This document shows, piece after piece, positions 1-33,411 of a stretch of 33,411 nt of DNA. The DNA is from Chloroflexota bacterium (GTDB taxonomy: Bacteria > Patescibacteriota > Saccharimonadia > Saccharimonadales > Saccharimonadaceae), in contig SEAL01000001.1 in assembly GCA_004145215.1 (NCBI GenBank), positions 1-33,411 on the forward strand, in the 5' to 3' direction. How positions within the stretch are numbered: position 1 is the first letter of the stretch; the number at the start of each line of letters is the position of its first letter. The notes beneath the pieces were generated by a model. That model saw nothing but the letters and a program-made list of their open reading frames with translations. It was not told where the DNA came from and did not search any database. Position numbers and translations under genes: made by a program.

Positions 1-13
1 TTGCGTCATAGCT

Positions 14-68
14 ACCCCGCTCCGTCGAGCGCAGCGCATCATAGTGCAGCATTCCGGTTAGGCGGGGT
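14..68. repeat. 7-bp inverted repeat flanking a 41-nt spacer
   Basis: ACCCCGC at 14-20 pairs with GCGGGGT at 62-68. On the minus strand it follows the stop codon of the 78..413 gene by about 10 nt, so it could close a 3' UTR hairpin. The long spacer and the lack of a clear U-tract make a classical terminator doubtful. The rest of 1-77 shows nothing I can name. Confidence 0.35.
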
Positions 69-77
69 GTTTGCTTT

Positions 78-413
78 CTAGAGAACAATTCCAGCAGGCA
101 TAAAGTAGCAGATAATCGTCACCACTATTAGCACTGCGTACCAGATTTTTCGGTCGAATTGATTCTTTTCGAATAGTTTTATGCCAATCAGCCCGATAAT
201 TGCGCCAATCGGCAATCCACCAAATGGAATACCCTGCCATGACATAGGCTGGGCAAATTTTAACCATAATGTGCCTAAAATAACGACAATGACCAGTTTA
301 AGAAAGTACGTGCTGTCGCTCTCGACAAGAACGCTATTAGCACGCACTGCAGTCGAGCGGTTACGTGCGTATGTTCGCGGGCGTGGTTTTTTTGCTTGTG
401 TTTGTTTTGGCAT
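78..413 (-). CDS. Small integral membrane protein, function unknown
   Basis: This is a 111-aa protein that I do not recognise. The first 25 or so residues are basic and hydrophilic (Lys, Arg and Gln rich) and should stay in the cytoplasm. Three hydrophobic stretches follow, at about residues 36-52, 62-80 and 92-110; the second is glycine-rich (GGLPIGAIIGLIG). The chain ends inside the last membrane segment. The ATG at 413 is preferred because a TGG-extended TATAGT box ends 11 nt upstream, which predicts a leader of only a few bases and explains the missing Shine-Dalgarno site. It is divergent from the 526 gene. No catalytic motif is visible. Confidence 0.7.
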   Translation of the reverse strand: MPKQTQAKKPRPRTYARNRSTAVRANSVLVESDSTYFLKLVIVVILGTLWLKFAQPMSWQGIPFGGLPIGAIIGLIGIKLFEKNQFDRKIWYAVLIVVTIICYFMPAGIVL

Positions 414-424
414 AGTTTGTCACT

Positions 425-433
425 ACTATACCA
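425..433 (-). promoter_or_regulatory. Extended -10 promoter of the 78..413 gene (near-leaderless)
   Basis: On the minus strand TGG is followed directly by TATAGT (430 to 425), then 11 nt and the ATG. A start site about 7 nt below the box leaves a leader of only 4-5 nt. Confidence 0.6.
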
Positions 434-458
434 ATCCAAAAGCATATGCGCAATCTAC

Positions 459-487
459 TTGATAAAACAGATAACATCTGCGATAAT
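459..487 (+). promoter_or_regulatory. Sigma70-type promoter of the 526 gene
   Basis: TTGATA at 459-464 and GATAAT at 482-487 are separated by 17 nt. The predicted leader is about 32 nt and has only a weak SD-like GCGAG before the ATG. Confidence 0.55.
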
Positions 488-525
488 GCAGGTATATTTA
501 CAACCTAAAACTGCGAGATTATACT

Positions 526-885
526 ATGGCAACGACCAAACCAAAAACGACCAAAGCTGCGGCAGCAAAAAAGCCAACGGCGTCGACGGCAAAGCGAAAA
601 ACCACTCCAAAAGCAACTGCCGTAAAAACAACGGTAAAATCTACAAAAGCGTCTCCATCCGGACTGAAGTCGTTCCGCTTGTCATCAAGTCCTCGTCCAT
701 TTCTAACGTTTTCGATCACTCGTGATACGATCTATTGGCTAATTCTATCAGTTGCGATCTTGGCGCTAGGTTCATGGGTCGTCAACCTCCAGCCATCAGA
801 TAACTCCTTTTTAGTGCGCTATCGTAACCTCTGCTCGAATCATAGCGTAATGCGAATGTCTGGCCGAGTTATCAATAGAATTTAA
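526..885 (+). CDS. Lys/Ala-rich N-tail, single-pass membrane protein
   Basis: The 119-aa product begins with about 50 residues of low complexity made of Ala, Lys, Thr and Pro, much like the tail of a histone H1-like protein. A hydrophobic span at roughly residues 70-88 (IYWLILSVAILALGSWVV) follows. The basic segment could contact nucleic acid or the inner membrane face; this is inference. The 30 residues after the membrane span (rich in Ser, Asn, Arg and two Cys) look less protein-like, so a late frameshift is possible but cannot be shown here. The gene is monocistronic with its own promoter. Confidence 0.6.
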   Translation: MATTKPKTTKAAAAKKPTASTAKRKTTPKATAVKTTVKSTKASPSGLKSFRLSSSPRPFLTFSITRDTIYWLILSVAILALGSWVVNLQPSDNSFLVRYRNLCSNHSVMRMSGRVINRI

Positions 886-936
886 TAATACTTTGTTACT
901 TTACAGCATTTTAGGCTTTTTTACAACTGCCATCAG

Positions 937-945
937 TGGTACAAT
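937..945 (+). promoter_or_regulatory. TGG-extended -10 promoter of the 1028 gene
   Basis: TGG at 937-939 is followed by TACAAT at 940-945. No good -35 is visible. The predicted start near 952 gives a leader of about 76 nt that contains a 7-bp hairpin (983-989 with 994-1000) and a strong SD. Confidence 0.55.
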
Positions 946-1009
946 ACGGACAATCTTCGCCTCAATGATGAGCTTGGATGCATTGTCACATTCGTGGCAA
1001 TCACAATTC

Positions 1010-1020
1010 GGACAGAGGAG
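1010..1020 (+). promoter_or_regulatory. SD-containing 5' element, complementary to 1342-1352
   Basis: GGACAGAGGAG contains the SD of the 1028 gene. Its exact reverse complement, CTCCTCTGTCC, lies at 1342-1352 in the 3' UTR of the same gene. Pairing would mask the ribosome-binding site. Confidence 0.6.
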
Positions 1021-1027
1021 AAACGCT

Positions 1028-1318
1028 ATGTCGACTGATCGAAATGCAATTGCGCTCATCGTTTTCAACGAAGCCATGCGCATCGAGCAGCATCGCAAGG
1101 CCAGAGGAGTTGAGCCGACCGATAGCGATTACGCGATTGCTATACCAGGCAAAATACTGGCTAGCCTTGGCCTCAGTACAAAGCCGGAACTGGCAACCGT
1201 CGAGAGCCATTTCGAAGTGGCGGACATCGTCAATGGCATGAACAGTAAGGAGCACAAGATCCAAGGGACCGTGTACTACGACTTCAAAGAAGAAAAATTC
1301 ATTGGCACCTCCGTCTAG
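1028..1318 (+). CDS. Orphan 96-aa protein with SD and complementary 3' UTR
   Basis: An unrecognised soluble protein of 96 aa. The start at 1028 is chosen over an upstream ATG at 893 because AGAGGAG at 1014-1020 is correctly spaced and the promoter at 937-945 lies inside the longer frame. The N-terminal third looks helical (NAIALIVFNEAMRIEQHRKARG) and the C-terminal end looks like a beta hairpin (IQGTVYYDFKEEKFIG). It has no signal peptide, no membrane span and no cysteine. It stands in a row of three orphan genes (1028, 1490, 2009), each with its own promoter. Its SD is exactly complementary to an 11-nt segment 23 nt after the stop codon, which suggests control at the RNA level. Confidence 0.6.
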   Translation: MSTDRNAIALIVFNEAMRIEQHRKARGVEPTDSDYAIAIPGKILASLGLSTKPELATVESHFEVADIVNGMNSKEHKIQGTVYYDFKEEKFIGTSV

Positions 1319-1341
1319 CGCTACAGGACATGAGCCTGTTG

Positions 1342-1352
1342 CTCCTCTGTCC
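1342..1352 (+). promoter_or_regulatory. 3' UTR anti-SD element of the 1028 gene
   Basis: An 11-nt perfect complement of 1010-1020. It overlaps a local hairpin, CTCTGT at 1345-1350 with ACAGAG at 1359-1364, so the element could switch between local folding and pairing with the SD. Confidence 0.55.
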
Positions 1353-1378
1353 TCGCTAACAGAGTAGTTAACCGAGAG

Positions 1379-1409
1379 TTGACTGATCTGCACGCGATAC
1401 AGGTATAAT
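1379..1409 (+). promoter_or_regulatory. Promoter of the 1490 gene
   Basis: TTGACT at 1379-1384 and a perfect TATAAT at 1404-1409 with a 19-nt spacer, slightly long. The start is expected near 1416, directly before two palindromes. Confidence 0.6.
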
Positions 1410-1418
1410 AGAGTATGG

Positions 1419-1440
1419 GTCATGACATAGATGTCGTGAC
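1419..1440. promoter_or_regulatory. Near-palindrome at the predicted mRNA 5' end
   Basis: GTCATGACAT and ATGTCGTGAC are separated by AG and match at 9 of 10 positions, the tenth being a G-U pair in RNA. It sits 10 nt below TATAAT, so it could be an operator or a 5' protective hairpin. Confidence 0.5.
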
Positions 1441-1450
1441 AGTACCTTCG

Positions 1451-1470
1451 CGTGAACAATATTGTTCATG
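1451..1470. promoter_or_regulatory. Perfect 16-bp palindrome, candidate operator
   Basis: TGAACAATATTGTTCA at 1453-1468 is perfectly self-complementary and extends to 20 nt with one G-T pair. With no loop it is a better protein-binding site than RNA hairpin. The TGAACA half-site resembles those of ArsR/SmtB-type repressors, which is only a hint. Confidence 0.55.
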
Positions 1471-1489
1471 CACAATAACAGAGGTGAAG

Positions 1490-1873
1490 ATGTTCCCGCT
1501 TTCGTTCTTTTTGATTGTACTCCGTGTCATTCGACGCAGGGCTCTTCTTACAAAATCAGCTCCGGTTGCAGTATGCACGAAGACAAGTATACCGCGAGGA
1601 GTGGTCAACAAGCCGCACGACGTAAAAAGAATTGCAAATGCAGTCGTGGCAGAGGTGCAGTGGCTTTGCCTGAATAAATCCAGCACACCATGCATTCAAG
1701 TTGATTTACGACGACCACTGAATAGTCACGATCAGCGTGAACTGCTCGACATACTACCGCCCATTCTGAACAATGGTAGTTGGCGCGGCATTACACCCGA
1801 ACCGACCCAGACGTTCGATGAGGACAAACGTACAAAAGTCATTGTACGAATCAAAGACGAGGAGGAGACTTAA
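1490..1873 (+). CDS. Orphan 127-aa protein with operator-like leader
   Basis: Unrecognised. The start at 1490 is preferred because GAGGTG at 1481-1486 is a good SD. An in-frame ATG at 1415 would add 25 residues but lies only 5 nt below the -10 box, so it would be at or before the transcript start. The product opens with a hydrophobic stretch followed by arginines (MFPLSFFLIVLRVIRRR), which could be a short membrane anchor. The rest is soluble and ends in a charged tail (IVRIKDEEET). The 5' UTR holds two palindromes and the 3' UTR a hairpin whose loop complements the SD. It is the middle gene of three separately transcribed orphans. Confidence 0.55.
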   Translation: MFPLSFFLIVLRVIRRRALLTKSAPVAVCTKTSIPRGVVNKPHDVKRIANAVVAEVQWLCLNKSSTPCIQVDLRRPLNSHDQRELLDILPPILNNGSWRGITPEPTQTFDEDKRTKVIVRIKDEEET

Positions 1874-1890
1874 GGGCTCACTAGCCCGGG

Positions 1891-1906
1891 GCAGATTCAC
1901 CTCTGC
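1891..1906 (+). promoter_or_regulatory. 3' UTR hairpin presenting an anti-SD loop
   Basis: GCAGA at 1891-1895 and TCTGC at 1902-1906 form a stem; the loop TTCACC is the exact complement of the SD bases GGTGAA at 1483-1488. Including stem bases, TTCACCTCTG at 1896-1905 pairs perfectly over 10 nt with CAGAGGTGAA at 1479-1488. A second hairpin, GGGCT/AGCCC at 1874-1887, precedes it. Neither has a U-tract. Confidence 0.55.
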
Positions 1907-1953
1907 TCTTCCTAGTACAATCTACCAATAGTGCATTAATGATGAAATTATTA

Positions 1954-1959
1954 TATAAT
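1954..1959 (+). promoter_or_regulatory. -10 box of the 2009 gene
   Basis: A perfect TATAAT in an AT-rich run; no convincing -35. The predicted leader of about 43 nt begins with a small UUCG-type hairpin (AGC-TTCG-GCT, 1968-1977). Confidence 0.5.
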
Positions 1960-2008
1960 ACCATTCAGCTTCGGCTAGCACCTTTCACTCCGAGACCATG
2001 GAGGCAGT

Positions 2009-2659
2009 ATGAAGAACGTCGTTCACGCAAATCAAAATTCTGCAAAATATTCGTTTGAGCAGTGGATGAAGTTTCGGCCAATCGAAACCTATGACCTCAA
2101 GCCTGAATATCTTGACCACTACGAAACTGCACGTGAACTTGACTATCAAATAGGACTCGACAACGATAGAAAACTTGGATATTGCACGGGAGTATGGGTG
2201 GCTTCCTCTTCACTTGGAGTCAGTGATGCCAGGTTCGAAAAGTCATCCCACCGCAACCAACTGCGCCTAGAGGAGGTCCAGCGTAAGGTGCTGATACATT
2301 TTCGACGTCTCTGCGACGATCGATCAATTCGTATCACTGCAAGTTATTACCAGGACGATGAGCATAGAGGCATTTGCGTTATCGCGCGCAGACCCCTCAC
2401 CCCAACGGCCGCAAGTGTCAACTGCGTCATCGCAGAAGGCATGTCGAGCCTAAATCGCTTCTGCGAGTCGGCTCATAAGCTGGATATTCAACAAAGTCAA
2501 CGCTTTGTTGGTACCCGGATCGATGCTATTGATCTATCGAAACCCGTCGTCGATGCCGCGATATGTCAAATGTTGCCCGTACTGAGTAGCCTCAGGCAGG
2601 TTTCCACTCTGACATTCGACAGAAAATTGCAAGCTTTCGTCTGTACGACGACTGGCTAG
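2009..2659 (+). CDS. Orphan 216-aa soluble protein
   Basis: A 216-aa protein of unknown function with no signal peptide or membrane span. GGAGG at 2000-2004 supports the ATG. The composition is that of a globular cytoplasmic protein: an N-terminal stretch rich in aromatic and acidic residues, a basic helical segment around residues 80-105 (RNQLRLEEVQRKVLIHFRRL), and a C-terminal half with alternating hydrophobics. I see no catalytic motif. It is transcribed from its own -10 and ends at a strong terminator (2682-2724). The leader around the SD and the 18 nt directly after the stop codon are complementary at 13 positions. Confidence 0.65.
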   Translation: MKNVVHANQNSAKYSFEQWMKFRPIETYDLKPEYLDHYETARELDYQIGLDNDRKLGYCTGVWVASSSLGVSDARFEKSSHRNQLRLEEVQRKVLIHFRRLCDDRSIRITASYYQDDEHRGICVIARRPLTPTAASVNCVIAEGMSSLNRFCESAHKLDIQQSQRFVGTRIDAIDLSKPVVDAAICQMLPVLSSLRQVSTLTFDRKLQAFVCTTTG

Positions 2660-2677
2660 CTGCCCTCATCTACTCGG
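2660..2677 (+). promoter_or_regulatory. 3' UTR segment complementary to the SD leader of the 2009 gene
   Basis: CTGCCCTCATCTACTCGG starts at the base after the stop codon. Against the leader 1990-2007 (CCGAGACCATGGAGGCAG) it gives 13 Watson-Crick pairs of 18 plus one G-U: 5-bp blocks at both ends and CAT/ATG in the middle. Confidence 0.45.
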
Positions 2678-2681
2678 GATC

Positions 2682-2724
2682 ACATCCTCGACCACGCTCA
2701 CGTAGCGCTGGTCGAGGATGTTTT
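2682..2724 (+). terminator. Strong intrinsic terminator after the 2009 gene
   Basis: A perfect 13-bp stem, ACATCCTCGACCA at 2682-2694 with its complement at 2709-2721, contains an inner CGCT/AGCG stem and runs into TTTT. On the minus strand it has no U-tract, so it serves the plus strand. Confidence 0.8.
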
Positions 2725-3149
2725 CATATATCTAGCAAAAAGTAGGGTCGTTTAATATAGAAAACCGCATTCGATGCTCGTTGTGATAGCTTTATCAAAT
2801 GGGTGTGCTGATGTTTCATAGATCGACTAATACTACCGACACCACGCGCATAGATGTTATAGCCTTCGGCTTCGTACTTTGCGATCACCTGCATCGTTTC
2901 CAACTGTTCTTGCTGCGAGAAGTCGATGAATGATTCACGATGCTGTTTTGGGATTACCATCAGATGCTCGGTGACTCGGCGCCCTTCGAACATGTCGTAC
3001 GATACACGGTTTGGAATAACTATAACGGTATCGGTTTCATGCACGCTTCGCTCGCTAACACCGGCATCGCAGAATCCGCATGCGAGAACCTTTTTGTCGG
3101 CTTTGTTATGAGAATTGTATTGTACTTTCGTTTTTCTGTAATGTAGCAC
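2724..3149 (-). CDS. HIT-family nucleotide hydrolase or transferase
   Basis: A 141-aa histidine-triad protein. The HIT signature HQHTHLI, with His113, His115 and His117, is near the C-terminus; the middle His of such triads is the nucleophile in nucleotidyl hydrolysis (Hint, Fhit and related hydrolases). CGFC at 24-27 is the Cys pair often found at the N-terminus of the family and may bind zinc. VIPKQHRESF at 66-75 is typical of the strand and loop before the helix. The start is GTG at 3149, supported by AAAGGAG with normal spacing. The substrate cannot be read from sequence. It lies downstream of tuf, separated by a terminator, with its own TATGAT box. Confidence 0.85.
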   Translation of the reverse strand: MLHYRKTKVQYNSHNKADKKVLACGFCDAGVSERSVHETDTVIVIPNRVSYDMFEGRRVTEHLMVIPKQHRESFIDFSQQEQLETMQVIAKYEAEGYNIYARGVGSISRSMKHQHTHLIKLSQRASNAVFYIKRPYFLLDI

Positions 3150-3150
3150 T

Positions 3151-3175
3151 GCTATACTCCTTTACTTCTATCATA
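3151..3175 (-). promoter_or_regulatory. Promoter-leader cassette of the HIT gene (copy 1 of 2)
   Basis: On the minus strand TATGATAGAA and TAAAGGAGTATAGC are separated by 1 nt. The same two blocks, 5 nt apart, precede the YggT-like gene at 9541-9569. TATGAT is a plausible -10 and AAAGGAG the SD. Confidence 0.5.
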
Positions 3176-3207
3176 AAACAAAACCCCCCGATTGCTCGGG
3201 GGTTTTT
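3172..3207 (-). terminator. tuf terminator
   Basis: CCCCCG at 3185-3190 and CGGGGG at 3197-3202 form a GC-rich stem with a 6-nt loop. On the minus strand TTTTGTTTT follows. A run of T after 3202 could also serve the plus strand. Confidence 0.85.
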
Positions 3208-3223
3208 GATAATAATCGTTTGA

Positions 3224-3355
3224 TTATTTATTGATTTTGGTAACAACACCAGCACCAACAGTACGGCCACCTTCGCGGATAGCGAAGTTAAGACCCTGCT
3301 CCATTGCAATTGGCTGCAATAGAGTAACCTTGAATGTCAATGTATCACCAGGCAT
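3224..3355 (-). pseudogene. tuf: Out-of-frame C-terminal remnant of tuf
   Basis: Translation from 3355 in the frame shifted by one gives [16 protein letters not shown] and onward to [10 protein letters not shown] and a TAA at 3224-3226. That is the normal last 43 residues of EF-Tu domain 3. It joins the 3345..4319 frame with about 28-30 expected codons missing and one base out of phase. See the tuf entry. Confidence 0.85.
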
Positions 3356-4319
3356 ATGGTGTGTGACGTCCGCCTTCTTCTTTTTTAAGGATGTAGACTT
3401 CAGCTTCGAATTCAGTATGTGGAGTAATAGAACCTGGCTTTACAACAACCTGGCCGCGTTCGATTTGTTCGCGTTCGATACCACGGAGTAGAAGTCCAGC
3501 GTTGTCACCTGCTTGACCTTGGTCAAGGTTCTTTTTGAAAGCTTCGATACCAGTAACAACTGAGTTCTGAGAAGCTTTGATACCAACGATTTCGACTGGG
3601 TCGTTCAATTTGATGATACCCTGTTCGATACGTCCTGTAGCAACCGTACCACGTCCCTTGATAGAGAAAACGTCTTCGATTGGCATTAGGAATGGCTTGT
3701 CTAGGTCACGTGTTGGCTCTGGAACGTAGTCGTCAAGTGCTTTGACAAGTTCCATGATAGCGTCTTCGTTTTCTGGATCACCGTCGAGGGCTTTTGTTGC
3801 AGAACCCTTGATAATTGGAGCTGAATCGTCAAATCCGTTCTTTGCAAGAAGTTCTTGGATATCCATTTCGACTAGTTCGACTAGTTCTGGATCTGCAAGG
3901 TCCATCTTGTTCAAGAAGACGACGATCTTTGGCACACCAACCTGCTTTGCAAGGAGGACGTGTTCACGTGTCTGTGGAAGTGGACCATCGTTTGCAGCAA
4001 CAACCAGGATTGCTCCGTCGATCTGTGCAGCACCCGTGATCATGTTCTTTACGTAGTCGGCGTGACCTGGCATGTCGACGTGTGCGTAGTGACGAGCTTC
4101 TGATTCGTATTCCTGGTGCGATGAAGCAATCGTGATACCACGAGCTTTTTCTTCTGGAGCGTTATCAATTTCGTCGTAGTTACGAGGTTTGTTAGTGTCG
4201 CTTGGAAGACGCTTAGCTAGTACGTGAGTAATAGCTGCTGTCAAAGTTGTTTTACCGTGGTCGACGTGGCCCATAGTACCAACGTTGACGTGAGGCTTGG
4301 TTCGATCGAAATCTGCCAT
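3345..4319 (-). CDS. tuf: Elongation factor Tu, truncated by a frameshifting deletion
   Basis: EF-Tu brings aminoacyl-tRNA to the ribosome as a GTP complex. The GTPase domain is intact: GHVDHGKT at 17-24, the switch I region ending [17 protein letters not shown] at 82-89 (Met where Cys is usual) and NKMD at 137-140. Domain 2 follows. Domain 3 is normal up to GGRHTP, then reads Tyr-Ala-Trp and stops, at 324 aa instead of about 395. The segment usually starting FFxGYRPQFYFR and ending about EMV is absent, and the terminal 43 codons continue in another frame. EF-Tu is essential, so this is an assembly or sequencing deletion, a decaying second copy, or a real lesion. The ATG has AGGAG upstream and a good promoter. 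Confidence 0.9.
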
Positions 4320-4388
4320 TGTGGATATATCTCCTGATTAATTATATTCGCGCACAGCCGTAAAGTGACTCCACGACGTATGGTGCTA

Positions 4389-4417
4389 ATTATACAGGGT
4401 TTTAATCTGTTCGTAAA
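4389..4417 (-). promoter_or_regulatory. tuf promoter
   Basis: On the minus strand TTTACG (4417-4412), a 17-nt spacer, and a perfect TATAAT (4394-4389). The leader is about 62 nt with AGGAG before the ATG. The remainder of 4320-4541 holds a 7-bp hairpin (CTTTCCA 4458-4464 with TGGAAAG 4482-4488) and nothing else I can support. Confidence 0.7.
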
Positions 4418-4541
4418 GACTTCGATTGTCCTAAGTTATTCGACAGCTATAGAATTTCTTTCCATAAAGTACCCAAAATTCTGGAAAGTACGCAAGTCAA
4501 CTAACCCTCGGGCTTGAGAGTCTTCGCTAACTTACATGCGA

Positions 4542-4964
4542 TTACAAATCGGTTAGATTTCTAACACACAATTTTTTACGACCATACAGCCCTGGCGGTG
4601 ACGTACCGGATATTCCTCTTCCGTCGTCGCTCTCCTGATATCCAATACCATCGCCGGCTGGGCACTTTTCCTGCTGCAAACTATAGGTAATTTTATAATT
4701 TCTCACCTTAGAATCATTCGTTCTCAATATTAGGCCGCGCATATCGTAAAAACCGCCAGTTCCATACCTTACAATACTTGTCGCGTAAGAATTTATAATT
4801 TTCGACCATTGATTCACATGAGCTATTACCTGCGTATCCTGGGCTCGCTTTTGAATGCCATTAAATACGTTTGTAGTAATTGCCGCCAATACTCCAATTA
4901 CTACAATGACAATTAAGAGTTCGACAATTGTAAATCCATAGTAGCCGTTTGACGCTTTTTTCAT
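4542..4964 (-). CDS. Type IV prepilin-like protein (pilin or pseudopilin)
   Basis: A 140-aa secreted or surface fibre subunit. The short basic leader MKKASNGYYG ends at the prepilin peptidase site, and mature residues FTIVELL carry the conserved Glu5; the 20-residue hydrophobic N-terminal helix ends near AAITTNVF. The C-terminal globular part has two cysteines (in EKCPAG and KKLCVR) that may form the pilin disulfide loop. The start at 4964, not 5027, is chosen because a TGC-extended TATAGT lies 7 nt upstream, predicting a leaderless mRNA. No pilus assembly genes are in the window. It is a minor or major pilin of a type IV-like system, a feature common in Saccharibacteria. Confidence 0.85.
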   Translation of the reverse strand: MKKASNGYYGFTIVELLIVIVVIGVLAAITTNVFNGIQKRAQDTQVIAHVNQWSKIINSYATSIVRYGTGGFYDMRGLILRTNDSKVRNYKITYSLQQEKCPAGDGIGYQESDDGRGISGTSPPGLYGRKKLCVRNLTDL

Positions 4965-4971
4965 GCTTATG

Positions 4972-4980
4972 ACTATAGCA
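4972..4980 (-). promoter_or_regulatory. Leaderless promoter of the prepilin-like gene
   Basis: TGC followed by TATAGT (4977 to 4972), then 7 nt to the ATG at 4964, so +1 falls at or next to the start codon. Confidence 0.6.
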
Positions 4981-5020
4981 GATAGAGCAGGACCCCCACA
5001 AGACTGCTTCTTATAATTTA

Positions 5021-5048
5021 AATACACCGCTATCGCTAGCGGTGTATT
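5021..5048 (-). terminator. 12-bp hairpin after fusA
   Basis: AATACACCGCTA (5021-5032), a TCGC loop and a perfect complementary arm (5037-5048). On the minus strand an AT-rich tail (TTTAAATTATAA) follows, 18 nt after the fusA stop codon. Confidence 0.75.
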
Positions 5049-5065
5049 GATCTGTTAACTATCGA

Positions 5066-7162
5066 CTACTTGCTTGCGCGTTTTTCGATAATTTCCTGTG
5101 CCACATTTGGTGGTACTTCCTCGTATTGAGCAAGTTCCATCGTGCTAGCTGCACGACCCTGTGACATTGAACGGATGTCGTTTGTATAACCAAACATACT
5201 GGCAAGTGGGACGATTGCACGAACCAATTTTGCGCCGCCCTGCAGATCTTCCATGGATTCGATGCGACCACGACGACTGTTAAGGTCTCCGATAACGTCA
5301 CCCATGAATTCTTCTGGAGTAGTTACTTCGACACGCATGACTGGCTCTAGCAGTACTGGCTTTGCTTGCTTGATACCTTCGCGAGTTGCGAGGGCACCGG
5401 CTAGTTTGAAGGCAAGTTCGCTGGAGTCAACATCGTGGTAGCTACCATCGTAGAGTGTCGCTTTGATGTCAACGACTGGGTAGCCAGCAATGACACCACC
5501 GTTCAACGTTTCAACGATACCCTGTTCAACAGGTTTACGATATTCTTGTGGGACAACACCACCCTTGATCATATCGGTAAATTCAAAGCCCTTACCTGTT
5601 TCATTGGCTTCGAATCGAATCCATACGTCACCGTACTGACCACGTCCACCTGATTGCTTGGCATGCTTACCTTGCACTTCTGATGTACCGCGAATCGTTT
5701 CACGGAACGCAACCTGAGGTTCACCGATATTTGCTTCGACGTTAAATTCTCGTTTCATACGATCTATCAAAATGTCGAGGTGTAATTCACCCATTCCTGA
5801 CATAATTGTCTGACCAGTTTCTTCATCCGTATGAACGCGGAATGTTGGGTCTTCTTCGGCCAATCGTTGCAATGCGATACCCATTTTTTCCTGATCGGCT
5901 TTTGTCTTTGGTTCGACAGCAATAGATACAGGTGGTTCTGGGAATGTAATTGATTCTAATGTGATTGGATGTGCGACATCACTAATTGTGTGGCCAGTAA
6001 ACGTGTCTTTTAGTCCAACAACTGCGGCGATGTCACCAGCGCTGATTGAATCAATTTCTTCACGTTTGTCAGCGTGCATACGAACGATACGTCCGACACG
6101 CTCTTTTTTGCCGGTTGCAGTGTTGAGTATGTACGAACCTGCAGTCAATTTACCACTATAAACACGGACAAAGATCAGTTTTCCGACAAATGGGTCGGTT
6201 GCAATCTTGAATGCTAGTCCAGCCATCGGCTCAGACTCTGCAGGCTTGCGTTCGATTTCGTCACCAGTCTTTGGGTTTTCACCCCAGATAGCGTCAACGT
6301 CAAGTGGAGACGGAAGATAGTCAGCAACAAGGTCAAGTACCTTTTCAACCATGACGCCACGACCATCGCCGCCAGTTACCAGGTAGAAGTCACCAGCAAG
6401 AACACGCTTTCGCAGCGCGACCTTTAGTTCTGGGATAGAAATTGACTCTTCGCCCTTGTCAAGGAATCGTTCGAACAGCTCGTCGTCAGCTTCAACAGCG
6501 GCTTCAACCAAAAGGCTACGCGCGTGCGTCGCTTTTTCTAACATGTCAGCTGGGATTTCACCTTCGACCATTTCATGGTCAGTGTAGTCACCGTATGTGT
6601 ATGACTTCATTTCAACTAGGTCAACAACACCGTTGATTTCTTTTTCAAAACCAATTGGCAAGTGAACAGGAAGCGCGTGTCGAGACAAGCGAGTATGAAT
6701 CGTTTCGAGCGATTTGTAGAAATCACCACCAATTTGGTTGATCTTGTTTACGAAACAGATACGTGGCACGCCGTATTTGTTCGCTTGGCGCCAAACTGTT
6801 TCAGTCTGCGCTTCTACGCCCATTTTGCCATCGAATACAACAACAGCACCGTCAAGTACGCGTAGTGAGCGCTCTACTTCGGCTGTAAAGTCGATGTGAC
6901 CTGGCGTATCGATAATGTTGATTTTGCAGCCTTTCCAGAAACAAGTAACGGCAGCTGAAGTGATCGTGATTCCACGTTCTTTTTCCTGCGCCATCCAGTC
7001 AGTCGTTGCGCTATCGCCACCAGCACCGCGAACTTCACCGATTTTGTGGTTGATACCAGTACGGTACAAGATACCTTCTGTTGTGGTTGTTTTACCGGCA
7101 TCGATATGCGCGATGATACCGATGTTACGAAAGTCCTTTAGTGGGACGGTTTTTTGTGCCAT
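5066..7162 (-). CDS. fusA: Elongation factor G
   Basis: A full-length 698-aa EF-G, the GTPase that drives translocation and, with RRF, ribosome recycling. G1 is AHIDAGKT at 18-25, switch I ends RGITITSAA, and G3 is DTPGHIDF at 85-92. The G4 motif reads NKIN at 139-142; the usual Asp that contacts guanine is Asn here, and the codon is clearly AAC. Domains II to V follow at normal length, with domain IV sequence RGQYGDVWI and the C-terminal GRIESME region. It is separated from rpsL-rpsG and from tuf, unlike the classical str operon. GGAAG lies upstream of the ATG, and a TGC-extended TATAAT and a leader hairpin precede it. Confidence 0.97.
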
Positions 7163-7195
7163 AGGGAGTGTACTTCCTTTATTCCTTTAATTACT

Positions 7196-7240
7196 GCTAT
7201 TTCAAGACATAAAAAATAGCTCTTGCTAGTAATTATAGCA
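7196..7240 (-). promoter_or_regulatory. fusA promoter and leader hairpin
   Basis: TGC plus TATAAT (7240 to 7232) gives an extended -10. The leader of about 62 nt contains a 7-bp hairpin, GCTATTT/AAATAGC on the minus strand (7220-7214 with 7202-7196). Confidence 0.6.
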
Positions 7241-7309
7241 GAAAACATACAAGTTTTCCAGAGGTGCATGTCATTACTTTCCAGGCGCACAGACTGCCAA
7301 TACCATTGC

Positions 7310-7317
7310 TGTATACT
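7310..7317 (+). promoter_or_regulatory. Near-leaderless promoter of the PAP2-diacylglycerol kinase operon
   Basis: TG followed by TATACT (7312-7317), 10 nt before the ATG at 7328. No clear -35. The leader would be about 4 nt. Confidence 0.5.
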
Positions 7318-7327
7318 AAAACGAGTA

Positions 7328-7864
7328 ATGAAACGCTATATTCATACATTTGACCGCAAATTGATCAAGAAAATACTTGCCCTACCCGACTGGGTTCGAC
7401 CAACGATGCTGTTTGCGACTCTTTTGGGTCAACCGCCGATCACAGTCGGTGTCGCTGGTATCGTTATTGGCTACGGCCTCGCACTCGACAAACCACACTT
7501 GGCAATTGGCGGTGTCATTGCGGCAGTTACGTTTATCATCAGTAGTATTTTAAAGGTGTTCCTGCGCAGAGCGCGTCCCGAAAATGACTACGTACGAAAT
7601 ATGATCATTCAAACGTTCAGTTTCCCCAGCGGTCATGCCGCCGGATCGCTCGCAAGCTTTGGTATGATCGGGTTGCTGCTGGCAAATGCGTGGCAATGGA
7701 ACGCATTGTCCATTGTCGAACTCGTAGCCGTTGCTGTAGTCAATATAGTCATTGGCGTGTCCCGTGTCTACCTGGGAGCCCATTACCCTAGTGACATTAT
7801 TGGTGGTTGGATTGTCGGCGCAGCAGGCTTGGTGGCCATCTATGTGTTAGTATTAGCAGCATGA
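7328..7864 (+). CDS. PAP2-family membrane phosphatase
   Basis: A 178-aa integral membrane lipid phosphatase of the PAP2 superfamily, which removes phosphate from phosphatidic acid or polyprenyl diphosphates. All three signature motifs are present: KVFLRRARP (76-84, K-x6-RP), PSGH (100-103) and SRVYLGAHYPSD (145-156), with His103 and His152 as the expected catalytic pair. Several hydrophobic spans surround them. The start at 7328 is chosen because the -10 box lies just upstream; the longer frame from 7223 would begin before the promoter. The last codon overlaps the next start in ATGA, so it is translationally coupled to a diacylglycerol-kinase-like gene, which points to membrane lipid turnover or undecaprenyl carrier recycling. 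Confidence 0.88.
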   Translation: MKRYIHTFDRKLIKKILALPDWVRPTMLFATLLGQPPITVGVAGIVIGYGLALDKPHLAIGGVIAAVTFIISSILKVFLRRARPENDYVRNMIIQTFSFPSGHAAGSLASFGMIGLLLANAWQWNALSIVELVAVAVVNIVIGVSRVYLGAHYPSDIIGGWIVGAAGLVAIYVLVLAA

Positions 7865-8700
7865 ATATCGTCGTCGTATATAACGGAAAATCGGGTAGTG
7901 CGCTACCAAAATCAGAACTAGAGCAACTATTTACGACGAACAGCATCGCCGTCGACAAAATGATCGATATCACAGTCGATGCCGACTCTATAAAACAGCA
8001 TGCAACAAAAGGCACGGTCATTGCAGCGGTTGGAGGCGACGGTACGATCAGTTCGGTCGCTGATATGCTGCACAATACAGATGCGATACTTGCCCCACTA
8101 CCCGGCGGCACTTTGAATCATTTCACTAAAGACATCGGTGTGGACCAGGACCTAGGCCAAGCGATTAGAAATCTACTGCTAAAGCGACAAAAATCCGTCG
8201 ATCTAGCGTCCGTAAACAAGACAGTGTTTATCAATAACTCCAGTATCGGACTCTATCCTACGTCGGTTCGCGAACGAGAGCAGCTACAGCAGTCTTTTGG
8301 AAAGTGGCCATCAGCCGTTGTCGCGTCAATTAAAGCGTTTGTTAAATTCAAACATTATTCAGTTACTATCAATGGACAGGACTATCAAACGCCTTTCGTG
8401 TTTATTGGCAATAATTTATACGATCTTGCCGATGGCGCACGTCGCACGTCTCTATCTGATGGGAAACTGTGCGTTTACCTGGTCGCATCAAACAAACGAA
8501 GCAGCCTGTTAAAAATAGTTGGCTACGCACTCTTTGGCTCAATTCATGAATCAGAAGATCTATTGGCATTTCAATCAGACCAGGTAACGATACACGCAAA
8601 GAAATCTTTTATACGCGTATCGCGGGACGGCGAGACAGGAACACAAGAAACACCATTAGTCTACAAGAGCCTGCCGCAGGTATTGAACGTTCTATATTAA
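7861..8700 (+). CDS. Diacylglycerol kinase-family lipid kinase
   Basis: A 279-aa protein of the DAGK/LCB5/YegS family, soluble lipid kinases that phosphorylate diacylglycerol or related lipids. The N-terminus has the Rossmann-like strand MNIVVVYNGKSGS; the nucleotide loop is VGGDGTISSV at about 58-67, and PLPGGTLNHFTKD follows, matching the family's GTxNxFA region. The C-terminal beta domain is present (GKLCVYLV). It starts inside the stop codon of the PAP2 gene (ATGA overlap) with no SD, so it depends on coupled translation. A phosphatase and a kinase acting on the same class of lipid are paired here. Its stop codon overlaps that of convergent yajQ. Confidence 0.88.
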   Translation: MNIVVVYNGKSGSALPKSELEQLFTTNSIAVDKMIDITVDADSIKQHATKGTVIAAVGGDGTISSVADMLHNTDAILAPLPGGTLNHFTKDIGVDQDLGQAIRNLLLKRQKSVDLASVNKTVFINNSSIGLYPTSVREREQLQQSFGKWPSAVVASIKAFVKFKHYSVTINGQDYQTPFVFIGNNLYDLADGARRTSLSDGKLCVYLVASNKRSSLLKIVGYALFGSIHESEDLLAFQSDQVTIHAKKSFIRVSRDGETGTQETPLVYKSLPQVLNVLY

Positions 8701-9191
8701 CGATAGTTAGTGAAGTTTGTCACGAAATCAAAGTCGGCTGAACGAATAGCATTCATGACAGATTGCAGATCGTCTTTACTCCCACTAGTGACTCGGACGG
8801 TGTCGCCCTGAATCTGTGTTTTTACTTTTGGAAACTGCTCTTTGAGTAGTTTGGTAATTTTCTTTGCCTTTTCTTGATCCAGTCCTTCGACAAACGGCAC
8901 TTCCTTGGTCGCCTTCAGATTGCTTTCGTGGATGTCTTTGGATAGGTCCATAACTTTGCTGCTGATTTCGCGTGTCGCTAGTTTTTTGCGAACAATATCT
9001 AGGACAGCGTCGATTTGCCATTCGTTCGCACCGGTAATTTTAAATCCCTTTTTGTCACCCGACCACTCGATGGCAGCTGGCGTGCCTTTAAAATCATACC
9101 TACCAGTTATTTCTTTTTCGGTCTGCGCGTAGACATTATTCATCTCTGCTTTGTCGTATTCGCTCACGACATCAAAACTAAATGTTGCCAT
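8697..9191 (-). CDS. yajQ: YajQ family nucleotide-binding protein
   Basis: A full-length 164-aa member of the YajQ (UPF0234) family. It begins MATFSFDVVSEYDKAEMNN and shows the conserved RYDFKGT and IQGDTVRVTS blocks typical of the two ferredoxin-like subdomains. Members in other bacteria bind nucleotides including tRNA, GTP or cyclic di-GMP; which applies here is unknown. GGAGG 5 nt before the ATG overlaps the end of the upstream YggT-like gene, so the two are an operon. The stop codon overlaps the stop of the convergent diacylglycerol-kinase-like gene, leaving no intergenic terminator. Confidence 0.93.
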   Translation of the reverse strand: MATFSFDVVSEYDKAEMNNVYAQTEKEITGRYDFKGTPAAIEWSGDKKGFKITGANEWQIDAVLDIVRKKLATREISSKVMDLSKDIHESNLKATKEVPFVEGLDQEKAKKITKLLKEQFPKVKTQIQGDTVRVTSGSKDDLQSVMNAIRSADFDFVTNFTNYR

Positions 9192-9193
9192 TA

Positions 9194-9535
9194 TTACCTC
9201 CTTAGGACATTAATTGCTGCAGTAACTCCCCAGCCTGCAAGAACATATACAAATATTGCGACGATTGTTTCAAATTCTAAACGCGAAACACCAATCTGAT
9301 ACTCGCCAACCTGTAGCAATCCGCGGAAAGGTTCGACAAACGAGAATGTGATGTTATAGATAAATGACGCGAAATCATTATCTTGGTTAGCGCCAACCAA
9401 AGACAACACGACGCGAATCACCAAAAATATGACAATCGCAACGACAATCAGCCAGATGATCTGAGCTATTTTAGAAATAACTGAGCTAACGCTACTGCGC
9501 TTGCCAGGTTGATGAGGTGATCGTTCATGTTCCAT
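9194..9535 (-). CDS. YggT-like small integral membrane protein
   Basis: A 113-aa protein with a basic cytoplasmic N-terminus, one hydrophobic span at about residues 26-46 (IIWLIVVAIVIFLVIRVVLSL), a central VEPFRGLL segment and a second span at about 88-108. The PFR-x-L block between two spans, followed by a hydrophobic segment starting LEFETIVAI, resembles the YggT family of envelope proteins of poorly known function, often encoded near cell division or ion homeostasis genes. AAAGGAG lies 12 nt before the ATG, a rather long spacing. It is followed by yajQ after 2 nt and is probably cotranscribed with it. Confidence 0.7.
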   Translation of the reverse strand: MEHERSPHQPGKRSSVSSVISKIAQIIWLIVVAIVIFLVIRVVLSLVGANQDNDFASFIYNITFSFVEPFRGLLQVGEYQIGVSRLEFETIVAIFVYVLAGWGVTAAINVLRR

Positions 9536-9540
9536 ACTGA

Positions 9541-9569
9541 GCTATACTCCTTTATTTGGTTCTATCATA
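9541..9569 (-). promoter_or_regulatory. Promoter-leader cassette of YggT-yajQ (copy 2 of 2)
   Basis: Contains the same minus-strand blocks as the HIT gene leader: TATGATAGAA and TAAAGGAGTATAGC, here 5 nt apart instead of 1. Confidence 0.5.
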
Positions 9570-9722
9570 TCATAATAACTCGCGTTTTAATCTGTACGAG
9601 CAGTGTGAAGATGCTAAATTTGAAGCTATATAATAACAAGTGTTGTCCATTCCGCAGTTGATAATAAAGAACCGTATCACCATACAGCGACAATATATGA
9701 CAGGAATACGCCACCGAGCGGA

Positions 9723-9750
9723 TTGACTCAGCCTTAATACAGCTCATAAT
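9723..9750 (+). promoter_or_regulatory. Promoter of the serine protease gene
   Basis: TTGACT at 9723-9728 and CATAAT at 9745-9750, spacer 16 nt, 32 nt before the ATG; GAGG in the leader serves as SD. Nothing else is visible in 9570-9722. Confidence 0.6.
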
Positions 9751-9782
9751 GGTTAAGGTACTAATATAAGTGAGGAAAAAGA

Positions 9783-10520
9783 ATGAATACACTAAAGCTC
9801 ATAGTAGCATCAGCGTTAGCGCTCGCATTTGTCGGGTCTGTCGCAATCACTCCAACAGCGAATGCATTAGAAGGAAAAGCATACATTGGCGGCGGATCAG
9901 GAATAAAGTTTGGCAATAACGCCGGACAGCCCTGCACACTAACGACAATTGGTAATGATAGCCAGGGTAACCTCGTTGGTATTTCTGTCGGTCACTGCGC
10001 AGAAGCAGCAAAAACGACATATAACGACCCTACCTTTGCAGATGTTCGAGGTGAAAATGATCCAGACGCTGGCGTTATCGGCACAGTCGTTTATCATAAA
10101 TTCTCTGGTGGCACGGCAAACTATACCAACCCAGCCAACCGAGACTATTCTGTTATCAAATTTGATAAAACAAAAGTAGTACCGTTAAAGACTGTTGGTC
10201 GTACAACAATCAATGGTATCGCAGCAACTGCGCCAGCATGGTGGTCAAATGTCTGCAAGGAAGGCCGCACGACTGCGCAGACTTGTGGAATGGTAACAGG
10301 TACAAACGCATACGAAGTTAAGAGCTTTGCATTCTCAGCAGGCGGCGATTCTGGCGCACCACTCGTCAACACATCTGACGGAAAACTCGTCGGATACGTC
10401 CAGCGACCAGAAGGAATTCCAATGCTTTCAGCGACAGTATCACTATCTATCAAGCCCGTTCTATCAGACATCACGTCACGTGGTGGTGTTGGCGCAGGAT
10501 TCGCTCCCGTACAACAATAG
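9783..10520 (+). CDS. Exported trypsin-like (S1/alpha-lytic type) serine protease
   Basis: A 245-aa secreted endopeptidase. A Sec signal peptide (MNTLKLIVASALALAFVGSV, cleavage probably after TANA at 24-27) is followed by a compact chymotrypsin-fold domain. The catalytic triad is readable: His71 in GHC, Asp121 in RDYSVIKF and Ser190 in GGDSGAP. Cys51-Cys72 and Cys158-Cys168 are placed for the usual disulfides, which fits an extracytoplasmic location. There is almost no pro-region, unlike alpha-lytic protease. It has its own promoter and a strong terminator. In a host-attached bacterium a role in attacking host or neighbour proteins is plausible, but that is inference. Confidence 0.9.
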   Translation: MNTLKLIVASALALAFVGSVAITPTANALEGKAYIGGGSGIKFGNNAGQPCTLTTIGNDSQGNLVGISVGHCAEAAKTTYNDPTFADVRGENDPDAGVIGTVVYHKFSGGTANYTNPANRDYSVIKFDKTKVVPLKTVGRTTINGIAATAPAWWSNVCKEGRTTAQTCGMVTGTNAYEVKSFAFSAGGDSGAPLVNTSDGKLVGYVQRPEGIPMLSATVSLSIKPVLSDITSRGGVGAGFAPVQQ

Positions 10521-10550
10521 TTAGAAGTAGATTCAATCCAAATCTTAATA

Positions 10551-10580
10551 AAAGACCCACTGATATAGGTGGGTCTTTTT
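10551..10580 (+). terminator. Intrinsic terminator after the protease gene
   Basis: AAAGACCCAC (10551-10560), an 8-nt loop, GTGGGTCTTT (10569-10578) and further T. The stretch 10581-10713 shows nothing. Confidence 0.9.
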
Positions 10581-10713
10581 ATGTCGCAAGAATAACTGAC
10601 GATCAAGCACGCATACCTCGTGATACATTAACAGCTCTACCCTATGCCGAATCGACACTAGTTCGCTATTCCGGATGCCAATGATACGCTCAGCTTAAAG
10701 TCGGAGTGAAAAT

Positions 10714-10745
10714 AATATACCCCCGAACTAATTCGAGGGTATATT
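10714..10745. terminator. Terminator after rpsG, possibly bidirectional
   Basis: AATATACCC and GGGTATATT (9 bp) enclose a further 4-bp stem beyond one mismatch, with loop CTAA. AT-rich tails follow on both strands; on the minus strand it lies 31 nt after the rpsG stop codon. Confidence 0.8.
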
Positions 10746-10775
10746 TTGCAAGTAACGCTCTGTAAGTACAGTATG

Positions 10776-11255
10776 TTAACCGCGTGCAAAGTGAGCGAAT
10801 GCTCGGTTTGCTTCGGCCATTTTGTGCGTATCTTCTTTTTTCTTGTACGCAGCGCCAGCTTCGTTGTGCGCATCGATAATCTCGAGTGCAAGACGCTGAG
10901 CATACGGCATACCATTACGTGCACGTGCAGCTTGGACTAACCAGCTGTAGGCAAAGTGCAACTGACGGTGTCCAGACACTGGGAATGGAATCTGGTAGTT
11001 TGCACCACCGACACGTCGTGATTTGACTTCAAAGTTTGGAGCCACGTTTTTGAGTGCTTTTTCGAACACTGCAAGTGGATCTTCACTATCAAGTTTTTTC
11101 GCAGCCTGTTCGAGTGCGGCATAAACAGCACGTTCTGAAACAAGTTTTTTACCATCAAGCATAGACTTGTTGATCAAACGTTGAACTAATACTGACTGAT
11201 ATTTACGATCAGGGTTTAGCTCACGTTGTAGTTTTCGGGTAACTTTACGAGGCAT
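10776..11255 (-). CDS. rpsG: 30S ribosomal protein uS7
   Basis: A full-length 159-aa uS7, which nucleates assembly of the 30S head and lines the mRNA exit channel near the E site. It begins [19 protein letters not shown], and the KSRRVGGANYQIP block (normally VGGATYQVP) and the C-terminal KKKEDTHKMAEANRAFAHF are typical. The start overlaps the rpsL stop codon by one base (TAATG), so the genes are coupled and the SD lies inside the end of rpsL. EF-G and EF-Tu do not follow, so the str operon is reduced to rpsL-rpsG. Confidence 0.97.
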   Translation of the reverse strand: MPRKVTRKLQRELNPDRKYQSVLVQRLINKSMLDGKKLVSERAVYAALEQAAKKLDSEDPLAVFEKALKNVAPNFEVKSRRVGGANYQIPFPVSGHRQLHFAYSWLVQAARARNGMPYAQRLALEIIDAHNEAGAAYKKKEDTHKMAEANRAFAHFARG

Positions 11256-11671
11256 TACTTTTTATCCTCCTTTTTCGCGCCGTACTTTGAACGGCCTTGT
11301 TGACGTTTTGCAACACCTTGAAGGTCCAATGCACCACGAACGATGTGGTAGCGAACACCTGGAAGGTCCGGCACACGACCACCACGAACGAGCACTACTG
11401 CGTGTTCCTGTAGGTTATGTCCTTCGCCACCGATGTATGCCCAGACTTCTTGCTGGTTCGTCAAACGAACACGAGCAACTTTACGAAGTGCAGAGTTAGG
11501 CTTTTTCGGTGTCTTTGTCGTTACTTTAATACAAACACCGCGCTTCAATGGACCGTTCTGGTCATAGTAGCGAGTCTTTAGTGCATTGTGGATACGGCCA
11601 AGCGCAGGTGACTTTGATTTTTTGATCGCAGTCTTGCGTGGTTTACGTACCAACTGGTTAATTGTAGGCAT
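11255..11671 (-). CDS. rpsL: 30S ribosomal protein uS12
   Basis: A 138-aa uS12, part of the decoding centre. [45 protein letters not shown] and [12 protein letters not shown] are all in place. The loop that is usually GGRVKDLPG reads GGRVPDLPG: the Lys at E. coli position 87, a classical streptomycin-resistance site, is Pro (codon CCG). The C-terminal tail is lysine-rich and slightly extended. GGGAG lies a little far (12 nt) from the ATG. A terminator at 11845-11874 separates it from the upstream orphan, so its own promoter should lie within 11672-11845, where I see only a weak TACAAT. Confidence 0.97.
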
Positions 11672-11844
11672 AATTAATGCGAACTCCCTTGGTAAACATT
11701 GATAATAAAAGACAAGCGTCTAATGTATTGTACGAGTTGGATTCAGCATCTCCGCCCCGTGTCATTCCCGTCGACTTCCATTACGCTTGTACACATTCAA
11801 TTAGCGTGCCGGTCCGACAAGAGGAAACTCATCTGTAATCATAT

Positions 11845-11874
11845 CAAAAAACACCCCCTATTACAAGGAGGTGT
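11845..11874 (-). terminator. Intrinsic terminator after the 11970..12332 gene
   Basis: On the minus strand ACACCTCCT pairs with AGGGGGTGT (9 bp, one G-U, 6-nt loop) and runs into TTTTTT. It ends the transcript carrying the structured element at 11882-11954. Confidence 0.85.
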
Positions 11875-11881
11875 TCATAAT

Positions 11882-11954
11882 CGAAAGTGAGCCTGCCGAA
11901 AGGAGCTCGGGCGAGTGGACTTCATTGTCCACAAGCAGGCTCAACTTTCGGCAG
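11882..11954 (-). other. Structured 3' UTR RNA with two mutually exclusive folds
   Basis: Fold 1: 11882-11896 (CGAAAGTGAGCCTGC) pairs over 15 bp with 11935-11950, one bulged A. Fold 2: 11893-11902 (CTGCCGAAAG) pairs perfectly over 10 bp with 11945-11954. They share bases and cannot coexist. Inside both is a fixed hairpin, GTGGAC/GTCCAC with loop TTCATT (11915-11932). On the minus strand the element sits between the stop codon of the 120-aa orphan and its terminator. Minus-strand TCCTTTCG (11904-11897) is exposed in fold 1, mostly sequestered in fold 2, and can pair with the orphan's SD (12345-12338) over 8 bp with one G-U. No known RNA family is recognised. Confidence 0.6.
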
Positions 11955-11969
11955 ATGTACCGTAAACAT

Positions 11970-12332
11970 CTATGCAATTCGCTCGCGCATTGCGCTGAGT
12001 ACATTGCATTCATTTATCGGAGAGGGTGAGATTCTTGCCATAACTCGAGATGTCAGCGGTTGACGATGCTTGTTCCACGATTGCAGCAGCACTTCTGCGC
12101 AGCGAGCATCTTCTGTCCAGTGAAGCGTCTGAGCGGGGCCGTCAACGAGTGTTGGTGTCATAATCGTTTTGCGCTCGCTCGAGATTTGTACAAGAGCAGC
12201 TTTGACCATCTTGATCGAAGCGTTGCTCTCTATGAGCTTGCGCACGACATCGCTTTTCAACTTACCGCTGGCGACTGCGCTCTTTACTTCATCGTTCCAA
12301 GGCTCCATCGTACGACGTACATTGCGAACCAT
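11970..12332 (-). CDS. Orphan 120-aa protein between rpoC and rpsL
   Basis: Unrecognised; soluble, mildly basic, mostly helical by composition. Its N-terminal third (DEVKSAVASGKLKSDVVRKL) reads as an amphipathic helix pair, and a WTED and a LLQSWNKH segment follow. There is no signal peptide, membrane span or metal motif; two cysteines are scattered. The ATG at 12332 has GGAAGG about 7 nt upstream. It interrupts the usual rpoC-rpsL succession and is bounded by terminators on both sides (12537-12568 and 11845-11874), so it is a separate unit with a leader and a structured 3' UTR. A weak CATAAT in the minus strand near 12400 may be its -10. Confidence 0.6.
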   Translation of the reverse strand: MVRNVRRTMEPWNDEVKSAVASGKLKSDVVRKLIESNASIKMVKAALVQISSERKTIMTPTLVDGPAQTLHWTEDARCAEVLLQSWNKHRQPLTSRVMARISPSPINECNVLSAMRERIA

Positions 12333-12536
12333 ATCTGTCCTTCCGTTGAATCAGGATATCATCCTACTAAAGCGATCGACCTGAGTCGTCAATCATTTTT
12401 GTATTATGATCTGCATTCCTGATTATTGGTGTATAGGTACATATCTATAGTAACCTGTCCAGCATAAGCTTTCAACCCATTTTTCGGTTTTTGTGAAAAA
12501 TATTACAGAAACATCAAATACTATATGAAATACAAT

Positions 12537-12568
12537 AAAATATCGCCCTCGTGAAAGGGCGATATTTT
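12537..12568. terminator. rpoC terminator
   Basis: A perfect 13-bp stem, AAAATATCGCCCT (12537-12549) with 12556-12568, loop CGTGAA. On the minus strand it ends in TTTT and a T-rich tail, 17 nt after the rpoC stop codon. The stretch 12333-12536 otherwise shows only the weak promoter of the orphan. Confidence 0.9.
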
Positions 12569-12584
12569 GCTAGCCTATGATTAA

Positions 12585-15500
12585 CTATTCAGCTAATTCG
12601 AGATCTTCAGCAATCTCATCAGCAAGTCCTGTTGCAACTTCCGGAGTGTCAACACGCGCACCGGTTCCGACTGGAATCTTGCGTCCGATGATGACATTTT
12701 CCTTTAGTCCATGCAGGCGGTCAACACGTCCTGATGTTGCGGCGTTGATCAGCACACGAGTCGTGTCCTGGAACGATGCAGCTGACAGGAAGCTATCTGA
12801 CCAGATCGATACCTTTGTGATACCAAGGAGCAATTGTGTATATGCAACCAGATCTTGACCCTTTTGTGCTAGTTCTGAATTTGCATCAACAACGGCAGCC
12901 TTGCTGACGATATCGCCAGTCACAAATGTGCTATCACCCGGATCTTCAACCTGAACACGGCTGAACATCTGTCGCACAATGATCTCGAGGTGCTTGTCGG
13001 CAACATCTTGACCCTGTGCAGCATAGATACGTAGTACTTCGTTAATGATGTAACGTTGCGTCGCTTCTGTGCCCTTTAGGCGCATCAAATCATGCAAGTT
13101 CAGTGAACCGATCGTCAAGCGATCACCGGCAGTCACCTGATCATTTGCGCGAACAACCAGCTGTGTGTTGCCTGGAATTTCGTAACGAACAGGTGCGCTT
13201 GCGTTAGCCGCAAGAACAAGTGTGTCTTCGGCTACTTCGACAACGCCGTCGAATGGAGCAACCAATGGTCGAGCCTCGCCTTCGCTTGAAGCGAGAACGT
13301 CACCAACTTTGACATTGCTACCTGATTTTACGTTGACTGTACGACCTTCGAGAGCGATTCGCTCAACATGACCAGCTTCTGGCGTCACTTGTACAATGTA
13401 CTTTTTGCCGTCTTCCCATAGGTCGACAGTACCAGTTACTTCAGTGATGAAGGCTTGTCCCTTTGGAGAACGAGCTTCAAACAACTCTTCGACACGAGGC
13501 AGACCCTGCGTGATGTCACCACCGGCCTGTCCACCTGCGTGGAAGGTTCGGAGTGTCAGCTGCGTACCAGGTTCACCGACAGACTGTGCGGCGATAACAC
13601 CGACAGGCTGTGCTTTATCAACCAATGCACCAGTCGACATATCAATTCCGTAGCTCTTTTGTGGAATACCACGGAGATTCTTTGTCGATAGAACAGACTG
13701 AATCTTTACTTCGTTGATCTTGCTGTCCGCTTCGATAGCGTCTGCGATTTCACGAGTAATCAGTTCACCTGATTTAATGTAGCTTGCAATATCTTCTGCA
13801 GTGAATCGTCCAAATAGACGGTTACTAAAGTCGATCATCGTTTCTTCGGTTTCGGCACGATAGATTGTGTATCCTTCGTCATCACCAGCTTCGTCTTCGA
13901 CAGTAAAGACGTCTTGTGACACGTCAACCAAACGACGAGTCAGGTATCCCGAGTCGGCAGTCTTGAGGGCGGTGTCAATCAGACCTTTACGTGCACCACG
14001 TGTTGCCACGAATGATTCAAGTGATGATAGACCGGCTTTGTAGCTAGAACGGATAGGCAGCTCGATTTCTCGGTTGGCTGCATCCACCATGATTCCAACC
14101 ATTGCTGATGCCAATTTCACGTTACTGATGTCACCACGAGCACCAGAGTTCACCATGACAGAGATGCTGGTATCCATGTTCTTTAACTGATCTTGGAGGA
14201 ATTCTGACACTTTACGGTCAACGTTTCGCCAAGACTGGACAGTCAAGTTGTAGCGCTCGTCTTCGGTAATTAGACCCTGGTCAAATTGCTCAGAAATCTG
14301 TGTCGTTCGGACGTCACCTTCGGCGACGAATTCTGGGATTTCTTTGAAGTTCAAGTAGTCATCTTTACCAGTCGATACAGCGGCAATTGTCGCAAATCGG
14401 AACGCAAGACCCTTCATGCGGTCAGCTGTTGTTGCTGTTTCTTCGGCACCATAGGTGTTAAAGATCTGTGCAAGAACGCGCTTGAGCTGCTTTTTGTTCT
14501 GGATAGAGTTATCGTATGCAAAATCTGCAGGCAGAATTTCGTTAAAGAATACACGACCAAGTGTTGTGTCGCGGATTTCACCCTTTGCAAATACACGGAT
14601 TGGTGTCTGCAACTGGATTGCTTTTTGATCGTACGCCATTTCTGCTTCGTATACAGAACTGTATGGTTTGCGATCTTTTGTCTGAGCACTTGGTTTTTCG
14701 TATGTCAGGTAATAGTTACCGAGGACAACGTCCTGACCAATGTTTAGTACTGGCGCACCGTCAGCAGGTTTTAGCAAGTTATTTGTCGCACTCATCAATT
14801 CGCGAGCTTCACGCTGCGCATCATCTGATAGTGGCAAGTGAACAGCCATTTGGTCGCCGTCGTAATCGGCGTTAAATCCGTTTGCAACGAGTGGGTGCAG
14901 CTGAATCGCTTTACCTTCGACTAATTTTGGCATAAATGCCTGGATTGAAAGGCGGTGAAGTGATGGTGCACGGTTCAAGAGAACGTACTTTCCTTCGATG
15001 ACCGCATCAAGTGCATCCCATACCAATGTGTCACCAGCTTCGATCAAACGAGTCGCACTGCGGATGTTGTGCGCATGCTCGCCGCGGATTAACCAACTAA
15101 TAACAAATGGTTTGAATAGCTCTAGCGCCATTTGCTTTGGAAGGCCACATTGGTTGATCTTTAGTTTTGGACCAACAACGATCACAGAACGACCAGAGTA
15201 GTCAACACGCTTGCCCAAAAGGTTTTGGCGGAAACGACCTTGCTTACCCTTTAACATGTCAGAAATTGACTTGAGGCGACGTCGGCCACCGGTCGCATTA
15301 ACTGCGCGACCACCACGAGCTGCGCTGTTATCAACAAGCGCATCAACTGCTTCCTGTAGCATACGCATTTCGTTACGACGAATAACTTCAGGAGCATTCA
15401 GGTCGATCAGTTTTTTCAGACGATTGTTACGGTTAATGACACGTCGGTATAGATCGTTCAGATCTGAAGTCGCAAAACGACCACCAGTTAGCTGTACCAT

Positions 15501-16421
15501 AGGACGGAGGTCCGGTGGGATAACAGGGAGTACCGTTAGTGTCAGACTGCTTGGCTTGATGCCAGCAGCTTCCATCCCTTCAAGTACCTTTAGGCGCTTG
15601 AGGAGTTTCTTTTCGCGCTGACCTTTCGCGCCTTCGACTTCTTCGCTCAACTGAGTAATCAACGATTTCAGCTCGATTTCGTCAAGGAGCGCCTTTAATG
15701 CAACGCCACCCATACCGACAGTCACGATTTCTTCGTATTCTTCTGGGAGGTTACGATAGTCAGTCTCGTTTAGTAATGCCATTTTGACAAGGCTATCTAA
15801 CTGAGCTTTTTTCGTATTATAGTTCTCGTTCAGTTCTTCAACTTCACGTGATTGTGCAGCAGCAAGTTCTTTGACATCTGCACCTTCGGCTTCAGCATCA
15901 CGTTCGTAGCGAATTTTAATCGCAGCACGACCAGCTTCAGTTTCAGCTTCTAGGTCAGACAAGAACTGCTCTTTCTTTGGCTCATCGACGTTTTGGACGA
16001 TATAACTAGCAAAGTAGGCAACGCGTTCGATATTACGAACGGTAATACCGAGCAGTAGGCTCATTGCAGATGGCGTACCACGCATGAACCAGATGTGCGC
16101 AACCGGCGCAGCCAAGTTGATGTGACCCATTCGTTCACGACGAACAATTGATTTTGTGACGAGTTCGCCATTTTTATCGATTGCAGCTTCGCGAGAGCGG
16201 ACACCCTTTAGCTTGTTATCATGTGGGTTGATGTCTTTGACTGGTCCGAAAATTCGTTCGCAGAAAAGTCCATCTCGCTCAGGTTTTTGAGTACGATAGT
16301 TGATCGTCTCAGGCTTGGTGACTTCACCGTGGCTCCACTTCAGCATGTCCTCTGGACTTGCGACAGCAAGGCGTACAGCATCAAAGTCGGCGATACCAGT
16401 TCCGGCCATAACTTTCGACAT
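12585..16421 (-). CDS. rpoC: RNA polymerase beta' subunit lacking both zinc sites
   Basis: A 1278-aa beta' subunit. The Mg-binding motif is NADYDGDQM at 517-525 (Tyr for the usual Phe; all three Asp intact). The rudder and clamp region, the bridge-helix region and the C-terminal GEPGTQLTLRTFHAGG are recognisable. The N-terminal zinc ribbon, normally a pair of CxC/CxxC motifs after ERIFGP, is replaced by VKDINPHDNKLKG and onward with no Cys. In the second site the usual CGT and CxxCYG motifs read EDEAGDDEG (842-850) and STKNLRGIPQKSYG (912-925). Only two cysteines remain in the chain (54 and 425), so this polymerase should not bind zinc through beta'. It follows rpoB after 1 nt with a strong GGAGG SD. 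Confidence 0.97.
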   Translation of the reverse strand: MSKVMAGTGIADFDAVRLAVASPEDMLKWSHGEVTKPETINYRTQKPERDGLFCERIFGPVKDINPHDNKLKGVRSREAAIDKNGELVTKSIVRRERMGHINLAAPVAHIWFMRGTPSAMSLLLGITVRNIERVAYFASYIVQNVDEPKKEQFLSDLEAETEAGRAAIKIRYERDAEAEGADVKELAAAQSREVEELNENYNTKKAQLDSLVKMALLNETDYRNLPEEYEEIVTVGMGGVALKALLDEIELKSLITQLSEEVEGAKGQREKKLLKRLKVLEGMEAAGIKPSSLTLTVLPVIPPDLRPMVQLTGGRFATSDLNDLYRRVINRNNRLKKLIDLNAPEVIRRNEMRMLQEAVDALVDNSAARGGRAVNATGGRRRLKSISDMLKGKQGRFRQNLLGKRVDYSGRSVIVVGPKLKINQCGLPKQMALELFKPFVISWLIRGEHAHNIRSATRLIEAGDTLVWDALDAVIEGKYVLLNRAPSLHRLSIQAFMPKLVEGKAIQLHPLVANGFNADYDGDQMAVHLPLSDDAQREARELMSATNNLLKPADGAPVLNIGQDVVLGNYYLTYEKPSAQTKDRKPYSSVYEAEMAYDQKAIQLQTPIRVFAKGEIRDTTLGRVFFNEILPADFAYDNSIQNKKQLKRVLAQIFNTYGAEETATTADRMKGLAFRFATIAAVSTGKDDYLNFKEIPEFVAEGDVRTTQISEQFDQGLITEDERYNLTVQSWRNVDRKVSEFLQDQLKNMDTSISVMVNSGARGDISNVKLASAMVGIMVDAANREIELPIRSSYKAGLSSLESFVATRGARKGLIDTALKTADSGYLTRRLVDVSQDVFTVEDEAGDDEGYTIYRAETEETMIDFSNRLFGRFTAEDIASYIKSGELITREIADAIEADSKINEVKIQSVLSTKNLRGIPQKSYGIDMSTGALVDKAQPVGVIAAQSVGEPGTQLTLRTFHAGGQAGGDITQGLPRVEELFEARSPKGQAFITEVTGTVDLWEDGKKYIVQVTPEAGHVERIALEGRTVNVKSGSNVKVGDVLASSEGEARPLVAPFDGVVEVAEDTLVLAANASAPVRYEIPGNTQLVVRANDQVTAGDRLTIGSLNLHDLMRLKGTEATQRYIINEVLRIYAAQGQDVADKHLEIIVRQMFSRVQVEDPGDSTFVTGDIVSKAAVVDANSELAQKGQDLVAYTQLLLGITKVSIWSDSFLSAASFQDTTRVLINAATSGRVDRLHGLKENVIIGRKIPVGTGARVDTPEVATGLADEIAEDLELAE

Positions 16422-16422
16422 A

Positions 16423-19400
16423 TTACACCTCCTCCTTAATTTCTTCTATTTCATCAATATCTTGAATATTCATTCCGTCTTCGATTTCACCGAATTCATC
16501 AGCTTCGTCGAGCACAGTTTCAACTTCTTCATCATCATTGCTGATAATTGCAGGCACTGATTTATCAGCAGGGCCAGCTTCGGCAATAACTTCTTCGGCA
16601 TCAATGACCGCGTCTTCTGATTCATCCAATAGATCGACACGCAGACCGAGGCCTTGCAGTTCTTTCACCAAGACGTTGAATGATTCTGGTAGTTTTGGAC
16701 CAACAATCGCTTCGTTTTTGATGATTGATTCGTATGCTTTTGCACGACCATAGACATCGTCAGATTTGATAGTTAGCATTTCTTGAAGTGTCGTAGCAGC
16801 ACCGTATGCTTCCAGTGCCCATACTTCCATTTCTCCGAATCGCTGTCCACCATTTTGCGCTTTACCACCGAGTGGTTGCTGCGTGACCATTGTGTATGGA
16901 CCAGTTGAACGAGCGTGAATCTTGTCGCTCACCATGTGGTGAAGCTTGATGATGTGCATAACACCGACAGTTGTTCGTTCTTCGAATGGTTCACCAGTTC
17001 GGCCATCGAATAGCTGTGATTTACCATCACGAGCATAGCCAGCTTTTTCCAATTCTTCTGAAATTTTCTCGTCAGTCACACCGTTAAATGGAGGTGTTGC
17101 GACTTTGTAGCCAAGTGCACGTGCAGCCATACCAAGGTGCGTTTCAAATAGCTGACCAATGTTCATACGACTTGGGACACCGAGTGGGTTCAGGACAACG
17201 TCAACAGGTGTTCCGTCTTCCATGAATGGCATGTCCTCTGTTGGAAGAATTCGTGCAACAACACCCTTGTTACCGTGACGACCAGCCAACTTGTCACCAA
17301 CGCTGATTTTTCGCAGCTGTGCAACAAAAATCTGGATCTGCATCAATACACCAGCTTTTAGCTCGTGACCGTTTTCGCGGCTGAAGATTTTCACGCCAAC
17401 GACTTTACCACCGCCAGCGTTATTCATACGCTGTGATGTATCACGAACGTCTTTCGCCTTTTCACCAAAGATTGCACGCAGTAGTCGTTCTTCAGAACTC
17501 AACTCTTGCTCACCCTTTGGAGTAATTTTGCCAACAAGTACGTCACCAGATTTTACTTCTGATCCGACTTGGACGATGCCGTTTTCGTCAAGATGACGAA
17601 GTGACTCTTCGGATACGTTTGGAATGTCACGCGTCACAATCTCTGGACCAAGCTTTGTTTCACGGACTTCGACGGTGTAGTCTTTGATGTTGATGCTCGT
17701 TAGTGCATCTTCTTTGACGATACGATCAGACAATACGATCGCGTCATCCATGTTGTAACCACCCCATGGCATAAATGCCACAGTCAGGTCACGACCAAGG
17801 GCTAATTCGCCATCAGCGATAGAAGCACCTTCAATTAGCACATCACCAGCTACAACCTTTTGACCACGTTCGACGCGGACTTTTTGGTTAATAGAACGGT
17901 CATCGTTGCTCTTGATAAAGTGAACTGGCTCGTAGATCTTTACGCCGTCAGCATATTTGACGTGGATTTCATCACCGTCTGCACGAACAACTTCACCGTC
18001 ACCTTCGGCGACAACTAGCTGAGAGGTGTTCTTTGCAAGTTCTGCTTCGATACCAGTACCAACAGTTGGAGATTCTGGAGTCAACAGTGGAACTGCCTGT
18101 TTTTGCATGTTTGAACCAGTCAAAGATCGGTCAACACGGTTCTTTTCAATAAATGGAACCAATGAAGCAGTTGATCCAAGGATTTGCTTGTGTGCAGCAT
18201 CCATGTAGGTAACTTCTGATGCATCAACTTGCTCTGGTAGCAGTCCGTTACGCGCACTGACACGCTCTGCAACAAACGAACCGTCTGCCGCAAGTTCAGC
18301 ACCTGCATCGGCAATCACTTCTGTGATTTCTTGTGATGCATCCAGATAAACGACTTCGTCGCTGACTTTGCCATCTTTGACCTTTAAGTAAGGTGTTTCG
18401 ATAAAGCCGTATTCGTTGACACGAGCATAGGTCGCAAGGTTCAATACCAGTCCGATGTTAGCACCTTCTGGCGTTTCAACAGAACACAGACGTCCGTAGT
18501 GAGTCGGGTGCGCATCGCGAACATCAAATCCTGCACGTTCGCGTGAAAGTCCACCAGGACCCATCGAAGACAAACGTCGCTTATGAGATAGTTCGGCAAG
18601 TGGGTTTGTTTCGTCCATCAGCTGTGATAGCTGAGAACTGGCAAAGAATTCGCGAACAGCGGCAACAACCGGGCGAGCATTGATCAGCTGGCCAGGAGTG
18701 ACTGTTTCGAGGTCTGACATTGACATGCGGTCCATTGCATTTCGCTGCATACGAAGCATACCGACACGGAACTGGCGGGCAACCAATTCACCAACCAACT
18801 TGATACGTCGGTTAGAAAGCGCATCGATGTCGTCAGATGCATCTTGTGTATTATTCAGACGAATAATTTCTTTGATGATAGCAATCAAATCGCTCATCTG
18901 GAAGACACGATTTTCGGTCGTGTTGGCAACTTCCAAGCCGAGTCGTTGATTCAATTTGTAACGACCGACACGGCTGTAATCGAATCGTTTGAAATCAAAG
19001 AACATTCGTTCGATCATTGAACGAGCGTTATCAACTGTTGCAAGATCACCTGGTCGCAGGCGACGATACACTTCGATGAGCGCTTCGTTTGATCCGCGCG
19101 CTGGATCTTTGTCCAGGGTTGCGTCGATGTATTTTACATCACCGGTATCAACACCTTCAAAGATTGCTTTGATTTCACTGGTTTTATTGTGACCAAGCGC
19201 ACGAAGCAACGTTGTGACAGGCAATTTGCGACGGCGATCGATCTTTACAAAGATCGCACCATTGCTGGCTGTTTCGAATTCCAACCATGCACCGCGACCT
19301 GGAATCAATTTAGCACCGTAGTATCCACGACCGGCAACGTTGTCGGCAGTAAAGAATACACCGGCGCTACGAATTAATTGAGATACAACAACACGTTCCG

Positions 19401-19785
19401 TACCATTAATGATAAAGGTACCGCGGTCAGTCATCCATGGATAATCACCAAGATAGATTTCCTGTTCTTTTACTTCACCCGTTACTTTGTTCGTTAGTTC
19501 AACATTGACGTGCAGAGGCGCATCGAATGTCAAGTTGTTTTCCTTAGTTTCAATTTCTGAAACTTTCGGATTTTGGAACGCATAATCTTTGAATCGCAGT
19601 TCGAGTTTTTGACCCGTGTAGTCTTCGATTGGATTTAGTTCTGCAAAAATTTCGCTCAGACCAGTCTCGACGAATTCTCGCCAGCTGTCTTTCTGATGCG
19701 CAATTAGATTAGGGAGCGGTAGCGCAGTGTCATCTTTTGTAAAGAAAACACGCTTGCCAGCCGCAACAGGCTTGGTTTTTGCCAT
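16423..19785 (-). CDS. rpoB: RNA polymerase beta subunit
   Basis: A full-length 1120-aa beta subunit. The rifampicin pocket reads SSQLSQLMDETNPLAEL, HKRRLSSMGPGGL and VETPEGANIGL: Gln513, Asp516, His526 and Ser531 (E. coli numbering) are conserved, Leu533 is Met and Pro564 is Ala, so it should be largely rifampicin-sensitive. The C-terminal anchor regions (GGKAQNGGQRFGEMEVWAL) are normal, followed by an unusual acidic tail of about 60 residues. The start is 19785, not 19800, since GAGGAG lies 5 nt before this ATG. rpoC follows with overlapping signals, one operon. No rplJL precedes it. Confidence 0.97.
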   Translation of the reverse strand: MAKTKPVAAGKRVFFTKDDTALPLPNLIAHQKDSWREFVETGLSEIFAELNPIEDYTGQKLELRFKDYAFQNPKVSEIETKENNLTFDAPLHVNVELTNKVTGEVKEQEIYLGDYPWMTDRGTFIINGTERVVVSQLIRSAGVFFTADNVAGRGYYGAKLIPGRGAWLEFETASNGAIFVKIDRRRKLPVTTLLRALGHNKTSEIKAIFEGVDTGDVKYIDATLDKDPARGSNEALIEVYRRLRPGDLATVDNARSMIERMFFDFKRFDYSRVGRYKLNQRLGLEVANTTENRVFQMSDLIAIIKEIIRLNNTQDASDDIDALSNRRIKLVGELVARQFRVGMLRMQRNAMDRMSMSDLETVTPGQLINARPVVAAVREFFASSQLSQLMDETNPLAELSHKRRLSSMGPGGLSRERAGFDVRDAHPTHYGRLCSVETPEGANIGLVLNLATYARVNEYGFIETPYLKVKDGKVSDEVVYLDASQEITEVIADAGAELAADGSFVAERVSARNGLLPEQVDASEVTYMDAAHKQILGSTASLVPFIEKNRVDRSLTGSNMQKQAVPLLTPESPTVGTGIEAELAKNTSQLVVAEGDGEVVRADGDEIHVKYADGVKIYEPVHFIKSNDDRSINQKVRVERGQKVVAGDVLIEGASIADGELALGRDLTVAFMPWGGYNMDDAIVLSDRIVKEDALTSINIKDYTVEVRETKLGPEIVTRDIPNVSEESLRHLDENGIVQVGSEVKSGDVLVGKITPKGEQELSSEERLLRAIFGEKAKDVRDTSQRMNNAGGGKVVGVKIFSRENGHELKAGVLMQIQIFVAQLRKISVGDKLAGRHGNKGVVARILPTEDMPFMEDGTPVDVVLNPLGVPSRMNIGQLFETHLGMAARALGYKVATPPFNGVTDEKISEELEKAGYARDGKSQLFDGRTGEPFEERTTVGVMHIIKLHHMVSDKIHARSTGPYTMVTQQPLGGKAQNGGQRFGEMEVWALEAYGAATTLQEMLTIKSDDVYGRAKAYESIIKNEAIVGPKLPESFNVLVKELQGLGLRVDLLDESEDAVIDAEEVIAEAGPADKSVPAIISNDDEEVETVLDEADEFGEIEDGMNIQDIDEIEEIKEEV

Positions 19786-19812
19786 TTGTACTCCTCGCAT
19801 GAGTTAAATTGT

Positions 19813-19843
19813 TTAGTGAATATTTGGCCCGAAGATTCACTAA
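19813..19843 (-). promoter_or_regulatory. Leader hairpin of rpoB
   Basis: TTAGTGAAT (19813-19821) and ATTCACTAA (19835-19843) form a perfect 9-bp stem with a 13-nt loop, 28 nt above the rpoB start. There is no U-tract, so it is more likely an mRNA stability or autoregulatory element than a terminator. Confidence 0.5.
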
Positions 19844-19894
19844 GTTTGGATCATCACCCCTGTTGCCACCAGGAATAATCTGCTTTTTGGGCAT

Positions 19895-19903
19895 ATGATA
19901 CCA
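19895..19903 (-). promoter_or_regulatory. TGG-extended -10 of rpoBC
   Basis: On the minus strand TGG precedes TATCAT (19900-19895), the same element as before the 30857 oxidase gene. The predicted leader is about 100 nt. Confidence 0.5.
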
Positions 19904-19988
19904 AACTACACTACTTCTTAGTATTTATTGTGCACTATCTGGCACTAATAATCAAGGAGTTTATTGCGTAAGTTTATCAATCTGCATA

Positions 19989-20017
19989 TTGTGTTTATGC
20001 AATGATTATATTATAAT
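19989..20017 (+). promoter_or_regulatory. Promoter of the 20087 gene
   Basis: TTGTGT at 19989-19994 and TATAAT at 20012-20017 with a 17-nt spacer. The leader is about 62 nt. Confidence 0.6.
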
Positions 20018-20086
20018 ATATTCGTATCTTCACCGCATGGAGATTGCGTCGTTCTCTACGTAAAAAAGAGATGATTGGACTGAACG

Positions 20087-20377
20087 ATGTCTTTGTTATC
20101 GATTTATGTCGAAATCGTGGTCGGGCTCGTAGTACTCGTAGCGGTATTTGCTCCTGCACTATCGGTAATGTACATCTGCTGGGACGATGAGTACAGCATA
20201 GGAGTCATTCTTGCACTCTACGCCGTTTTCATACACGGTGTCACGTATCTATTCATCAAGAGAGAGGCGTACATTTGGCTTGGCTACTCAGCGTTATTTA
20301 TGGTAGCGGCGCTAATTGCTTGTTTGTTGAGATACCTGTACAAGCGGTTAGTTAGGAACAATCGCGGTGATACATGA
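20087..20377 (+). CDS. Small three-span membrane protein, unknown
   Basis: A 96-aa protein with hydrophobic spans at about residues 7-29, 37-57 and 61-82 and a basic C-terminal tail (RYLYKRLVRNNRGD), so the C-terminus should be cytoplasmic. A short acidic loop (WDDEYS) lies between spans one and two. No family is recognised. The SD is weak. It is a single-gene unit with a good promoter and a terminator whose T-tract overlaps the end of convergent clpP. The leader segment CGTCGTT (20047-20053) is complementary to AACGACG (20397-20403) in the 3' UTR, a shorter version of the pairing seen at other orphan genes. Confidence 0.6.
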   Translation: MSLLSIYVEIVVGLVVLVAVFAPALSVMYICWDDEYSIGVILALYAVFIHGVTYLFIKREAYIWLGYSALFMVAALIACLLRYLYKRLVRNNRGDT

Positions 20378-20413
20378 CACCCATACCCATTGTGACAACG
20401 ACGATCCGATGGG

Positions 20414-20446
20414 CGCGCGCAAGATTTATCTTGTGCGCGTTTTTTA
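20414..20446 (+). terminator. Intrinsic terminator overlapping the clpP stop codon
   Basis: GCGCGCAAGAT pairs with ATCTTGTGCGC (11 bp, one G-U, loop TT) and is followed by TTTTTT, within which lies the minus-strand stop codon of clpP. Confidence 0.85.
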
Positions 20447-21040
20447 TTTGACTTTAGTTATGACCTCATCAACAATGCCGTACTTTACAGCTTCTTCAGC
20501 GCTCATCCAAAAATCACGGTCGCCATCTTTTTCGATCTTTGCTAGTTTTTGACCAGTGTTTTTTGCCAGGATTTCATTAAGGCGCTGTTTCAGGAATAGT
20601 CCTTCACGAAGGGTAATTTCTTGATCGGTGATTTTTCCTTGCGTGCCGCTGGACGGTTGATGGATCATGATTCGGCTGTTTGGTAGTGCAAATCGTTTGC
20701 CTTTTGTGCCGCTCGATAGTAAGAATGCACCCATACTCGCCTGCAAGCCAATACCAATCGTCTGTACGTCCGGTGCGATGAACTGAATCGTATCAAATAT
20801 TGCTAGGCCGTCATAGACACTGCCGCCTGGGCTATTGATATACAGCTTGATATCTTTTTTGCTGTCTTCGTACGCCAAGTGTAGTAATTGTGCGACAACG
20901 ACATTTGCGGTATGTTCGTTCACATCTTCACCCAAAAAGATAATGCGCTCGTTTAGCAATCGTGAATAGATATCAAAGGCGCGTTCGCCATCATGCGTTT
21001 TTTCGATAACGGTTGGGACTAGGTAGCTCTGAGGTTTCAT
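20444..21040 (-). CDS. clpP: ATP-dependent Clp protease proteolytic subunit
   Basis: A 198-aa ClpP, the serine peptidase barrel that works with Clp/Hsp100 unfoldases. The nucleophile Ser is in QASMGAFLL, the catalytic His in [10 protein letters not shown], and the Asp in [19 protein letters not shown]. The N-terminus ([29 protein letters not shown]) is the usual axial-loop and handle region. AGGAG lies 7 nt before the ATG. A CIRCE inverted repeat lies 38-65 nt upstream over the probable -35, so HrcA-type heat-shock repression is likely. The gene is single; clpX is not in the window. Confidence 0.96.
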
Positions 21041-21064
21041 ACGTATCTCCTATTTATATATTCT

Positions 21065-21070
21065 AGTATA
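21065..21070 (-). promoter_or_regulatory. -10 box of clpP
   Basis: TATACT (21070-21065) lies 24 nt before the ATG. The matching -35 position, 17 nt further up, falls inside the CIRCE element. Confidence 0.55.
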
Positions 21071-21078
21071 CATAAAAA

Positions 21079-21105
21079 CTAGCACTCTGTATAGTAGAGT
21101 GCTAG
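21079..21105. promoter_or_regulatory. CIRCE operator (HrcA site) upstream of clpP
   Basis: CTAGCACTC, 9 nt, GAGTGCTAG. This matches the consensus TTAGCACTC-N9-GAGTGCTAA at all but the outermost base of each arm, with the exact spacer. Its position over the -35 fits repression by HrcA. Confidence 0.9.
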
Positions 21106-21117
21106 AAATATTCAGTT

Positions 21118-21144
21118 GATATACTCTCGGCTCGAAGGTATATC
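21118..21144 (-). promoter_or_regulatory. 3' UTR hairpin of the 49-aa gene, loop complementary to the 5' hairpin
   Basis: On the minus strand GATATAC and GTATATC form a 7-bp stem directly after the stop codon. The 13-nt loop contains CGAGCCGA, the exact complement of the 5' hairpin loop at 21340-21347. Over the full element 13 nt (21122-21134) are perfectly complementary to 21340-21352. Confidence 0.6.
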
Positions 21145-21145
21145 G

Positions 21146-21295
21146 TCAGTCCAAACTCAATGAAGTGTTTGGGTAATCGATGACAGGGATCGCTCCGCTG
21201 TTAAAGATTTCTTGTTGCAGTGCGATGGTCTCATCGTCAGCCGCTGCTTGGGCGGACCAGCGACTGTATGCAGCAATAGGGTTGAATAGCTTCAT
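21146..21295 (-). CDS. 49-aa orphan protein between clpP and tig
   Basis: A small gene below usual length cut-offs. The product begins MKLFNPIAAYSRWSAQ and ends YPNTSLSLD. AGGAGG 5 nt before the ATG is one of the strongest SD sites in the window, and a good promoter (21358-21386) and flanking hairpins delimit a complete transcription unit. The peptide is soluble, slightly acidic, without cysteine or a hydrophobic span, so it does not look like a type I toxin. The Ala-rich middle (SAQAAADDETIALQQEIF) should be helical. A regulatory small protein, an adaptor for neighbouring clpP, or a precursor peptide are all open; the neighbour argument is weak. Confidence 0.65.
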   Translation of the reverse strand: MKLFNPIAAYSRWSAQAAADDETIALQQEIFNSGAIPVIDYPNTSLSLD

Positions 21296-21334
21296 AACGC
21301 CTCCTACAAATGTATAATTGGCAGTAGCTTGCTT

Positions 21335-21352
21335 TACTCCGAGCCGAGAGTA
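21335..21352 (-). promoter_or_regulatory. 5'-terminal hairpin of the 49-aa gene mRNA
   Basis: TACTC and GAGTA form a 5-bp stem with an 8-nt loop, TCGGCTCG on the minus strand. The predicted transcript start (about 21351) coincides with the foot of the hairpin. Confidence 0.55.
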
Positions 21353-21357
21353 ATTGC

Positions 21358-21386
21358 AGTATAAAACTATTTACTGTTTAGTTCAA
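21358..21386 (-). promoter_or_regulatory. Promoter of the 49-aa gene
   Basis: TTGAAC (21386-21381), a 17-nt spacer, TATACT (21363-21358) on the minus strand. It overlaps the end of tig. Confidence 0.65.
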
Positions 21387-22644
21387 GCAACAAGTCGATT
21401 GTCTTGTCAGTAAGTAAACGGTTGGCAATATCACGCTGCAATTCTGGCGTTGTGAAATCTTGTCCAGACTTTTTCCCAAATTGTTCTTGATACTCGTTAA
21501 TTTTTGCCGTCAGCTCTTCGTCAGTTGCCGTAACTTTTTCGACCTTTGACAGTTCGGCAAGTACCAATCCCGCTTTGACACGGTTTGTCGCAGCGTCACG
21601 AACTTCTGTATCTAGCCACTGCTCTTTCGTCAAGCTCTTGCTCTCTAGGTACATATCTAGGTTCATACCCTGATACATCAAGTTCTGCGTCATGTCCTGT
21701 TCGATACTGCGCATCTGATCGTTCACCAAAATCTCTGGCGTCGGAACAGTACTTGCGTCGATCAGACTCGTGACTAATTGATCTTTTTGCTTGTCGGTCG
21801 CTTCGCGCTCTTTTTGAGTTGTGATTTCACGCTTGATGTCAGCTTCTAATTCATCAACGCTCGTAAAAGGACCAGCTTTTGCTGCCAGCTCATCGTCTAA
21901 TTTTGGCAAGACAACTTCTTTGACCGTTTTAAGCGTCACCGCAAACACAACCTTTTGGCCAGCCAGTTCTTTGGCATGGTAATCAGCCGGGAACTCTAAA
22001 TCAATGTCGAATACGTCACCGACTTTATGTCCGATGATTGCTTCTTCGAATCCAGGAATGAACTGGTTTGATCCGATAGTCAACGTATAATCGTTAGCGG
22101 TACCACCGTCAAACGCTTCGCCATCTTTTTTACCAACAAAATCAATGATCACTTCATCATCCTGCTTTACAGCACGGGTAACGTCGTCGCGCGTCGCAAA
22201 ACCTTTTCGGATACGATCGATAATTTCATCAACGTCTTTTTTCGCTACTGCAACTTTTTCTTTTTTAACCGTCAGTTTCTTGTAATCACCCAATGTGACC
22301 GATGGAAGGATTTCTACTTCGGCAGTAAATTCTAGTTCCTTGCCAGGAACAAACTTCTTAACTTCAACTGCTGGTCGATCAAGTGCTTGAATGTCTTCGC
22401 TGACGAATGCTTCGGATACTGCCTTTGACAGTGCGTCATCAAGCGTCTGCTGGCCAAGTGCATTAGGGTCCACGTTTTTCGCAGCGACACTGGCAGGTAC
22501 TTTACCTTTACGGAATCCAGGTACCTTAATTGTCTTTGCTAATTTCGTCAACGCCACCTGTTCGGCGTCGTTTAGTTCTTTTTCACCAAGTGTGATGGTG
22601 AGCTCCACCTTTGTCTCTGATAAGTTTTTTACAGTCGTCTTCAT
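21367..22644 (-). CDS. tig: Trigger factor
   Basis: A 425-aa ribosome-bound chaperone for nascent chains. The N-terminal ribosome-binding domain has PGFRKGKVP at about 44-52. The FKBP-type prolyl isomerase domain follows (DEVIIDFVGKKDGEAFDGG, FIPGFEEAIIGHKVGD), and the C-terminal helical chaperone arms complete a normal length. A TGT-extended TATAGT lies 9 nt before the ATG, so the mRNA is predicted to be leaderless, which is unusual for so abundant a protein. It sits between hisS and the 49-aa gene and upstream of clpP, a conserved tig-clp neighbourhood in many bacteria. Confidence 0.95.
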   Translation of the reverse strand: MKTTVKNLSETKVELTITLGEKELNDAEQVALTKLAKTIKVPGFRKGKVPASVAAKNVDPNALGQQTLDDALSKAVSEAFVSEDIQALDRPAVEVKKFVPGKELEFTAEVEILPSVTLGDYKKLTVKKEKVAVAKKDVDEIIDRIRKGFATRDDVTRAVKQDDEVIIDFVGKKDGEAFDGGTANDYTLTIGSNQFIPGFEEAIIGHKVGDVFDIDLEFPADYHAKELAGQKVVFAVTLKTVKEVVLPKLDDELAAKAGPFTSVDELEADIKREITTQKEREATDKQKDQLVTSLIDASTVPTPEILVNDQMRSIEQDMTQNLMYQGMNLDMYLESKSLTKEQWLDTEVRDAATNRVKAGLVLAELSKVEKVTATDEELTAKINEYQEQFGKKSGQDFTTPELQRDIANRLLTDKTIDLLLELNSK

Positions 22645-22653
22645 ACTCGACCA

Positions 22654-22662
22654 ACTATAACA
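22654..22662 (-). promoter_or_regulatory. Leaderless promoter of tig
   Basis: TGT plus TATAGT (22659-22654), then 9 nt to the ATG at 22644; predicted leader 3 nt. Confidence 0.6.
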
Positions 22663-22665
22663 GAT

Positions 22666-22695
22666 ACGGACACCTGGTTCAAATCAGGTGTCCGT
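22666..22695. terminator. 11-bp hairpin between hisS and tig
   Basis: ACGGACACCTG pairs perfectly with CAGGTGTCCGT, loop of 8 nt. It follows the hisS stop codon on the minus strand, but the tail there is poor in U; the T-rich side faces the plus strand. It probably ends hisS and lies over the -35 region of tig. Confidence 0.6.
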
Positions 22696-22721
22696 TCATT
22701 TTTACGAATTAGCGACATTCA

Positions 22722-24062
22722 TTAGTCAAAAAATTCATCGAACTCATCACTTGAATTTTTACGGCGACGGTCTTTGACTTTACTGACGATTCGTTCAAAA
22801 CTGAGCGTCTCTTCACTGGTTGTTGCTGTGTCTTTGAATGAATATTGTTCACTCTCTAATTCTGATTCTCCAACGAACACAATAAACGGCACATTCTTTT
22901 TGATGACCGCTTTAATCTGTTTGTCGATTTTACGTCCGGTAATATCGACTTCGACATTTACACCTTCTGCACGTAGTCGCTTGGCTAACTGCTGGGCGCC
23001 CATGAATGTATTGTCGATCACCACAATACCAACCTCTGTCGTCGATGATAGCTCTGGTAGTAAATTGTGTGATTTCAAAAATAATTCGGTTGTTGTTAAT
23101 CCAGGCGCCATACCGACAGTTGCAATCGGTTCTGCGCCGAATAACCCGACCAAACCATCGTAACGTCCGCCACCGAATAGCGATCGATTGTTTTCTGGAT
23201 CGTTATCAAATACTTCAAACACCGTACCTGTGTAATAATCTAGTCCACGCATCAATGTGATATCAAATATCGCATTCTTTACGCCGGCTTGTTCTAATAG
23301 CGTAAATAGTGCCTGCACTTCGCGAACTGCCGTACTATCCAGTAACTGCTGCGGCAACTCTGCCATAGATTTTGCTGATATCAACTGAGCGATTCGCTTT
23401 AATCCTTCGGCCGCTGTTTCGTTGCCGAAAATTTCTATCGCTTGATCACGGAAGTCTTCGACAGGAATCTTTCCTTTTCGGTCAAACAATTTGACCATCA
23501 TCTGCGACTGAACCGCATCAAGCCCCAAGTAGTTCGTCATCATATAATTAATCAGGACACGATTATTAATGCGAATAACATACATGTCATCACGTGCGCC
23601 AAATGCTTTCATAACTTCGGACGCTAGGCTAATGATTTCGGCTTCTGCGCTAGCGCCTTCGACACCAAAGATGTCAGTGTTTAACTGCCAGAATTCTCTT
23701 TCACGGCCACGCTGTGGGCGCTCGTACCTCATAAAGTTAGCAATGCTATACAAACGCGCTGGGTAACCTAATTCTTGGCGGCGAGCGGCGACCATACGAC
23801 TAATCGATGGTGTCATTTCGGGACGGATCGCAACAGTACGGTCGCCTCGGTCCATGAACGTATATGTTTGTTCACCAGCTAGTTCCTGGCCGCTTTTTGC
23901 CGCGTATACTTCAAGTGGTTCGAGTATCGGGGCTCCGTACTCTTCATAGCCGTGCAGTTGGACGACTTTACGCCATGTGTTAAATATATAGTTTTGTATT
24001 CGTTTGTCAGCGGGATAATAATCTCGCGTGCCTTTATACGGTTGTGAGGAAAGTGTTGCCAT
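22722..24062 (-). CDS. hisS: Histidyl-tRNA synthetase
   Basis: A 446-aa class II synthetase. Motif 1 region GTRDYYPAD, motif 2 RYERPQRGREREFWQLNTD, the histidine-specific LMRGLDYYTGTVFEVF block and motif 3 GGGRYDGL are all present. The C-terminal anticodon-binding domain (VGIVVIDNTFMGAQQLAKRLR) ends in an unusual Lys/Arg plus Ser/Asp/Phe-rich tail (RRRKNSSDEFDEFFD). A weak TATGAT lies just upstream and AGGA may act as SD. About 75 nt further up are a terminator hairpin and a His-rich leader peptide with its own promoter, so expression is probably set by histidine-dependent attenuation. Confidence 0.96.
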   Translation of the reverse strand: MATLSSQPYKGTRDYYPADKRIQNYIFNTWRKVVQLHGYEEYGAPILEPLEVYAAKSGQELAGEQTYTFMDRGDRTVAIRPEMTPSISRMVAARRQELGYPARLYSIANFMRYERPQRGREREFWQLNTDIFGVEGASAEAEIISLASEVMKAFGARDDMYVIRINNRVLINYMMTNYLGLDAVQSQMMVKLFDRKGKIPVEDFRDQAIEIFGNETAAEGLKRIAQLISAKSMAELPQQLLDSTAVREVQALFTLLEQAGVKNAIFDITLMRGLDYYTGTVFEVFDNDPENNRSLFGGGRYDGLVGLFGAEPIATVGMAPGLTTTELFLKSHNLLPELSSTTEVGIVVIDNTFMGAQQLAKRLRAEGVNVEVDITGRKIDKQIKAVIKKNVPFIVFVGESELESEQYSFKDTATTSEETLSFERIVSKVKDRRRKNSSDEFDEFFD

Positions 24063-24134
24063 GCTGATGATATCCTATCATATTTTCGCTATATTTGCAA
24101 GCGTTATTGTAATGTGATGTAACTGGGAAATAAA

Positions 24135-24155
24135 TACGCCGAAGTGATCGGCGTA
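24135..24155 (-). terminator. Attenuator terminator in the hisS leader
   Basis: TACGCCGA and TCGGCGTA form an 8-bp stem with a 5-nt loop; the minus strand continues TTTATTT. It lies between the leader peptide stop codon (24181) and hisS (24062). GGAGTG (24174-24169) can pair with CACTTC (24146-24141), which overlaps the loop and 3' arm: a possible antiterminator. Confidence 0.7.
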
Positions 24156-24180
24156 GAAGCATAGTGCACACTCCCCCGAC

Positions 24181-24225
24181 CTACTCCGGCAATAGATGTC
24201 GATGGTGGCGAGCTGTGATGTTCAT
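24181..24225 (-). CDS. Histidine-rich leader peptide of hisS
   Basis: A 14-codon frame, MNITARHHRHLLPE, then TAG. Three His codons lie within four positions (CAC CAT CGA CAT). A TGG-extended TATAGT ends 6 nt before the ATG, so the first transcribed base should be the A of ATG. The stop codon is 26 nt ahead of an intrinsic terminator that precedes hisS. This is the arrangement of ribosome-mediated attenuation: with little charged tRNA-His the ribosome stalls at the His codons and the downstream hairpin choice changes. Two Arg codons are also present, so Arg sensing is a lesser alternative. Such a small frame could arise by chance; the context is what supports it. Confidence 0.6.
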   Translation of the reverse strand: MNITARHHRHLLPE

Positions 24226-24231
24226 GCTATT

Positions 24232-24240
24232 ACTATACCA
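24232..24240 (-). promoter_or_regulatory. Promoter of the hisS leader
   Basis: TGG plus TATAGT (24237-24232), 6 nt before the leader peptide ATG. It directly follows the terminator of the surface-protein gene. Confidence 0.6.
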
Positions 24241-24246
24241 CAGCAA

Positions 24247-24275
24247 AACGCCACCTCGATTAGCGAGGTGGCGTT
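24247..24275 (-). terminator. Terminator of the LPKTG surface-protein gene
   Basis: A perfect 12-bp stem, AACGCCACCTCG with CGAGGTGGCGTT, 5-nt loop, running into TTTT on the minus strand, 18 nt after the stop codon. Confidence 0.88.
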
Positions 24276-24292
24276 ACGACAGTAGTTAATGA

Positions 24293-25606
24293 CTATCGAT
24301 TCAGTAATGCTGACAAAAGGTCTTTTCGTGATGCAGCGTAGAATGATACTGCAACGATCACGCTGGCGATGCCCAGTCCACCGAGTACCATTTGGCCTGG
24401 TCCTGTTTTTGGCAGTTCTACGACTGCGGGAGTAACAGGTTTTTGGCAATCAGGACTATCTTTTGGCAGTGTCGAATCATGCTCACATGGCTGAATAGCG
24501 GCAGTACACTTTACATCCTTGACGATGCCGTCAATATTGAATCGTAACGTAGCAGTAATTGTGTAGTTTCCTGCTTGTGCGTATTGGTGACTAGCAGTTG
24601 TTCCGGAAATTTGCTCTGACTGTCCATCTCCATAATCCATTGTCGCACCGTTGTATGTGGCGTTCGTTTCAGTTTTTCGGATAGTGAAATCGTATTTGTT
24701 CGAACCTTTGCTGATAACGTCGAGCGCAGTACATGCAACTTCGCCAGGCTTTTTGATTTCGAATGATTTGACACAGTTTCCACCAGTTGCATCAACGGTC
24801 TTGCCGTCGACATTAATCTTTGCCGTAACGCGAACGGTCGTTGAACCGGTTCTGTTAGCATAGTTGTGCTCTAATGAAGTTGCAGTTGTATTTTCGTTCG
24901 TACCATCACCGAAATCAACTGTATAACTTGCGACCGTCGCTCCGCCAGTTGCGGATGCACTGTAGGTAAGTTTCTTTTGAGTATTTGAAATGTGTTCAAT
25001 CGTGAGATTAGTACATGAATACTTTGGTGTTTCTTTTGGTGGCTGAGGTGGAGTTGGAGGAGTTGGCGGTACTGGTGTTGCATAGATTGGATTACCGCAG
25101 GCATTGATAACAGCGTATTTGAAGTTACCCTGCGCATCGAGCGCAACCATCGTTGGGAGACCATCTGTTTTGAATGCAGCGCTGTTCGGCGTTTCATAGT
25201 ATGTTTTTCCACCTATGCTGATAGGACGGCTACCAGGAATTGGCTGACGACCAATGCTTTTTGCATTTGTCGCAACTACTTTGCCATTGACGCGGACTGT
25301 ACCGTCTTTGAAAGACTGTCCCTGAACAACCTGTAAGTCACGTGGAATCCAGTAGTGGCCATAGATTGCTGGCAGATCGCCGGGCGCGTTCGCGTTGAAT
25401 TTTGTTCGGAATTCGTTTGCATCCGCAGCACCACAATTCATGATTGCATTCGCATCGCAATCACGAACCAACGCTTGTGCTCGGTCCTGAGACGCAGCGC
25501 CCAGGATACCAAAAACACCTAGCCCCAAAGTAAAAATACTCGCGACAATTAACGTGTTACTTTTTACAAAACGAAAGTGATTCGCTATACCTTTAAAACT
25601 TCTCAT
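24293..25606 (-). CDS. Cell-surface protein with PKD-like domains and LPKTG sorting signal
   Basis: A 437-aa exported protein. The N-terminus is basic, then hydrophobic (TLIVASIFTLGLGVFGILGA), a signal peptide or anchor. A unique domain of about 140 residues follows, then a proline linker (PVPPTPPTPPQPPKETP) and two immunoglobulin-like PKD-type repeats, marked by YTVDFGDGT and TMDYGDGQS, each with a paired cysteine at its ends. The C-terminus is a sortase signal: LPKTG, a hydrophobic span and a basic tail (ASRKDLLSALLNR). The start at 25606 is chosen over 25627 because GGAG lies 5 nt upstream. It is probably an adhesin or host-contact protein; no sortase gene is in the window. A TGA-extended TATAAA upstream is the likely promoter. 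Confidence 0.88.
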   Translation of the reverse strand: MRSFKGIANHFRFVKSNTLIVASIFTLGLGVFGILGAASQDRAQALVRDCDANAIMNCGAADANEFRTKFNANAPGDLPAIYGHYWIPRDLQVVQGQSFKDGTVRVNGKVVATNAKSIGRQPIPGSRPISIGGKTYYETPNSAAFKTDGLPTMVALDAQGNFKYAVINACGNPIYATPVPPTPPTPPQPPKETPKYSCTNLTIEHISNTQKKLTYSASATGGATVASYTVDFGDGTNENTTATSLEHNYANRTGSTTVRVTAKINVDGKTVDATGGNCVKSFEIKKPGEVACTALDVISKGSNKYDFTIRKTETNATYNGATMDYGDGQSEQISGTTASHQYAQAGNYTITATLRFNIDGIVKDVKCTAAIQPCEHDSTLPKDSPDCQKPVTPAVVELPKTGPGQMVLGGLGIASVIVAVSFYAASRKDLLSALLNR

Positions 25607-25696
25607 CGTATCTCCACATTCTCCCACACAACTTTTATATCAATTTTGGCACATATTTGCCGATACGTCAATGATTTTCTGAGAGAACGCTTGCAG

Positions 25697-26308
25697 CTAC
25701 AGCTGTTTATCAATGACGTGGTGACGCGTCCATGCATACATTGCAATTCCAGAGGCAACACCGACATTTACTGATCGAGTACTACCGAATTGTTCAATCG
25801 CAATCATAGCGCCGCTGGCATCGATCATTTCATGACTCAGTCCGGGACCTTCACCGCCGAACACAAGAACGCTGTTTTTTGGCAGATCAGTTTCAGCCAG
25901 GTTTGTACTGCCCGGCTGATTGTCGATAGCAATAATAGTCCGATCCGATACAGATACAACAAAATCATCGACCGTCGCGTGATGAATTACGTGCATGTAA
26001 CGATCTGTTACCATCGCACCGCGTCGATTCCAATGACGTTTACCGATGACGTGCACGACACTTGCGTTGAATGCATTAGCATTGCGGACAATCGTTCCTA
26101 TATTCATATCGTGCTGCCAATTTTCTATGGCAACATGCAGTCCCGAGCGAGTTCGATCAAGATCATCAATAATTGCTTGCACTGTCCAATATCGATATTC
26201 GTCTGCAACATTACGCCGATCACCCTCCTGTAATAACGCGGGGTCGTATTGATCGCCAGTTGGCCATGGCCGGGAATGTGGTCCGACGCCTATTTGTAGT
26301 TCAGTCAT
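25697..26308 (-). CDS. SpoU/TrmH-family RNA 2'-O-methyltransferase
   Basis: A 203-aa trefoil-knot (SPOUT) methyltransferase that transfers methyl from SAM to a ribose 2'-OH in tRNA or rRNA. Motif 1 is NIGTIVRNANAF with the catalytic Arg, motif 2 LVFGGEGPGLS and motif 3 SVNVGVASGIAMY. It lacks the N-terminal substrate domain of larger family members, as in TrmL/TrmH-type proteins, so the substrate is open. The start at 26308, not 26317, is chosen because the TATAAT box overlaps the upstream ATG and ends 7 nt before this one, giving a leaderless mRNA. Divergent from the M13 peptidase. Confidence 0.9.
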   Translation of the reverse strand: MTELQIGVGPHSRPWPTGDQYDPALLQEGDRRNVADEYRYWTVQAIIDDLDRTRSGLHVAIENWQHDMNIGTIVRNANAFNASVVHVIGKRHWNRRGAMVTDRYMHVIHHATVDDFVVSVSDRTIIAIDNQPGSTNLAETDLPKNSVLVFGGEGPGLSHEMIDASGAMIAIEQFGSTRSVNVGVASGIAMYAWTRHHVIDKQL

Positions 26309-26315
26309 GTTGATC

Positions 26316-26346
26316 ATTATACAGGCGCTGAACAGGCTGATATACT
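26316..26346. promoter_or_regulatory. Back-to-back leaderless promoters of spoU and the M13 peptidase
   Basis: Minus strand: TATAAT (26321-26316), 7 nt to the ATG at 26308. Plus strand: TGA-extended TATACT (26341-26346), 8 nt to the ATG at 26355. Both mRNAs should start within 3 nt of the start codon. Their -35 regions overlap within about 20 bp, so polymerases may compete. Confidence 0.65.
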
Positions 26347-26354
26347 AAATAGAT

Positions 26355-28145
26355 ATGAGTAATGATACACCTACGCAGCAATACAACCCGCCTAACGGTG
26401 TCACCCTAGACACAAACATACGTCCACAGGATGACTTTTTCCAGTTCGTAAACAAATCTTGGCTGGATGCGCATCCAATCCCCGACAGTGAAACACGCTG
26501 GGGTACGTTCAATGTTCTTCGTGAAAACTCATGGAACTCAATGAAAGCTATTTACGAAGAATTACAGAAAAAAGACGTCGCAGGTGGCTCTATTCAGCAA
26601 ATTGCAAAAGATTTTTATTATACCGGCACACATTACGACGAATTCGAAGCGCAACATATCTCTATTATTACGGAGTATCTAGATCAAATCGAGATGATTC
26701 ATGACGCGTCTAGCCTCAGTAGAATGATCGGTCAACTGCATGCTGCGGACATCGATTGCTTTTGGCAAACGTATGTTGATTCAGATCACGATGACAGCAC
26801 CAAGCACATCTTGTATTTCCTGGCGCAAATTTCACGACCGTCCGCCGACCTGCGTGATGTCGAAAAGAACTACAACAAAACAACTTATGCTGCGTTGATT
26901 TCGGACTATAACAATATAGATTGGCCAGAATACGCCAAAGCACTAGGCTGGACTGCAGACGACAAAATATCCGTTCGGCAGCCCGAATTTTTGGCACACG
27001 TCAATGGACTGTTTGTTGATGATCAGTTATCGGTTATCAAACAATATTTAAAATGGATGTTGCTAACACAGTGCCTCAGCAAAATCAGCCCGCAGTTTAG
27101 TCAGATTCATTTTGACTTCCATGGTCGAGTGCTCAGCGGTACGACAGAAATGATGCCACTCTGGAAGCGAGTTGTGCTAGCGGCTGAATATACGATCGGT
27201 GACGGCACTGGGCAATTATATGCAGAAAAGCATTTTCCCGAATCATCAAAAGAAAAGGTGCTCAAACTCGTTACCGACGTTCAGTCTTCATTTGATACAC
27301 GCATCGACTCACTCGACTGGATGAGCGATGATACAAAATCATACGCCAAACAAAAGCTAGCAAACATGAAGGTGCTGATCGGCTACCCTGACAAATGGCG
27401 CGACTTTTCAAATCTGCACGTAACCCGAGATTCATACCTAGGTAATATTCTATCTGCACAAAAGCATGAAGTGGCGTATTGGATGGGACGATTGCATCAA
27501 CCAATATCTCGTGACGATTGGTATATGACACCGCAGACGGTGAACGCGTATCACGACCCGAATCGGCTGGTCATCTGCTTCCCTGCTGGTATCCTGCAGG
27601 CACCTTTTTTTGATCCTAATGCATCATACGCTTCAAATATGGGTGGTATTGGTACTGTCATCGGCCATGAACTAACCCACGGGTTTGATGATCAAGGCTG
27701 CCAATTCGACGCGGAAGGCAATGTGCGTACATGGCAGAGTGACGAAGAGCGAGCTGCGTTTGACAAAAAAGCTCAGCTAATTGTCGATCAGGCGGATGCG
27801 TTTGAAGTGCTACCAGATTTGTATCTGCGCGGAAAATTAGTACTCGGCGAAAGTATTGCCGACTTGGGCGGCATCGAAATCGCGCTCCACTCATTAAAGA
27901 ACCAGACACCGGCAGCGGATTTACCGTCAGCTATTTCGGAGTTTTTGATCAATTACGCATTCACTGAATGTAGCAATGTACGACCTGAAAAAACACGTGA
28001 ATATACGCTATCCGATCCGCATCCAGCATCAGAATTCCGCGTAAACGGCATCCTGCAGCATGTCGACGATTTTTATAGTAGTTTTGACATTACAACTGGC
28101 GACAAGTTATATACCGCACCATCTGAACGCGCTCGAATTTGGTAA
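26355..28145 (+). CDS. M13-family (neprilysin/PepO) zinc metallopeptidase
   Basis: A 596-aa oligopeptidase. The zinc site is complete: HELTH in GHELTHGFDDQG, the third ligand Glu in GESIADLGG and the substrate-binding NAYHDP and FRVNG blocks. The C-terminal signature KLYTAPSERARIW closes the family domain. The large N-terminal helical domain begins with DDFFQFVNKSWLDAHPIPDSETRWG, as in bacterial PepO. There is no signal peptide, so it should act on peptides in the cytoplasm, perhaps peptides taken up from a host by an amino-acid auxotroph (inference). A leaderless promoter ends 8 nt before the ATG. It is somewhat shorter than the usual 630-680 aa without a missing motif. Confidence 0.93.
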   Translation: MSNDTPTQQYNPPNGVTLDTNIRPQDDFFQFVNKSWLDAHPIPDSETRWGTFNVLRENSWNSMKAIYEELQKKDVAGGSIQQIAKDFYYTGTHYDEFEAQHISIITEYLDQIEMIHDASSLSRMIGQLHAADIDCFWQTYVDSDHDDSTKHILYFLAQISRPSADLRDVEKNYNKTTYAALISDYNNIDWPEYAKALGWTADDKISVRQPEFLAHVNGLFVDDQLSVIKQYLKWMLLTQCLSKISPQFSQIHFDFHGRVLSGTTEMMPLWKRVVLAAEYTIGDGTGQLYAEKHFPESSKEKVLKLVTDVQSSFDTRIDSLDWMSDDTKSYAKQKLANMKVLIGYPDKWRDFSNLHVTRDSYLGNILSAQKHEVAYWMGRLHQPISRDDWYMTPQTVNAYHDPNRLVICFPAGILQAPFFDPNASYASNMGGIGTVIGHELTHGFDDQGCQFDAEGNVRTWQSDEERAAFDKKAQLIVDQADAFEVLPDLYLRGKLVLGESIADLGGIEIALHSLKNQTPAADLPSAISEFLINYAFTECSNVRPEKTREYTLSDPHPASEFRVNGILQHVDDFYSSFDITTGDKLYTAPSERARIW

Positions 28146-28154
28146 TTCACCTCA

Positions 28155-28183
28155 TAGACGAGAATTCACAGTAGTGGTACACT
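28155..28183 (+). promoter_or_regulatory. Promoter of the 28211 gene
   Basis: TAGACG (28155-28160), a 17-nt spacer ending in TGG, then TACACT (28178-28183). The leader is about 20 nt with AGGAGGAG. Confidence 0.6.
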
Positions 28184-28210
28184 TTAGACATCACTTAACA
28201 GGAGGAGTCT

Positions 28211-28867
28211 ATGGCTTCCAAACAACCAGCACCGCCGCCATTCGTCGAAGTAAGTAAACGATACATAAACAATCCGTTTTTTATTGCGACCAACGGCATG
28301 CAGTTATTGTTCAAACATGCAAAAAACGTTGCGATCTTGCTGCTGTTGCTATCAATCGCAGGCGCCATTGGTCAGTCAGAATTCTCGCGCTACACAAACG
28401 ACGCCAGTAACTCATCGGCTATCGAGAACTATTTCACTTCACTTGAACCGTCACAGCTAGTCACCTTAGTGGTATCTTCTGTCTTGATTAGCATGGCAAT
28501 ACTCGTCGTTTCGATCATGGTCAGTGGCATCAATGGATATGTAGCTGCCAGGGCTAGCAAAGGCCAGTCGACAAGCTTGAATGAGGCATTTAATGCTGTG
28601 CTCGCTCGATTCGGCAGTTACACATGGGTGTACATACTAATGAACGTAAAGATTTTTTTGTGGACACTACTGTTCATCATACCAAACGCTAGCGTTCTAG
28701 CGTCACTATACGGTCAATATACAGATATCAACCGGACTGGCGCTAAAAAGCCAAAGGCACATTGGCTTTCATGGATTGTGCTTGTATTGCCGTTCGTTTT
28801 ATTCCTTGCCGCTATATTACTCCTCATCGCAGCGTATGCTGTATTGAGCACGGGTGGCTTTAGCTAA
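28211..28867 (+). CDS. Multi-span membrane protein, unknown
   Basis: A 218-aa integral membrane protein. After a proline-rich cytoplasmic start (KQPAPPPFVEVSKRY), spans lie at about residues 42-56, 84-105, 145-158 and 190-213. The final basic loop (GAKKPKAHWLSW) precedes the last span. The order of segments recalls DUF975-like proteins, but the sequence jumps from LLFIIP to NASVLASLYGQY where a longer helical stretch might be expected, so an in-frame internal loss is possible; this is a weak impression from memory. A strong AGGAGG SD fixes the start. It is transcribed alone and ends in a bidirectional terminator. Confidence 0.65.
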   Translation: MASKQPAPPPFVEVSKRYINNPFFIATNGMQLLFKHAKNVAILLLLLSIAGAIGQSEFSRYTNDASNSSAIENYFTSLEPSQLVTLVVSSVLISMAILVVSIMVSGINGYVAARASKGQSTSLNEAFNAVLARFGSYTWVYILMNVKIFLWTLLFIIPNASVLASLYGQYTDINRTGAKKPKAHWLSWIVLVLPFVLFLAAILLLIAAYAVLSTGGFS

Positions 28868-28910
28868 GCCTTGTCGCGGCACTCCCTCGAAAAAGACATT
28901 GCAGCAGCAA

Positions 28911-28942
28911 AATAAAACGACCTCATAAGAAGTCGTTTTATT
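28911..28942. terminator. Bidirectional terminator between the 28211 gene and tRNA-Leu
   Basis: AATAAAACGAC (28911-28921) and GTCGTTTTATT (28932-28942) form an 11-bp stem with a 10-nt loop and T-rich arms on both strands. It serves the membrane gene (plus) and tRNA-Leu(CAG) (minus). Confidence 0.85.
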
Positions 28943-28943
28943 T

Positions 28944-29030
28944 TGGTACAGATGAGAGGACTTGAACCTCCACGCCCCGAGGGGCACTAGCACCTGAAGC
29001 TAGCGCGTCTACCAATTCCGCCACATCTGC
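28944..29030 (-). tRNA. tRNA-Leu (anticodon CAG)
   Basis: A long class II tRNA of 87 nt with encoded CCA. The acceptor stem is GCAGATG with CATCTGT (one G-U), the anticodon stem CTAGC/GCTAG-type with loop TTCAGGT (anticodon CAG), a long variable arm (GCCCC/GGGGC) and a T-loop GTTCAAGTC. It reads leucine codon CUG. Its 5' portion is duplicated twice in the precursor directly upstream. Confidence 0.96.
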
Positions 29031-29150
29031 GTGCTGTTCGCTTTACGCTGAGCGCGTCTACGGTTGATTATCCGAAGCCGCCACATCTGCGTGCTGTTCG
29101 CTTTACGCTGAGCGCGTCTACGGTTGATTATCCGAAGCCGCCACATCTAG
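29031..29150 (-). repeat. Tandem 60-bp repeat (2 copies) made of tRNA-Leu 5' pieces
   Basis: 29031-29090 and 29091-29150 are identical except for the last two bases. Read on the minus strand, each unit starts with the first 13 nt of the adjacent tRNA (GCAGATGTGGCGG), continues with 16 unrelated nt, then repeats another 11 nt of the tRNA D-arm region (GTAGACGCGCT), then 20 further nt. Both copies are in the predicted primary transcript, upstream of the tRNA. They cannot form a full tRNA. Confidence 0.9.
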
Positions 29151-29186
29151 CGCGTGCACTGCGATTGTAAACACTGCGCTTAGATG

Positions 29187-29215
29187 AGTATACAAACCTA
29201 CGAGCTATTTTTCAA
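29187..29215 (-). promoter_or_regulatory. Promoter of the tRNA-Leu(CAG) precursor
   Basis: TTGAAA (29215-29210), a 17-nt spacer, TATACT (29192-29187). The start near 29180 lies upstream of both 60-bp repeats, giving a 5' leader of about 150 nt. Confidence 0.7.
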
Positions 29216-29216
29216 G

Positions 29217-30857
29217 CTAGTTCGACGGCGAATGATTAGCTAGGCTACGCAAATCGTAATCCGGGCGCAACATCGCTACCAATGCCTTTAATTCGACGTC
29301 CTGCTTGACGCCAGGATTCAGTATTCCCTGAGGATCAAAGATGCTCTTGATTGCAGCAAACAGATCTATCACTTCATCGGACAATTGTTTGCGAGCGAAT
29401 GGAGCTTTTAGGCGACCTTCAGCCGACTCTCCGATTAAATGACCGTGGTGTGCAGTGACCAGCTCGCTGTATTCACCAAGTAACTTAAATATTTTCTGCT
29501 TGTCACTGACTTTTTTCAAATGTAACTGCGGGCGGGCGTAGAACACGCCTTCACGCGCATGACCATACAACGGCATACTTACATGGTGTTTTTTCGCCAG
29601 TAGAGCTACTGCTGCGGCAAAATCCTCGAACCGTTCACTCGGAACATACGCGCCGTCAACCAGCGGTGGGGCTGACTGTTCGTCATCTGTCGGGTCCAGC
29701 AAATACGAACTGACATCACGCAGTAACAGTAGCTCATTTGCCTCTGATGTGTCGCGTGCGATAACCAAATAGACAGCCTTGTCGGCGAGTAGCTTCACTA
29801 CCTTTTTCTCTTTTTTGCGACGAACACGCTCACTAAATTCATCAAACCCGAAAACCAGTACGGCGCCGATTTCGCTTTGCTGTCGAGCCTCGTTATAAAA
29901 GGCATATTTCTTGCCGCGCTTTTGGGCGGCTTCGAATTGCTGTCCGTCGATCACTTCCAAAATGCTAGGCTCCAACTGCTTCATGTCGTCAATCGCATCA
30001 CGAGCCGCGTCGTAGCTATCAAATGCCAGCGCGCCAATACCGACCTGCGTATTCAAAAATTCTGTTCGCATGATAATTTCAGAAACGATTCCAAGTGTCC
30101 CTTGGCTGCCTAGAAATAGCGGCATGAGGTCAATCGAGCCGTCAGAACGCTTTACGTCTTCGATACCGGAGTAGCCGACATTGTCACGAATATCGCTTGA
30201 AATCTCTGAATCAATCAGCTCTTGATTGTCATTAATCAGATTATCGATCTGCCGATAGATCTCGCCCTCGAACGTTTGCATACCTTTTTTGCGATTCAGC
30301 TCTCGTTTACTAATACGCCCAGTCTGTAAAACATCACCGCTTGCTAGTACTACCTCTAATTGATGAACCCAATTTTTTGTCGAGCCATATTTTCCTGATA
30401 GAATACCGCTCGCGTTATTCGCTATAGCACCACCGACAGTGCTATAGGCGGCAGAGCTGGGGGCGGATGGTATATGCAGACCTTGCAAAGCAAGGCTATC
30501 GTTCAGCGTCTTGAATAATACACCCGGCTGCAGTCGTACGAGTTTTTGTTTTGAATCCAGTTCAAACAGTGAATTCATATGTGCTGTCGTGTTGACGATA
30601 ACGCCACGGCCGATAGCAGCACCCGTCTGGTCGCTGCCCGCTCCACGTGCGGTGATCGGCAAGATATGCCCTTTTTCTGCCAGTTGCCACGAAAAGCGCG
30701 CTATTTTACGAATATCATTTGTTGTTCGCGGATAAACTACCATTTCTGGAGTTATAGATAGCACGCTGGCATCAGTAGAAAACGCACTGAGGGTATTCTT
30801 GTTTGTCGTCACCTCGCCCAGGATGTGCTCACTCAGATATTCAGCAACTTTACTCAT
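29217..30857 (-). CDS. FAD-linked oxidase of the GlcD/D-lactate dehydrogenase type
   Basis: A 546-aa flavoprotein of the FAD-binding type 4 (PCMH/VAO-like) superfamily, which oxidises 2-hydroxy acids such as D-lactate or glycolate. The N-terminal FAD domain shows VVYPRTTNDIRKI, ITARGAGSDQTGAAIG and GGAIANNASGILSGKYGS; the middle has FLGSQGTLGIVSEI; the C-terminal oxidase domain ends with GESAEGRLKAPF and SIFDPQGILNPGVK. I see no CxxC iron-sulfur motif, so the electron acceptor is not evident. AAGGGG 9 nt before the ATG fixes the start, and a TGG-extended TATCAT precedes it. In a fermentative epibiont, lactate-linked redox balance is a plausible role (inference). Confidence 0.88.
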   Translation of the reverse strand: MSKVAEYLSEHILGEVTTNKNTLSAFSTDASVLSITPEMVVYPRTTNDIRKIARFSWQLAEKGHILPITARGAGSDQTGAAIGRGVIVNTTAHMNSLFELDSKQKLVRLQPGVLFKTLNDSLALQGLHIPSAPSSAAYSTVGGAIANNASGILSGKYGSTKNWVHQLEVVLASGDVLQTGRISKRELNRKKGMQTFEGEIYRQIDNLINDNQELIDSEISSDIRDNVGYSGIEDVKRSDGSIDLMPLFLGSQGTLGIVSEIIMRTEFLNTQVGIGALAFDSYDAARDAIDDMKQLEPSILEVIDGQQFEAAQKRGKKYAFYNEARQQSEIGAVLVFGFDEFSERVRRKKEKKVVKLLADKAVYLVIARDTSEANELLLLRDVSSYLLDPTDDEQSAPPLVDGAYVPSERFEDFAAAVALLAKKHHVSMPLYGHAREGVFYARPQLHLKKVSDKQKIFKLLGEYSELVTAHHGHLIGESAEGRLKAPFARKQLSDEVIDLFAAIKSIFDPQGILNPGVKQDVELKALVAMLRPDYDLRSLANHSPSN

Positions 30858-30895
30858 CAGTATTTCCCCTTACGAATCTGCAAATCATTGCTACT

Positions 30896-30904
30896 ATGAT
30901 ACCA
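30896..30904 (-). promoter_or_regulatory. TGG-extended -10 of the oxidase gene
   Basis: TGG plus TATCAT (30901-30896) on the minus strand, identical to the rpoBC element; a TGACAA lies 18 nt further up as a possible -35. Confidence 0.55.
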
Positions 30905-30992
30905 CAAGCGTGATTGTTTTTGTCAGCACTCGCGAGCATTAATTATTTAATGCGCTGTTTACCGAGCAATCTAGCGGCTTTTTATATGCTAC

Positions 30993-31021
30993 TTGGATTT
31001 ATGACGAATGTTTGCTATAGT
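30993..31021 (+). promoter_or_regulatory. Promoter of tRNA-Leu(UAG)
   Basis: TTGGAT (30993-30998), 17 nt ending in TGC, TATAGT (31016-31021); the start is expected about 7 nt before the mature tRNA. Confidence 0.65.
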
Positions 31022-31034
31022 TAAAAAGCATTAA

Positions 31035-31119
31035 GCGCGAGTGGTGGAATTGGTAGACACGCTAGCCTTAGGAGCTAGTGCCTTCGGGCGTGGAGGTTCA
31101 AGTCCTCTCTCGCGTACCA
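31035..31119 (+). tRNA. tRNA-Leu (anticodon UAG)
   Basis: A class II tRNA of 85 nt including encoded CCA. Acceptor GCGCGAG with CTCGCGT (one G-U), anticodon stem CTAGC/GCTAG with loop CTTAGGA (anticodon TAG), long variable arm (GCC-TTCG-GGC) and T-loop GTTCAAGTC. It reads leucine codon CUA and probably other CUN codons. Confidence 0.96.
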
Positions 31120-31160
31120 AATTAAAAACAGGTAGATATAGCTACCTGTTTTTAATTTGG
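31117..31160. terminator. 19-bp bidirectional terminator that includes the tRNA CCA end
   Basis: 31117-31135 pairs perfectly with 31142-31160 around a 6-nt loop. The stem begins at the encoded CCA of tRNA-Leu(UAG). TTTTT runs in each arm allow use by both the tRNA and the convergent 31775 gene. Confidence 0.88.
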
Positions 31161-31175
31161 CCACTACTTACCCGT

Positions 31176-31775
31176 CTATGAATCACATATAGTACTGTTA
31201 TCAAAACCATAATGCCATTTAGTCTCACCCAGTTGGCTATAATTCATGCCGTATAGCGTGCGGACTCGCGAAGTATTAGGTGAATACGATAGATATAAAG
31301 CGCTTCCGCAGTCAAAGCCGGTCTCTCTTCGAGGAAGTGGTTTTGCGAACACAACTTCTTCACCTTTTGCGAAATAGTGTATTTTATCGTAGCCTAAAGA
31401 GTAAGCTTTAGCGACGATGTCAGCATCTTCTGAATCGTTTATCTCGTAAAACGAGGACCCGGACGACATGGAATAATAACCTTGAGTATATCGATAATCG
31501 CCTGTCGGTATTTCTGATCTGAGAATATACTTAGCAGACTCTTCCAAATCAAATGCCTCGGGACTAATCGTTTTATAGCAATCACTATCACTGTCGCAGA
31601 GATTAGCATAGCGTGCCGCTTCTGACGTACTCCGTTCGGCGTGCCCCGAGCTACTGTCAGCAGTCGAATCCTCCAGCCGACGCATGTGTAGTATGTAGAG
31701 AAAACTGACGACCGCTACTGTAATACCGATCAAGATAGTAAATGCAGCCCTTTTCTTCGATAAATTCTTACTCAT
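31176..31775 (-). CDS. Membrane-anchored orphan protein
   Basis: A 199-aa protein of unknown function. A basic start (MSKNLSKKRAAF) is followed by one membrane span at about residues 11-29 (FTILIGITVAVVSFLYIL). The remainder, expected outside the membrane, is rich in Ser, Tyr and acidic residues, with a low-complexity spacer (SSSGHAERSTSEA), and carries cysteines at CDSDSDC, FDCG and near the C-terminus (TICDS) that could form disulfides. Repeated Tyr/Gly turns (YRYTQGYYSMSSGSSFYE) suggest a beta-rich surface domain. AAGGGG precedes the ATG. It is the downstream gene of a strong promoter, a structured leader and an intrinsic terminator, so its expression may be conditional. Confidence 0.65.
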   Translation of the reverse strand: MSKNLSKKRAAFTILIGITVAVVSFLYILHMRRLEDSTADSSSGHAERSTSEAARYANLCDSDSDCYKTISPEAFDLEESAKYILRSEIPTGDYRYTQGYYSMSSGSSFYEINDSEDADIVAKAYSLGYDKIHYFAKGEEVVFAKPLPRRETGFDCGSALYLSYSPNTSRVRTLYGMNYSQLGETKWHYGFDNSTICDS

Positions 31776-31791
31776 ATAATTTTACCCCTTT

Positions 31792-31818
31792 AAAAATAAA
31801 AAAGCGCCCACTAGCGCT
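31792..31818 (-). terminator. Intrinsic terminator just before the 31775 gene
   Basis: AGCGC and GCGCT (5 bp, 6-nt loop) followed on the minus strand by TTTTTATTTTTA. It ends 17 nt before the ATG, the position of an attenuator. Confidence 0.7.
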
Positions 31819-31960
31819 CTCGGCGGTAAAAAGTGAGATTCGCGGTACCATAACTACGATTGTCCACCTAGACAATCGCACTCTGTGCGTTTCTGACCTT
31901 TTACTTCTGCAGGACTTATGCCCCAGCAGTTGAATTGTGTGAATGTACGTTTGTTGTACG
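31819..31960 (-). ncRNA. Structured leader or small RNA of about 160 nt, unassigned
   Basis: Between a consensus promoter and an intrinsic terminator, the minus-strand RNA can form several hairpins: CGCAC/GTGCG with an AGA loop, CGATTGTC/GACAATCG with a 6-nt loop (8 bp), CTGC/GCAG around a 15-nt loop, and a closing 8-bp helix GTAAAAGG/CTTTTTAC. No frame of useful length is seen. It could be a cis-acting riboswitch or attenuator for the 31775 gene or an independent small RNA. I recognise no known family. Confidence 0.55.
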
Positions 31961-31965
31961 TTCTT

Positions 31966-31994
31966 ATAATAGCAAACATTTAGCCTTATGTCAA
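31966..31994 (-). promoter_or_regulatory. Consensus sigma70 promoter for the structured leader
   Basis: A perfect TTGACA (31994-31989), 17-nt spacer ending in TGC, TATTAT (31971-31966). It is the best promoter in the window and starts 7 nt after the recombinase stop codon. Confidence 0.8.
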
Positions 31995-32000
31995 TACTAC

Positions 32001-32930
32001 TTATGAATATAGTGACTTGCCGATGTACTTTTTGTAGTTTTCACGGAGGTGGCTATTGCTTACCCGCAGGTATTTTTGTGTCGTCATCAGGTCTTTATGC
32101 CCTAGTAGATTCTGTATCGTCACCAGGTCGCAGCCTTGCTGCAGCAAGTTAATTGCGAAGCTATGTCGCAGCTGGTGTGGCGTTATCTCTATACCGCCAT
32201 GTTCTCTGAAGCAAACCTGTATACGTCGCCTGGCTGTTTTAGTTGTAATAGGAAGTCCAGCCCATATCGTTTCGTTGAGGAATACGTTATCGGTTGGGCT
32301 TCTATCGTGTAATTTTATAAACATACCTAGCTCATTCGCTAGTTGATCTGTTATATAGACGGTGCGTTCAATAGAACCTTTACCTCTTACGTGAATAGCG
32401 TCACCGTTAATATCGAGGACAAGTAGACCACACAACTCGCCGATGCGAAGTCCTGCTTCATAAGATATAGCGATCATCAGTGAGTCTTGGACGTTCTCAG
32501 CGTTCTTAATCGTTTCTGCGACTATGTTTACGTCTATGCTTTTAGGTGTTGCGTCAGGCTCTTTAACGAGCCGTATAGCTTGTGGCATGACACGCACATC
32601 CATTTCTTTATACTCAAGCACCCACTGCATAAAGGCCTTGAATATACGCCTACCGGTATTCGTAGTGCTTTTACTATGTGTCTTCTGATACTCTGCAAAG
32701 TATATATCTACAAATGGGTTATTGATCTTAGATAATGTCTTATACCCGATGCGTTCGCAGAATGCAGAGAACTGAGTGAGATGTGTTTTACGTGTTGTCA
32801 TTGTCCATTTAGAGAGAGCGAGGACATCTGTGCAATAGGAAAGATACTGAGTAATCAGCGTATCTATGTCGTTCGACTCTTGAAGTCCCAAACGGATACG
32901 TTCAAGAGTCTGCTGGATTTCCTTGTCCAT
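32001..32930 (-). CDS. Tyrosine recombinase (XerC/XerD-like integrase)
   Basis: A 309-aa site-specific recombinase. The N-terminal SAM-like core-binding domain covers about residues 22-107. The catalytic domain has Arg162 (AGLRIGELCGL), Lys184 (RGKGSIERTV), His252 and Arg255 (TPHQLRHSF), His278 (LLGHKDLMTT) and nucleophile Tyr287 (TQKYLRV), so all residues for cleavage are present. Length and motif spacing are those of Xer proteins, so it could be the chromosome-dimer resolvase or the integrase of a mobile element; the two tRNA-Leu genes nearby and orphan neighbours favour a possible element edge, but no att repeat was found. The SD is weak. Confidence 0.92.
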   Translation of the reverse strand: MDKEIQQTLERIRLGLQESNDIDTLITQYLSYCTDVLALSKWTMTTRKTHLTQFSAFCERIGYKTLSKINNPFVDIYFAEYQKTHSKSTTNTGRRIFKAFMQWVLEYKEMDVRVMPQAIRLVKEPDATPKSIDVNIVAETIKNAENVQDSLMIAISYEAGLRIGELCGLLVLDINGDAIHVRGKGSIERTVYITDQLANELGMFIKLHDRSPTDNVFLNETIWAGLPITTKTARRRIQVCFREHGGIEITPHQLRHSFAINLLQQGCDLVTIQNLLGHKDLMTTQKYLRVSNSHLRENYKKYIGKSLYS

Positions 32931-32973
32931 TGCATTTCTCTTCTCTACCCTCGCTCTTAACGATTTATATATA

Positions 32974-32996
32974 CGGGCTTTTTATTATGAAGCCCG
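32974..32996. terminator. Hairpin between the 33376 gene and the recombinase
   Basis: CGGGCTT (32974-32980) pairs with AAGCCCG (32990-32996). On the minus strand the tail is only AT-rich (TATATATAAAT), which may double as a -10 region for the recombinase. Confidence 0.55.
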
Positions 32997-33052
32997 AAAT
33001 GATGTACGTATAGTGAACAATGTTTCACTAATGTTTTATGGTGCGTAATTGC

Positions 33053-33376
33053 TTACACACCATCTCTTTTACATAGAAAGGTGAACAGTTTTGCTGGACT
33101 ATTACCCTTCTTTGCTTGTTCTACGTTATTCCAGATGTTTGCTTCTGAAAGTTTGTATGCCACCTTACAATAGAATGCTCTGAATCCGCTGTTTTTGAAT
33201 TCCGCAACTAACTGATCGGCTATATACTCTACTCTTTTTGATTGATTGTACTTACGACTATCAATGTCATTGTTCATTGTAATTGCTGTTTCAAGAGAAA
33301 CAATTTCATTGTCATTGACTGTTGTTTTCACCTTAATATCCCCATATTTAAGGCATAGCGAATAGACTACGATCAT
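33053..33376 (-). CDS. Orphan 107-aa basic protein
   Basis: An unrecognised protein of 107 aa, complete within the window because an in-frame TAG lies just upstream of the ATG at 33376. An alternative start at Met34 (MNNDIDSRKYNQ) would give 74 aa. The second half is rich in Lys, Arg and aromatics (SKRVEYIADQLVAEF, FRAFYCKVAYKL, AKLFTFLCKRDG) and looks helical, as in a small DNA-binding or replication-associated domain; this is only a compositional impression. The SD is weak. It precedes the tyrosine recombinase by 120 nt on the same strand, so both may belong to the same accessory segment. Confidence 0.55.
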   Translation of the reverse strand: MIVVYSLCLKYGDIKVKTTVNDNEIVSLETAITMNNDIDSRKYNQSKRVEYIADQLVAEFKNSGFRAFYCKVAYKLSEANIWNNVEQAKKGNSPAKLFTFLCKRDGV

Positions 33377-33411
33377 CGTCTATCGTTTATGCATTTGATG
33401 AAATCTACAAC

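Follow-up and report, generated by a model that had tools for sequence, protein, structure and literature searches.

Ribosome-mediated attenuation through histidine codons is a classical mode of regulation in proteobacteria. In the enteric hisL element (RF00514) the leader peptide carries seven His in a row, and the antiterminator pairs chiefly with the 5' arm of the terminator. Translation can also act as it reaches the end of a complete gene, as in the rph-pyrE attenuator of E. coli, which senses UTP via coupling and has no amino-acid control codons. In bacilli, a His leader has been predicted for hisS* (a hisS paralogue) and for hisZ (PMC2965389), and three lineages of Firmicutes have predicted His leaders before their his genes; these attenuators contain runs of three to five His codons and occur only where HisR, the predicted histidine regulator of the YerC/TrpR family, is absent (PMC9413887). 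Mycobacteria attenuate through leaderless polycysteine short ORFs (Canestrari 2020, cited in PMC13236596). Our search of the open-licence literature found no paper on amino-acid attenuation in CPR bacteria, Saccharibacteria included.

The window analysed here is a stretch of 33,411 nucleotides of saccharibacterial DNA in which we delimited the following features:

24232-24237, minus strand: -10 box TATAGT, extended by TGG (sequence)
24181-24225, minus strand: leader ORF MNITARHHRHLLPE*, candidate leaderless leader peptide (sequence, folding analysis)
24196-24207, minus strand: control codons CAC CAT CGA CAT, HHRH (HHxH kept in frame)
24183-24190, minus strand: antiterminator strand 1, GCCGGAGU, with its partner ACUUCGGC at 24145-24138 (partition function, duplex; covariation in relatives)
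24176-24181, minus strand: antiterminator strand 2, GGUCGG, with its partner CCGAUC at 24151-24146 (folding; architecture shared by relatives)
24155-24175, minus strand: accessory hairpin GGGAGUGUG-cac-UAUGCUUCU (part of the minimum-energy fold when the ribosome occupies codons 6-9)
24135-24155, minus strand: terminator hairpin UACGCCGA-UCACU-UCGGCGUA, in DNA letters TACGCCGA-TCACT-TCGGCGTA (sequence, folding; stem with compensatory changes)
24128-24134, minus strand: terminator U-tract UUUAUUU (DNA TTTATTT), imperfect (sequence)
24072-24100, minus strand: proximal hisS promoter TTGCAA-N17-TAGGAT, 9 nt 5' of the hisS ATG (layout common to near relatives)
22722-24062, minus strand: hisS, histidine--tRNA ligase, 446 aa, ATG at 24062 (TIGR00442)

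We consider it highly probable (about 0.9) that this element is a ribosome-mediated transcription attenuator sensing charged tRNA-His, a reading for which we computed the parts, their conservation and covariation, the histidine gene context and a folding switch that follows the ribosome position. As we infer the start site, the leader translation and the stalling, transcription would begin at or beside the leader AUG and a ribosome would initiate at this 5' end without a Shine-Dalgarno site. With charged tRNA-His in ample supply the ribosome would reach the stop codon and cover 24190-24176, so that the terminator hairpin would form and transcription would end before hisS; left free upon stalling, 24190-24176 would instead bind the nascent terminator at its loop and arms (24151-24138), and the antiterminator thus formed would allow RNA polymerase to continue into hisS. 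The scheme shares with hisL the His-codon leader peptide, the intrinsic terminator, the exclusive antiterminator and the decisive role of ribosome position. It departs from it in the HHxH motif and the leader devoid of a Shine-Dalgarno site, in the absence of a match of the window element to the RF00514 covariance model, and in an antiterminator strand which lies both within and after the last codons and partners the terminator loop plus both arms.

The individual parts agree largely with a preliminary description of the locus. The minus-strand sequence contains the TGG-extended TATAGT and, 6 nt after it and where +1 is expected, the ATG at 24225; the proposed 14-codon HHRH frame, with three His, is closed by TAG (24183-24181), and the terminator hairpin with its UUUAUUU (24155-24128) lies between the leader and hisS. 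The downstream gene is hisS as claimed, its product scoring 341.8 bits against TIGR00442 (cutoff 286.75, E=5.4e-102).

A DNA similarity search with the 201-nt leader retrieved a single relative, over 29 nt around the terminator, so pattern and covariance searches were needed to trace the element. Allowing no more than two mismatches, a DNA pattern that began at the last His codon and ended with the stop codon matched in 23 of 295 same-family genomes as compared to 4 for the reversed pattern, and the hisS upstream regions of same-family genomes presented the parts in the order seen in the window. In the GTDB collection, every pattern match with full anatomy belonged to a Saccharibacteria or Patescibacteria record, the others having no such anatomy, and the pattern found no element in viral contigs. 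Nine chance pattern matches with missing anatomy (L048, L057, L058, L061, L068, L069, L071, L074 and L075) and L172, which lies inside a coding region, were discarded. A first covariance model built from 22 elements detected 41 elements in 39 same-family genomes at E<=1e-3, and none at this threshold in the other 256 of the 295, several near relatives being without the element. A second model, built from both sequence classes, added 39 elements from many other families of the order. The sample of the phylum outside the order yielded no convincing match; the R2 matches found elsewhere in the phylum (E 0.004-0.01) were rejected as being at the chance level expected from 287 genomes. Altogether, about 80 homologous elements were found in the sampled genomes of the order of the window (Saccharibacteria), spread over many families. 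An HMM of the 22 relatives, with the window left out, matched 24238-24130 with E=4.9e-12, the next best place in the window reaching E=0.64; the window element is thus more than a chance resemblance.

The leader is the most recognizable portion of the family. In all but about ten of the ~80 elements a TAnnnT box precedes the start codon of a short frame. The box is invariant or nearly so in relatives at the -10 position of the window, and the start codon (ATG, GTG or, once, ATA) follows it usually at 6-7 nt, a maintained spacing that fits leaderless initiation. These frames comprise 14-20 codons ending in HHxH[LMI][LS]P(E/S/A), with an intrinsic terminator behind them, and the stretch between start codon and homologous stop position, 51-66 nt, is a multiple of 3 in 23/23 elements of the first set. 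His accounts for 100 of 604 residues over 40 leaders. At codon -2 (the second-last His position) the model-found elements carry CAY in 36 of 43 cases and CAA in 3, both CAT and CAC occurring, and in every class the stop codon falls within or just past the antiterminator segment. The window leader ends 3 codons earlier than those of most class-1 relatives, as do class-2 leaders. The covariation of His codons, stop and terminator upstream of hisS in relatives had been proposed as a check in the preliminary description, and these features clearly co-occur and covary.

Downstream of the last His codon lies a stretch that is antisense to all of the terminator hairpin: its strand 1 (GCCGRA..) partners the terminator loop and 3' arm, and strand 2 (..YCGG, GACYGG) the 5' arm. 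The duplex energies of own leader:terminator pairs sum to -1049 kcal/mol, as compared to -800 +/- 23 for permuted pairs, with 0/50,000 permutations matching, although the permutation and shuffle controls do not fully remove shared ancestry from these statistics; the advantage of own pairs holds inside each class too. In a fixed alignment the strand-1 helix is paired in 91% of cells, which drops to 46% or less when the helix is slid, and loops and leaders co-vary in separate lineages (L037, L038, L039, L110, L124). The terminator stem is itself conserved with compensatory changes. The antiterminator had initially been placed in a helix of 24174-24169 with 24146-24141 (GGAGUG:CACUUC). This pairing can be drawn but is neither conserved nor energetically dominant, and it was rejected in favour of the much longer, conserved and dominant pairing of 24190-24183 with 24145-24138 plus 24181-24176 with 24151-24146. 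Another helix, between regions 1 and 2 (CUAUCC/GGAUAG), is real in many class-1 elements, where 67.5% of cells are paired, but it is missing from the window and from class 2 and is therefore not the core. The accessory hairpin, which spans both antiterminator sides, is in turn peculiar to the window.

These comparative data already contradict the notion that the hairpin simply terminates the upstream transcription unit and that the His-rich frame arose by chance. Intergenic terminators are common and hisS has its own proximal promoter, as this notion would have it; however, the gene upstream of the leader already ends with a terminator of its own at about 24275-24247, and the leader frame, the His codons and the antisense segment are conserved in ~80 elements beside his genes, with a covariation that no permutation matched. 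We regard it as hardly tenable.

Folding with the ribosome placed along the leader, computed at equilibrium and ignoring kinetics, gave a mean terminator probability in 39 relatives of 0.02 when the A-site sat on the first His codon and of 0.97 when it had reached the stop; the corresponding means in 40 elements mostly of other families were 0.11 (median 1e-5) and 0.97. In the window this probability stays at 0.000 while the A-site is on codons 6-8, reaches 0.03 on codon 9 and jumps to 0.97-0.99 between codon 10 and the stop, i.e. a sharp switch between codons 9 and 10, and its value of 0.96 without a ribosome makes off the default state here. Shuffling the spacer of the window gave a mean of 0.92, with values below 0.05 in 1.7% of cases, and the switch was stable for assumed footprints of 10 to 18 nt. 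In silico, a ribosome at the control codons thus frees the antiterminator and a ribosome at the stop masks it. Five distant elements (L144, L155, L165, L167, L170) showed a weak computed switch or none, three of them (L155, L165, L167) having one His codon only; together with L163, these weak elements may be decayed or sense something else.

The two exclusive folds of the RNA would also suit an attenuator operating without a ribosome, in which a small molecule, HisRS or uncharged tRNA-His binds the RNA in the manner of a riboswitch, a T-box or an autogenous circuit, and autoregulation of hisS would be plausible. Nevertheless, the conserved core consists of in-frame codons with CAT/CAC variation, beyond which no conserved structured sensor domain is left besides the leader ORF; no Rfam family matches the element, and neither the T-box (RF00230) nor His_leader (RF00514) gave a match at E<=1 in the window region and 11 related loci. 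Such a ribosome-free device is very improbable, and sensing through the translated leader remains our preferred reading.

As far as the MAG contigs from which gene context was read allow, a hisS on the same strand is found downstream of about 61 of the 80 elements, either immediately or after one to several intervening genes, among them HisG-like, LOG-like and S66 peptidase genes and an uncharacterised family (the first gene of L034) with its AstE-like neighbour. Elements without hisS in reach are often 5' of histidine genes: hisG and hisD follow those of L111, L140, L169 and L173, L166 adds a hisI-like gene, and histidine-racemase-like genes stand behind L126 and L146, the family match of L126 being below its cutoff. 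The presumed target genes (hisS, hisG, hisD, hisI-like and histidine-racemase-like) belong to histidine, the amino acid of the control codons.

The near relatives (L006-L032) carry upstream of hisS, with or without the attenuator, the arrangement TTGCAA-N17-(TAGGAT/AACAAT)-N7-9-ATG, most of them sharing this proximal promoter layout with near-leaderless spacing to the hisS ATG. In the window this promoter (24100-24072) is 3' of the attenuator terminator, which limits the control of hisS by attenuation. Judging from this layout, hisS is probably served by two promoters, one basal and one attenuated, and attenuation, as we infer its effect, would probably bring an inducible increment to expression. 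The core of the initial proposal, a His-leader attenuator of hisS, is maintained, with the correction that the gene is not under its sole control. In L110, L042 and L114 the terminator is followed by a hisS that has a Shine-Dalgarno site, and in these lineages the attenuator looks like the main control of the gene.

The proximal promoter also favours the view that the family is functional with the window copy as a relic, hisS being carried by TTGCAA-N17-TAGGAT, as do the early stop codon of the window leader and the lack of the element in several close relatives. The computed switch of the window is nonetheless still sharp, its own antiterminator contains compensating pairing, and class-2 relatives are intact despite the same early stop. 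A relic is thus unlikely, if clearly less so than the two preceding alternatives, and we regard the window copy as probably a working attenuator.

Some neighbouring genes deserve mention in their own right. The histidine-racemase-like protein of L126 (301-1617, plus strand) is fused to an M15 D-Ala-D-Ala dipeptidase-like domain, and genes downstream in L120, L123 and L146 are also histidine-racemase-like; all of these lie directly behind or near His attenuators and score well below cutoff against NF052224/NF033599. L116 and L122 share a gene pair for an uncharacterised protein of 260-280 aa and an S66 LD-carboxypeptidase (MccF-like), located between the attenuator and hisS (L116) or serS (L122); since S66 proteins are able to protect against aminoacyl-adenylate inhibitors, a link to synthetase protection is possible. 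Another recurrent pair (L034:1570-2975, L135, L151, L161, L165, L168) consists of an uncharacterised family without Pfam match and an AstE-like deacylase; it lies downstream of His attenuators from many families and may take part in the uptake and use of histidine or peptides. In genera g2 and g12, of the same family as the window, many genomes encode a very divergent HisS (~32% identity to that of the window), and no convincing attenuator was found in them, which suggests that hisS was replaced together with its control.

In ten loci (L125, L127, L160, L161, L162, L166, L168, L169, L171, L173) the element is formed by the 3' end of a YerC/TrpR-family gene, the product of L127 scoring above the TIGR02531 and PF01371 cutoffs and that of L125 above the Pfam cutoff and slightly under that of TIGR02531. 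In a separate search for HisR (L182-L196), 13 of 14 readable gene ends, the exception being L192, consisted of a His-rich tail (e.g. HHxHxxPARAD) with an antisense terminator behind it. At equilibrium, HisR tails switch as sharply as stand-alone leaders (0.0001 to 0.97). The HHxH[LI]xP motif stands in the same frame in both, which suggests, without proving it, that stand-alone leaders are remnants of hisR. To our knowledge, a sensor at the 3' end of a hisR gene is new. As in rph-pyrE, translation at the end of a full gene would control the terminator before the next one. The protein adjoins his genes like the HisR (YerC) matching TIGR02531/PF01371 described previously (PMC9413887), the difference being that the saccharibacterial C-terminal tail HHxHxxPARAD would serve as attenuator leader as well. 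We tentatively advance, at somewhat less than even odds, that Saccharibacteria possess one device in two forms, a HisR tail doubling as control peptide and stand-alone leaders descended from such tails after hisR loss, with an antiterminator that is antisense to the entire terminator hairpin and pairs first with its loop.

Novelty had also been claimed for the locus, and this holds for the lineage, the RNA topology and the way the parts are combined, not for each part singly, as the Bacillus leader of a hisS paralogue and the mycobacterial leaderless ORFs precede it. The predicted leaders of bacilli and other Firmicutes similarly place His codons and a terminator before hisS-family or his genes, but in another phylum, and in Saccharibacteria the sensor can be a HisR tail. 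The mycobacterial ORFs are likewise leaderless and short, with control codons and a regulated operon; in what PMC13236596 states of them, however, they respond to cysteine and act by translation attenuation, not through an intrinsic-terminator switch. What is new is the lineage-wide family, the antisense-terminator topology, the union of these with probable leaderless starts, and the form carried by HisR tails.

Many Saccharibacteria depend on their host for amino acids. One order-wide family here would govern an aminoacyl-tRNA synthetase, and also histidine biosynthesis in genomes that have it, which would imply tight coupling of transcription and translation in very small cells. The element offers a ready reporter of the histidine state in these hard-to-culture bacteria and a clean way to ask if translation from a leaderless start can begin early enough for attenuation; in the HisR case, the last codons of the regulator gene would themselves be the sensor.
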